Positions 1-64,000 of a stretch of DNA of 64,000 nucleotides are shown here, piece after piece (the first letter of the stretch is position 1; every line of letters starts with the position of its first letter). This DNA comes from Chloroflexota bacterium (GTDB taxonomy: Bacteria > Chloroflexota > Anaerolineae > Aggregatilineales > Phototrophicaceae), in the NCBI GenBank assembly GCA_026706455.1, contig JAPOYS010000118.1, positions 1,910 to 65,909 on the forward strand, in the 5' to 3' direction. Position numbers and translations under genes: made by a program. The notes beneath the pieces are model-generated. The model had not been told where the DNA came from. It searched no databases and worked only from the letters and a program-made list of their open reading frames with translations.

Positions 1-41
1 TCGGGTTATGAGCCCGACGAGCTACCACTGCTCCACCCCGC
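1..41 (-). tRNA. partial tRNA-Met, initiator type (anticodon CAT), truncated by the window edge
   Basis: Reverse complement reads GCGGGGTGGAGCAGTGGTAGCTCGTCGGGCTCATAACCCGA: acceptor/D-arm plus anticodon arm with the GGG/CCC anticodon stem typical of initiator tRNA. Confidence 0.85.
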
Positions 42-75
42 ATCATCAAGGCAACAGAACCTGTTGCGGATACTA

Positions 76-104
76 AGCCTATCAGCTAGGCTTTGACTTG
101 TCAA
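76..104 (-). promoter_or_regulatory. candidate sigma70 promoter for the tRNA
   Basis: Minus strand TTGACA (104-99), 17-bp spacer, TAGGCT (81-76), upstream of the tRNA. The -10 is weak. Confidence 0.4.
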
Positions 105-223
105 TAGCCTTTGCCGGATAAGCCGAGAAATAGTCGCCATCCAAGAGCCAGACCTTGTATCGACCGGCGCCCGGCGATTATACTTGACGAAGAGATCGAA
201 CGCTTGTTCCATGATTTTGGAGT

Positions 224-2760
<2,537 letters not shown>

Positions 2761-2764
<4 letters not shown>

Positions 2765-3816
2765 AGCCCGTGCAGGCGGCGCAGTTCGTTCGCCAGCGGC
2801 TTTATGCTTGGCGCTGCATAGCTCGATCTGGGCGCGCCGTAGGGGTCGCTGATGTCATCCAGACCCAAGCAGGCGCCAGCGATATTGCGCCAGCCATGCG
2901 CCAGCGCTTGCAGATCATAACCGCCCTCCATCACAAAGACGATGCGCCCATCGCAGAGGCGCTCCGCCAGTTTGATGCATTCGCGCGCCAAGTGATCGTA
3001 GCCTGCTAACGACAGTTGCATGCTCGCCAGCGGATCAACCCAGTGCGCGTCAAAGCCGGCTGAAATTAACATCAAGTCGGGATTGAAACCTTCGGCCGCC
3101 GGCGCGACAACTTCAGCGAATATCTGTCTGTATGACTCATCGCCGTGCCCGGCCGACAGCGGGATGTTAAGCGTTGATCCCCGTCCCGCGCCTTCGCCAA
3201 TCTCGTCCAGATCGCCGTTGCCCGGATAGAAGGGGCTCTGGTGGATGGAGATGAACAGGATGGCGGGATCGGAGTAAAAGACATCCTGCGTGCCGTTGCC
3301 ATGATGCACATCGTAGTCGAGAATCAGAACCTTGGCGATTCCATGCCGTGACTGCGCGTGACGCGCGGCGATGGCGATATTGTTGAGCAGGCAGAAGCCC
3401 ATCGCCCGATCCGGCGTCGCGTGATGGCCAGGCGGCCGAACGATCGCCAGGGCGTTGTTCGCTCGCGCCGACAACACGGCGTCAACGGCGCCGATGACCG
3501 CGCCAGCCGCCAACCGCGCCACGTCTAACGAGATGGGCAGCGCATACGTATCGTGATCAAGTCGAACCACGCGGCTGCCCTGCGCTACCGCCTTTAGCCT
3601 GCTGAGGTGCTCTGGCCTGTGCGCGGCGAGTATCTGCTCGTCTGTGGCTGCGGCGGGCTTCAGGTGAAGTAGTTGATCCGCCAGACCCGTATCGCCGAAT
3701 TGCCGCCAGACAGCTTCAATCCGGCCGGCCTGTTCGGGATGTTGGGCGAAGTCGTGATGGGTGAAGCTCGTGTGCGTCAGGCAAGCGGTCGTCACGCGGC
3801 CCTCCTTATCCCTCAT
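2761..3816 (-). CDS. histone deacetylase / acetoin utilization (AcuC-like) family protein
   Basis: RPPGHHATPDRAMGFCLLNNIAIAA, LDYDVHHGNGTQ, SAGFDAH and MEGGYD motifs. Confidence 0.9.
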
Positions 3817-5389
3817 CCAGCGCTTTGGGGTAGAGGATTATGTAGTCAAATCCGTTCATGTGAATCGTTTGCGTATGCTCATACCGCCGGCCGATCGCGC
3901 CGAGCACGGACGGCGGGTAAAATAGCGCGCGCAGGACAATCAGGCCGAATTCCTGTCGCTCGATCATGGCTAGCAGTTGCTCGCCCTTGAAGAGGCCCGC
4001 GCGCTCCAGGTTGCGCAGCTGCGTGGGATTGGTGACGACATCGCGGCCCGCCGCCAGCGTGAAGCCCGCTTCTTCACTCAACACGGGCTTGTCGCTCGCC
4101 TGGATCAGTTCGACGATTTCAGCGCCGGCCGCCCAATCGGCGCTGGTGAGAAAATAACCGATGCGAGCGTAGCCGCCGACTTTGAACGTGGCGGAATCGA
4201 AGAAGGTTTCCCGCACATTGCCTTCGACGCCGAGTACAGCCGCAAGCGGACGAAAGGCGCCATCGGTGGGCATCTTGAGCGTGGCGCGGGCGTAGCCCAG
4301 GTAGACCAGCGGAATCATCAACGCGGCGGCAATCGTGAGTTTCGACGAAGGATTGAAACGCAAAGCGCGCGGGAAGCGCCAAGCGCCCGCCAGCGAGCGC
4401 GAGAAGAAGATGCCGCTGAGGATGCAGGCGGCGGCGACGGATGTGACGAAGTAGCTGTCGCCCGCGCCCCAGGTGCCGGAAGCGATCCCCCCGAGCAAAG
4501 CCGCGGCGACCAACCAGATGCTGTAAAGCGAAAGACGTTCCAGGTAAAGCTCGTAGACGAAGAGCAGCGCGGCTGGGATCAATAGAAATCCGTGCAGCTT
4601 AAACCAAAGATTGAACAGCCCGAGCGCTTGCTCGACCATGAAGACGTTGACGTTGGCGACGATCGCTTGGTTCCACCATTGCCCGCCGGACGCGATGTTG
4701 AGCCAGAGGAAAATGGCGGCGCCGACCAGTGCGAATCCCAGGGTCCAAGTCCAGGCGCGCGCCGGCTGCCGAATGAACATCCAGGCGATGGCGGCCAGCG
4801 CTGTGATCGCCGCCAGCTGTTTGGTGTAGCCCGCGCAGAGCAGCAGCGCGAGCCCCAGCGCGATGCCCCGCTTGTCGCGGCGCGGAACGGCGCCGGCCAA
4901 GGCAACGACAGCCAGCGTCTCGAAGGTAACCATCATGGTATGTTGGCGGAAAAGGGGACCGATGTGATAGACGAAGTTGGAGCTGAGGAAAGCCAAGCCC
5001 GATAATGCGGCAATCCACTTGTGACGCGTTCCATCGCGATACACGGCGTAGGCGATGGCGGCCGCGCTAACCAGCGAACCCAGGAAGCCGAGTAGACGCC
5101 CATACCAATATGCCGGACCGAATAACCAGACGAATGGCGCCGCCATCATGTGAAAAAGGGGCGGATAATTGCTGGCGTAGAAGGGGTAGGTTTCCGTGTC
5201 GCGGTAGGGCAGCGCGCCCCGGCTGAATAGGACGCTGTCGTGCACCTCAAAGCCTTCGCCCTGGTCGTAGTCGTAGGGGAAGCGCGCCAGGTTTGCCGCG
5301 AAAAGGATGTAGACCAGGAAGGAGAAGAGCAGCGCGGCGCTGGCCGCCGTCATCAGAAGGACGTAGGCTCGCCTCGTTGCGCCGCTCAT
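3806..5389 (-). CDS. multi-pass membrane glycosyltransferase (GT39/ArnT-like)
   Basis: MSGATRR start at 5389; multiple hydrophobic helices; YDYDQGEGFEVHD...YPPLFH loop typical of GT-C enzymes. Confidence 0.7.
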   Translation of the reverse strand: MSGATRRAYVLLMTAASAALLFSFLVYILFAANLARFPYDYDQGEGFEVHDSVLFSRGALPYRDTETYPFYASNYPPLFHMMAAPFVWLFGPAYWYGRLLGFLGSLVSAAAIAYAVYRDGTRHKWIAALSGLAFLSSNFVYHIGPLFRQHTMMVTFETLAVVALAGAVPRRDKRGIALGLALLLCAGYTKQLAAITALAAIAWMFIRQPARAWTWTLGFALVGAAIFLWLNIASGGQWWNQAIVANVNVFMVEQALGLFNLWFKLHGFLLIPAALLFVYELYLERLSLYSIWLVAAALLGGIASGTWGAGDSYFVTSVAAACILSGIFFSRSLAGAWRFPRALRFNPSSKLTIAAALMIPLVYLGYARATLKMPTDGAFRPLAAVLGVEGNVRETFFDSATFKVGGYARIGYFLTSADWAAGAEIVELIQASDKPVLSEEAGFTLAAGRDVVTNPTQLRNLERAGLFKGEQLLAMIERQEFGLIVLRALFYPPSVLGAIGRRYEHTQTIHMNGFDYIILYPKALDEG

Positions 5390-5619
5390 GCCGGCGCGTC
5401 GCCCAGCGGCATCAGCGTCAAGCCCACAATCGCGGTCGCCGCCATGATGACGAGCGCCAGTGATTGCATGGGACCGATGCCGCCGGGCCGGCCAACATCC
5501 ACGATATCTATCGCCAGAATCGCGCCGAAGCCGATAGTCCCGGTCAGCGCGAGGGCGATGCCCAACTGTCGTTTGCTTACCGTAGGTTCCTGGCTCTCCA
5601 TGGGGCAGAGTGTAGTCAA
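5386..5619 (-). CDS. small membrane protein, unknown function
   Basis: 77-aa ORF with two hydrophobic stretches; stop overlaps the start of the downstream glycosyltransferase. Confidence 0.5.
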   Translation of the reverse strand: MTTLCPMESQEPTVSKRQLGIALALTGTIGFGAILAIDIVDVGRPGGIGPMQSLALVIMAATAIVGLTLMPLGDAPA

Positions 5620-5778
5620 GCCATATCAGGCTGTAAAGTGCGATAGCGCCGTTTGCCGCCTCATAATGACCATACATTTGCGCTGGCGTCCGTGCTAACC
5701 TGTAGCGCTGAATTGCCGCGGATGCTGCTTTCGGGTCCTGAACGCGCTACTAGCGATTGACGGAGGAGTGATCGCCCT

Positions 5779-7572
5779 ATGATGAAGACACATACTTGCG
5801 GCGAATTGCGCGAGCGCGACGCCGGCTCGCCGGTCGAGTTAGCTGGCTGGGTCAATCGGCGGCGCGATCAGGGCGGCTTGATCTTCATCGATTTGCGCGA
5901 TCGCTGGGGCATCACGCAGGTGGTTGTCGATCTGGAATTGGCGCCGGCCGCGCACGCCGTCGCCGATAGCGCCCGCAACGAATATGTGGTGAGCGTTACG
6001 GGCCTGGTGCGGATTCGGCCGGAAGGCACGGCCAATCCTGAGCTGGCCACCGGCGACATCGACATCGTCGCCGATGAAATCGTCATTCTTAATCGCTCGC
6101 GAACGCCGCCATTTTATGTTAACCGCGCCGACGAAAGCGTGGACGAGGCGCTGCGCATGCGCCATCGCTACTTGGACTTGCGCCGCGAGGCGATGCAGCG
6201 GAGCATTCTGCTGCGGCACAAAGCGGTGAAATTCATCCGCGACTTTCTCGAAGCGGAAGACTTTATCGAGATTGAGACGCCCATTCTTTTCAAGACGACG
6301 CCGGAGGGCGCGCGCGATTTTCTGGTGCCGAGCCGCTTGCAGCCGGGCATGTTCTACGCCTTGCCCCAATCGCCGCAGCAGCTCAAACAGCTGCTGATGG
6401 TCGGCGGTTTTGAGCGCTATTTTCAGATCGCGCGCTGCTTTCGCGATGAAGATTTGCGCGGCGACCGCCAGCCAGAGTTCACGCAGCTCGATCTGGAGAT
6501 GAGCTTTGTCGAGCGCGAAGATGTCATGCGGCTGATGGAGGCGCTGGCGAGCGCCATCGTCAAGCAGGTCACGCCCGGGAAGCGACTGATCGCCGAGCCC
6601 TTTCCGCGGCTGCGCTACCAAGACGCGCTGGAGCAGTATGGCACCGATCGACCCGATATCCGCTTTGACCTGCGCGCGATCGATATCAGCGATATTGCCG
6701 GTCGTTGCGCCTTTCCGGTATTTGTGGAAAATGTCAAAGCCGGAAAAAAGGTCAAGTGCATGCGCGTGCCCGGGGTGGCCGGCTCGCTCAGCGGCACGCA
6801 GCTGCGCAAGGTGGCGAGGGACCTGGAGGATATGGCGCGGCGACAGGGCGCCAAAGGCTTGGCTTACATCACGATACCGACGAATCCCGAAGGTGAATTG
6901 CGCGGTCCCATCGGCAAATTCTTCAACGTCGATCTGAAGCTCGAATTGATCGACGCGATGGACGCGCAAGGCGGCGATTTGCTGCTCTTCATGTCCGATA
7001 GAGCCGAAGTGGTCTACGCCGTGACCGATGCGCTGCGCAGCCACTTCAAGGCGGAGATGGATCTGGATGACGACCTGCTGGCTTTCTGCTGGGTGATCGA
7101 CTTTCCAGAGTTCATTTGGGATCCGGAGAACGAGCGTTGGGATCCATCACAGCACATGTTCACCATGCCGCTGCCGGAAGATCTCCACCTCCTGGATAGC
7201 GATCCCGGCGCGGCGCGCGGCTCGCAGTATGACCTGGTCTGCAACGGCTATGAAGTCGGTGGCGGCAGCATCCGCATTCATGATCGCGCGATACAGGAGA
7301 AGATCTTCCCCTTGATCGGCCAGAGCATGGAGCATGCCATGCGCGAATTTGGCCACATGCTGGAGGCTTTCGAATACGGCGCGCCGCCGCATGGTGGCAT
7401 GGCTTGGGGCATCGATCGGCTGGTGATGCTGCTGGCGGGCGCGCCCAACATCCGCGAGGTGATCGCTTTCCCAAAGACGCAGAATGGCGCCGACATCATG
7501 GCGCGCGCGCCCTCAACCGCCGAAGCCGATCAACTGGCTGAACTTCACATCAAGCTGGATCTGCCCACGTAG
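5779..7572 (+). CDS. aspS: aspartyl-tRNA synthetase
   Basis: Class II aaRS: GWVNRRRDQGGLIFIDLRDRWG, RCFRDEDLRGDRQPEFTQLDLEMSF, GIDRLVMLL. Confidence 0.97.
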   Translation: MMKTHTCGELRERDAGSPVELAGWVNRRRDQGGLIFIDLRDRWGITQVVVDLELAPAAHAVADSARNEYVVSVTGLVRIRPEGTANPELATGDIDIVADEIVILNRSRTPPFYVNRADESVDEALRMRHRYLDLRREAMQRSILLRHKAVKFIRDFLEAEDFIEIETPILFKTTPEGARDFLVPSRLQPGMFYALPQSPQQLKQLLMVGGFERYFQIARCFRDEDLRGDRQPEFTQLDLEMSFVEREDVMRLMEALASAIVKQVTPGKRLIAEPFPRLRYQDALEQYGTDRPDIRFDLRAIDISDIAGRCAFPVFVENVKAGKKVKCMRVPGVAGSLSGTQLRKVARDLEDMARRQGAKGLAYITIPTNPEGELRGPIGKFFNVDLKLELIDAMDAQGGDLLLFMSDRAEVVYAVTDALRSHFKAEMDLDDDLLAFCWVIDFPEFIWDPENERWDPSQHMFTMPLPEDLHLLDSDPGAARGSQYDLVCNGYEVGGGSIRIHDRAIQEKIFPLIGQSMEHAMREFGHMLEAFEYGAPPHGGMAWGIDRLVMLLAGAPNIREVIAFPKTQNGADIMARAPSTAEADQLAELHIKLDLPT

Positions 7573-7643
7573 GGGCGAGCCTTGAGTCGCCCGCCTCCGC
7601 CAAACAGCCTTAGGAGCGATTCTGTGAATCGCCCGCGCAAGCC

Positions 7644-8342
7644 TTAATCCTCGGCCTCTGGATTCAGAACATTTCCTTGAACCAAGCCCGCGATAATGCC
7701 GCCTCCAAAGATGCCGATTAGGTACGGGATCAAGTACGATGCATCGCCGGCGATAAGCGCGGGACCCAGCGTACGTGACGGATTCAGCGAGGCGCCCGTC
7801 GCCGGACCGCCGGCGAATATACTGGCTGCCAAGGTAAAGCCAATGGCGACTCCCGCCAGCTTGCCCGCGCGTCCATAGGCTGCCGCTTGAATCACGGCGC
7901 TGACCAGGAAGAAGGTCAGGATGGCTTCGTAGATCGCGGCTGTCCAAACGGATTCTTGCGTCAGGAAGCCGGTCGTCTGGCCGAAGTTGTAGGCGTTCTC
8001 GCCCAGAAAAGCGGCCACGCCGGCGTTGTCCTGCGGAAAGACCACCACCAAGACGGCAGCCGCGATGATGCCGCCGATGAATTGGGCGACGATGTAATAG
8101 GCGGATTTTGTCCAGTCTTGCTGACCGCTGACGGACAAACCCAGCGTAACGGCCGGGTTGACCTGCGCGCCGGAAATATGGCCGTAGGTGTAAATCAGGG
8201 CGCAAAGGATCAAGCCGTGGGCGAGCGCCGGCACGACGACGCCAAATACGGGCGCAACCAGAACCGCGGCCGATCCAACAAACACCAAAACAAATGTGCC
8301 GATTAACTCGGCTAACAATTCTCGTCTAAGACCGTCATCCAT
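7644..8342 (-). CDS. MIP/aquaporin family channel
   Basis: MDDGLRRELLAELIGTFVLVFVGSAAV; first NPA in SGAQVNPAVTLG, second box is NPS (GASLNPSRTLGPAL). Confidence 0.9.
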   Translation of the reverse strand: MDDGLRRELLAELIGTFVLVFVGSAAVLVAPVFGVVVPALAHGLILCALIYTYGHISGAQVNPAVTLGLSVSGQQDWTKSAYYIVAQFIGGIIAAAVLVVVFPQDNAGVAAFLGENAYNFGQTTGFLTQESVWTAAIYEAILTFFLVSAVIQAAAYGRAGKLAGVAIGFTLAASIFAGGPATGASLNPSRTLGPALIAGDASYLIPYLIGIFGGGIIAGLVQGNVLNPEAED

Positions 8343-8621
8343 AATATTTCTCCTTACTCTCACCGCGTGCGAAGAGGCGGAACAGCGATCTGACAACACC
8401 ATTATAAACAATCGGCAGGTTATTGCGCGGACGACAATGGCATGGAATGTGGACTGTCTATTGTTGAGGATATAAGCTGCCTGCGATCTTGTCAAAAATC
8501 TCTGCGCCTTCTGTGTTCTCCCTATTTTGGAGCTTTGTAGGGGCGAACCTTGGCTCGCCCGTCTCATTCGACGCAGAGACATATCCAAAAAAATAGACAC
8601 TACCAAATTATTGCGACCGAT

Positions 8622-8650
8622 TTGACAGCGGCGGGTGTATTTGGTATAAA
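8622..8650 (+). promoter_or_regulatory. strong sigma70-type promoter
   Basis: TTGACA (8622-8627), exactly 17 bp, TATAAA (8645-8650). Confidence 0.75.
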
Positions 8651-8656
8651 CGGCGG

Positions 8657-8868
8657 CGCCTGCTGTATACGTGATAGAACTATATGTGCCGAGCCAACAT
8701 TCTCCATAGGGGAGTCTATCTTTGTTAGCCAATGTAATAGGCTCGAGCCAAAACAGCGGTTAGCAAGCGATTCCCGACCTGTAATTTCGCAGGTTCGAGA
8801 CACTATGGCTACACGGTACAGTGGGTTCGTTCTGATAGGCAGCGCGCGCTTGATGCGCTGCCTTTTGT
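8657..8868 (+). ncRNA. candidate structured small RNA, class unknown (6S-like layout possible)
   Basis: Starts just after the promoter; 8659-8673 pairs with 8812-8825 (14 bp, one bulge); internal helices 8690-8695/8740-8745, 8697-8700/8732-8735, 8702-8705/8711-8714 and 8775-8781/8790-8797; ends in a terminator. Confidence 0.6.
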
Positions 8869-8869
8869 T
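8838..8869 (+). terminator. rho-independent terminator
   Basis: GGCAGCGC / GCGCTGCC 8-bp stem followed by TTTTGTT. Confidence 0.8.
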
Positions 8870-8872
8870 CCG

Positions 8873-10168
8873 CTAGCGGGCGTAGTCATCCCCAAAGGTC
8901 TGCGAGAGCAAGACCGGCAGCCGTTCAACGCGCGGCACCAGCACCTGCTGCTGCTCTTCCGTTACGTATTCTTCCAGGTAGTTGAAGTCCATCACGCGCA
9001 TCGTGATGTTGTCGAAGTCGATCTCGCGCAAGAGCAAAGCCAATTGAATAATCTGCTCAAGGTCGAGACTGGTTTGAACATGCGCCTCCAGGTTGGCTAG
9101 CAATGCCGGCACTTGCGCTACCAGCCTGATGAAGTCTAGGCTGAGGACGCGCTCGCGGATCGCATAAAGGACCATCTGCTGCCGTTCGGCCCGCCGCACA
9201 TCGTTGTTTCCGTGGCGCGTACGCGCGAAGCGCAGCGTGTCGCCCCCGTCCAGCAGGTGCGTGCCCGCCGGCAGATAAAAGGGATCGTAACCATAATTCA
9301 TATCCGGAAACCGTTCATCGTTGATGTCGTAGTCGATGCTTATTCTAATGCCTCCGAGATGATCGACAAAATCGATAAGCGCTTGGAAATCCACCAAGAC
9401 GTAATTGTGAACGCGCATGCCCAGATTCCAGCTTACCGCCTGCTGAAGCAATCGCGGACCATAGCCGGGGGCGCGGCTTTCGCCAATGAAATACGCGCGG
9501 TTAATGCGGTCGTGCGCTTCCTGTTCCGGAATGCGCACCCACAAATCACGCGGAATACTGAGGACGCCAATGCTGCTCGAAAGCGGGTCGATGCTGACGA
9601 GCATCAAGCTGTCAGTGCGGACCGGTTCACCCGTTTGATCGGGGCGGCGATCGAGCCCGCCGACGATGACGGAATAACGCGATTGTCCATCCCAGGGCGC
9701 CATTTCAATCAGGCGGCCGTCATCCAGCTGCAGAACATCGACGCCAACGCGGCGGCCATCGGCGATGTACTCGTTGCGCGCGTTCACCGGCGTCGGCAAG
9801 ACCGGCGTCAAGTCCGCGGTTGGAATAACTTCCTGAACTGCGTGAGGCAGGCGAATCAGCACGATCATCGCCAGAACGAGGAAAGCAAAGACAGAAATGA
9901 TGCCGCCTGCTAAGATGACCCAAGCCCAATCATTGCGCCGGCGCCGTTGCGGCGCTTGCAGTTGGCGAACGCGGGCGCCCGTCAGCGGTCGACTTGGTGG
10001 CGGTCCCGGCGCTAATCGCGGGTCCCGCGTAAATTTGGCGGTGCTGTAAATTGGCGCGGCATGTCCGGCTTTCGGCGGCGGCGGGACGAGCGAGCCAGCA
10101 TCGTTTGCGGCGTCGACTCGTCGCCGGTTCGTAGCGACTTGTTGGTTCTGGTCGATCCGGTGAGCCAT
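8873..10168 (-). CDS. LytR-CpsA-Psr (LCP) family protein
   Basis: N-terminal TM segment, then RTDSLMLVSIDPLSSSIGVLSIPRDLWVRIP, INRAYFIG, FARTRHGNNDVRRAERQQ. Confidence 0.9.
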   Translation of the reverse strand: MAHRIDQNQQVATNRRRVDAANDAGSLVPPPPKAGHAAPIYSTAKFTRDPRLAPGPPPSRPLTGARVRQLQAPQRRRRNDWAWVILAGGIISVFAFLVLAMIVLIRLPHAVQEVIPTADLTPVLPTPVNARNEYIADGRRVGVDVLQLDDGRLIEMAPWDGQSRYSVIVGGLDRRPDQTGEPVRTDSLMLVSIDPLSSSIGVLSIPRDLWVRIPEQEAHDRINRAYFIGESRAPGYGPRLLQQAVSWNLGMRVHNYVLVDFQALIDFVDHLGGIRISIDYDINDERFPDMNYGYDPFYLPAGTHLLDGGDTLRFARTRHGNNDVRRAERQQMVLYAIRERVLSLDFIRLVAQVPALLANLEAHVQTSLDLEQIIQLALLLREIDFDNITMRVMDFNYLEEYVTEEQQQVLVPRVERLPVLLSQTFGDDYAR

Positions 10169-10230
10169 GCGGCGCGGTCTCCGATTGCCATCGGTCAGCG
10201 TGTGGCTGTCAGTATAGGGGTGGTGGTGAA

Positions 10231-11049
10231 ATGCGGCAAATCCGCATACTGCGAGATTCCAGTTTCCGTGATGGCGCGCGCAATATGGCGCTCGACTGCG
10301 CGATTCTGGAGGCGGTCGCGCGCGGTGAGCAGCCGCCAACTTTGCGCTTGTATGGCTGGAAACCATATTGTCTCTCGCTAGGGTATGGGCAGCGAGCGCG
10401 CGACGTTGATATGGCGGCGCTTTGCCGCCGCGGCTGGGGGCTCGTGCGGCGGCCCACGGGCGGAAAAGCGATTCTGCACGGTGATGAGTTGACTTATAGC
10501 CTGAGCCTGCCAATTGATCATGCTATGGCTGGCGGCGATGTCGTCGACAGTTATCGCAGGATAAGCGCGGGTTTGCTTGCGGCGCTGGCGATTCTGGGCG
10601 TGGCCGCCACTGCGGAGCGACAATCCGCAAAGGCGCGGCGCGCTCATGCCGGTCCCGTCTGCTTCGAGATGCCTTCGCATTATGAGATCAGCGCCGGCGG
10701 ACGGAAACTTATTGGCAGCGCCCAGCTGCGGCGCAAAGGCGGCCTGCTGCAGCATGGAAGCTTGCCGCTGACCGGCGATCTGGCGCGGATCTGTGAGGTA
10801 CTGCATTTTGAAAGCGATGCGCAGCGCGAGATGCAGATGGACAGCGTGCGCGGCCGCGCCCTGACGTTGGAGCAGATTACGGACGAGTCGCCGCCCTGGT
10901 CGACAGCGGCGGCGGCGATGGAGCGGGGTTTCGCGCGCGCCATGAATTGCGAGCCCATGCCCGGCGAGCTTTCGCCAGCGGAGGAACTGCGCGCCGATGA
11001 ACTGTTCCGCGGACAGTTCGGCAACCCCGACTGGACCCACAAGCGATAA
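10231..11049 (+). CDS. lipoate-protein ligase / octanoyltransferase (LplA/LipM) family
   Basis: LRLYGWKPYCLSLGYGQ, RRPTGGKAILHGDELTYSL, KLIGSAQLRRKGGLLQHGS. Confidence 0.85.
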   Translation: MRQIRILRDSSFRDGARNMALDCAILEAVARGEQPPTLRLYGWKPYCLSLGYGQRARDVDMAALCRRGWGLVRRPTGGKAILHGDELTYSLSLPIDHAMAGGDVVDSYRRISAGLLAALAILGVAATAERQSAKARRAHAGPVCFEMPSHYEISAGGRKLIGSAQLRRKGGLLQHGSLPLTGDLARICEVLHFESDAQREMQMDSVRGRALTLEQITDESPPWSTAAAAMERGFARAMNCEPMPGELSPAEELRADELFRGQFGNPDWTHKR

Positions 11050-11167
11050 AACTGGCTGCCGCTTACGTCAAAATCGGCAGGGGAGACCTGTCAGGTTGCC
11101 ATTCAACACACAAAATCGGTAGGGACGTCCTTGTAAGTCGCTCGCCGGTCGCCCGACCCCGTAGCGT

Positions 11168-14165
<2,998 letters not shown>

Positions 14166-14187
<22 letters not shown>

Positions 14188-15917
14188 TGGCTGAAACGCT
14201 CAAAGGACCAGGTGTTGACTACGTGCCGCGCTTCCACCCAGCCGCGGCGCGCATTGGTGATGCCGTAGTCCATGAGATCCAAATGCGCTTCTCGGTGGGC
14301 GTCCGTGTTAATGGCGAGCAGGACGCCCAAGTCCTTCGCCATGCGCGCCAACTCGCTGTTGAGATCAAGCCGCAGCGGATTGGCGTTGATCTCCAAAATC
14401 GTATTGTGTTCCTGGGCCGCCGCCAGCACCGCGTCCCAATCGGCGTCCACCGCTTCCCGATTGGGGAATTGGCGCGCTGACGGATGCCCGATCATCTTGA
14501 CGAAAGGATTGCGAATGGCATTGAGCAGGCGTTGGGTGATTTGCTCGCGCTTCTGGCTCAGCCCCGAGTGCAGCGAGGCGATGACGAAATCCAGTTGCGC
14601 CAGCACCTCATCCGGATAATCCAGGCTGCCGTCCGCTTTGATATCCATCTCGGTGCCGGCGAGCGCATGAATGGCGTCGCCCATTTCGTCGTTGAGGCGG
14701 CGAACTTCTTCCGCTTGCGCCAGCAGCCGCTCGATGGAAAGTCCGTTGGCGATGCCGAGGCTGCGCGAATGATCGGTGATGACAATGTACTTATGCCCGC
14801 GCTTTTGACAGGCTTGGATCATCTCCGGAATCGTATTTTTGCCGTCGCTCCAGGTCGTATGCATGTGCAGATCGGCGACGATGTCCTGGCGCCTGATCAA
14901 GTTGGGCAGGCGCTGCGCGCGCGCCGCCTCGATTTCACCGCCGTCCTCGCGCAGTTCCGGCGGCACATATTGCAGACCGAGGGTCTGATAAACCTTTTCT
15001 TCCGTATCGCAGAAGATCTTGGGCTCAGACTCGATGATCGTCTTGTTCTCATCGACCGGGCTAAAGGCATGCTCATTGAGGCTAAGCCCTTGATCGAGCG
15101 CGATCTGCCGCATTTTGACATTATGCGCCAGGCTGCCGGTGAAGTAGCTGAGGGCTGTGCCCCAGCGGGCTTTCTCAAGGACGCGCACATCCACCTGCAA
15201 GCCGGAAAGCAGCTCGACCGAGCTTTTGGTTGGCCCATGCCCGAGCACGCGCGCGACATTCTCCATGTTGACGAAGCGCTGCATGATGGGCCCCGAGTCG
15301 TCGGCGGCAATCAGAATATCGACATCGCCGATGGTTTCGCGCCCGCGGCGGATGCTGCCGGCCAACGCGCCCTCCTGCGCGCCCGGCAGTTCCATCAGCA
15401 AATCGAGAATCGCCTGCGCGGCCGGCAGCGCCTCGCCGATATTCGCCCGTCCGGTTTGACGCGAAAGCGCCTCAATGCCATTGAGGATCTTCTGCTGGCT
15501 CTTCGCCCCCATGCCGGGCAAATCCGCCAGCTTTTCAGCTTGTGCCGCTATCTTGAGTTCGTCAACCGTTGTGATATCGAGCTGCTCCCAGAAGAGCTTG
15601 GCTTTCTTCGGTCCGACCCCGTTGATGTGCATGATATCGACCAAGCCCTCGGGGATCTCGGCTTTGAGTCTGTTGTAGAATTCGAGTTCGCCGGTTTCCA
15701 GCATTTCGTCGATTTTGGCCGCGATGGTCTTGCCAATATAGCTCAGCTCAGTCAGCCCGCCTTCGCCGGAGATGACGCGCAGGTCGCGCGGAACGGCGCG
15801 GATGCTCTCCGATGCGCGGCGATACGAGAGCACGCGATGGATGTTGTCACCACGAATCTGCAGCATATCGGCGCAGCGCTCGAATATATCGGCGATTTCG
15901 CGGTTGCTTAGGCTCAC
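14166..15917 (-). CDS. polX: DNA polymerase/3'-5' exonuclease PolX
   Basis: PolX N-terminal HhH region, GSIRRGRETIGDVDILIA nucleotidyltransferase motif, C-terminal PHP domain (DLHMHTTWSDGKNTI). Confidence 0.93.
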
Positions 15918-16081
15918 TGCAGCCTCCCTATTCTTGGACAGCGATTAGAACGCATATTCGAGCCTAGTATACCAGAAATCCGCCGGCGATAAAAGATACT
16001 TTGCCGGGCGGCCTAACGGGGCGGTAATCAATAGATTTCTACTATCTGTCAATTTCATTCTGTGAAGAATTTCTTTGTGAC

Positions 16082-16272
16082 CTCAGTAATCCCAAGTCAG
16101 TCATGCGAATCTTCATGGAAACTGTAGGGCGAGCCGGTGGCTCGCCCGCATGAACAGATACAGGTTGCGGAGAGGGCGCCTCACCGCCGCGCGTAGGTCG
16201 CGTAGACACCGCCGCCGACACTGCGGGTCAGTCGCCCCTACAATTTCAAATTATTTTGTAGGAACTACTTCT
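16082..16272. repeat. MITE-like element, copy 1
   Basis: Termini CTCAGTAATCCCAAGTCAGTCATGCGAA and (reverse) AAGTAGTTCCTACAAAATAATTTGAAATT resemble those of copy 2 at 37779-37940; two inverted GTAGGGGCGA-type palindromes inside. Confidence 0.5.
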
Positions 16273-16429
16273 GTGGCCTCTGTGTTCAGAAAGCAGTCCA
16301 ATGATTGCGGACAGAAATGTTCTCCGCGACGCGACCTCCACCGATCGAGAATGGCGCTTGACATCCGCGATAAGCTGCGCTAGCATCTGCTCAACTGAAT
16401 ATCACTAAAGACTGAGAACCAGAGTAGTA

Positions 16430-16675
16430 CGCGTCAGCCTGCCGTTCAGAGACTCGCTAGCCGCTGTGAATGCGAGACGCGCGGAGACGCCGAATGGGCT
16501 GGGGAGTCGCGCAGGTGAAAGGGAGACCGACTAGCTTGCGCCGGAGAGCGCACCGTTAGCAGCGCGGGATATCGACTACGAGTCTGTATCCACAAAGCGA
16601 CCTGCAGACGCAGGTAATCAAGGTGGCACCGCGGGAACCCATCTCGTCCTTGAATGGATGATTCGGGTTCTTTTG
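16430..16675 (+). promoter_or_regulatory. T-box leader upstream of trpE
   Basis: AAGGTGGCACCGCGGGAACC...CTCGTCCTTG T-box/antiterminator signature at 16619-16652; possible TGG specifier at 16495-16497. Confidence 0.85.
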
Positions 16676-16677
16676 TT
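16635..16677 (+). terminator. T-box-associated intrinsic terminator
   Basis: GAACCCATCTCGTCC TTGAAT GGATGATTCGGGTTC followed by TTTTGTTT. Confidence 0.75.
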
Positions 16678-16688
16678 TAGGGGAAAGA

Positions 16689-18215
16689 TTGATGCTCAAT
16701 ACGAGACTAAGCGAGCGCAGCGATATCAGACCCTCGCGGCAGGAGTTGTTCCGCCATTTCCGGCAGGGTGATCACGTGCCGGTCTATCGCACACTGCTGG
16801 CCGACCTGGAAACGCCGGTATCGGTCTATATGAAGCTGAAAGAAGCGGGCAAGCCGGCCTTTTTGCTGGAGAGCGTCGAGGGCGGCGAGCAGGTGGGACG
16901 TTATTCCTTCATCGGCGTGAACCCCAAAGGCGTGCTCAGCGTCAAGGACAATATCGTCACCTTCGAGCGCAACGGGGCGACGACCAAGTTCGCCATTCCG
17001 GAGGGGCAGGATCCGCTGCACGTCATCAAACGTCACTTCCAAACCGTGAATCCAGTCGCCTTGGAGGGGCTGCCTCGTCTGGTCGGGGGAGCGGTTGGCT
17101 TCATGTCCTACGATATCGTGCGCTACTTTGAGGATTTGCCAGCGACGGCGAGCGATGATTTGGGTGCGCCGACGGTGGCCTTCATGCTGCCGGATACGCT
17201 GGTGATCTTTGATCACGCCATGCACCAGTTGATTGTGCTGGCGAACGCGCACAATACGGGAAACGACCCCGACGCGGCTTACGAGCGGGCTGTCGCCAGC
17301 ATTGACGCGATCACCGCAGCCTTGTCCGCGCCACTGGTTCACCAAGCCTATGATCAGCCAGCCAATGGCGAGCGCGTCGACCCGAAGGCGAATGTTGAAC
17401 AGCACGTGTATGAGGACCGCGTGCGCGTCGCGAAAGATTACATTCGTGATGGCGATGCCTTTCAGATTGTGCTGGCGCAGCGCTTTAGCCGTCAGACCGA
17501 AGCCAGCCCGCTGGAGATTTATCGCGCGTTGCGGGCGACCAACCCGTCGCCTTATATGTTCTTGTTGGATTTCAGCCATGACCTGACACTGGTGGGCGCG
17601 TCGCCGGAGATGCTCGTCCGGCTGGAAGACGGCATCGCCTACAACCGCCCGCTGGCTGGCACGCGCCGGCGTGGCAAGAGTGAGACGGAAGACCTGGCGC
17701 TGGAAGAAGAACTGATGAACGATCCCAAAGAGCGCGCCGAGCACGTGATGCTGGTCGACCTGGGTCGCAACGACTTGGGGCGCGTCTGCGATTATGGAAC
17801 GGTCAAAGTTACCAGGATGATGTATGTCGAACGCTATTCACACGTCATGCATATCACGAGCCAAGTGGAGGGCTTGCTGCGCAAAGGCATGGACGCCTTT
17901 GATTTAGTGCGCGCCACCTTCCCGGCTGGTACGCTCAGCGGCGCGCCGAAGGTGCGGGCGATGGAGATCATCGAAGAGCTGGAGCAAACGCGCCGCGGCC
18001 CCTACGGCGGGGCGGTCGGTTATTTCAGCTTTGACGGCTCGATGGATATGTGCATCACCATTCGCACGCTGCTGATGCAGAACGGTACGCTCAGCGTGCA
18101 AGCCGGCGGCGGCATCGTCGCCGACAGCGACCCAACTGAAGAATATTACGAGACGATCAACAAAGCCGCGGCTGTCTTCGAGGCGGTCAAATTTGCCGAA
18201 AAGGGCTTGATGTGA
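16689..18215 (+). CDS. trpE: anthranilate synthase component I
   Basis: [49 protein letters not shown]. Confidence 0.96.
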
Positions 18216-18240
18216 GCGCCGCCCAATGGGAAGGACGATC

Positions 18241-18828
18241 ATGATTCTGGTAATCGACAATTACGACAGCTTTACTTACAACATCGTGCAGGAGCTGGGC
18301 GAATTGGGCGCCGACCTGACCGTCTATCGCAACGACAAGATCAGCGTTGAGGAGATTCGCGCGCTGGCGCCGGAGCGCATCGTGATTTCACCGGGTCCCG
18401 GCTTCCCCAAGGACGCCGGCGTATCGCTTGAGCTCATCCGCGAGCTTGGCGCCGAGATTCCGCTCCTGGGCGTCTGCCTGGGTCATCAAGCGATTGGCGA
18501 GGCTTACGGCGGCTTGGTCGTCCACGCGCCCGAACTGATGCACGGCAAGACGAGCATGATCTATCACGAGGGCGACGCCATACTGGGCGGCATTCCCAAT
18601 CCATTCGAAGCGACGCGCTATCACAGCCTGATCGTTGACGAAGCGAGCTTGCCCGATTGCCTCACGGTCACGGCGCGGGCGGCCGGCGGCGAAATCATGG
18701 GCTTGCGCCACAAAGAGCATCCGGTCATCGGTCTGCAGTTTCACCCCGAGAGCATCCTGACTCGCTGCGGCTTGCAGATCCTGGGCAATTTTCTCACATA
18801 CGAAATCTGTGTAGGGGCGACTCTGTGA
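18241..18828 (+). CDS. trpG: anthranilate synthase component II (glutamine amidotransferase)
   Basis: [51 protein letters not shown]. Stop codon lies in a palindromic repeat. Confidence 0.95.
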
Positions 18829-18880
18829 ATCGCCGGCCGAAATAGCGAACTGTAGGGGCGACCCTTGGGTCGCCCGCCGA
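18809..18880 (+). repeat. two palindromic repeats between trpG and trpD
   Basis: GTGTAGGGGCGACTCTGTGAATCGCC and TGTAGGGGCGACCCTTGGGTCGCCCGCC. Confidence 0.85.
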
Positions 18881-18948
18881 TATCAACGGCCGCTGTACCG
18901 TCGTTACATGACGAACACAAAGAACCGTAATCGGGCAAAGGAAGTCAA

Positions 18949-19980
18949 ATGGACATTCAAAAGGCAATCGACGGACTGAGCCGCTACGGACATCTCGAGG
19001 CGGCGCAGGCGGAGTCGATCATGCGGCAAATTATGACCGGCGGCGCCAGCGAGGCGCAGATCGGCGCATACCTGATGGCGCTGAGCATGAAGGGCGAAAC
19101 CACCGACGAGATCGCCGGCAGCGCGCGGGCGATGCGCGACGCCGCGACCAAAGTGCCGACCTCGATCGATGTTGACATGCTGGATACCTGCGGCACCGGC
19201 GGCGACCGTTCCGGCACCTTCAACATCAGCACGACGGTCGCCTTTGTCGCGGCTGGCGCCGGCATACCCGTCGCCAAACATGGCAACCGAGCCGCCACCA
19301 GCCGGAGCGGCAGCGCCGATGTCCTGGCCGCGCTCGGCGTCAACTTCGAGCTTTCGCCGGTTCAAGTGGGCCGTTGCATCGACGAGATCGGCATTGGTTT
19401 CCTATTCGCCCCGATGCTGCATCCAGCCATGCGTCACGCCATCGGTCCGCGAAAAGAGCTCGGCATTCGGACGATCTTCAATATTCTGGGTCCCTTGACG
19501 AACCCGGCCGGCGCGCAGCGGCAGTTGATGGGCGTCTTCGCGCACAGCCTGACGGATTTGCTGGCGCATGTATTGAAGGACTTGGGCGTGAAATCGGCCA
19601 TGGTGGTCAACGGCTACGGCGGCTTGGATGAGTTGACCGTGACCGGTCCCAACCGCATCAGCTATCTGCAGGAAAACGGCGACATATCACATCTGGATAT
19701 CGACCCGACCGAGCTCGGCTTCCACACCGCTAGTCTGGACGATCTACGAGGCGGGGATCCAGACGAGAATGCTGCCATCCTGAGGCGCGTCCTTGATGGC
19801 TCGGAGCAGGGTCCCAAACGCGATATCGTCTTGTTGAACGCGGGCGCCGCCATCATGACCGGCGGGCTAGCCAGCTCGATAGCCGACGGCATCGTCGTCG
19901 CGCGCGACAGCCTGAATAGCGGCGCTGCGCTGGCCAAGCTTGACCAACTGATCAAGTTCAGCCAGAGTTTCGCCGCATGA
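18949..19980 (+). CDS. trpD: anthranilate phosphoribosyltransferase
   Basis: DTCGTGGDRSGTFNIST, KHGNRAATSRSGSADVLAALG. Confidence 0.96.
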   Translation: MDIQKAIDGLSRYGHLEAAQAESIMRQIMTGGASEAQIGAYLMALSMKGETTDEIAGSARAMRDAATKVPTSIDVDMLDTCGTGGDRSGTFNISTTVAFVAAGAGIPVAKHGNRAATSRSGSADVLAALGVNFELSPVQVGRCIDEIGIGFLFAPMLHPAMRHAIGPRKELGIRTIFNILGPLTNPAGAQRQLMGVFAHSLTDLLAHVLKDLGVKSAMVVNGYGGLDELTVTGPNRISYLQENGDISHLDIDPTELGFHTASLDDLRGGDPDENAAILRRVLDGSEQGPKRDIVLLNAGAAIMTGGLASSIADGIVVARDSLNSGAALAKLDQLIKFSQSFAA

Positions 19981-20798
19981 GCCAAGCCTTCGTCACCACC
20001 GAGACCGTGCTGGACAGAATCCTGGCGCGCAAGGTGGACGAGCTGCGCGAGCGGCGCGCTCGGGTCGCCGACGGCGATATCAGACGCCGCGCTGAAGAAT
20101 CGCCTTTCCCCGCGCGCGCTATGAAGGCTGCGCTGCTGAGCGACCGCGTCAGTTTGATCGCCGAAGTCAAACGGGCTTCACCCAGTAAGGGCTTGCTTAC
20201 GAAGGACTTCGCGCCGGTGATGACCGCGGCCGCTTATGCCCATAATGGCGCCGCGGCGATTTCCGTGCTGACCGACGAAGACTTCTTTCAAGGCAGCCTC
20301 GCCTACCTGACCGCGATACGGCGAGCGGTCGAGGCGCCGCTTCTGCGCAAAGACTTCGTCATTGATCCCTACCAGGTTTATGAGGGGCGGGGGGCCGGCG
20401 CCGACGCCATCCTTTTGATTGTGGCGGCGCTATCGGATACGCAACTGGCGGACCTGCATGCGCTGACGAATGAATTGGGCATGGCGGCGCTGGTCGAAGC
20501 GCATAACGAATGGGAGATGGAGCGCGCTCTGCGCCTCGGCGCGGATTTGATCGGAGTCAACAATCGAGACTTGAAAACCTTTACTGTCGATCTCGGCACG
20601 ACGGCGCGGCTCGCTCAAATGGTCAATGACGATGTCGTCTTGGTCGCCGAGAGCGGCATATTCACCTCCGCTGACGTCCGCGCGATGGGCGCACTGGGCG
20701 CGCGCGCGATCCTGGTCGGCGAGTCCTTGATGAAGGCGCCCGATATGGTTTCTTTAGTCCGGCAATTGAGCAGCCAGCCGCGAGGCGCTTATGACTAA
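19977..20798 (+). CDS. trpC: indole-3-glycerol phosphate synthase
   Basis: LIAEVKRASPSKG, LLRKDFVIDPYQVYE, GVNNRDLKTF. ATGA overlap with trpD. Confidence 0.95.
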   Translation: MSQAFVTTETVLDRILARKVDELRERRARVADGDIRRRAEESPFPARAMKAALLSDRVSLIAEVKRASPSKGLLTKDFAPVMTAAAYAHNGAAAISVLTDEDFFQGSLAYLTAIRRAVEAPLLRKDFVIDPYQVYEGRGAGADAILLIVAALSDTQLADLHALTNELGMAALVEAHNEWEMERALRLGADLIGVNNRDLKTFTVDLGTTARLAQMVNDDVVLVAESGIFTSADVRAMGALGARAILVGESLMKAPDMVSLVRQLSSQPRGAYD

Positions 20799-21456
20799 AG
20801 TCAAGATCTGCGGCGTATGCACGGCGGAAAACGCGCTCATGGCGGCGCGCTGCGGCGCTGATCTGATCGGCTTGAACTTTTATCCCAAGTCGCCGCGCTA
20901 TGTGACACGCGCTGCCGGGAGCGCGATCGCAGCCCGTCTGCGAGAACAACTGGGAGCCGCTTGTCCCACATTGGTCGGCGTATTCGTCAACGCCTCCGCC
21001 GATGAGGTCCGTGAAATCGTGGAAGAGGTCGGCTTGGACTACGCGCAGTTGAGCGGCGACGAATCGGCCGAGGCGGTCGCGGCGCTGGGAGGCATCGCCT
21101 TTAAGGCGATCCGCCCCATTGACGAAGAGGCGGCGCTGGCTGAGATTCGACGTCTGGAAGCCGTCTTTCCTCATACCGCCGATGCGCCGTCAATTCTGCT
21201 GGACGCCTTCAATCCCAAGCTTTACGGCGGTACCGGCGAGACGGCCGATTTCGCGATCGTCGGGGCGGTGAAGCGGGCTGTGCCGCGCCTGATGCTGGCG
21301 GGCGGACTGACGGCGGAGAATGTCGCCGATCGCGTAAGGCGGATTAGGCCCTGGGGCGTGGATGTCGCCAGTGGTGTGGAAGCGGGGACGCCGGGCGCCA
21401 AAGACGAGAGCAAGGCGCGCGCCTTCATCCAAGCAGTGCGGGCGGCCGACGCATGA
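20791..21456 (+). CDS. trpF: phosphoribosylanthranilate isomerase
   Basis: VKICGVCTAENALMAARCGADLIGLNFYPKSPRYV; GVDVASGVEAGTPGAKD. Confidence 0.95.
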   Translation: MTKVKICGVCTAENALMAARCGADLIGLNFYPKSPRYVTRAAGSAIAARLREQLGAACPTLVGVFVNASADEVREIVEEVGLDYAQLSGDESAEAVAALGGIAFKAIRPIDEEAALAEIRRLEAVFPHTADAPSILLDAFNPKLYGGTGETADFAIVGAVKRAVPRLMLAGGLTAENVADRVRRIRPWGVDVASGVEAGTPGAKDESKARAFIQAVRAADA

Positions 21457-22076
21457 GCGAGTTGTTCGACATCTATGATGAAGCGCAGAATCGAATCGGC
21501 GTCAAAGCGCGCGACGCCGTGCATCGCGATGGCGATTGGCATCAGGTTTTTCATTGTTGGGTGATTGGGCGTGAGGCGACGGGCGCGCCGTTTCTGGTGC
21601 TGCAGAAGCGACAAGCCCACCTCGATTATCCCAACAAGATTGACATAAGCGCCGCCGGGCATCTGCAAGCCGGCGAGACTGCGCGCGACGGCACGCGCGA
21701 ATTAGAAGAGGAGTTGGGTCTCAAGGTGGCTTTCGACGAGCTGATCCCGCTCGGCCGGCGCGTCGGGCTCAGCCGCATCGGCGATTTCATCGATTGCCAG
21801 ATCTGCCACGTCTATCTGCACGAATGCGATCAGCCGCTAGAGGATTACCATTACCGACGCGATGAGATCGCTGGTCTGGTGAAGCTGCGAGTGGATAATG
21901 CCATGCGGCTGTTTACGGGCGAGGTCGGCTGCGTGCGGGCGGCGGCTGCGGGCCTGGATGCGCCGGAGATCACCATTACCCGCGATGACTTCATCAAGAG
22001 TGTGGACAACTATCTCATGAAGATTCTAATTCTTACGCGGCGCTATTTTGCCGGCGAGAAAGAACTCTGGATCTAG
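21453..22076 (+). CDS. Nudix hydrolase (isopentenyl-diphosphate-isomerase-like subgroup)
   Basis: Nudix box GHLQAGETARDGTRELEEELGL; ATGA overlap with trpF. Confidence 0.85.
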   Translation: MSELFDIYDEAQNRIGVKARDAVHRDGDWHQVFHCWVIGREATGAPFLVLQKRQAHLDYPNKIDISAAGHLQAGETARDGTRELEEELGLKVAFDELIPLGRRVGLSRIGDFIDCQICHVYLHECDQPLEDYHYRRDEIAGLVKLRVDNAMRLFTGEVGCVRAAAAGLDAPEITITRDDFIKSVDNYLMKILILTRRYFAGEKELWI

Positions 22077-22097
22077 TGGGCGAAGGAATGTTGGAAA

Positions 22098-23318
22098 ATG
22101 ACTGAAATCTACATTGATACCGAAATCAGCGACTTGCCCGACGCCCGCGGCTATTTCGGCGAGTTCGGCGGGCGCTTCGTGCCTGAGACCATCATCCCGG
22201 CGCTGGACGAGCTCGAGAGCGCCTACGCCGAAGCCATGGCCGACTCCGCCTTTCATCAGCGATTGAGTCATCTGCAGCGAACCTACACGGGCCGCCCGAC
22301 GCCGATCAGCTACGCTCGCCGTCTGAGCGAGCGCCTGGGTGGCGCGCGCATCTACCTGAAGCGGGAAGACCTGGCGCATACGGGCGCGCATAAAATCAAC
22401 AACGCGCTGGGCCAGGGATTGCTGGCGCAGCGGATGGGCAAGCGCCGCATCATCGCCGAGACGGGCGCGGGCCAGCATGGCGTCGGCACGGCCACGGCGA
22501 TGGCGCTGCTCGGTTTGGAATGCCATGTCTACATGGGCACGATCGATATCCGCCGGCAGCAGCCCAACGTCTTTCGCATGAAGCTGCTCGGCGCCGAAGT
22601 GATTCCGGTCGAAAGCGGCAGCCGCACGCTCAAAGACGCCATCAATGAAGCGATGCGTGATTGGGTGACCAATGTCGAGACCACCTTTTACCTGCTGGGC
22701 TCGGCGCTGGGCCCGCACCCATACCCGAAGATGGTGCGCGATTTCCAAAGCGTGATAGGCGCCGAGGCGCGCGAGCAGATACAGGCGCTGACCGGGCGCC
22801 TGCCGGACGCTTGCATCGCCTGCGTCGGCGGCGGCAGCAATGCCATCGGCTTGTTTCATGCCTTTCGTGACGACGCCGATACTGAATTGATCGGCGTCGA
22901 AGCCGGCGGGCGCGGCATCGAAAGCCAGGAGCATGCGGCGCGCTTCGCCGATCTGGACATCAGCCGTCCGGGCATTCTGCACGGCGCCCGCTCTTATGTC
23001 ATGCAGAACGAAGACGGTCAAATCATGGAGACGCACAGCGTTTCCGCCGGCTTGGATTACCCGTCGGTCGGTCCCGAACACGCCCACCTGCGCCAATTGG
23101 AACGCGCCTATTACACGCTGGCGACGGACGATGAAGCGCTGGAAGCCTTTCAAGTCTTGAGCAAGTTGGAGGGCATCATCCCGGCATTGGAAAGCGCGCA
23201 CGCCGTCGCCGAAGCGATTAAGCGCGCGCCGACCATGCCGCGCGACAGCGTCCTGCTCTTGAACTTGTCGGGCCGTGGCGATAAAGATCTCGATACCGTC
23301 ATCGGACTGCTATCATGA
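22098..23318 (+). CDS. trpB: tryptophan synthase beta chain
   Basis: [22 protein letters not shown] (PLP lysine), [13 protein letters not shown]. Confidence 0.97.
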
Positions 23319-23320
23319 GA

Positions 23321-23391
23321 AATGTAGGGGCGACTCACCGAGTCGCCCGCCGCCATGAAAACTGTAGGGGCGAGACTTGTCTCGCCCGCTA
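23321..23391 (+). repeat. two palindromic repeats between trpB and trpA
   Basis: TGTAGGGGCGACTCACCGAGTCGCCCGCC and TGTAGGGGCGAGACTTGTCTCGCCCGC. Confidence 0.85.
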
Positions 23392-23407
23392 GCGCCAGCG
23401 AGGAACC

Positions 23408-24217
23408 ATGACCCACCCGCGACAACTTCACGGAACAGCCGCCCTGGACGCCATGTTCGCGCGAGCGCGAGCGGAGCAGCGCGCCGCCTTCCTGCCCTAT
23501 TTTTGCATCGGCTATCCCAACCACGCCGAATCACTGCGCGCCATCGAGTCGGTGGCCGCCGCCGGCGTGGACGGCTTCGAGATCGGCATCCCCTTCAGCG
23601 ATCCAATCGCCGATGGTCCCACGATCCAAGCGGCTACGCAGATCGCGCTGGAAAAGGGCGTGACCGTGCGCAAATGTCTGGAGGCGGTGCGGGCGCTGCG
23701 CGAAAAGGGCCTGGCGCAGCCGATGCTGATGATGGGCTACGCCAATCCGCTGGTGGCTTACGGGACCGATCGCTTCGTGCGCGACGCCCGTGACGCCGGC
23801 GCTGACGGGCTTATCGTGCCCGACTTGCCGCCGGAAGAGGCCTCTATGTTCGCCGAAAGCTGCGCGCGCGAAGGCTTGGCGCTGATCTTCTTCCTGGCGC
23901 CGACCAGCAATGACGAACGCATCGGGATGGCGACCGCCAACGCGACCGGCTTCATCTATGTCGTCTCGCTGACCGGCATCACCGGCGCGCGCAAGGAACT
24001 GCCGGCCTACCTGACCGATTATTTCGCGCGCTTGCGAGCCAAGACCGACATGCCCCTGGTGCTCGGCTTCGGCGTCAGCACGCCCGATCACGCGCGGCAG
24101 CTGCGCGGCTTGACCGACGGCTTCATCGTCGCCTCGGCGCTGATTCGCGCTTGGGAGCGAGGATTCGATGAGATGCGCGCGCTGGCGGGGGAGATCTTCG
24201 ACGCGAGCCGCGAATGA
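23408..24217 (+). CDS. trpA: tryptophan synthase alpha chain
   Basis: GFEIGIPFSDPIADGPTIQAA, GLIVPDLPPEEA, LGFGVSTPDHARQL. Confidence 0.96.
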   Translation: MTHPRQLHGTAALDAMFARARAEQRAAFLPYFCIGYPNHAESLRAIESVAAAGVDGFEIGIPFSDPIADGPTIQAATQIALEKGVTVRKCLEAVRALREKGLAQPMLMMGYANPLVAYGTDRFVRDARDAGADGLIVPDLPPEEASMFAESCAREGLALIFFLAPTSNDERIGMATANATGFIYVVSLTGITGARKELPAYLTDYFARLRAKTDMPLVLGFGVSTPDHARQLRGLTDGFIVASALIRAWERGFDEMRALAGEIFDASRE

Positions 24218-24469
24218 TTCACCACCGAGGACACCGAGGCTATTGAAGACCGAGGAAAACCTGTTGTGGATGATAATTCATTTGCGTTTCCGCAAAAGGA
24301 CGAAGCGCAGGGGCGAATCTTGGCTCGCCCATTATAATTGAACACAGAGAACGCAAAGGTCACAGAGCAAACTGTTCGAGATTTTGTCATAAGTGCCAAT
24401 ATACGATACATTTCTTGTCAGACCGGCCTATTACGTAGCGTATATCGGAAGCATTAAGGGAATAGACAT

Positions 24470-26113
24470 ATGACGAAATATCTCACATGTTGCCTACTGG
24501 CCGCGCTGATTTGCGTGCTTGCCATGCCCGCATTGACACAAGACGCTCAATCACCTGTCATTACGATTCTGGCGAAACAAAATCTCGCTTTGCACAACAA
24601 ACCAGATTTCTATTCAAACGTGTTGGGTATTTTCGAGAGCGACGAGACCTTGAACGCATTTGGACGTGACACGGATGGCGTCTGGCTGCAAACAGCGGAA
24701 GGCTGGGTGAACGCCCGCAATGTGGCTGCCGACGGCGACATTGTGACGCTACGGCAGACTGCGGAAGCCATCACCTTGCAAGCATCTGACAATCTAGATC
24801 TGCGGAGCGGACCGGACGGCAGTTACAGAACGAGTGATAGCCTGCCTAGAGGACATCTCACTGTCGCGATAGGCAGGAATCATGACGGTACTTGGCTGGA
24901 AACACTCAATGGATGGATTCCCGCCAGCGAGGTCGATTTTGATGGCGACATCATGGCGCTGCCTGTGAGCTTCGCTAGTATAACCGTTTCTGCCGAAAAG
25001 AATGCGGCATTCCTTAGCGCACCGACTTGGGAAGCCGATGTCCTTGAAATCTTCGAGCGGGGCAGCGACGCCTTCGCTTACGAGCGAACGGAAGATGCCG
25101 ACTGGGTGAAGACACCGAAAGGCTGGGTCCATATCTCGCGCGGCGCGGTGATCAGCGGGGATCTTACGAGCTTGCCGCTGGCTAATATCGTCGCACTGCG
25201 GGTTAGGACGGAGACCGGTATATTCTCCCGTCCTGATGTGGCGGCGGAACAAATTGGAAGCATACAGAAGGGCGACGAAGTCATTGCGCTGAACCGCAGC
25301 GCAGACGGTGCTTGGCTACAAATCCCGATTGGCTGGGTACTGACGGAGTCGATTGTTGCGAACGGAGACATCTTGCGATTGCCCGACGTGACCGTCAGCA
25401 TTCCGTTCACCGCAAAAAGAAACCGAGTGATATGGAGTGTTCCAAGCATCAGCAAATCTACGAGCAGGTATCTTGGTACCATCGCACAAGGCGAAAATGC
25501 ACTTGCCATAGGCCGTGACGAAAAAGGTATATGGTTGCAGATTGACAGAGGCTGGATCAGTATTAGTGCATCACCTCAGAATTACATTCAAACATACGGC
25601 GACATTATGAGCTTGGCTGTCACAGAAGGGGCAACGGGTTCGTCCACGGTTAGCCACAGCGTAGCATCTGCTAGTCATGCCACCCCGACGCCCAAACCTT
25701 TATCCAGCCTCGACGCCGCCACCCTCCGCACCCTCATCGCACGCCACACCGACGACATCCGCATCCTCGACATCGAAACGAGCTCATCCGCCACCAAGAT
25801 CGAATACGACCTCAAGCCCTGGCCCTTCGTGCCCAACGAATCTATCGCCGACGAAGTCGCCTTCAAGATTATCTGCGCGATTCGCAATGGACAGCAGATT
25901 CCAAATACGCTACAGTTCATCGGGCATACGCATTTCAAGAGCGGTGTCGGGCGCAAGTTCACCGGACCGAGCGTGGAAATGCATATCAGCGCGAGCAACG
26001 CCAATCGCATCGTCTGCCGCGGCAACGACCCGAGCGACATCAACTGGCGAAGCCTGGCGTCTCGCTACAAGTCCTATCCGATCCCGCGCGGAGCGAGCAT
26101 TGATTATGATTGA
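24470..26113 (+). CDS. secreted multi-SH3-like repeat protein, unknown function
   Basis: Signal peptide; five diverged repeats around 'DGxWLQTxxGWV...DGDIxxL'; unrelated C-terminal domain. Confidence 0.7.
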   Translation: MTKYLTCCLLAALICVLAMPALTQDAQSPVITILAKQNLALHNKPDFYSNVLGIFESDETLNAFGRDTDGVWLQTAEGWVNARNVAADGDIVTLRQTAEAITLQASDNLDLRSGPDGSYRTSDSLPRGHLTVAIGRNHDGTWLETLNGWIPASEVDFDGDIMALPVSFASITVSAEKNAAFLSAPTWEADVLEIFERGSDAFAYERTEDADWVKTPKGWVHISRGAVISGDLTSLPLANIVALRVRTETGIFSRPDVAAEQIGSIQKGDEVIALNRSADGAWLQIPIGWVLTESIVANGDILRLPDVTVSIPFTAKRNRVIWSVPSISKSTSRYLGTIAQGENALAIGRDEKGIWLQIDRGWISISASPQNYIQTYGDIMSLAVTEGATGSSTVSHSVASASHATPTPKPLSSLDAATLRTLIARHTDDIRILDIETSSSATKIEYDLKPWPFVPNESIADEVAFKIICAIRNGQQIPNTLQFIGHTHFKSGVGRKFTGPSVEMHISASNANRIVCRGNDPSDINWRSLASRYKSYPIPRGASIDYD

Positions 26114-26281
26114 GGGCGGACTGGTTTCAAGCGCAAGCGTCGACTATTATTACCCAAACTGCATAGACCGGTCTGGGGTGATTCGCGCTGTCAACTGATT
26201 CTCGAAGCTGACATGAAGACAAGCAAGGGCGCAGGGTGAACACTCAGCGCTCTTTTTGTTTGATACGGGGGAAGACACAGA

Positions 26282-26662
26282 ATGATACGTGGCGTACGCG
26301 GCGCGACCACAGTGGAGCGCAATTCGAGGCGGGCGATCATGGCTGCGACGGCGGAATTGCTGACCGCGCTCATCGAAGCCAACGGCATCGTCGAAGACGA
26401 TGTGGCGAGCGTTCTTTTCACCGCCACGCCCGGTCTTGACGCCGCGTATCCGGCGGCGGCCGCGCGCGAGCTGGGCTGGACGCGCACGGCGCTGATGGGC
26501 TTCCAGGAAGCGCATGTCATTGACGGGCTGCAGCAGTGCGTGCGCGTGTTGATCCACTGGAATACCGCCAAGCCGATGGATGAGATTCAGCACGTCTTCC
26601 TGCATGGCGCGGCCGCCTTACGGCCCGACTTGGCGGAAAACAGCGGGGCGGAGGGCGCATGA
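26282..26662 (+). CDS. aroH: chorismate mutase, AroH class
   Basis: MIRGVRGATTVERNSRRAIMAATAELL, HVFLHGAAALRPDL. Confidence 0.93.
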   Translation: MIRGVRGATTVERNSRRAIMAATAELLTALIEANGIVEDDVASVLFTATPGLDAAYPAAAARELGWTRTALMGFQEAHVIDGLQQCVRVLIHWNTAKPMDEIQHVFLHGAAALRPDLAENSGAEGA

Positions 26663-27546
26663 TGTCTGCCGGATTCCGGGCGCGCCATTTGGCGATCGTC
26701 GGCATGGGACTGATGGGTGGCTCGCTGGCTTTGGCGCTGCGCGATCACGCCGATCATATCACCGGCGTCGACCATGACCAGCGGGCGCGCCGCTTCGCCC
26801 TTGAGCGCGGCTTGGTGGATTGCGCCACGGACGATCTGTACGCGGGCGTCAATCGGGCTGATGTCGTTGTTTTGGCGGCGCCGGTGCGCGTTATCGTCGA
26901 AATGCTCAAAATGCGCATCGGCTCCTATCTGCGCTCGAACACGCTGGTCATCGATATCGGCAGCACCAAGCAGGACATCGTTGACGCCATGGCCAATCTG
27001 CCCATCGGCGTCCACGCGGTCGGCGGGCATCCCATGACCGGCAAAGAGAACGGCGGCATCGAGGAGTCCGACGTGTCGCTCTACCGCGACCGTCCCTTTG
27101 TTTTATGTCCCTCGCGCCGCACGACGCCGGCCGCCAAGCTGCACGCGCTGGCATTCGTCGAAACGCTGGGCGCGCTGCCAATCGAAATGGCGGCGCAGCG
27201 CCATGATCAGATTGTCGCCGGCATCAGCCACTTGCCCTATCTTTTGAGCGCGACGCTGATGGCGACGATCGCTAATGAAGCCGAGCGGGATAAAGCCTAT
27301 TGGGAGTTGGCCGCCGGCGGCTTCCGCGATACCAGTCGGCTAGCGGCCAGCAATGTGACGATGATGGGCGATATTCTGAGCACGAATACGCAAGCGGTCG
27401 CCACCTTGCTGGCGCAGTTCCGCATGCAGCTGGCCATGCTGGAGACCCTCTTAATCGCGGGCGATGACCAGCGCCTGGGCGAATCACTGGAGCCGATTCG
27501 GCAAGCGCGAAAGGAATGGGCGCGGAATTATGAAAACCGGCGATAG
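26659..27546 (+). CDS. tyrA: prephenate dehydrogenase
   Basis: AIVGMGLMGGSLALAL Rossmann motif; GGHPMTGKENGGIEESD; GGFRDTSRLA. Confidence 0.93.
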   Translation: MMSAGFRARHLAIVGMGLMGGSLALALRDHADHITGVDHDQRARRFALERGLVDCATDDLYAGVNRADVVVLAAPVRVIVEMLKMRIGSYLRSNTLVIDIGSTKQDIVDAMANLPIGVHAVGGHPMTGKENGGIEESDVSLYRDRPFVLCPSRRTTPAAKLHALAFVETLGALPIEMAAQRHDQIVAGISHLPYLLSATLMATIANEAERDKAYWELAAGGFRDTSRLAASNVTMMGDILSTNTQAVATLLAQFRMQLAMLETLLIAGDDQRLGESLEPIRQARKEWARNYENRR

Positions 27547-28846
27547 ACATAATCAATTTACTCTGCGCCCCGGCGGCGTCCTGCGCGGCGCGGTCACCGT
27601 TCCCGGCGACAAATCAATTTCGCACCGGGCGGCCATGCTGGCGGCGATCGCTCGGGGCCGCTCCGAGATCCGCAACTGGCTGGCGGCTGGCGATACCGAA
27701 GCGACCTTGGGCGCTATGCGCGATCTGGGCGCAACTATCGAGCGGCTTGACACGACGACCTTGTCGATTGTTGGCGGGGCGCTGCGCGAGTCCGCGAGTC
27801 CGCTGAATCTGATGAACGCCGGGACGGGCATCCGTCTGCTGGCTGGCATCATGGCGGGGCAAGACTTCCCATCTGTCTTGGATGGCAGCGCCCAGCTCAG
27901 GCGCCGGCCGATGAAGCGAATTACTGAGCCGCTGGAGTTGATGGGCGCCGATATCGAGTCGCGCACTGGCGGCTGTCCCCTGCGGATTCGGCCTGCTGCG
28001 CTGAGAGGCCTGACCTACGAGATGCCAGTCGCCAGCGCGCAGGTGAAAAGCGCGATCCTACTGGCGGGCTTGTACGCTGATTCCCCGACCACAGTGATAC
28101 AGCCTGGTCCCGCCCGCGATCACACCGAGCGGATGCTGCGCTCGCTGGGCGTGGATATTAAAGAAGAAGACGCCGAGGGCAAAACGATTACGGTCTTTCC
28201 GCAGGATCGCCTGTCGCCGCTGGGTCTGACCGTGCCGGGCGACATTTCTTCAGCCGCCTTTTTGCTCGTCGCCGCGCTCTTGATACGCGATAGCGAGCTC
28301 ACCGTCAGCGGCGTCAATCTGAATCCGACGCGCACCGGCATCCTTGACGTGCTGGAAGCGATGGGCGCCGATATCACGATCGGAAATCGCGGCGCAGAGG
28401 CGGGCGAGCCCATCGGCGACATCCGGGTGAAAGCAAGCCAGTTGCACGGGATCGAGATCGGCGGCGAAACCGTCGTGCGCATGATTGATGAATTTCCGAT
28501 ATTGATGGTGGCGGCGCTGCGGGCGGAGGGCGAGACCGTCGTGCGCGAGGCGGCCGAGCTGCGCGTCAAGGAGACCGATCGCATCGCTGTGATGGCCGCC
28601 GAATTGCGCAAGCTGGGCGCCGAAATCGAGGAGCGCGAAGACGGCTTCCGCATCCTTGGTCCGCAGCAGCTAACCGGCGGGCAGGTGGACGGGCATGACG
28701 ATCATCGTATCGCCATGAGCTTGACCGTCGCCGGTTTGATAACGGCGGAAGGGGCGGTTGTCACTGATGCGGCCTGCGCTGGCGACAGCTTTCCCGGCTT
28801 CGCCGAGACGCTGCAAGGCTGCGGCGCGCTCTTGGCCGCGTCTTGA
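27530..28846 (+). CDS. aroA: 3-phosphoshikimate 1-carboxyvinyltransferase
   Basis: VPGDKSISHRAAMLAAIA, LMNAGTGIRLLAGIMAGQ, RVKETDRIAVMAAELRKLGA. Start overlaps tyrA. Confidence 0.96.
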   Translation: MKTGDRHNQFTLRPGGVLRGAVTVPGDKSISHRAAMLAAIARGRSEIRNWLAAGDTEATLGAMRDLGATIERLDTTTLSIVGGALRESASPLNLMNAGTGIRLLAGIMAGQDFPSVLDGSAQLRRRPMKRITEPLELMGADIESRTGGCPLRIRPAALRGLTYEMPVASAQVKSAILLAGLYADSPTTVIQPGPARDHTERMLRSLGVDIKEEDAEGKTITVFPQDRLSPLGLTVPGDISSAAFLLVAALLIRDSELTVSGVNLNPTRTGILDVLEAMGADITIGNRGAEAGEPIGDIRVKASQLHGIEIGGETVVRMIDEFPILMVAALRAEGETVVREAAELRVKETDRIAVMAAELRKLGAEIEEREDGFRILGPQQLTGGQVDGHDDHRIAMSLTVAGLITAEGAVVTDAACAGDSFPGFAETLQGCGALLAAS

Positions 28847-28971
28847 CGGTTCGCCCGCCGCATTACCAACCGCAGGGGCGAGACGGTGGCTCGCCCGCCG
28901 AATCGCATGCCATGCCCGGGTCAGGTGTAGGGGCGATTCTGTGAATCGCCCGCCAGACAAAAGGACGCAAC

Positions 28972-29808
28972 GTGCCAAACAAACGTGTAGGAGTGATCGG
29001 CTTTCCGGTCGAGCATAGCCTGAGCCCGATCATGCACAATGCCGCCTTTCGGGCGCTGAATATGGACGACTGGCAATATGACGCGATGTCGATCCCGCCC
29101 GACATACTGCGGCTGGGGCTGCGCGAGCCGCGCGACCACGGTTACATCGGCATCAACGTGACCGTGCCGCACAAAGAAGCCATCATGGAATACGTCGAGC
29201 CCGATGAAAAGGCGCGCGCGATCGGCGCCGTGAACACTGTGGACTTCCGCAGTAATATCGGCACGAATACCGACGCCGATGGCTTCATCAGTGATTTGCG
29301 CGCGCATGACGTGAATGTCGCGGGCGAGCGCGTCCTGGTGCTGGGCGCGGGCGGCGCGGCGCGGGCGGCTGTCTATGGCTTGGTTGGCGCGGGCGCGGAT
29401 GTGGCGCTTGTCAATCGCACTAGGGCGCGGGCGCTGGCTCTGGTCGACCATTTGCGCGTCGCCGCCGGCATCGACGGCGTCCATGTGCTGGCGCTGGACG
29501 AGGCGTCCCGCTGGGGCATGTCGCTCATCGTCAATTGCACATCGGCCGGCTTGCATCCAAATGTGGAGACTACGCCCTGGACCGATGGCGCGCCTTTTCC
29601 GACAGCTGTTACCGTTTATGATATGGTATATCGACCCGCGATTACCGCGCTGATGCGACAGTGCCAGGCGCATGACGGGCGCGCGATCGGCGGCTTGGGC
29701 ATGCTGGCGCGGCAAGGCGCTATTGCCTTTGAGCTCTGGACCGGCGTCGCGCCGCCGATCGATCTGATGCAGCGTGTATTGCGGGAGGCGCTTGATAAGC
29801 TAGAGTAA
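28972..29808 (+). CDS. aroE: shikimate dehydrogenase
   Basis: VIGFPVEHSLSPIMHNAAF, GINVTVPHKEAIM, VLGAGGAARAAVYGL. Confidence 0.96.
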   Translation: MPNKRVGVIGFPVEHSLSPIMHNAAFRALNMDDWQYDAMSIPPDILRLGLREPRDHGYIGINVTVPHKEAIMEYVEPDEKARAIGAVNTVDFRSNIGTNTDADGFISDLRAHDVNVAGERVLVLGAGGAARAAVYGLVGAGADVALVNRTRARALALVDHLRVAAGIDGVHVLALDEASRWGMSLIVNCTSAGLHPNVETTPWTDGAPFPTAVTVYDMVYRPAITALMRQCQAHDGRAIGGLGMLARQGAIAFELWTGVAPPIDLMQRVLREALDKLE

Positions 29809-29861
29809 ACGAGGAATCTGGTAGTAACTGATGGAAGACACGAGAGAAAGAGAGCCAGATA

Positions 29862-31517
29862 ATGCAACCGTATCGAGTTAAGTTGGAGACTCTGCTGGAA
29901 GACCGAAAGCAATTTGTGGTTCCGCTGTTTCAACGCCCTTATTCGTGGAAGAAGAGGAACTGGGAAGAGCTTTGGCGCGACCTTCTAGACATTTCTGATC
30001 CTGCAAACAGTAGAGAACATTTCATGGGCGCGATCGTGACCATGCCTATAGAAATGAAGCCTCACGGCGTCAACAAGTTTCTGTTGATTGACGGCCAGCA
30101 GCGTCTGACAACGATCCTCGTTATATTGGCGTGCATAAGAGATCTGGCAGGAGATGAATCCGACCTTCATGACGAGATTGAAAACATTTACCTGACTAAC
30201 CGGTACAAGCAGGGTACCAATCGTAGTAAGTTGCTTCCCACTCAAGAAGATAGGAAAGCATACCAGGGGATTATTCAGAATGTGCGTCAGTCGGACTCGA
30301 GCTTGAGCAAACTCTATGACTACTTTGCTAAAGAACTCGCGGCCAGAGACGAAGATTCTGAAGCCATTGACCTTGGAAAGTTCTTCAATTCAATGAAGAG
30401 CCAACTCCTATTTGTTAGCATTGTCCTTGATGAGAACGACAACCCATATCACATTTTTCATAGTCTCAACGCTACTGGTACGCCCTTGACCCAAGCTGAT
30501 CTCGTTAGGAACCACATATTTATGCATATCCCGGAGGAGGACCAAGAGGACGCTTACAATGATCTCTGGTATCCGTTGCAGCAGGCGTACCCAGGTAACC
30601 AACTGCGTGATTACATTTGGCGCTTTATAACCAAGGACGGTGTGCCCATTCGTCAAATTGGTGTCTACGACGCGATACGTAGACGTGTAGCGGATTTGGC
30701 AACTTCCGATTCGGCAGACCACTTATTGATGGATCTGAAAATCGTCGCTGAACATTACGACCGAATTCTGGATCCAAGTTTGGAGACCGTCAGGCCTATT
30801 CGCGAACGACTTCAAAGATTGAAACGATGGGAGTTAACCACAGCGTATCCTCTACTCTTGAATCTGTACATTGCGTTTAACAGTCAAGCAGTATCAGCAC
30901 AGACTTTTTGCGATGTGCTTGATGTAGTTGAATCTTTTGTGGTGCGCCGACACATTTGCAATGTACCAATTCGTCAATTGACTAACTACTTTATTAGAGT
31001 ATTCCACGAAGCAAGTGGAGAAAGGGATTTTGTATCTGCGTTATGCGATTACCTGATAGAGCACAACTTCCCGACCGATGAGGTATTCAGAGACAATTGG
31101 GTGCGTCACCAGCTTTATGGACCAGGCTCTCGCGATAAGTGTAAGCTAATACTGGAGTCGCTCGAATCCCATGCAACTCAGAATAATGAACCAGTGGACA
31201 CGAGGCATCCGCGAATCACAATAGAACACGTTATGCCTCAGTCCTTGTCGCAGGCGTGGTATGAGGAATTAGGATCGGGTGCCGATGCGATACATGTCCA
31301 GTATGTGCATACAATTGGAAACTTGACACTTACGGGTCAAAATGAGTCGATGGGAAACAAGCCGTTTGCAGAAAAGAAGGAAGTATTCGCGCAAAGCAAT
31401 TTTGGGCTCAACAAATACTTTGCCGGTTGCGATTCCTGGAACGCGGAGTCCATTGTTCGGCGCGCGGAACGGCTAGGTGAAGTCGCTGTCAAGATATGGC
31501 AGCGACCGAGCCCATAG
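29862..31517 (+). CDS. DUF262 + DUF1524 protein (GmrSD-type restriction/nuclease family)
   Basis: DUF262: VPLFQRPYSWKKRNWEELW, LLIDGQQRLTTILV. DUF1524/HNH-like: ITIEHVMPQSLSQAWYEEL...HTIGNLTLTGQNESMGNKPF. Confidence 0.85.
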   Translation: MQPYRVKLETLLEDRKQFVVPLFQRPYSWKKRNWEELWRDLLDISDPANSREHFMGAIVTMPIEMKPHGVNKFLLIDGQQRLTTILVILACIRDLAGDESDLHDEIENIYLTNRYKQGTNRSKLLPTQEDRKAYQGIIQNVRQSDSSLSKLYDYFAKELAARDEDSEAIDLGKFFNSMKSQLLFVSIVLDENDNPYHIFHSLNATGTPLTQADLVRNHIFMHIPEEDQEDAYNDLWYPLQQAYPGNQLRDYIWRFITKDGVPIRQIGVYDAIRRRVADLATSDSADHLLMDLKIVAEHYDRILDPSLETVRPIRERLQRLKRWELTTAYPLLLNLYIAFNSQAVSAQTFCDVLDVVESFVVRRHICNVPIRQLTNYFIRVFHEASGERDFVSALCDYLIEHNFPTDEVFRDNWVRHQLYGPGSRDKCKLILESLESHATQNNEPVDTRHPRITIEHVMPQSLSQAWYEELGSGADAIHVQYVHTIGNLTLTGQNESMGNKPFAEKKEVFAQSNFGLNKYFAGCDSWNAESIVRRAERLGEVAVKIWQRPSP

Positions 31518-31533
31518 TCAGGACTGAGCGCTT

Positions 31534-32712
31534 ATGCCAATTCGATTCTTCACCGCCGGCGAAAGCCACGGACCCGGATTGACCGCCATTCTGGAGGGGA
31601 TGCCGGCCGGCTTGCCCTTGACGGCCCACGACATCAACATTGATCTGCGCCGGCGCCAGAAAGGCTACGGCTCGGGCGGCCGCATGCAAATTGAAAAGGA
31701 CGGCATCGTCATCACAGCGGGAATAATGAATGGCTTAACGACCGGCGCGCCCATCGCGCTCCAGGTGCAAAATCGTGATTTTCGAAGCTGGAAAGAGCGC
31801 GATATCACGCCGATTACGACGCCGAGACCGGGCCACGCCGATTTAACCGGCGCGCTCAAATACGGCTACCGCGAGCTTAGATTATCGCTGGAGCGGGCGA
31901 GCGCGCGCGAAACAACGATGCGCGTCGCCATTGGCGCCATCTGCAAGCGCTTCCTGGCGCAGTTTGATATTTCCGTGAATGGCTACGTTTCTCAACTGGG
32001 CGCTGTCGTGGCTGACTTGTCCGACATGTCAATCAAGGAGCGCATCGCCCGCAACGAAGACAATGATGTGCGCTGCCCTGATCCGGTCGCGGCCGCCGAG
32101 ATGCACAAAGCCATTCACCAAATCAAGGTCGACAAGGATACCTTGGGCGGCGTCTTCGAGGTGGTGGCGCAAGGCCTGCCGCCCGGGCTTGGCTCGCATG
32201 TTCACTTTGACCGCAAGCTCGATGGCCGCTTGGTCGCCGCCATGGTCAGCATTCAGGCGATGAAAGGCGCTGAGATCGGCGCGGCTTTTGACAATGCGGG
32301 CAAACGCGGTTCGCAGGTGCACGATGATATCGTCGTTGACGAGGCGGGCAACCTGTCTCGTCGGACGAACCGCGCCGGCGGGCTGGAAGGCGGCATCACG
32401 ACCGGCGAGCCGATACTCGTTCGCGTCGCCATGAAGCCGATTTCGACCATGTTGCGCGGCGCGCAGTCGGTCGACCTGGCGACAGGCGAGGCGAGCCCGA
32501 CGGTTTATGAACGCAGCGACTTCTGCGCTTTGCCGCGCGCTGTACCCGTCGGCGAGGCGATGATGGCGATCGTGCTGGCTGACGCGCTGATGGAGAAACT
32601 GGGCGGCGATAGCATCGGGGAGATGAAACCGCGTTTCGACACGCTGCGGCGCAATCGGCTGGCGGACCTGCCGATGGATAACTGTGAGTGGCGCTTCGGG
32701 TACGATATATGA
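31534..32712 (+). CDS. aroC: chorismate synthase
   Basis: FFTAGESHGPGLTAILEGMPAG, RPGHADLTGALKYG, GGLEGGITTGEPI. Confidence 0.96.
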   Translation: MPIRFFTAGESHGPGLTAILEGMPAGLPLTAHDINIDLRRRQKGYGSGGRMQIEKDGIVITAGIMNGLTTGAPIALQVQNRDFRSWKERDITPITTPRPGHADLTGALKYGYRELRLSLERASARETTMRVAIGAICKRFLAQFDISVNGYVSQLGAVVADLSDMSIKERIARNEDNDVRCPDPVAAAEMHKAIHQIKVDKDTLGGVFEVVAQGLPPGLGSHVHFDRKLDGRLVAAMVSIQAMKGAEIGAAFDNAGKRGSQVHDDIVVDEAGNLSRRTNRAGGLEGGITTGEPILVRVAMKPISTMLRGAQSVDLATGEASPTVYERSDFCALPRAVPVGEAMMAIVLADALMEKLGGDSIGEMKPRFDTLRRNRLADLPMDNCEWRFGYDI

Positions 32713-34226
32713 ATACCGCGATAAACATCGTCATCACTGGTTTCATGGGGGCGGGCAAAACAACCGTCGGCCAGATCCTGGCGCGCAAGCTCAAGCGTGA
32801 ATTTGTCGATATGGACGCGCTCATCGAATCGCGCGCCGGCATGACCATTCCGCAAATATTTGAGCGCCAGGGCGAAGAGGTTTTCCGCGCTATGGAAAGG
32901 CGGCTGATTTACGAATTGGCTTTGCGCAACGGGCTGGTGATCGCGACTGGCGGCGGCGCCCTGATTGACGACGCCATGCGCGAGACGATGACGCAAAGCG
33001 GCTTAGTCGTCTGCCTGAACGCGAGCAAAGCCGATATTCGCGAGCGCTTGGCGGAGAATGACAATCGTCCCTTGGCAGCCGGCTGGGAGCGCCTGTTTGA
33101 AATGCGGCAAAGCGCCTATGCCCAAATGCCATATCAAATTATGACGTCGGGAAAGTCGCCTGAAGAAATCGCCACGGAGATCGCAGCGCTGGACCAGGGC
33201 GCGCTTTATGTCAATACCCCAGATGGCGGCGGTTATCCGATTTATGTCGGCGGCGGCCTGCTGAGTTGGGCCGCGGAAGAAGCCGCTTCACTCGGGCTGG
33301 CGCGTCATGTCGTCGTTGTGTCGAACGAAACGGTCGCTCCGCTCTACGCTGAATCGCTCGTCCGAGCCTTGCCCAAGGCCAACCTGATTGTCGTACGCGA
33401 TGGCGAAGCGCATAAGAATCTGGATACGGCGCGCGCCATCTACGACAAGTTGCTCGCGCTTGGCGCTGACCGCAGCACGACCCTAATCGCCTTGGGCGGC
33501 GGCGTCGTTGGCGACATGGCCGGCTATGTCGCCGCCACCTATATGCGCGGCATCACCTTGGTGCAAATGCCGACCACCTTGCTTTCCATGGTCGATTCCA
33601 GCGTCGGCGGGAAAGTCGGGGTTGATTTGCCGCAGGGCAAGAATTTGATCGGCGCCTTCAAACAGCCGCGCAGCGTCATCATCGATACCGATGTCCTGAA
33701 GACCTTGCCGCCTCTGCAGTGGCGCTGCGGCATGGCCGAGGTCATCAAACACGGATTGATCGCGCGGCCCGCGCTGCTGGATAGCGACCTGTGGAATCTG
33801 GAGCGCGCGGAGTACCTGATCAGGCAAGCGGTGCAGGTCAAGATCGATGTGGTGGAGGTTGACCCCTATGAGCGGGGCATTCGCGCGCATCTGAATCTAG
33901 GTCATACATTCGGCCACGCCATCGAAAAGGCGACCGAATACGCGGTGCCGCACGGCGAGGCGGTTGCTATCGGCATCGTGAAGGCGGCGCGGCTGTCGCG
34001 CAATTTGGGCTTCATTGACGATGCCTTGGTCGAACAGATCTTGAAGATCATGTGGCAGCTCGAATTGCCGACCGACATTGCGCTGGATCCGGAGCGCTGG
34101 TACGCCGCCATGTCCACCGACAAGAAATGGCAGGCTGGCGCCTCGCGTTTCATCGTGCTCAAGAACCTAGGCGAAGCCGCGATTGTAGAGGGCCTGTCCA
34201 AACGCGACATACTCGCCGTCCTTTGA
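32709..34226 (+). CDS. aroKB: fused shikimate kinase / 3-dehydroquinate synthase
   Basis: N-terminus NIVITGFMGAGKTTVGQILA and GGGALID (kinase); C-terminus GGGVVGDMAGYVAATYMRGI, GHTFGHAIEKAT (AroB). ATGA overlap with aroC. Confidence 0.95.
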   Translation: MNTAINIVITGFMGAGKTTVGQILARKLKREFVDMDALIESRAGMTIPQIFERQGEEVFRAMERRLIYELALRNGLVIATGGGALIDDAMRETMTQSGLVVCLNASKADIRERLAENDNRPLAAGWERLFEMRQSAYAQMPYQIMTSGKSPEEIATEIAALDQGALYVNTPDGGGYPIYVGGGLLSWAAEEAASLGLARHVVVVSNETVAPLYAESLVRALPKANLIVVRDGEAHKNLDTARAIYDKLLALGADRSTTLIALGGGVVGDMAGYVAATYMRGITLVQMPTTLLSMVDSSVGGKVGVDLPQGKNLIGAFKQPRSVIIDTDVLKTLPPLQWRCGMAEVIKHGLIARPALLDSDLWNLERAEYLIRQAVQVKIDVVEVDPYERGIRAHLNLGHTFGHAIEKATEYAVPHGEAVAIGIVKAARLSRNLGFIDDALVEQILKIMWQLELPTDIALDPERWYAAMSTDKKWQAGASRFIVLKNLGEAAIVEGLSKRDILAVL

Positions 34227-34239
34227 CGCTGCGACACCG

Positions 34240-34384
34240 TAGGGGCGATCCTTGGCTCGCCCGCAACAAAGCAAATCTGTAGGGGCGAGCCTTGGCTCGC
34301 CCACCAAAACATAGATCGTAGGGGCGAGACGGTGGCTCGCCCGCTGCAACGCAAACGGCGTAGGGGCGATTCTTGGCTCGCCCG
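34240..34384 (+). repeat. cluster of four GTAGGGGCGA...TCGCCC palindromic repeats
   Basis: Four ~26-bp copies separated by ~15-17 bp between aroKB and aroQ. Confidence 0.85.
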
Positions 34385-34413
34385 CCGAACAGCAGCGAGG
34401 GGCACATAAGCAC

Positions 34414-34863
34414 ATGACCAAAGGCATTCTACTCCTGCACGGACCAAATCTCAATTTGCTGGGGACGCGGCAGCCGGAAGTTTACGGCAGGATGACGCTG
34501 GAGGACATCAACGCCGCCGCTGCGCGCCACCTGGCTTCATACGATGTCGAACTTAGGACCGCCCAGTCCAATCATGAAGGCGCGCTGATCGATCGGCTCC
34601 ATGAGGCGCGCGCCTGGGCGCATGGCGTCGTTTTCAATCCCGGCGCCTATACCCATACATCCGTTGCGCTGCGCGACGCCATCGTCGCGACTGAATTGCC
34701 CGTCATCGAGGTTCATATTTCCAACGTGCACGGGCGCGAAGCCTTTCGGCGCGAGTCCTTGCTGGCTGGCGTCTGCCTCGGTCAAATCGCCGGTTTCGGC
34801 GCTTTCAGCTACCTGCTCGCGCTCGACGCGCTGCTGCGGCGCTGGGATATGCTGCGCGATTAG
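34414..34863 (+). CDS. aroQ: 3-dehydroquinate dehydratase type II
   Basis: [51 protein letters not shown]. Confidence 0.96.
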
Positions 34864-34979
34864 CTGGTAAGATTACATGAAGACTTACTGCCTTTCGTTG
34901 GCTATCTCGCCGATTTTGGCGAGCGCCTCCGTACACTATACTGCGCCTGTGCAGGGCGATATCGGCAAGGCGGGCTGAG

Positions 34980-36314
34980 ATGGTTTCAGCGGCGGACATC
35001 CTCGGGGCGGTCGATGAGCAGCAGGTGCGCTTCGTGGCGCTCTGGTTCACCGACATCACTGGCTTGGTAAAGAGCGTCATGATACCGGCCGGCGAGCTCG
35101 AAAATGTATTCGCCAATGGCTCGCATTTTGACGGTTCGGCAATTGAAGGCTTCGCCCGCGTCGCTGAGAGCGATATGGTGCTGGTTCCCGATGAATCGAG
35201 CTTTGTCGTCTTGCCCTGGACCGTTGGCGCCGAAAAGACGGCGCGTCTGATCTGCTCCATCCACACCCAAAACGGCGACCCGTTCATCGGCGATCCGCGC
35301 AGCCTGTTGATCAAGGCGCTGGACGCCGCGCGCGCTTTGAACTTTCGCTTCAAGACGGGCATGGAGCTAGAGTTCTTCCTATTTCCGCTTGATTCAGCCG
35401 GCTCGCCCCTGGTCAGCGCCAACAATGATATTGCCGGATATTTTGATATCCCGGACGATCCGATACGGTCGATGCGCCGCCACATGCTCGCCGCCCTTGA
35501 CGCCCTGGGCATCCGCGTTGATTCGACGCATTCGGAAACGGGCAGCGGCCAACATGAGATTGACTTTCAATATGACGATGCGCTGCGTTCCGCGGACAAT
35601 ATCCTGACAGCGCGGATCGCGCTCAAAACGATCGCCAGCAAGTTCCATTACTATTGCGCCTTCATGCCGCGCCCGCATGTCGATCTACCCGGATCGGGCA
35701 TGCACACGCACCAGAGCATGCATGACGCCGCAAGTGGGATCAATCTCTTCGCTGATAGCGATGGCGAATACGGCTTGTCGGAGACGGCGAAGTATTTTCT
35801 GGCTGGCCAATTGGAGCACGCGCGGGCGATGTGCGCCGTGCTGGCGCCCTTGGTCAACTCATACAAGCGCTTGGGCACGAGCTTTGAAGCGCCGGTCAAT
35901 GTCACTTGGGCGCATGTCAATCGCAGCGCGTTAATACGCGTGCCCAGCACCGCGCCGGATAAGGATTATCATACGCGCTTGGAACTGCGCTGCCCCGACC
36001 CGACCGCCAATCCTTATCTCGCGATGACGGTCATGCTGCAAGCCGGGCTCGATGGAATTCTGCACAAAATGCCGCTGACCGACCCGATGGAAGAGACGCT
36101 CACCGGCGGCATGCCCGAGCGCATGCGGCAAATTGAGATCTTGCCGCACTCGCTGGACGAAGCCCTCGACGCGCTCAGCAATGATGACGTCATTTTGTCC
36201 GCGCTCGGACCCTACGTCAGCGATCGCTATATCGCCGCCAAGCGCCAGGAATGTGATGAGTACAATCGCCAGGTGACTGAGTGGGAAGTCAAACGTTATC
36301 TGAATCGTTTCTGA
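34980..36314 (+). CDS. glnA: glutamine synthetase
   Basis: HFDGSAIEGFARVAESDMVLVPD, GSGQHEIDFQYDDAL, CAFMPRPHVDLPGSGMHTHQS. Confidence 0.93.
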   Translation: MVSAADILGAVDEQQVRFVALWFTDITGLVKSVMIPAGELENVFANGSHFDGSAIEGFARVAESDMVLVPDESSFVVLPWTVGAEKTARLICSIHTQNGDPFIGDPRSLLIKALDAARALNFRFKTGMELEFFLFPLDSAGSPLVSANNDIAGYFDIPDDPIRSMRRHMLAALDALGIRVDSTHSETGSGQHEIDFQYDDALRSADNILTARIALKTIASKFHYYCAFMPRPHVDLPGSGMHTHQSMHDAASGINLFADSDGEYGLSETAKYFLAGQLEHARAMCAVLAPLVNSYKRLGTSFEAPVNVTWAHVNRSALIRVPSTAPDKDYHTRLELRCPDPTANPYLAMTVMLQAGLDGILHKMPLTDPMEETLTGGMPERMRQIEILPHSLDEALDALSNDDVILSALGPYVSDRYIAAKRQECDEYNRQVTEWEVKRYLNRF

Positions 36315-37710
36315 CGATCAGCTCGTGAATGCGCGCCACCGCCGCGCGCGAGTCCTGCTGAGCCAGCGCCAGGGTTACGCTGCAATTGGACGCGCCGAGC
36401 GCCATGCCTAGAATCTCAAATTCATCCAGCGCTTCCAACACGCGCGACACCAGATTCGGCGCCCGGTGAAGGCTGCTGCCGATGGCGGTGACCAGCGAAA
36501 CTGCCTCGATGCTCCAGGGCATCTTCTCCGGGTATTCGGCCATCTTGGTTCGCAGAGCGCGTTGCAGACCTTCGACGCCATCAAAACCTATACTCGTCGG
36601 TATTACGAGACATACAAAGCTGCTGCCAGCGGATTGAGACGCGATCAACACATCGCTGCGCATGCCGAGCGACTCGAGCAGCGTCTTGCCAACCAGCCGC
36701 GTGACGCCAGCCAGCGAGCCGCTCGCCGGTCGCCGCAGCGAGAGCCCCAGCGTCGCGGTCACCGCCTTGATTTCGCTTTCGTCCGCATCCGGTCCTGACG
36801 AAACCAGTGTGCCCGCCTGCTGCGGGGAGAAGATATTCTTTATTCGCAGCGGCATGCCCGTCTCGGCCAGCGGCGCGATCATGCGGGCGTGCAGAATCCT
36901 GGCGCCGAAGTAGGCGAGGTCAGCCGCTTCATCGTAGCTGAGGCGCGGGATTACGCGGGCTGCGGTCACCGCGCGCGGATCAGCCGTCATCATGCCGTCA
37001 ACGTCCGTCCAAATTTGCAGCTCGTCGGCGCCAAGCGCGCTGCTAAGCACTGAGGCCGTGTAGTCAGTGCCGCCGCGCCCGAGCGTCGTGGTGGCGCCCC
37101 GGCTGGTGGCGCCGATATACCCCGTAATCACCGGCGCCATATCCCGCTGCAACATGGGGGTAAGCGTGTCATGCGCCTTTTGCGCTGTCGGCGCGAAGAC
37201 CGGGTTGGCATTGCCATGAACTTCATCGGTAACCAACAGGTCAGTTCCGTCAACGGCGACAGCGCGGATGCCCTTCTGCCGCAGCAATGCCGCAATGATC
37301 CGTGCCGACAGTCGCTCTCCGACGGCTACAAGCGCATCCAAGTGGACCGGCGAAAGTTCTTCGCTCAGCTTGTTGGCGATCGCTTGGCAGTCGTCGAGCA
37401 GGCCGGAGAGTAGCTTATCGATATCGGCCTGCAGCGTATTGCGGTCGGGGCGGTTTAGCGGCGCTTGGTCCACCATGGCGAGGTGACGGGTGCGCAAGTT
37501 GGCGGCGATGCGGCGATAACCGCGCGGCTGATCGATGCGCGCGTAGTGAGCGGCATCAAGCAGCATATCGGTAACGCCGTCCAAGGCCGAGACGACGACC
37601 ATAACCCGGTCCCAGCATCTGCACTCTTGCGCAATGATGCTCAATACCTGGTTAAGCCCGGACGCTGTTCCCAACGCCGCGCCGCCAAATTTCATAACCA
37701 GCGTAGTCAT
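36289..37710 (-). CDS. lysC: aspartate kinase
   Basis: MKFGGAALGT, TTTLGRGGTDYTASVLSSALGADELQIWTDVDGMMTADPR, C-terminal ACT region. Confidence 0.93.
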   Translation of the reverse strand: MTTLVMKFGGAALGTASGLNQVLSIIAQECRCWDRVMVVVSALDGVTDMLLDAAHYARIDQPRGYRRIAANLRTRHLAMVDQAPLNRPDRNTLQADIDKLLSGLLDDCQAIANKLSEELSPVHLDALVAVGERLSARIIAALLRQKGIRAVAVDGTDLLVTDEVHGNANPVFAPTAQKAHDTLTPMLQRDMAPVITGYIGATSRGATTTLGRGGTDYTASVLSSALGADELQIWTDVDGMMTADPRAVTAARVIPRLSYDEAADLAYFGARILHARMIAPLAETGMPLRIKNIFSPQQAGTLVSSGPDADESEIKAVTATLGLSLRRPASGSLAGVTRLVGKTLLESLGMRSDVLIASQSAGSSFVCLVIPTSIGFDGVEGLQRALRTKMAEYPEKMPWSIEAVSLVTAIGSSLHRAPNLVSRVLEALDEFEILGMALGASNCSVTLALAQQDSRAAVARIHELIVRNDSDNV

Positions 37711-37778
37711 CGTTGCTCGGACGCGCCTCCCAAGCGCTTAATTATTGCTTTGACTCAACACTCTGTACGCTCTTCTTC

Positions 37779-37940
37779 TAAGTAGTACCAAGTTAGTCAT
37801 GCGAAAGAAGCGAGCCTCGTAGGGACGACCAATCTGGTCGCCCGCTGCCGCTGCGACTTGTGGTTTTGGGCGACATGGCATATCGCCCCTACAAATCGTT
37901 GCTTTAGTGAAATTTGCATTACTTTATCGGTTCTACTTAG
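37779..37940. repeat. MITE-like element, copy 2
   Basis: Terminal inverted repeats CTAAGTAGTACCAAGTTAGTCATGCGAA / (reverse) CTAAGTAGAACCGATAAAGTAATGCAAA flank two oppositely oriented GTAGGGGCGA-type palindromes. Confidence 0.6.
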
Positions 37941-38245
37941 TTACAATTTTAGCAAGCGCGGCGCCCAATTGACAAGCAGACCGACCCCTTCATAATCGTA
38001 GGGGCGACATTTGTGCCGCCCTCAATTGCCAAGACAGGTTTAGGGCGAGCCTTGGCTCGCCCCTACAAATCGTTTGGGGCGGGTAACCTCCTCAACATTC
38101 GCCACTCCCCGCCCGTGAATCCAATTGCTTTTGCGCCGTTTTTCGAGTACAGTGAATGGCGTTTGACTGCGCCGTCGCCTTCGAAATGCGGGCGGCGCAG
38201 CCCGTAGGAAACTCAGCGCTTTCGCGTCTACAAAGGCTGAACTTC

Positions 38246-39358
38246 ATGGTAGCTGCCCAAGCTGAAAAGAGCGAACTCGTTGCCGGCGTTCGCTTTCAGA
38301 AGATAGGCAAACTGTATCATTTTGATTTCAGCGGACACCCTGACCTGAAGCAGGGCGATTATGTCATAGTCGATACGCGTCGGGGCCGGCAAATGGGCCA
38401 GGTCATGGGCTTTACCGCCCCCGATGACGGGCGCCAGGCGCACCAGATTTTGCGTCCAGCCACTCCACGCGACCTGCTGCTGCGCCAGCATTGGGAAGCC
38501 AAGCAAGACGAAGCGCTGGCCACGTGCCGCGAAGCCGCCGCTAACCTGCGTCGCTTGTCGGATGTGAAGTTCGTCGCCGCCCAATACAATTACGATGGCA
38601 GCGTCGTCACTTTCTTGTTCAGCGCCGAGCAGAAGATTGACACGACCGTGCTGCAGAAGCGCCTGCAGCGCAAGTTCGAGGCGCGCATCGAGATGCGACA
38701 GATCGGCCCGCGCGATGTGGCGAAGCTGCTTGGCGGCTTCGGCGCCTGCGGCATCACGCGCTGCTGCAGCACATTTCTGACCGACTTCAGCCCAATCTCC
38801 ATCAAAATGGCGAAAGCGCAGGGCGTATCGCTGAATCCCTCTGAGATCACGGGCATGTGCGGCCGCTTGCGCTGTTGTCTGGTCTACGAGTACGAACAAT
38901 ACGTTGAGGCCCGCCGCCAGCTGCCCCGGCGCAATAAACGCGTCGGCACGCCGCATGGGGAGGGCCGGGTGCTGGATCAGCTTCCCTTGCGCGACGCCGT
39001 GCTGGTCGAGGTCGGCGAGAGGCAGCGAAAGGTTGTAGAGCGCGAAGACCTGATACCGCTGGAGGAGTTCCGCAAGTTGGCGGAAAAGGCGGGCTCCCCC
39101 TGCGACAGGCACGGCGAGGGCAGCTGTGAATGTGGCATGCCGGCCGGGCAGCGCCAAGCCGACAGGCTGAAGGAAGCGCGCGAGCCAAAGCGTAAATCTG
39201 AGGAACAGGAAAAGCCAACTGAAGAACGACCGCGCCGACGCCGATCGCGCAGGCCGCGCGGCAAATCCGGCGCAGGCGCTCCGCCATCGAATCGCCGGCG
39301 CGGGCGGCGGCGGGGCGGCCGGCGCTCCAACCGCGGCGCCGACAGCCAAAGCGATTGA
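38246..39358 (+). CDS. PSP1-domain (RicT/YaaT-like) protein with Arg/Gly-rich tail
   Basis: VGVRFQKIGKLYHFDF-type N-terminus, GFGACGITRCCSTFL, GMCGRLRCCLVYE; C-terminal CDRHGEGSCECG and RRRRSRRPRGK...RRRGRRRGGRR. Confidence 0.88.
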   Translation: MVAAQAEKSELVAGVRFQKIGKLYHFDFSGHPDLKQGDYVIVDTRRGRQMGQVMGFTAPDDGRQAHQILRPATPRDLLLRQHWEAKQDEALATCREAAANLRRLSDVKFVAAQYNYDGSVVTFLFSAEQKIDTTVLQKRLQRKFEARIEMRQIGPRDVAKLLGGFGACGITRCCSTFLTDFSPISIKMAKAQGVSLNPSEITGMCGRLRCCLVYEYEQYVEARRQLPRRNKRVGTPHGEGRVLDQLPLRDAVLVEVGERQRKVVEREDLIPLEEFRKLAEKAGSPCDRHGEGSCECGMPAGQRQADRLKEAREPKRKSEEQEKPTEERPRRRRSRRPRGKSGAGAPPSNRRRGRRRGGRRSNRGADSQSD

Positions 39359-39362
39359 ACGC

Positions 39363-40094
39363 ATGACGGCGACTGACGATAGAAACGAGGGCATGGCGGG
39401 CCGCCGGATCTTGGGCGTCTTCGCCCATCCGGACGACCCCGAGTTTTTCGCTGGCGGCGCCTTCGCCAAGTGGGCGGCTGATGGCGCCGACATCACTTTT
39501 GTCATCGCCACCAGTGGCGACAAAGGCAGCGCCGATCCCGCGATGACGCATGAGCGGCTGGCGGAAATCCGCGAGCGCGAAGAGCGAGAAGCGGCGGCTG
39601 CGCTCGGTGTGCGCGATGTTGTTTTCCTGCGATACCGAGACGGCGAGCTATTCCCGACCTTGGAGCTGCGCCGCGATATCACGCGAATGATCCGCATGAA
39701 GAAACCGGATGTGGTGGTGACGCTGGATCCAACCAGATGGTTCGGCACGCGCGGCATCAACCATCCCGATCATCGAGCGATAGGCGCGGCGACGCTTGAG
39801 GCTGTTTTCCCGACTGCGCGCGATCGCCTGAACTTCATCGAGCATGAGCGGGACGAGGGCTTGGAACCGCACAAAGTAGGCGCCGTCTACATCGCCGGCG
39901 CCGTCGAGCCGACGCTAAGCATTGACGTGACGGAGGCCGTCGAGCGACAGATCGCCTCTCTGCGCGCGCACAAAACGCAGATATCCGACATGGACAAAAT
40001 GGCGGAGAACATCCGGCAGCGCTCGTTGGATCCGAACTCGCCGCCGGAATATCCCCGCCGCATTGAGCGATTCCACGTGATCAACATGAGGTGA
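39363..40094 (+). CDS. PIG-L/LmbE family deacetylase
   Basis: RILGVFAHPDDPEFFAGGAFAKW (AHPDD), GINHPDHRAIG. Confidence 0.92.
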   Translation: MTATDDRNEGMAGRRILGVFAHPDDPEFFAGGAFAKWAADGADITFVIATSGDKGSADPAMTHERLAEIREREEREAAAALGVRDVVFLRYRDGELFPTLELRRDITRMIRMKKPDVVVTLDPTRWFGTRGINHPDHRAIGAATLEAVFPTARDRLNFIEHERDEGLEPHKVGAVYIAGAVEPTLSIDVTEAVERQIASLRAHKTQISDMDKMAENIRQRSLDPNSPPEYPRRIERFHVINMR

Positions 40095-40101
40095 CCTGAC
40101 A

Positions 40102-41280
40102 ATGGCGATTGACTTCATGACCGAGGCGCAGGCGCAGCGCGACGAGCTCATTGAGCGGCGCCGCGACTTTCATCGGCATCCTGAGTTGGCCTTTGAAGAG
40201 CATCGAACGGCTGGCATCGTCGCCGATGAACTCGCTGCGCTGGGGCTGGAAGTGCAGACGGGCGTCGGGAAAACGGGCGTTGTCGGCATTCTGGAAGGCG
40301 CGGACGCTGGTCCCACGGTTCTGTATCGCGCCGATATGGACGCGCTGCCGATTCAAGAAGAAAACACGACCGACTATGTTTCGCAAACGCCGGGGAAAAT
40401 GCACGCTTGCGGCCACGACGGGCATACGGCGATTGGCTTGGGCATCGCCAAGCTCCTGTCGCATCATCAGGCGGATTTGCGGGGAACTGTAAAATTCATC
40501 TTTCAGCCGGCTGAAGAGCGGGGCCGCGGCGCCGAATTCATGATTGCCGATGGCGCGCTGGAAGCGCCCGCCCCCGATTATTGCCTGGGCATCCATCTTT
40601 GGAATGACCTCGACGTTGGGGCGGTCAGCGTCGTCTCTGGACCGACCATGTCGGGCGCTGGCCTGTTCGAGATTACGATCAGCGGCAAAGGCGGGCATGG
40701 CGCCATGCCGCACCAAACAGCCGATCCGATCGTTTGCAGCGCGCAGGTGATCGTCGCCCTCCAGTCGATCGTCAGCCGCAATGTGGATCCCTTGGACATG
40801 GTCGTGATTACCATCGGCACGATTCAGGGCGGCAGCGCCCGCAACATCATCCCGCAGACGGTGACCTTCAATGGATCCTTTCGCCTGTTCCGTGAAGCCA
40901 CGCGCGAGCTGATCAAGTCGCGTATCCGCGAGGTCGCCGAAGGCGTCGCCAGCGGCATGGGCTGCCGGGCTGAGGTTGACTTTGGCTTGGGTATCGGCGC
41001 GGTGGTCAATGACGCGGAAGTGGCCGCCCGCGCGCGGCAGGTCTTCGCTCGCTTCGGCGACGCGGTTGAGATCGTCGAGAAGCCCTGGATGGCGTCGGAA
41101 GATGTCGGACTGTTCATGCAGCGCAATCCAAGCGCGTACTTGCTGGTGGGCTCAGCCAATCAGGAACGAGGGCTGGATTACCCGCACCATCACCCGCGCT
41201 TCGATATTGATGAAGGCGTGCTGCCCTTGAGCGTCGGTCTGATGTCCTCCTTGATCGCCGATTATCTGGGGGCGGATTAA
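40102..41280 (+). CDS. M20 family amidohydrolase/peptidase
   Basis: RRDFHRHPELAFEEHRTA, RADMDALPIQEENTTDY, HACGHDGHTAIGLG, FQPAEERGRGAEFMI. Confidence 0.93.
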   Translation: MAIDFMTEAQAQRDELIERRRDFHRHPELAFEEHRTAGIVADELAALGLEVQTGVGKTGVVGILEGADAGPTVLYRADMDALPIQEENTTDYVSQTPGKMHACGHDGHTAIGLGIAKLLSHHQADLRGTVKFIFQPAEERGRGAEFMIADGALEAPAPDYCLGIHLWNDLDVGAVSVVSGPTMSGAGLFEITISGKGGHGAMPHQTADPIVCSAQVIVALQSIVSRNVDPLDMVVITIGTIQGGSARNIIPQTVTFNGSFRLFREATRELIKSRIREVAEGVASGMGCRAEVDFGLGIGAVVNDAEVAARARQVFARFGDAVEIVEKPWMASEDVGLFMQRNPSAYLLVGSANQERGLDYPHHHPRFDIDEGVLPLSVGLMSSLIADYLGAD

Positions 41281-41289
41281 TCGATTCCG

Positions 41290-41396
41290 CGCAGGCGCGC
41301 CCCTTGGGTCGCCCGCCAAATTACAAGCCGTAGGGGCGATTCTGTGAATTGCCGTCCACATCACAAAGTGTAGGCGCGCCCCTTGGGTCGCCCGCC
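41290..41396 (+). repeat. cluster of three palindromic repeats
   Basis: CGCGCCCCTTGGGTCGCCCGCC, GTAGGGGCGATTCTGTGAATTGCC, TGTAGGCGCGCCCCTTGGGTCGCCCGCC. Confidence 0.75.
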
Positions 41397-41423
41397 AAAT
41401 CGCAAAAGTCGGAGGAGCGTCAG

Positions 41424-42080
41424 ATGCGCGCGGCGCCGCCTTTCAGTTGGCTCGATTCGCCCGGCTGGATCATTCTGTCCGGTCGCCCGGATGCGCTGAG
41501 CGAGATTCGGGCCCGCGCTCTGAGTCGCTTCAACGGGTCGGGCGCCATCGCCTACATTTCCTTGGCCGGCGATCTGGGCGACGCGCTGATGGACGACCTA
41601 GCGGAATTGGGCGCTCCGGCCGGTTACCTGGTCGACCTGGACGATCTGGACAACAACGAAATCTACGAGCGGCTTTGCGCGGCGGGCATGATCGTGATTG
41701 AAGCGACGGGCGATGTCGATGGCTTGCGAACTTTGACGACGCATACGGTGGCGAGCGCGCTGAAGTCGGCGCTTGAGCATGGCGCTGTCTTATTCTTGGA
41801 AGGCGGGGCCGTGTCGCTGGCGGGCGAACACAGGATGGCTCATAACGGCGAACTAGAACGGGGACTGAATTTCGTTGACAACGCGCTGATCGCAGCCGGC
41901 GCGGATCGAGTCGCGGCGCTTGAACCGGCGCGCTCGGCGCTCAGCGACTTGCCAGATCTGACATTCATGGAGCTGGGACCTGGCTCAGCCTTGGCGCTGG
42001 GACCGGATCAGCAGATCGAAACCTGGGGCGATGGCGAGGTGACGATCCGCCTCGCGAAATCCGTAGGGGCGATTCTGTGA
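41424..42080 (+). CDS. hypothetical protein, possibly cyanophycinase/S51-like fold
   Basis: ATG at 41424; GWIILSGRPD, FLEGGAVSLAGEH. Family call weak. Stop lies in a palindromic repeat. Confidence 0.5.
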   Translation: MRAAPPFSWLDSPGWIILSGRPDALSEIRARALSRFNGSGAIAYISLAGDLGDALMDDLAELGAPAGYLVDLDDLDNNEIYERLCAAGMIVIEATGDVDGLRTLTTHTVASALKSALEHGAVLFLEGGAVSLAGEHRMAHNGELERGLNFVDNALIAAGADRVAALEPARSALSDLPDLTFMELGPGSALALGPDQQIETWGDGEVTIRLAKSVGAIL

Positions 42081-42165
42081 ATGGCCCGCCATAACGATAA
42101 CGCAAACTGTAGGACGACCCTTGGGTCGCCCGCCGCGGCGCAACCTACGAATGGGGCAACGTGAT

Positions 42166-43485
42166 ATGCCAATTACGATTCTGATCGGCGCGCAATGGGG
42201 TGATGAAGGCAAGGGCCGCGTGGTCGACTGGCTGGCGGCTTCCGCCGATATCGTGGCGCGCTACGCTGGTGGCGACAATGCCGGTCATACGGTAGCCCTC
42301 GACGGACAAGTCTACAAGCTGCATCTGATTCCGTCCGGCATCTTGCACAGCGATGTCGTCTCCATCATGGGCAACGGCATGGTGGTCAACCCGGTCAATC
42401 TCGTGCGCGAGATTGATGTGCTGCGGAAGCTGGGCTTGCGCATCTCGCCCGAACGCCTGGTTATCAGTTCGCGCGCGCATATCATCACGCCGGCGCATAT
42501 CGCTCTCGACGAGGCGAAGGAAATGGCTCTGGGCGCAGCCAAGATCGGCACGACGCTGCGCGGCATCGGGCCCGCCTACCTGGACAAGACGGGCCGCGCC
42601 GGCATACGCACCGGCGATATGCTGCTGGATGTTGAGGAATTCGCCGAGCGCCTGGTCGCCTCAATGGAGGCGACAAATGAAGATCTGCGTTCACAAGGCT
42701 TACAGACGCTGGATGCGCGCGCAGCCGCTCAGAGCTACCTGGACGCCGCTGACATCTTGCGCCCCTACATCCGCGACGTGTCCATATACCTGTATGAGGC
42801 TTTGAAAGCGGGCAAACGGGTCCTATGCGAGGGCGCGCAAGGCACCCTGTTGGATATCGACCACGGCAGTTATCCCTTTGTCACCAGTTCGTCGCCGACG
42901 GCCGGCGGCGCGCTGACCGGCCTTGGTGTGGGTCCATTGTTCGTCGAACGCGTGCTTGGGGTGGCCAAGGCTTTCAGCACGCGCGTTGGCGGGGGACCCA
43001 TGCCCACGGAACTGGATGGCGACATCGCCGAGCGCCTGCGCGGCAGCGGCGCCAATTTCTGGGATGAATTCGGCACCACCACCGGGCGTCCGCGCCGCTG
43101 CGGCTGGCTCGATGTCGTGATGCTGCGTTACGCCGTCGGCGTCAACGGCTTGAGCGAGCTGATGCTGACCAAAATGGATATTCTCTCGGGTCTCGACGAG
43201 TTGAAGTTGGCGACCGCCTACATGATTGATGGCGAACGATTCGAGTATCCGCCCGTCACTAATGAACAGCTGGAGCGCGCCATACCGATTTACGAGTCCA
43301 TGCCCGGCTGGAGCGAGGACATAAGCAATTGCCGCGAATTTGGCGACCTGCCAAAAGCCGCGCGGCATTATATCGAGCGCGTCGCCCAGCTCTGCGACGC
43401 GCCAATTGAGATGGTCAGCGTTGGTCCCGAGCGCGATCAAATCGTGATGAAGACGACTCGCCCGCGGGTGGCGGCCCCGCGCTGA
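42166..43485 (+). CDS. purA: adenylosuccinate synthetase
   Basis: MPITILIGAQWGDEGKGRVVDWLA, GGDNAGHTV, CEGAQGTLLDIDHGSYPFVTSSSPTAGGA. Confidence 0.97.
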   Translation: MPITILIGAQWGDEGKGRVVDWLAASADIVARYAGGDNAGHTVALDGQVYKLHLIPSGILHSDVVSIMGNGMVVNPVNLVREIDVLRKLGLRISPERLVISSRAHIITPAHIALDEAKEMALGAAKIGTTLRGIGPAYLDKTGRAGIRTGDMLLDVEEFAERLVASMEATNEDLRSQGLQTLDARAAAQSYLDAADILRPYIRDVSIYLYEALKAGKRVLCEGAQGTLLDIDHGSYPFVTSSSPTAGGALTGLGVGPLFVERVLGVAKAFSTRVGGGPMPTELDGDIAERLRGSGANFWDEFGTTTGRPRRCGWLDVVMLRYAVGVNGLSELMLTKMDILSGLDELKLATAYMIDGERFEYPPVTNEQLERAIPIYESMPGWSEDISNCREFGDLPKAARHYIERVAQLCDAPIEMVSVGPERDQIVMKTTRPRVAAPR

Positions 43486-43546
43486 CGATCTTGCATATAC
43501 GCGCAATGGGCAGTAGAATGCGCATGACGCGCGCGTCTCAAGGAGA

Positions 43547-43825
43547 GTGAGCATGAAGGCATTGGGCACGGTGGCATTGGTTTTTCTGATCCTGCTGGCT
43601 GGCGGGGCGATCACGTCCAATCTGCTCTCTTCTGATTTGGCTATCCAACAGACAACTGACCCCAGCGGCGACTTTCTCACCGCTACGCCCGATCAAGCGG
43701 TCGCTTTTATCTTGGTCACCGGCTTCATCATCTTCAATGTGCTTGGCGCCGGTTTGACGCTTATGATCGTCTTCTGGCTGCTGAATCGTCAGGTGACCTC
43801 CGTCCGGCAGGATGCCAATTCCTGA
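43547..43825 (+). CDS. small two-TM membrane protein
   Basis: 92-aa ORF, two hydrophobic helices, upstream GGAG. Confidence 0.55.
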   Translation: MSMKALGTVALVFLILLAGGAITSNLLSSDLAIQQTTDPSGDFLTATPDQAVAFILVTGFIIFNVLGAGLTLMIVFWLLNRQVTSVRQDANS

Positions 43826-43870
43826 GTTGCCCTCGCGGACTGAATCGGGCTGCCGAGCCACTGCCTATCA

Positions 43871-44341
43871 ATGTCGCAAGCCAAACCAAGCTTCAGGCGC
43901 GCGCGAACCAAGTTGGTCTTGATCATAGCTATCGCGGCGGTCGCCGCTTTCGCGCTTGCGTTGGCGTTGATCCTAGGCGAGACCTTGACGCCCGACAGCG
44001 GAGACATAAATGCGGATTCCTACGCCGACGAGTTGGCAGCCGCTTTGAGTGGCGCCGATGCCGATATTGGCGAGAAGCTGATAAAGGAGACGGACTGCGC
44101 CACTTGTCATTTGACGGGCGATGGCAGCGCGGCGCCGCAATTCGCCGGGATCGGATCAATTGCGGGCGCGCGGCGGCCCCCGCTTGACGCTGAGCAATAC
44201 CTCTATGAGGCGATCGTGCTGCCCGCGGCCCATCTGGTCGACGGCTACGCCAATGCGATGCCCAGCGATTATGGCCAGCGCCTGTCAGCCCAGGAGATCG
44301 GCCACATGATCGCCTACCTGCTCACGCTCACTGGCGAATAA
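43871..44341 (+). CDS. membrane-anchored c-type cytochrome
   Basis: N-terminal TM anchor, CATCH heme motif, downstream AMPSDYGQRLSAQEIGHMIAYLLTL. Confidence 0.85.
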   Translation: MSQAKPSFRRARTKLVLIIAIAAVAAFALALALILGETLTPDSGDINADSYADELAAALSGADADIGEKLIKETDCATCHLTGDGSAAPQFAGIGSIAGARRPPLDAEQYLYEAIVLPAAHLVDGYANAMPSDYGQRLSAQEIGHMIAYLLTLTGE

Positions 44342-44401
44342 TGATTATTTTAGGGCCGGCCCTTGGGGCGCCCGCTTGCGCCTGAAACGACTGCAACGAC
44401 C

Positions 44402-46108
44402 ATGGATTCCTTCACAATCTCGGCGCTTGTCGATGAATTGCGCGCAGCCCTCGTGGGCGGCCGCGTTCAAGATGTGCTTGATGTTGAAGCGCTGGCGATC
44501 GGCTTGGAGATTTATGCCAAGCGCAGGCGCCGCTATCTTTACCTGAGCGCCGACGCCAGCCAGCCGCGCGTCCACCTGGTCGATGCCAAGCTCCGGCGCG
44601 GGCTGGCGAAGCCGACGCAGCTTGGCCTGCTCCTGCGCCGCTTTGTCGAGGGCGGCGCCATTGTGGACCTTCGCCAACCGGCTTGGGAGCGGCTGCTGGA
44701 AATCGAAATTGAAGCGCGCGACGGCACCTTCAAACTCATCGCGGAATTGATGCCGCGGCGCGCCAATCTCCTGCTCCTGCGCGATGGCCTGATCTTGGAC
44801 TGCCTGAAGCGCGTGGGTCCCGACGAGAATCGCTATCGCCTTAGCCTGCCCAATCACGACTATTTACCGCCGCCGCCGATACGCGGTCAACTCGACCCGG
44901 CGCGCCTGACGGAAAGCGATCTGCGCCGACTGCTGGAAAACGCCGACAAGGGATCAACGCAAACGCGGCGTATTTTGCCCGGCAAGATTTTGGGCTTGAG
45001 TCCGCTGCTGGCGAAGGAAATCATATTCCGATCGACCGGGGATATAGCCGCCCGCGCGGAGGAGACCGACAGCGAGACTTTGTACGCAGCGTTTCAAGCG
45101 GTCGTCACGCCACTATTGCAGCGGCGCTGGCAGCCGGGCATCGGCCGCTTGCAGGGCGTTCCCGAGGCGGTCTCCGTCGTTCCCTTGACCCACCTGGATT
45201 GGGCTGCGCGCGAATCGATAAGCGCGGCGATGCAGGAATACTTCGGCGCAATCAACAGCCGTGACGCCTACGCCGAAGCCAAGAAACCGGTGCTGGGCGC
45301 CATCGACGAATCGAAGCGCAAGCTCGCGGCAAAGCTCGATTCTTTGCAGCGGGGGCTGCGCGATGAGAGCTCAATGGAGCGTCTGCGGCAGTCCGGCGAG
45401 CTGATCCTCGCCTATCAATACACCGTGGACAGCGGGCAGCGCGAATTGCGCGCTCAGTACGAGCCGGACGAACCCGAGCTCGTGGTAGCGCTTGACCCCG
45501 CCCTTTCGCCCTTGGAGAACGCGCAGAGCTACTTTCGCCGCTACGAAAAAGCCAAGTCGGCTGCTGGCGCTGTGCCAGCCTTGATCGAAGAAACCCGCGT
45601 GGAATTGCGATTCGTCGAGCAATTGGAGCGCGATTTGGCGGTCGCCGGCAACTGGCCCGAGATTGACGATGTGATCCAGATTTTGCAAGAGCGCGGTCAT
45701 TGGCAAGGCGCGCGGCTGAAGCACATCGGCGGTGGCGGGCGCGCGGGACCCCTGCGCCTGGTAAACCGCGCCGGTTACGTGATTTGGCTCGGGCGCAACA
45801 GCCGCCAGAACGAGCGGGTCACCTTCAAGCTGGCGAAGCCGCAGGACATCTGGCTGCATGCGCGCGACGCGCCCGGCGCTCATGTGGTCATTCGAAACGA
45901 CGGACGCCGAATCTCTGACGAACTGATTGCCGAGGCCGCCGCGGTCGCCGCCTGGTACAGCAAGCGGCGCGGCGACGCGCGCGTCCAGGTGGATTACACG
46001 CGTGTCAAATACGTCAAAGCGATCAAAGGCGCCGGACCAGGCATGGTCGCCTACCGCAACGAAAACTCCCTCTTCGTGCAACCCAGCGACGAATCCATTC
46101 TCAACTGA
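44402..46108 (+). CDS. NFACT family protein (RqcH/FbpA-like)
   Basis: MDSFTISALVDELRAALVGGRVQDV; C-terminal IWLGRNSRQNERVTFKLAKPQDIWLHARDAPGAHVVIR. Confidence 0.92.
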   Translation: MDSFTISALVDELRAALVGGRVQDVLDVEALAIGLEIYAKRRRRYLYLSADASQPRVHLVDAKLRRGLAKPTQLGLLLRRFVEGGAIVDLRQPAWERLLEIEIEARDGTFKLIAELMPRRANLLLLRDGLILDCLKRVGPDENRYRLSLPNHDYLPPPPIRGQLDPARLTESDLRRLLENADKGSTQTRRILPGKILGLSPLLAKEIIFRSTGDIAARAEETDSETLYAAFQAVVTPLLQRRWQPGIGRLQGVPEAVSVVPLTHLDWAARESISAAMQEYFGAINSRDAYAEAKKPVLGAIDESKRKLAAKLDSLQRGLRDESSMERLRQSGELILAYQYTVDSGQRELRAQYEPDEPELVVALDPALSPLENAQSYFRRYEKAKSAAGAVPALIEETRVELRFVEQLERDLAVAGNWPEIDDVIQILQERGHWQGARLKHIGGGGRAGPLRLVNRAGYVIWLGRNSRQNERVTFKLAKPQDIWLHARDAPGAHVVIRNDGRRISDELIAEAAAVAAWYSKRRGDARVQVDYTRVKYVKAIKGAGPGMVAYRNENSLFVQPSDESILN

Positions 46109-46174
46109 ATCGCGCGCCCAAGCCCAAATCGAATCAACTTCTGTAGGGGCGAGCCTCAGTTCGCCCTCTCCGCG

Positions 46175-47377
46175 CTACCCGCCCAGCACACCATGCGCCG
46201 CCCGCAGCACCTGCTCGACGCCGACGTCCCGCACGCAAGGATGATATTTCGGATCATCCGCGCGCCAATCCAGGATGCGGCAGGGCGCGCAAGCGATGTC
46301 GGACCTCACTACTACGTGTCGCTTCGGATCGCCCCAGGGCGCGAATTCGATGGGATCAGCCGGACCAAAGAGGGTGACGGTCGGCGTATGGACGGCAGCC
46401 GCCAAGTGCATGGCGCCGCTATCGGGACCGAGGGCCGCCAGCGAACGGCGGTAAAGCGCGGCCAATTGACCGACCGTGGTTGCGCCCGCCAGGTTGGCCG
46501 CGTCGCGTTCCATCTTGGCGGCGATGTCGTCGATTATTTCGGATTCTTCCGCTGTGCCAGTGAATACGATTGCCGCCTTGAAATCACGCGCGACCGCGTC
46601 GGCGACGACCGCCCAATTCTCGTTGCGCCACAGTTTGCTGGCTGCGCCCGAGCCCGGATGGATGCAGACCAGGGGCCGCTCGGCCGGAATTTCCCAATCC
46701 GCCAGACAATTGTCGATGGCGGCGCAATCGGCGGCGCGCAGCGGGAAATCAAGCTGAATATCGTCCGCCGGCGGCACTGGACCAAAGGCTTCCACCAGAC
46801 GCAGATTTTGCAGAACGGCGTGCTGATGTTCGCGCGCGCGCGACTCGGTCAAGAATGGCGACAGGCCTTCCAGATCATAACCGATACGCTGGGGGATGCC
46901 GGCGAGATACGCGAGCAGCGCTCCCCACCAGTGATCGGGGCGCATGATGAGGGCGCTGTCGTAACCGATCCGCCGCAACTGTCGCGCGCTGTTGAGCGCC
47001 AGGCGGTAGGCATTGTCGGCGATCGACCCGGCTCGTCCGAAACCGGGGAAGGGCAGGGTCAGGATTTGATCTACTTCGTCATAATTCTCCAGCAGCGCGG
47101 CGCAAAGGCCGCCGCAAAGGACGTGAATGCTGAGCTCGGGACGCTGCCGCTTCAGCGCTTTGATCGCCGGCGTCGTCAAGATCATATCACCCAAATGATC
47201 GGGCCGGATGATGAGAATGCGATTTGTCCGGCTGCTTTTGGTGAAAGCCGGCGCATAGGCGATCAGGCGCAGCAGCCCGTTTCGCAGCCGATGCTTGAAC
47301 GAGCGCTGATGCAATCTCGCAGCCAGGCGTCGGTTGCGCGTTGCGAGCGCTGCTTTATCCAAGACCCATCTCCGCAT
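46175..47377 (-). CDS. glycosyltransferase family 9 (heptosyltransferase-like)
   Basis: ILIIRPDHLGDMILTTPAIKALK, CIHPGSGAASKLWRNENWA, LGPDSGAMHLAAAV. Confidence 0.9.
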   Translation of the reverse strand: MRRWVLDKAALATRNRRLAARLHQRSFKHRLRNGLLRLIAYAPAFTKSSRTNRILIIRPDHLGDMILTTPAIKALKRQRPELSIHVLCGGLCAALLENYDEVDQILTLPFPGFGRAGSIADNAYRLALNSARQLRRIGYDSALIMRPDHWWGALLAYLAGIPQRIGYDLEGLSPFLTESRAREHQHAVLQNLRLVEAFGPVPPADDIQLDFPLRAADCAAIDNCLADWEIPAERPLVCIHPGSGAASKLWRNENWAVVADAVARDFKAAIVFTGTAEESEIIDDIAAKMERDAANLAGATTVGQLAALYRRSLAALGPDSGAMHLAAAVHTPTVTLFGPADPIEFAPWGDPKRHVVVRSDIACAPCRILDWRADDPKYHPCVRDVGVEQVLRAAHGVLGG

Positions 47378-48566
47378 AAACGCGCAGCAGGCGAGGCGTT
47401 AGCGCCGACCAATCATAGTATTCCTTTGCTACTCGCTCTGCGCGGGCGCCCAGTTCCCGCCGTCGCTCTTCGTCAGCCAGTAGCGCGCTGACGGCCTCGG
47501 CGAAAGCCTCCGCGCCATCGGCGATACACAGGGCAGCGCGCGCCTCGTCCTTCAAGCCGGCGGCGCCGACGGATGTGGACACCACGGCGCAGCGGGCCGC
47601 CATCGCCTGCAATATCTTCAAGCGTGTGCCGCTCCCCATCCGCAGCGGTACGATGTAAATGCTTGCTTTGTGGAGGTAGGGTTGTATCGAATCTACCCAG
47701 CCGGTGACCGTGATCCGACTGTCCGATGCGAGCGCTTGAATGCGTTCCTGAGGGTTGCGCCCCGCGATCAACAGACTCGCCTCGGGGTATCGTTGGCGAA
47801 TGCGCGGGAAGACCGCTGCGTTGAACCACTCGACCGCGTCCACGTTTGGGCGGTAATCCATCTTGCCGCTGAACACAAGTTGGGCGGGCGCGCGCGTCGA
47901 TTCTGCCGGCGGCGCATAATCGGCAGCGGCGACCCCGTTGGGCAAGACGTGAATCGGCGCGCCGCCGTAGCGTTCGAGCAGGCGGCGGTCTTCGTCGCTC
48001 ACAGCCAGGACCGCGTCGACCTTCCGACAGATTGCGCCTTCATAGCGCGCCAGGCGTCTAGACTGTATCGTTGAGTAGATCGCCGCCGGCAGACGGCGTC
48101 GGTCGCGGCGTTCGACCTGCGCGACAAGCCTTTGCAGCTCGGCTTCGGCGTTCAGGGCATCGTATATGATTTTCGCGCTTCTCGCTTTTGCCCGAATGCT
48201 GGGCAGGTAGTGTCCCAATTCAATGCCGGAAAACTGTACGAGGTCGAATTCATGCGCCCCTAGCAAATCGCCAAGTTTCCGGTCAAAAGCCCGGCTGGCC
48301 AGCCGAGATTCTATATCGGCGCGCCCGCTCAGCAGGAGCATGGCGAGGCGCCGCCCTATGCCGCGACGTGGCAAGCCTACGCTTTCGACTCTTTCGCACA
48401 ATTGATAGAGCGGGTTCGTCTCGGCGTCGACGGTCTGTTCCGTGAAACTCAGAAGCGTTACACGGCGCCGGGCTCGGGCTAAACCGCGAATTAAGCCAAT
48501 GTTGCGGATGGCCGCGCCCGATTCGCTCGGGTAGGGCAGGTCCGGCGTCAGCAGCAAGATCTTCAT
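47355..48566 (-). CDS. glycosyltransferase family 4
   Basis: MKILLLTPDLPYPSESGAAIRN, VLPNGVAAADYAP, LVFSGKMDYRPN, IVPLRMGSGTRLKILQAMA. Confidence 0.9.
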   Translation of the reverse strand: MKILLLTPDLPYPSESGAAIRNIGLIRGLARARRRVTLLSFTEQTVDAETNPLYQLCERVESVGLPRRGIGRRLAMLLLSGRADIESRLASRAFDRKLGDLLGAHEFDLVQFSGIELGHYLPSIRAKARSAKIIYDALNAEAELQRLVAQVERRDRRRLPAAIYSTIQSRRLARYEGAICRKVDAVLAVSDEDRRLLERYGGAPIHVLPNGVAAADYAPPAESTRAPAQLVFSGKMDYRPNVDAVEWFNAAVFPRIRQRYPEASLLIAGRNPQERIQALASDSRITVTGWVDSIQPYLHKASIYIVPLRMGSGTRLKILQAMAARCAVVSTSVGAAGLKDEARAALCIADGAEAFAEAVSALLADEERRRELGARAERVAKEYYDWSALTPRLLRVYAEMGLG

Positions 48567-48573
48567 CGCGCCT

Positions 48574-49677
48574 TCAATTGAGCACAGCTTCATAACATTC
48601 CAACACGCAGCGCGCGGTGTCGATCCAGCGGAAACCGGCCGCGCGCTGCCGGGCGGCCGCTGCTTGCTCCTCACGCCAGCGGCTGTCCGTCAGCGCTTTC
48701 TTGAGCGCCTCCGCAATCGTATCCGGGTTATGAGGATCGATGAGCGCGCCAACATCGCCAACGACTTCGGGCAGCGAGGCCTTGTCGCTGACGATGGGAA
48801 CGGCGCCGCAAGCCATGGCTTCCAAGGCTGTCAAGCCAAAGCCTTCATAAAACGACGGCGCCACCAGCGCGATTGCCTGGCTGTATAAGGCGGGCAACTG
48901 CGCATCGGCGATATCGTGCCGCAGGACGATACGCTCGCCGATGCCCACCGCATTCAGATCCGACATCAACTCGTCAAAATGCCAGCCCGGGCGGCCAGCG
49001 ATGACCAGCATCGGCGCGTCGGGCAATTCCAGGAGCAGATCGCGATAAGCCTCCGCCAAGCCGACGAGATTCTTGCGCGGTTCCAGCGTACCGACAAATA
49101 GAATGAATTCGGATGGCAGTCCCAGAGAGCAAATGACGGGCGCGGTCCGCTCCGGCGGCAGCGGCGCGAAGCTCTCATCGACTCCGAGTGCATGAACCGT
49201 GATTGCCTCTGCCTTCACGTTGAGGATTTCAATCAAATCTCGCTTGGTGGCTCGACTATCGACAAGTATATGGTCGGCGCGCTGAATGGACGCCTTGATT
49301 TGGCCATTATAATACCGGCGACTTTCGGCGGTGATGTATTCAGGATAATGAAGGAAACTGAGGTCGTGAATCGTGATGACGTGATGGCTGGCGCCGCGCT
49401 TGGGCGCGATGAAATCCGGGCTGTGCAAGAGGTCGAAGCGATGCCGCCAGAGCTCCAGCGAAAGCGCTGACCGTTCCAGCCGATGATGCGGCGGCGTCCA
49501 GGCGCTCACGCTCGGGAATCGACGGGACAAGCGCATATCGGACTTGCGGCTTTGCACTAATCTGATGTCGTGAGCGGGCGCAAGTTCTTCCAAGACGCCG
49601 ATGACCGCCGTGATGTACCTGCTGATTCCGCCTACGCGGTAGTGTGTCAGCCGGGCATCGATTCCGATACGTGCCAT
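48574..49677 (-). CDS. glycosyltransferase family 4
   Basis: GGISRYITAVI, ILFVGTLEPRKNLVGLAEAY, VAPSFYEGFGLTALEAMACG. Confidence 0.92.
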   Translation of the reverse strand: MARIGIDARLTHYRVGGISRYITAVIGVLEELAPAHDIRLVQSRKSDMRLSRRFPSVSAWTPPHHRLERSALSLELWRHRFDLLHSPDFIAPKRGASHHVITIHDLSFLHYPEYITAESRRYYNGQIKASIQRADHILVDSRATKRDLIEILNVKAEAITVHALGVDESFAPLPPERTAPVICSLGLPSEFILFVGTLEPRKNLVGLAEAYRDLLLELPDAPMLVIAGRPGWHFDELMSDLNAVGIGERIVLRHDIADAQLPALYSQAIALVAPSFYEGFGLTALEAMACGAVPIVSDKASLPEVVGDVGALIDPHNPDTIAEALKKALTDSRWREEQAAAARQRAAGFRWIDTARCVLECYEAVLN

Positions 49678-49839
49678 AGCGCGAGTATAGCGGTATCATC
49701 TGAGCTGCGCCAGCGCTATCCACAACCCGCCCGCTGTTGCACAATGATGCAAACGGTCGCTGTAGGGGCGAGCCTTGGCCGTCCGCTAATAGGCAAGAAA
49801 TGTAGGGGCGATCTATCAGGTCGCCTGCCGGAGCCCGCG

Positions 49840-50814
49840 ATGAAACGGTACGACGTATTGACCCTTGGCGAGTCCATGATGCGCCTGACGCCGCCGGGTT
49901 ACTTGCGCATTGAACAGACGCGCACCTTCGATATCTGGGTGGGCGGGACTGAGTCGAATACAGCCGTCGGCTTGGCGCGGCTCGGGCTCAAAGCGGCCTG
50001 GCTGTCGCGCTTGCCAGCGACGCCAATGGGACGCTACATCAGCAATCGCGTGGGGCAGTACGGCGTGGATGTCAGCCATGTCGTCTGGGCCGCTGCTGAC
50101 GAACGCCTGGGCATCTATTTTCACGAAAAGGCGCAAGCGCCGCGCGCCAGCGAAATCATCTATGATCGCGTCGGCTCGGCCATGAGCCGCATGCGGCCGG
50201 AGGATCTGCCGGATGGTCTATTTGCCGCGGGCATAGCCGACATTCTTCACGCAACTGGCATTACGCTTGCGATCAGCGAAACGGCGCGCGAAACTGTGCT
50301 GGAGGCTTTGCGCCGCGCGAAGGGCGCCGGCTGGCGCGTCAGCTTCGACACCAATTATCGCAGCAAGCTGTGGAGCGGCGCCGAAGCGGCCGCCGGCTGC
50401 GACGCGGCCATGGCGCTCGCGGATCTAATCTTTTGCCCGCTCAGCGACTTCCAGGTCATGTACGGCGACGCGTCGGCCGAAGATGCCATCGAGCGTCTGG
50501 CGGCGCGCTACCCGCAGTCGCTAATCGTCATGACCTTGGGGCAAGGGGGCGCGCAGGCCCGCACTCCCGCTGGCGACCTCCTGCGCCAACCGGCGATTCT
50601 GGCCGGCGAGGTCGGGCGCATCGGCGGCGGCGATGCCTTCGCGGCCGGCTTCCTTTACGCCTGGCTCAGTTTCGCCGATGTCGCCGCGGCCCTGAAATGG
50701 GGCGTGGCCATGTCGGCGCATAAATATACGATTCCCGGCGATTTGCCCTTGGTTGATCGCGAGGCGGTCGCCGCTTTGGTTGCCGGCGGCTCCGGCGGTG
50801 GCTTAATTCGCTAG
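49840..50814 (+). CDS. PfkB family carbohydrate kinase (2-keto-3-deoxygluconate kinase-like)
   Basis: YDVLTLGESMMRLTPPGYLRIEQTRTFDIWVGGTESNTAVGLARLG; GRIGGGDAFAAGFLYAWL. Confidence 0.9.
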   Translation: MKRYDVLTLGESMMRLTPPGYLRIEQTRTFDIWVGGTESNTAVGLARLGLKAAWLSRLPATPMGRYISNRVGQYGVDVSHVVWAAADERLGIYFHEKAQAPRASEIIYDRVGSAMSRMRPEDLPDGLFAAGIADILHATGITLAISETARETVLEALRRAKGAGWRVSFDTNYRSKLWSGAEAAAGCDAAMALADLIFCPLSDFQVMYGDASAEDAIERLAARYPQSLIVMTLGQGGAQARTPAGDLLRQPAILAGEVGRIGGGDAFAAGFLYAWLSFADVAAALKWGVAMSAHKYTIPGDLPLVDREAVAALVAGGSGGGLIR

Positions 50815-50922
50815 CGGCTTGTTCTTGAAAGTTGCCAATAGCCCCCGCGCTGATCTGGCAGACGCTAGGCGCTTGGCATATAATCGCGTGATTATCAGCC
50901 GACTGCTGGACCGCCCCGATAC

Positions 50923-52728
50923 ATGACCGCTGTGAAAACCAAGAAACGCCATCCCTTCATCCGCCTGCTCAACTATGCGTCTGTCTATAAGCGCAGGGTC
51001 GCGCTGGCCAGCCTCTATTCCGTGCTGGGCAAAGTCTTCGATATCATGCCGCCGGTATTGATCGGCATGGCCGTCGATATCGTCGTGCAGCGCGAGGACT
51101 CGCTGCTGGGTCGTCTGGGCCTGCGCGAGCTCTCGGCGCAACTCATCATCCTCGGCTTCGTCACCTTGATCATCTGGACGCTGGAATCCGTCTTCGGTTA
51201 CATTCAGCGCATATACTGGCGCAACCTGGCGCAATCGCTGCAGCACGATTTGCGCGTCGACGCTTATGATCACGTTCAGCATCTGGAAATGGCCTACTTT
51301 GAAGACCAGAGCACCGGCGGCTTAATGTCGATCCTGAATGACGACATCAACCAACTGGAGCGCTTCCTCGATATCGGCGCCAACGATGTCGTGCAGATCC
51401 TGACGACGGTCATCGTCATCGGCGGGATATTCTTCTTCATCGCGCCCAGCGTCGCCTGGATGGCGGCGATTCCGATTCCCTTCATCATTTGGGGCTCCTT
51501 CCGGTTTCAAGAGCTGCTGGGACCGCGCTACAGCGCCGTTCGCGAGCAAGTGAGCATGATCAACCATCACTTGTCGAATAGCCTGAGCGGCATCGCGACT
51601 ATCAAGAGCTTCACAGCCGAAGCCTATGAAGCGGAGCGGCTGCGCATCGAAAGCGATGAATATGTCAAGCGCAATCGGCGCGCCATCCGTTTGAGTTCCG
51701 CCTTCACGCCCTTGATCCGCATGGCCATCGTCTGCGGCTTCATCGCCATCACCATAGCCGGCGGGCAACTGGCGCTGAACGGCGCGCTTGATATCGGCGC
51801 CTACAGCGTACTCATCTTCATGACGCAGCGGCTGCTTTGGCCGCTGACCAGACTTGGCGAGACCTTTGACCAGTATCAGCGCGCCATGGCTTCGACGAAT
51901 CGCATTCTCGATTTGCTCAGCATCAAAACGTCGGTCAATGACGGCGCCATTCATCTGCCGCTGCGCCAAGTCCGCGGAAAGATGCGCTTGAACGACGTGA
52001 AGTTCGCTTACAGTGACGGACGCGAGATAATCCGCGGGCTGACGCTCGATTTGCCGGCCGGCGACACGGTGGCGATTGTCGGGGCAACCGGCGCCGGCAA
52101 GAGCACCGTAATCAAGTTGCTGCTGCGCTATTACGATGTCAGCGGCGGCAGCGTAACGCTGGATGGAATCGATTTGCGGGATCTGAAACAGGCCGATATC
52201 CGCAGCGCCATCGGCTTGGTCAGCCAGGATGTCTTCCTCTTTCACGGCAGCGTGCGTGAGAATATCGCCTACGGCCGGAATGGCGCTGTGCCTGATGAAC
52301 TGATCATTGAGGCGGCCATGATCGCGGAAGCGCATGAATTCATAACCGAATTGCCGCAGGGTTATGACACCATTGTGGGGGAGCGCGGCCAAAAGCTTTC
52401 CGGCGGTCAGCGTCAAAGATTGTCGATTGCGCGTGCGGTGCTCAAGAACCCGCCGATTCTCATTCTGGACGAAGCGACCTCGTCGGTGGACAATGAGACG
52501 GAAGCCGCCATTCAGCGCTCGCTGGAACGCATCGTGGTCGGGCGGACGACGATCGTCATCGCCCATCGCCTGTCGACCGTGCGCAAGGCCGACATGATTT
52601 ATGTGCTGCAGGAGGGCCAGCTGCTGGAAAGCGGCTGCCACGACGAACTAGTCTCGCAGGATGGATTGTACGCGTCGCTTTGGCGGGTGCAGACGGGCGA
52701 GCGCGTGCTGGCTGGCGCCATACACTAA
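50923..52728 (+). CDS. ABC transporter, fused permease/ATPase
   Basis: Six-TM domain, Walker [10 protein letters not shown], signature [16 protein letters not shown], Walker [13 protein letters not shown]. Confidence 0.95.
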
Positions 52729-53705
52729 TGGATCTGCGCCAGGAGCTTGTCGACAACGATCATGTTGTTCACCGCGTCAGTTGGGGCGAAGCGCGGCGCT
52801 CTCCCATGTAGCAGGGCGTCGGCGAAATCCTCGACCATCAGTTGATACTGATCAACGGCGGGGATGGTATGTTCGGTGAATCCCTCCGGACCCCAGTGGC
52901 GTGCGCTGCCGTCAACAGACTTGTCGATGACGAAGCTTTGTGGCACGACGATCATGCCTTGCGAGCCTTTGAGCGTGTAGCTGTGTTGGCCGTAGGCGCG
53001 CAGGCCGCAGTCAAAGTGCCCGATGACGCCGGACGGGAACGCGAGCGTGCCCGCCAGCAACTCGTCGACCCCTGATTGCGCGCCAATTCTGCCGACGCCG
53101 GTGACGCGTATCGGTTCTTCGCCAGTGATAAAGCGCATGAGATTGATGCAGTAGCAGCCGACATCCATGAGCGCGCCGCCGGCCAGGTCTTTGCTCAGGC
53201 GGATATTGGCGCCGTCTGAAACCGGGAAGGTGAAGCTGCTGTTAATGATCTGCAAGTTTCCGATGCCGCCCGCTTCCAAGATCTCTTTGACCTTGGCGTG
53301 CTGCGGATGAAAGCGGTACATGAAGGCTTCGGCCAGCAGCAAGCTGCGCTCTTCGAAGGCGTCCACGATAGATTGGGCTTCGGGCGCGTCGCTGGCGAAG
53401 GGCTTCTCATTGAGCGTGGGGATGCCCGCTTGGGCGCATTTGACGCTCCATTCCGCGTGCATGCTGTTCGGCAATGGATTGTAGATCGCATCCAGGTCGG
53501 CATCGGCGAGCAGCGCCTCATAACTGCCGTAGGCGCGCGGGATGCCGTGCTGGTCGGCCCAGGCTCGCGCGCGCTCAAGCGAGCGGCTGCCGACGGCGAC
53601 CACCTCGCCGTTGCTCGACGCCTGGATCGCCGGGATCACCCGTCGCCCGATTCTCGCCGTGCTCAATATGCCCCAGCGGACTTTTTCTGCCATCGTCGAC
53701 TCCAA
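52725..53705 (-). CDS. Gfo/Idh/MocA family oxidoreductase
   Basis: [37 protein letters not shown]. Confidence 0.93.
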
Positions 53706-53718
53706 CTGTTGAACAACG

Positions 53719-54522
53719 CTACAACCAGCTGTCGATGATTGTAACGAGTTCGCCGGATTCTTTCAAAGCGTCGAGCGCGCCGTCTACCAGGCGCCAGGCC
53801 TCCGCGCGGTCGATACGCAGGGCGATGGCGTAGGGCTCATGCGTGATGTATTCGTAGCGCGGGGTCCATTCGCTGCGCGCGCGCAAATAGAGGCGCAGCG
53901 TGGTGGCGTCAACGACGGCGCCGTCGGCCAGACCAAGCCGCGCCGCATCCAGCGCGAATTCGGGCAGCTCGTAGGGCAGCATCGTAATCCATTGCCCATC
54001 CACTTCCCAAGCGCGAATCTCAGCATCGGCGCTGCTGGCGTATTCAAAGGCGATGCGCGCCTTCGCCGGCGCTTCGGCATCCGCTTGCGCGGTGTCCCTC
54101 GTCCCAACTACTACAAGACCATTGTCGAAATAGGATTGCGTGTAGCGGAGGTCGTCCATGCGCGCTGGATCGACGCGCAGCGCTGAGACCAGCATGTCAA
54201 CGCGGCCACTGATCAGCGCGTCATGCAAAGCGTAGAAGCCGATATTCTCGAAGCGAATGGGCAGTTCGAGTTCGCGCGCGAGGGCGCTGGCGAGGTCGAT
54301 ATCCAATCCCTCAATCCTCTCGCCGTTGTCCAGCGCAAAGGGCGGAAAACTGGCGTCCACGCCAATGACAATTTCGCCGGCGGGGAAGGCGGATTTCACA
54401 TCGGGCGGCGCCGAACGACGGCTCAAGACGACGATAGCTAGCGCGCCTGCAATGGCGAATGCCAATATCGCCGATCTCGCGGCGGAGGCCAGCTTCAGCC
54501 GGCGACGGGCGGCGGCAGCCAC
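53719..54522 (-). CDS. ABC-type amino-acid substrate-binding protein (SBP_bac_3)
   Basis: IVIGVDASFPPFALDNGERIEGLDIDLASALARELEL. Confidence 0.85.
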   Translation of the reverse strand: MAAAARRRLKLASAARSAILAFAIAGALAIVVLSRRSAPPDVKSAFPAGEIVIGVDASFPPFALDNGERIEGLDIDLASALARELELPIRFENIGFYALHDALISGRVDMLVSALRVDPARMDDLRYTQSYFDNGLVVVGTRDTAQADAEAPAKARIAFEYASSADAEIRAWEVDGQWITMLPYELPEFALDAARLGLADGAVVDATTLRLYLRARSEWTPRYEYITHEPYAIALRIDRAEAWRLVDGALDALKESGELVTIIDSWL

Positions 54523-55745
54523 GGCGTCTCGCTCCTCTCCCAGCCGCGCGCGTAATCCTGGAGGGCATAGTAGATCGGTTTCCGTTTGAAGTCGGCGCTG
54601 ACCAGCGTGAAATTATCGGGATGGCTGAGCAAATCGGCGGGAAATCTAAGCGCCCAGACGCATAGATTCTCGAGCCAGGTCCAGTTCGCCGCGACAAACT
54701 CGAAGGCTTGTATCGTGTAGGCTGTGCGCCGCGAGGGCCTTACGGCGCCGCTCCAGCGCGGGTGATCGTTCCAGCCGGATTCGGTCACGAAGACCCGTTT
54801 GTCGGCGTCGCCATGGGCGACCATAATATCGCGCAGAAGCTCGGCGCGGCGGAAGTTGAGGCGCTGCGGTGCGGGCTCGGCGGCGGGCGCGTCACGAAAA
54901 CCGTAGGTATGAATGGCCAGCGCGTCGAAAATTTCGCGCGCCCCGTCTTGATACATCGCGGTCAAATAATCCAACTCGTTGAGGCCTGCAGCGCTTCCCG
55001 CGCCTTCCAACGTTGGCGCCAGGGCGCCAGCGAGCACCAGCATGTTTGAGTTTGCTGCTTTGATCTGGCCGTAGGCGGCGCGCAGCAAGCGAACATAGGC
55101 GCCGGGGTCAACGAGCCTGTAACCCCACTCGAAGCTGAGGTTTGGCTCGTTCCAGATAATGACGGCTGCGACCGACTCCGCATAACGCCGGGCGAAGGCG
55201 GCGGCGTAGCGGGCGAAATCGTCAAATGATTCAGCGGGGAGATAATTGAGCGTGGTTGGCTTGTCGGCGCCGTTTGGACGCGCCCACTCCGGCACCAGCC
55301 CCAGCCGCGCGATGACGCGCAGGCCCTGTCGATTCGCATGGCTGATGATTCTATCGGCGCCGTCCCAACTGAATCGTCCGCGTTGCGGTTCGTAGTACGC
55401 CCAAGGAAAGAATTGTACGATTGTCGCTGCGCCCAACTCGCGCGCGAGAACCAGCGAGCGCTTGATCTTGGCTTCTTGGACTTCGTTCTCAAGCAAAGTA
55501 TGGACGCAGACTTGCCGGTTGGCGGTCTCGACGATTTGCTGCTCGCCCAGAGGGACGCGATCCGAGACTGGGCGCGGCACAGCGAGAGCCAGGAGCGACC
55601 CGAACAACAGAAGGCGCGCCAGAGCGCGACGCTTGCTTTGCAAAGCCAGGGCTAGGGACCAGGCGCGTCTGTGCTTTACGCGGGACATGACATGACAAGG
55701 CTTGGGCAATCGGTTACAATATCGGCTGTTGTTTGGCTCATTCAC
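54495..55745 (-). CDS. TIM-barrel glycoside hydrolase-like protein
   Basis: FFPWAYYEPQRGRFSWDGADRIISHANRQGLRVIARLG, VAAVIIWNEPNLSFEWG, VFVTESGWNDH: acid/base NEP and nucleophile TESG pattern. Confidence 0.7.
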   Translation of the reverse strand: MNEPNNSRYCNRLPKPCHVMSRVKHRRAWSLALALQSKRRALARLLLFGSLLALAVPRPVSDRVPLGEQQIVETANRQVCVHTLLENEVQEAKIKRSLVLARELGAATIVQFFPWAYYEPQRGRFSWDGADRIISHANRQGLRVIARLGLVPEWARPNGADKPTTLNYLPAESFDDFARYAAAFARRYAESVAAVIIWNEPNLSFEWGYRLVDPGAYVRLLRAAYGQIKAANSNMLVLAGALAPTLEGAGSAAGLNELDYLTAMYQDGAREIFDALAIHTYGFRDAPAAEPAPQRLNFRRAELLRDIMVAHGDADKRVFVTESGWNDHPRWSGAVRPSRRTAYTIQAFEFVAANWTWLENLCVWALRFPADLLSHPDNFTLVSADFKRKPIYYALQDYARGWERSETPWLPPPVAG

Positions 55746-55792
55746 TATAGACGCGATGGGCGCGAAGAGGCAAGCCGCGCGCTCGCGGTAAG

Positions 55793-56548
55793 TTGCCAGA
55801 GGTGAATGAAGGGCGCAGGAAATTGTCGCAGCGAATCATAGCGATGTGGTCGGGACCGCGCAATATCTCGACCGCGATGATGCGCGCTTGGGAGAGCCGC
55901 TCCGATACGCGGGTCATTGACGAGCCGTTTTATGCGCATTATTTGTCTCACACTGGCTATGAGCACCCGGGCGCCGATGAGATCATCCGCCGCTACGAAA
56001 CCGACTGGCGCAAGGTGGTGGAGGGTTTGCTGGGAGATTGCGCCGCAGAGCGGATATTCTTTCAGAAACATATGACGCAGCACATGTTGAAACACATCGA
56101 CAGAAGCTGGCTGAGCCGCGTCAGCAATTGCTTTCTCATTCGGGATCCGCGCCGGATGCTCTTGTCGTTCTCGAAGGTGATTCCCGATCCCGCGCTGGAA
56201 CAAACCGGGCTGCCGCAGCAAGTCGAAATCTTCAACTCAGTTCGGGCGGCGACGGGCGAGATCCCGCCGGTTGTCGCGGCGAAAGATGTCCTGCTCAATC
56301 CGGAGCGTACCTTGCGCAGGCTGTGCGCCGCGCTTGATCTGAGCTTTGACCAGGCTATGCTCGGCTGGCGGGCGGGCGGGCGCGAAACCGACGGCATCTG
56401 GGCGAAGCACTGGTACGCCAGCGCCCTGCAATCGACCGGCTTCGCGCCTTACCGGGAAGACGACAGGCCGCTGCCGACCGGGATGAATGGGCTTTTGGAC
56501 CAGTGCCGCCGACTGTATGAAGAAATGGCACCGTACTGTATCAGGTAG
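55793..56548 (+). CDS. sulfotransferase-like P-loop protein
   Basis: RIIAMWSGPRNISTAMMRAWESRSDTRVIDEPFYAHYL; FLIRDPRRMLLSF. Confidence 0.8.
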   Translation: MPEVNEGRRKLSQRIIAMWSGPRNISTAMMRAWESRSDTRVIDEPFYAHYLSHTGYEHPGADEIIRRYETDWRKVVEGLLGDCAAERIFFQKHMTQHMLKHIDRSWLSRVSNCFLIRDPRRMLLSFSKVIPDPALEQTGLPQQVEIFNSVRAATGEIPPVVAAKDVLLNPERTLRRLCAALDLSFDQAMLGWRAGGRETDGIWAKHWYASALQSTGFAPYREDDRPLPTGMNGLLDQCRRLYEEMAPYCIR

Positions 56549-56556
56549 GCAATGCG

Positions 56557-57474
56557 ATGAAACAGAGTTTTAATCCCAAGAACCGCGACCTTCTCATCAA
56601 CATCAATGGCGAGCTGCTGCATCGGGATGTGGCGGGCCTCAGTCCCTTTGATTCGGCTGTGCAAGGGGGCGATGCGGTTTGGGAAGGTCTGCGCCTGTAT
56701 CAAGGGCGGATTTTCAAATTGATCCCGCATTTGGATCGCTTGCGCGATTCGGCCAAGGCGATGGCTTTCAGCGAAATCCCGTCGCATGAGGAGATCATAG
56801 GCGAAATCAGCAAGACCCTGGCGGCGAACAGTATGACGGATGGCGTGCACATCCGCTTGACCCTCAGCCGGGGCCTCAAGGTTACGAGCGGCATGGACCC
56901 GCGTCTGAACACGAGCGGTCCCACTCTGATTGTGCTGGCGGAGCATAAGCCGCCGGTGTATGACAAGAGCGGCATTCGGCTCGTCACGTCGAGTATTCGC
57001 CGCATACCGCCGGATTGCGTCGATCAAAACATCCACTCCTGCAATCTGGTCAATTCGATTCTGGCCAAGATTCAAGCGAACGCCGCCGGCGCCGATGACG
57101 CGCTGATGCTCGATTATCAGGGCTATGTAGCGGAGACGAACGCCACCCACGTCTTTATCGCGCGCGCTGGGCTGGTCTTGACGCCGGATACAGGTTCCTG
57201 CCCGGAAGGCATCACCCGAGGCGCGGTCCTTGAAATCTGTTTGGAGGCTGGCATTCCGCATCAGGTGAAGAATATATCTTTGAGCGAGGTATACCGGGCG
57301 GACGAGATGTTCTGCACCGGCACCATGGGCGAATTGGCGCCGGTCCTTGAGCTGGACGGTCGGCCGATCGGCGGCGGCGAGATCGGCTCGATGACAGGGC
57401 GCTTGAGCCGTCTGTTCCGCGAACGAACGGAGCGGGAAGGCTATCAGGTGGTGGAATTGGCTTCTCCGGGTTAG
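56557..57474 (+). CDS. class IV aminotransferase (branched-chain/D-amino-acid type)
   Basis: VQGGDAVWEGLRLYQGRIFKL; HSCNLVNSILAKIQANAAGADDALMLDYQGYVAETNATHVFIA. Confidence 0.9.
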   Translation: MKQSFNPKNRDLLININGELLHRDVAGLSPFDSAVQGGDAVWEGLRLYQGRIFKLIPHLDRLRDSAKAMAFSEIPSHEEIIGEISKTLAANSMTDGVHIRLTLSRGLKVTSGMDPRLNTSGPTLIVLAEHKPPVYDKSGIRLVTSSIRRIPPDCVDQNIHSCNLVNSILAKIQANAAGADDALMLDYQGYVAETNATHVFIARAGLVLTPDTGSCPEGITRGAVLEICLEAGIPHQVKNISLSEVYRADEMFCTGTMGELAPVLELDGRPIGGGEIGSMTGRLSRLFRERTEREGYQVVELASPG

Positions 57475-57515
57475 TATTTGCGTATTCATCATTTAGTCAA
57501 GAGGAGTGATCCTAC

Positions 57516-59783
57516 ATGTCTGATTTCTCATTTGTTGGCAAGCCGACGCCGATTCTCGACGGTCCGGCCAAGATCACAGGCAATTTGAAATACACCGGCG
57601 ACCTCAAGATTGCCGGCATGTTGCATGCGCGCTTTGTGCTGAGCACTTATGCCCATGCCAACATCAAAGCGGTGGACACGAGCGCCGCGCTGGGTGTTCC
57701 CGGTGTACAGCGCGTCTTGACTTGCGACGATCTGCCGGAGCTGAGGCCTTCGTCGCGCGCCAAGTTAATGCTTGCGCGCGGCCGCGTGATTTTCGTCGGG
57801 CAGCCAATTGCGGTCGTCCTGGCTGACACGCCGGCGGCCGCGGCTGATGGCGCCGACTTGGTTGAGGTCGATTACGAGCCGCTCGAGGCGGCGATTTCGA
57901 TTGACGACGCGATGGCGGAGGGCGCCACCATCGTGTGGCCCGAGGGCATCCCGACCGGCGCTGGCGACGAAGCGGCGCATGGCGCCGATACAGGCGGCGA
58001 GGCGGAAGAGGACGAAGAGGAAATCTCCAACATCGCCGGGCAAACGAAAATGGAGACGGGCGATGTCAGCGCCGCCTTCGCCGAGACCGATGTCATTGTC
58101 GAGCGCAGTTTTGATACGCCGATGGTGCATCAGAGCTCGATCGAAACGCAAGGCTGGGTGGCGCAGCCCAATCCGGTGACGGGCGGCATGACGATGTGGG
58201 GCAGCATCCAGTCGCCCTTTGGCGTGCGCTACGATATCGCCGATGTTCTGGACGTGCCCGAGTCCGATGTGACCGTGTACGGCATGCCGGTTGGCGGCGC
58301 GTTCGGCGCCAAGTTTGGATTGTATGAACCCCTGACCGCATTGATAGCGGCCACCGTAGGCCGGCCCGTCAGCCTGATTCTGACGCGCGGCGAAGAGCTG
58401 CTGAGCACGAATCCGGCGCCGGCGCTGCGCATCTATGGCAAGCTGGGCTTCAAGCGCGACGGGACGCTGGTCGCGATGCAATCGAATGTGACGGCTGACA
58501 CCGGCGTGTACCCGAGCGGGCTTGGCGGTTTCGCAGCGATGCAATTCGCCAGCTTCTATCGCTGCCCCAATTTGCTGCTTGAATCGACCAATGTCGTCAC
58601 GAACAAGCAGTCGGTTGGCGCTTATCGCGCGCCGACATCACCGTCCGCATTCATGGCGGTCGAGACGCTCTTTGATGAAGCGGCGCAGCAGCTGGGCATC
58701 GACCCGGTTGAGCTGCGCTTGAAGAACGCGGCGCGATCGGGCGATCCGGCGCCCGATGGCGGCGACTTCCCGGTCATCGGCATGGTGGAGACGCTGGAAG
58801 CGGCGCGCGAGCATCCGCTGTGGCAGAATCGCGTGGAATCGCAAGCGCAGGGCCGCGGCGTCGGCATCGCCATTGGCGGCTGGATGGGCGGGCTCGAGCC
58901 GGGCGCGGCCGTCTGCAAGTTAAACCGCGACGGCGTCTTGCAGGTGCAGATCGGCACGGCTGATTTGTCTGGCACGCCGACTTCCTTTGCGCAGCTGGCG
59001 GCTGAGGCTTACGGCGTCGATGTGGACAAGGTGCGCTTCGTCTACAGCGATACCGACAGCGCGCCCTATGGCGGCGGCGTGGGCGGCAGCAAAACCCTGT
59101 ATACGCTGGGCAATGCGGTCATACGGGCGGCGGAAGACGCGCGCCGCCAGACGCTCGCCATCGCGGCTGAGGAGTTTGAAGTATCGGCTGAAGACCTGGA
59201 AATCGTCGATGGACGAGTGCAGGTGCGCGGTTTCCCTGATCGATCGGTCGCGCTGGGCGACCTGGCGGGCAAGGCGATGACCTTCGGCGGAGAGTACGAG
59301 CCGATTCACGGCAGCGGCAGCCAGGCAATCACTGATCGGGCGCCGTCGTTCTGCGCGCAGATCGCCGAGGTCGAAGTGGACGAAGAGACGGGCGAGGTCA
59401 ACTTGCTCAACCTGGCGGTTGTGCAGGAGGTCGGCCGGGCAATCAATCCGCTGACGGTGGAAGGGCAAATGCAGGGCGGCGCCGTGCAAGGCGTCGGCTG
59501 GGCGCTCTACGAAGAGATGCGCTACGATGACGATGGCCAATTGCTGTCGGGATCCTGGATGGATTATGCCATGCCGGACGCGGTGCAGGCCTCGCCGATT
59601 CAGACGCGAATCGTTGAGGTGCCGTCAACCAGCGGTCCATTTGGCGCGCGTGGCGTGGGCGAGCCGCCGGTGATACCTACCGTCGCCGCGATTGCCAACG
59701 CGGTCGCGCATGCGACTGGCGTGCGCATGACGGAGACGCCGATGACGGCGCCCCGTGTGCTGGCGGCGCTGGAGGGGCGATAA
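57516..59783 (+). CDS. xanthine dehydrogenase family molybdopterin-binding (large) subunit
   Basis: KITGNLKYTGDLKIAGMLHARFVLSTYAHA; PVGGAFGAKFGLYEP; GARGVGEPPVIPTVAAIANAV. Confidence 0.93.
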   Translation: MSDFSFVGKPTPILDGPAKITGNLKYTGDLKIAGMLHARFVLSTYAHANIKAVDTSAALGVPGVQRVLTCDDLPELRPSSRAKLMLARGRVIFVGQPIAVVLADTPAAAADGADLVEVDYEPLEAAISIDDAMAEGATIVWPEGIPTGAGDEAAHGADTGGEAEEDEEEISNIAGQTKMETGDVSAAFAETDVIVERSFDTPMVHQSSIETQGWVAQPNPVTGGMTMWGSIQSPFGVRYDIADVLDVPESDVTVYGMPVGGAFGAKFGLYEPLTALIAATVGRPVSLILTRGEELLSTNPAPALRIYGKLGFKRDGTLVAMQSNVTADTGVYPSGLGGFAAMQFASFYRCPNLLLESTNVVTNKQSVGAYRAPTSPSAFMAVETLFDEAAQQLGIDPVELRLKNAARSGDPAPDGGDFPVIGMVETLEAAREHPLWQNRVESQAQGRGVGIAIGGWMGGLEPGAAVCKLNRDGVLQVQIGTADLSGTPTSFAQLAAEAYGVDVDKVRFVYSDTDSAPYGGGVGGSKTLYTLGNAVIRAAEDARRQTLAIAAEEFEVSAEDLEIVDGRVQVRGFPDRSVALGDLAGKAMTFGGEYEPIHGSGSQAITDRAPSFCAQIAEVEVDEETGEVNLLNLAVVQEVGRAINPLTVEGQMQGGAVQGVGWALYEEMRYDDDGQLLSGSWMDYAMPDAVQASPIQTRIVEVPSTSGPFGARGVGEPPVIPTVAAIANAVAHATGVRMTETPMTAPRVLAALEGR

Positions 59784-59860
59784 GTTGTTGTTGAGTCGGG
59801 AGGGCGAGCCACCGCCTCGCCCCTACGATTTGCGCTGGGCGCGGGCTTAGCCGCAGATAT

Positions 59861-60631
59861 TCACAGCTTGCCGCCGTCGATCGAGAGGACTTGGCCCGTA
59901 ATCCAGTTGGCGTAATCGGAAGCGAAGAATAGTACGCCATTGGTGATGTCCTTGGGCGAGCCCAGCCGCTTGAGCGCGAAACGATCGACAAGCGCGCGCT
60001 GGCCTTCTTCGCCGTAAGACTCGAACTGCTTGATGGAGTTGGGGTTGGACAGGACGAAACCGGGCGCGATATTGTTGACGGTGATATTCCAGCGCCCCAG
60101 TTCGTGCGCGAGTTGGCGCGTCAAGCCGATCTGAGCCGCTTTTGCCGCTGCGTAAGCCTGGATGCCGGTGAGGCTGACGCCCAAGCCAGCGCCGCTGGAA
60201 ATGTTGATGATGCGTCCGCAGCGCTGTTGCTTCATGCTCGGCGCGACCGCCTGCGAAAAGTAAAATGCGCCGCGCGAATTGACCTCAAAGATGCTGTCCC
60301 AGTCGGGCTGGCTGATCTCTTCCAATGGCCGACCGACTTGCCCCAGTACGCCGCCTGCGTTGTTGACGAGGATCTGTACGGCGCCGTCTGTTGCCAGAAC
60401 TTCCTCGACGAATGCAAACACCGCGTCGCGAATCCTGACATCGACAAGGCGGACCTGACAGGCGCCGCCGGCATCCTGGCACAGTTGGCGTGTCTCCTGG
60501 AGCTCGTCGCCGAGCACATCGCATGCCCACACGGAAGCGCCGCGCTCGGCAAAAGCCAGGGCGATCGCGCGGCCGAAGCCATGCGCAGCGCCGGTGACGA
60601 TCGCAGATTTCCCTTCGAAGCGAATGTTCAT
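59861..60631 (-). CDS. SDR family oxidoreductase
   Basis: AIVTGAAHGFGRAIALAFAERGA, LVNNAGG, YAAAKAAQIGLTRQLA. Confidence 0.93.
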   Translation of the reverse strand: MNIRFEGKSAIVTGAAHGFGRAIALAFAERGASVWACDVLGDELQETRQLCQDAGGACQVRLVDVRIRDAVFAFVEEVLATDGAVQILVNNAGGVLGQVGRPLEEISQPDWDSIFEVNSRGAFYFSQAVAPSMKQQRCGRIINISSGAGLGVSLTGIQAYAAAKAAQIGLTRQLAHELGRWNITVNNIAPGFVLSNPNSIKQFESYGEEGQRALVDRFALKRLGSPKDITNGVLFFASDYANWITGQVLSIDGGKL

Positions 60632-61635
60632 GCAAACTCGGCTTTCAGTTCGTCCAGATTGGTCAAGGATTGTTGGCGTTTTCCCGTTTCAATCTCGCGG
60701 ACCATCTCGACCCAGCGGCGGGTCAGGGGCATGTCGAGACTCACAGCGTCGGCTTCGGCGAGAATCGGCTCGTACATGATTACTTCGGTTTCGCGCTTGC
60801 GAATTGCCAGGTCGCGCCAGATGCCGCTGTGGGTCTTGGCCGACAGCTTGTTGAACTCGACAAGCGCGTCGAGCGACCGATGGATCGCATCCAGATCGCC
60901 TGCCAGAAAGGCGGAGGGCGCAAAGCCATTGAATCCGTACGCTTCAATTCTGAGACGTTCAGCGAGCGACAGAATCTCTTGCGCCGCCCGAATGTACAGA
61001 CTGCGATAGCGCGAATCAGCCAGCGCCTCGGCAATCGCTTGATGCGCCAGCGCGCTGATAAAAAGCATAGCGCCATAGGCTTCCTTGCCCCAGAGATAGC
61101 CCCAAATGTTGTCGGTGAGTAGAGTGTCCTTGTCGAAATCGCGGAATATGGCGCCCATGCGATTGAGGCGGTCGCTGATTGCGCCGTCGAGCTCGCCAAG
61201 GACGACCGCGCCTCTGCCTCCGAAGAGGATTTCGCCCGGAGCATGATAGTCGGCGCTGAAATTGACGAAGGCGCCCAGCGTCCGTTCGCGACCGACAACC
61301 TGCGAAATGATGAGTTCGTTCAAGCCGTTCTGGACGGACATCACAAAGCCGTCGGCGGCGACGTAGGCTGCAAGCGCCTGGACTGCCGCGCGCGTGTGCT
61401 GCGATTTGACGCAGAGCAGAATCGCCTCGAACTGTCCTTGCAGCTGCTGCGGCAGGCGGGCCTCCGCCTCGACGCTGAATTCGTCGACCGGTCCCTTGAT
61501 TTGCAGTCCGGCGCGATTGATGGCATCGACATGTTCTTCGGCGATGTCGACGAAAACGACATCATGCCCGGCTCTTATCAAGTAGGCGCCCAGCGTGCCG
61601 CCAATTGCGCCGGCGCCCCAAATGACCAATCGCAT
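60628..61635 (-). CDS. ketopantoate reductase (PanE/ApbA) family protein
   Basis: MRLVIWGAGAIGGTLGAYLIRAGHDVVFVD; VQNGLNE. Start at 61635. Confidence 0.88.
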   Translation of the reverse strand: MRLVIWGAGAIGGTLGAYLIRAGHDVVFVDIAEEHVDAINRAGLQIKGPVDEFSVEAEARLPQQLQGQFEAILLCVKSQHTRAAVQALAAYVAADGFVMSVQNGLNELIISQVVGRERTLGAFVNFSADYHAPGEILFGGRGAVVLGELDGAISDRLNRMGAIFRDFDKDTLLTDNIWGYLWGKEAYGAMLFISALAHQAIAEALADSRYRSLYIRAAQEILSLAERLRIEAYGFNGFAPSAFLAGDLDAIHRSLDALVEFNKLSAKTHSGIWRDLAIRKRETEVIMYEPILAEADAVSLDMPLTRRWVEMVREIETGKRQQSLTNLDELKAEFA

Positions 61636-62336
61636 CAGTCCCAACCTCCTGCCAGCAGCGCCAGCGTCTCGTCGACTGCAACCCGCCAGATCGCCAGCAT
61701 CTCGTCGTCCGAGCGTTGATAAGAGCCGCCCATGTTGCCATCGCCCAGGACCTGGCGCGTTTTTTCCGGGCTGAGCCGCATCAAGGCGTCGAGATCGGTC
61801 ACGGGTTTCGGCTCTGTCGGCAACGGGAGATCCGGCAGGCGCGTCCAGGGATAGTTCTCCATCCAGGAGGCGTGTGAGCAGACCGGGTCTATCTCCATTA
61901 CTTTCGCCCAGGTCCGCGGCGCGTTGTACCAGTTGTGCCATTTGACCGTTGTGTCCGGGTTGTCCATCGTCCATTCGCGCAGCATGCCTTGCGCCGGCGC
62001 ATTGCCGCCGTGGCCGTTGACCAGCAGAATGCGGCGGAAGCCGGCGCGGCGGATGCTATCCAGGACATCGCGAATCAGAGCAAGATAGGTTTGGATACGC
62101 AAGGTGACGGTGCCGGGAAACGCTGTCCACTGCTGGGCGAGGCCGTAGGGCAGGGCGGGATAAACCGGCAGGCCGGCAATTTCGCCCGCTTCTTTGGCTA
62201 GCCGCGCCGACAGAATTGTATCGACGCTTAAACTGAGGTAGGCGTGCTGTTCTGTGCTGCCAGTTGGCAGGATGCAGCGATCGTCCGATTTGAGATACTC
62301 CTCGACTTGCATCCAGTTCAATTCTGATATCAGCAT
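61635..62336 (-). CDS. creatininase family amidohydrolase
   Basis: CILPTGSTEQHAYLSLSVDTILSARLA; LVNGHGGN; MGGSYQRSDDE. Start at 62336. Confidence 0.88.
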   Translation of the reverse strand: MLISELNWMQVEEYLKSDDRCILPTGSTEQHAYLSLSVDTILSARLAKEAGEIAGLPVYPALPYGLAQQWTAFPGTVTLRIQTYLALIRDVLDSIRRAGFRRILLVNGHGGNAPAQGMLREWTMDNPDTTVKWHNWYNAPRTWAKVMEIDPVCSHASWMENYPWTRLPDLPLPTEPKPVTDLDALMRLSPEKTRQVLGDGNMGGSYQRSDDEMLAIWRVAVDETLALLAGGWD

Positions 62337-62531
62337 TGTCCGCTCCGCAGAAACAGCCGTGAGTCGTTTTCGGTTTCGATGATAAACTATTGTACGATAC
62401 GAATGGCAGGTTGGCACGGCTTTTGAGCGCGCAGGTTAGCGAGTTCGCCTTTCTGCCCGACGCGACAGTTAGTCTTGCAGACCTCCGTTACGGATGCGGA
62501 GAAAGCGCAGAACTGCAGGAAGGCTAAGCTC

Positions 62532-63503
62532 ATGGAACTAGATACGCTTGAAAGAGTAACTCCGACGGCGATGATTCGACCCCATCGACGGATCACTGGC
62601 ATCTCAGCGATCTTGCTGCCCTTCCACGAGAACGGCGAGATCGATTGGCCCGGCTTGGCGAATCACGTCCGGCGGACAGCGGAAGCCGGTTTGACGCCGG
62701 CGGTCAATATGGACACCGGTTACGCCAACTTGATATCGGAGGACGAGCGCCAGAAGGTGTTGCGCGCGACCCGCTGCGCGCTGGCTGGCGGTGAATTTGT
62801 GGCCGGCGCCTTTGTCGCGGACAAGCCGGGCGATCCATTTGACGCGGAGGCCTACTTCCGCCAGGTCGAGGACATCCAGAGCCAGGGCGGCAGGCCGATC
62901 ATCTTTCAATCTTATGGCTTAACTCGGCAGGCTGGCGCCGACATCGTGCGGGCTTACGAGACGCTTGGCAGGAAAACGGATGCCTTCATCGCCTTTGAAT
63001 TGGGGGCTATGTTTGCTCCCTTCGGCGCGATTTATGATTTGGAGACATACGCGGGCCTGCTGGGCGTTTCCGCGTGCGTCGGCGCCAAGCATTCTTCGCT
63101 GAGTCGGCAGTTGGAGTGGGAGCGGATCGCGCTGCGGGATGCGCTGCGTCCGGACTTCAAGGTCTTCACCGGCAATGACCTGGCGATCGACATGGTGATC
63201 TACGGCAGCGATTATCTGCTGGGCTTGAGCACATTCGCGCCCGATCTTTTCGCGCGGCGCGACGCCATGTGGCTGGCCGGCGATCCTGGATTCTACGAAT
63301 TGAATGACCTGCTGCAATATCTGGGCTTCCTCGCTTTCCGTCCGCCAGTACCCGCCTACAAGCACTCAGCCGCCCAGTTTCTGAAGCTGCGCGGCTGGAT
63401 CAACTCCAACCGGACACACCGCGATTCGCCTTCCCGTCCCGCAAGCGATGTCCCGATATTGCGCGACATCGCGGCGCGGATGGGTGTATTGAATGAGAGC
63501 TAG
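62532..63503 (+). CDS. DapA/dihydrodipicolinate synthase superfamily protein
   Basis: [58 protein letters not shown]. Confidence 0.8.
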
Positions 63504-63506
63504 TCG

Positions 63507-64000
63507 ATGGCGCTGAAGCGTGTGGCGCAGCTTCGCAGCTATTCACAATTTAAGAGCTACTGCGATTCCGTTGGCGCGGATCTGCCCGTCGATGAGTCGG
63601 TCTTGTTTGGAAGCGGGTCGCCGCTTGCCCGCCCGTACGAGTACCGCGGCCGCTCGCTGGGGAATCGCTTTGCCATTCTGCCGATGGAAGGTTGGGACGG
63701 CGCCAAGGCCGGTGGACCAACGGAATTAACGCGCCGGCGCTGGCGTCGCTTTGGCGTAAGCGGCGCGAAACTCATCTGGGGCGGCGAGGCCGTGGCGGTG
63801 CGGCACGATGGCCGGGCAAACGCGCGTCAACTGGTCATTAGCGTCGCCACGGTCAAGGAGTTGGCGGAACTGCGTCAAGGACTTGTGAAGGCTCACGAGG
63901 AAAGATTTGACAGTACCGAAGACTTGCTTGTCGGCTTGCAGCTGACGCATTCGGGTCGCTTCTGTCGGCCCAACAGCCATAAATTGGAACCGGTCCTTCT
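63507..64000 (+). CDS. NADH:flavin oxidoreductase/Old Yellow Enzyme family, truncated by window end
   Basis: [45 protein letters not shown]. No stop before the window end, hence absent from the ORF track. Confidence 0.85.

Follow-up and report, generated by a model that had tools for sequence, protein, structure and literature searches.

A 6S RNA gene between aquaporin and LCP-family genes in an uncultured Chloroflexota bacterium

The locus and its neighbours

The 64,000-nucleotide stretch of DNA analyzed here (the window) is from an uncultured Chloroflexota bacterium and carries a 6S RNA gene flanked by genes for an aquaporin and a cell-wall (LCP) protein. RNAs of this type are widespread among bacteria, where they bind RNA polymerase and hold it in check. 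The features of the locus are collected in Table 1. The closest aquaporins found among named MAGs are from Anaerolineae/Chloroflexota, and in 25 of 34 named MAG loci the 6S sequence lies upstream of the aquaporin gene on the opposite strand, two of these 25 being partial matches of approximately 60 nt. The remaining nine loci show no 6S sequence beside the aquaporin gene; several of them are truncated by a contig end or come from distant relatives.

Table 1. Coordinates of predicted features at the 6S RNA locus (window positions)
Feature	Position	Strand	Basis or remark
Aquaporin (MIP) gene	7647-8342	minus	
Sigma-70-type promoter of the 6S gene, TTGACA-N17-TATAAA	8622-8650	plus	Exact sequence match
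6S RNA (ssrS) body	8654-8831	plus	Full-length RF00013 match, Rfam
Closing stem, 5′ strand	8658-8672	plus	Pairs with 8813-8826; Rfam model, covariation, minimum-energy fold
Helix P2, 5′ strand, predicted pRNA template	8685-8695	plus	Both-side pair changes
Central bubble, 5′ side	8696-8709	plus	Holds C8698, predicted pRNA start template, placed by analogy with B. subtilis 6S-1
Apical (internal) stem-loop	8710-8775	plus	Both-side changes in 16 of 24 pairs
Central bubble, 3′ side	8777-8794	plus	Has hairpin ACCTG...CAGGT, overlapping the P2 3′ strand; sequence
Closing stem, 3′ strand	8813-8826	plus	Pairs with 8658-8672; Rfam model, covariation, minimum-energy fold
Intrinsic terminator hairpin	8837-8863	plus	Terminator scan; 10 pairs, 7 G-C; then TTTGTT
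LCP-family gene (LytR_cpsA_psr)	end near 8873	minus	

Elsewhere in the window, a T-box leader (RF00230) is found at 16405-16654 of the plus strand with 102.8 bits against a cut-off of 93. It is just upstream of plus-strand open reading frames that read like a tryptophan operon. Named from their translations, these appear to be an anthranilate synthase-like frame (16689-18215) and a glutamine amidotransferase (18226-18828), followed by trpD- and trpC-like frames.

Family assignment

The RF00013 model matches the plus strand over its positions 1-187 with a score of 60.5 bits, compared with a gathering cut-off of 46.4 (E-value = 1.7e-9). A permissive scan of positions 8400-9000 shows no second Rfam family at E ≤ 1, tmRNA, SRP RNA and Chloroflexi-1 included, and no tmRNA or tRNA is found in the window. 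An RF00013 search of the whole genome gives one 6S copy; Bacillus subtilis, in contrast, has two. The feature is almost certainly a single-copy 6S RNA gene (ssrS) of an Anaerolineae bacterium. The preliminary description had recognized a stand-alone gene for a structured RNA with a likeness to 6S RNA, had left its class open and had named an Rfam search as a check; the full-length match above cut-off settles the class.

As in other members of the 6S/SsrS family (RF00013), there is a closing stem, a central bubble, an apical stem, a promoter and terminator belonging to the RNA itself, and a single gene copy. The sequence differs from the family in being too diverged for recognition by eye and in the weakness of several upper pairs of its apical stem. 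Another type of 6S-like polymerase-binding RNA may be considered, e.g. Ms1, a structural relative of 6S RNA (PMC9130861) whose binding partner is the core enzyme free of the primary sigma factor. This reading is very improbable given the full-length RF00013 match well over the cut-off, the lack of any other Rfam family at E ≤ 1, and a predicted pRNA template at the bubble edge that is conserved and 6S-like.

Promoter, terminator and transcription unit

The promoter consists of TTGACA at 8622-8627, a 17-nt spacer and TATAAA at 8645-8650. No other TTGACA-N16..18-TATAAW site occurs in the window when both strands are scanned. The promoter scanner skipped this site because it demands T as the last -10 position. 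In all 18 genus loci examined, TTGACA or TTTACA is found at 17-nt spacing from a TATAAA-like -10 sequence, 2-3 nt before the matched 6S start. The promoter pointed out in the preliminary description is both exact in the sequence and constant in position. A promoter with at least 10 of 12 matches is present in 48% of 60 loci as against 0.7% of random stretches. Judged from the promoter spacing, the transcript probably starts at approximately 8656-8658.

The GC-rich terminator hairpin with a T-rich tail, also described earlier, was found by the terminator scan. In genus relatives the letters of its stem vary but the pairing is retained. The genus-conserved promoter and the terminator together define, computationally, a stand-alone transcription unit of approximately 180-200 nt. 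With expression taken from what holds for the family, the 6S gene would be transcribed rightwards from the sigma-70-type promoter and end at this terminator.

From its intergenic position, the RNA could also be taken for a riboswitch or long 5′ leader, or for a structured 3′ UTR belonging to one of the adjoining genes. However, both neighbouring genes are on the minus strand, the RNA has its own conserved promoter, and the terminator follows it directly with no plus-strand gene close downstream. The probability of a leader or UTR is negligible, and a riboswitch or leader is rejected on gene orientation.

Secondary structure

For 8653-8869, the predicted fold surpasses each of 200 shuffles in stability (z = −4.5). 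When the transcript is trimmed to 8657-8836, the minimum-energy fold is the 6S rod, in which the closing stem, P2 and the apical stem are formed and the central bubble stays open. This fold is sensitive to the transcript start, and addition of 8653-8656 breaks the closing stem. A closing stem had been proposed near 8659-8673 and 8812-8825; it is real and covaries, with the slightly shifted boundaries given in Table 1. In P2, both the family model and the minimum-energy prediction for the trimmed transcript pair CGAGCC (8690-8695) with GGTTCG (8792-8797). The nested apical stem spans 8710 to 8775, and several Rfam pairs of its upper part are unpaired in the window sequence.

A nested hairpin proposed earlier at 8690-8745 has the complementary letters on which it was based (CGAGCC, 8690-8695, and GGCTCG, 8740-8745) but is not a kept structure. 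This local hairpin is rejected, as 8690-8695 covaries instead with 8792-8797. The 3′-side hairpin placed at 8775-8797 in the same description is present in the form ACCTG...CAGGT, and its core letters, CCTG and CAGGT, are invariant across 43 aligned relatives. In the 6S RNAs of both Escherichia coli and B. subtilis, the 3′ side of the bubble has been described as bearing hairpins (PMC8876501), and the window RNA resembles B. subtilis 6S-1 RNA and E. coli 6S RNA in this respect.

Covariation

Forty-three Anaerolineae 6S sequences were aligned with MAFFT without use of structure, and the Rfam structure was projected from the window sequence. The Rfam structure is paired in 85.2% of cells over the 43 sequences, as against 36-43% when the partner is slid by 1-3 columns. 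Changes on both sides of a pair are found in 28 of 48 pairs and total 193 cells. None of 500 shuffles reaches the observed value on any of five measures; the shuffle comparison is inflated by the relatedness of the sequences, which is preserved in the slid control. RNAalifold alone recovers largely the same helices. Covariation therefore backs the rod of closing stem, central bubble and apical stem that marks membership in the 6S family. A covariation check had been named in the preliminary description, and its outcome is that the relatives are conserved and show compensatory changes.

The same relatives bear on a possible small protein gene, e.g. the 108 aa open reading frame with a TTG start at 8550-8876, whose frame is open in the window genome. 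The start of this frame lies before the promoter and the frame crosses the terminator, while the relatives have 1-nt gaps inside the RNA and their changes track base pairing. A protein gene here is extremely improbable, and the frame is rejected as incidental in that it spans both promoter and terminator and is met by 1-nt gaps in relatives.

Distribution among relatives

A search of near relatives shows 6S RNA above cut-off in 37 of 41 genomes; within the genus the count is 23 of 25, the window genome included. In the four genomes that gave no 6S match, a search at the DNA level was also negative. Two of the four (G004 and G007) are genus genomes, and the adjoining aquaporin gene is likewise absent from both assemblies; therefore the absence of 6S RNA in these two is likely to represent a missing piece of the assembly. 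In a sample of the phylum, 6S RNA was found in 55 of 301 genomes under stricter search filters, a count that is no proof of absence elsewhere because the stricter filters lose weak matches. Little on 6S RNA in Chloroflexi was found in the literature searched.

One genome of the same class (G128) shows two 6S matches, C4:337188-337363 and C5:648395-648571, with 51.8 and 33.5 bits, one of them below cut-off. The second match is possibly a second 6S paralogue.

Predicted pRNA and mode of action

6S RNA mimics an open promoter, and short pRNAs that polymerase templates on it release the 6S RNA (PMC12005410). By homology, the 6S RNA of the window would also mimic an open promoter. It would bind the housekeeping sigma-RNA polymerase holoenzyme as growth slows, and polymerase would then copy the bubble edge into a short pRNA, predicted as 5′-GUUGGCUCGGCACA, with release of the 6S RNA; these steps are drawn from the family.

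The pRNA of B. subtilis 6S-1 is 5′-GUUCGGUCAAAACUA (PMC12005410) and starts at C40 (PMC8876501). By its position relative to C40 (PMC8876501), C8698 is the predicted template for the pRNA start in the window RNA. The bubble-edge motif GAGCCAAC gives a predicted pRNA of 5′-GUUGGCUCGGCACAUA in the window; for most of the other Chloroflexota examined the prediction is GUUGGCUCAAAAC. Most relatives share the predicted pRNA start GUUGGCUC, which is followed by AAAAC outside the genus and by GGCAC within it (window 8684-8698, plus strand; loci L001-L060). The predicted start-template motif is thus conserved and consistent with B. subtilis 6S-1. As in 6S-1, the predicted pRNA begins with G, and related Chloroflexota have GUUGGCUCAAAAC where B. 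subtilis has GUUCGGUCAAAACU (PMC12005410). The window genus departs from 6S-1 in that GGCAC replaces the AAAAC stretch of the pRNA. It is conceivable, if rather unlikely, that four consecutive U residues (A4 in the pRNA), common to Chloroflexota relatives and B. subtilis 6S-1, have been lost from the genus template, so that pRNA lengths and 6S release may differ from those of relatives.

Escherichia coli 6S RNA carries a GAGCC motif at the P2/bubble edge and its pRNA starts with A. The window RNA has the same GAGCC motif at this edge, but its predicted pRNA would begin with G, not A.

The wider biology of 6S RNA is already established. The gene reported here is ordinary and well conserved; the individual member is new and its kind already known. 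With the class of the RNA settled, well-aligned 6S sequences are added from an uncultured Anaerolineae genus. The one mildly useful point is a predicted pRNA that is conserved across Chloroflexota with a genus-specific change, and which would be testable in vitro.
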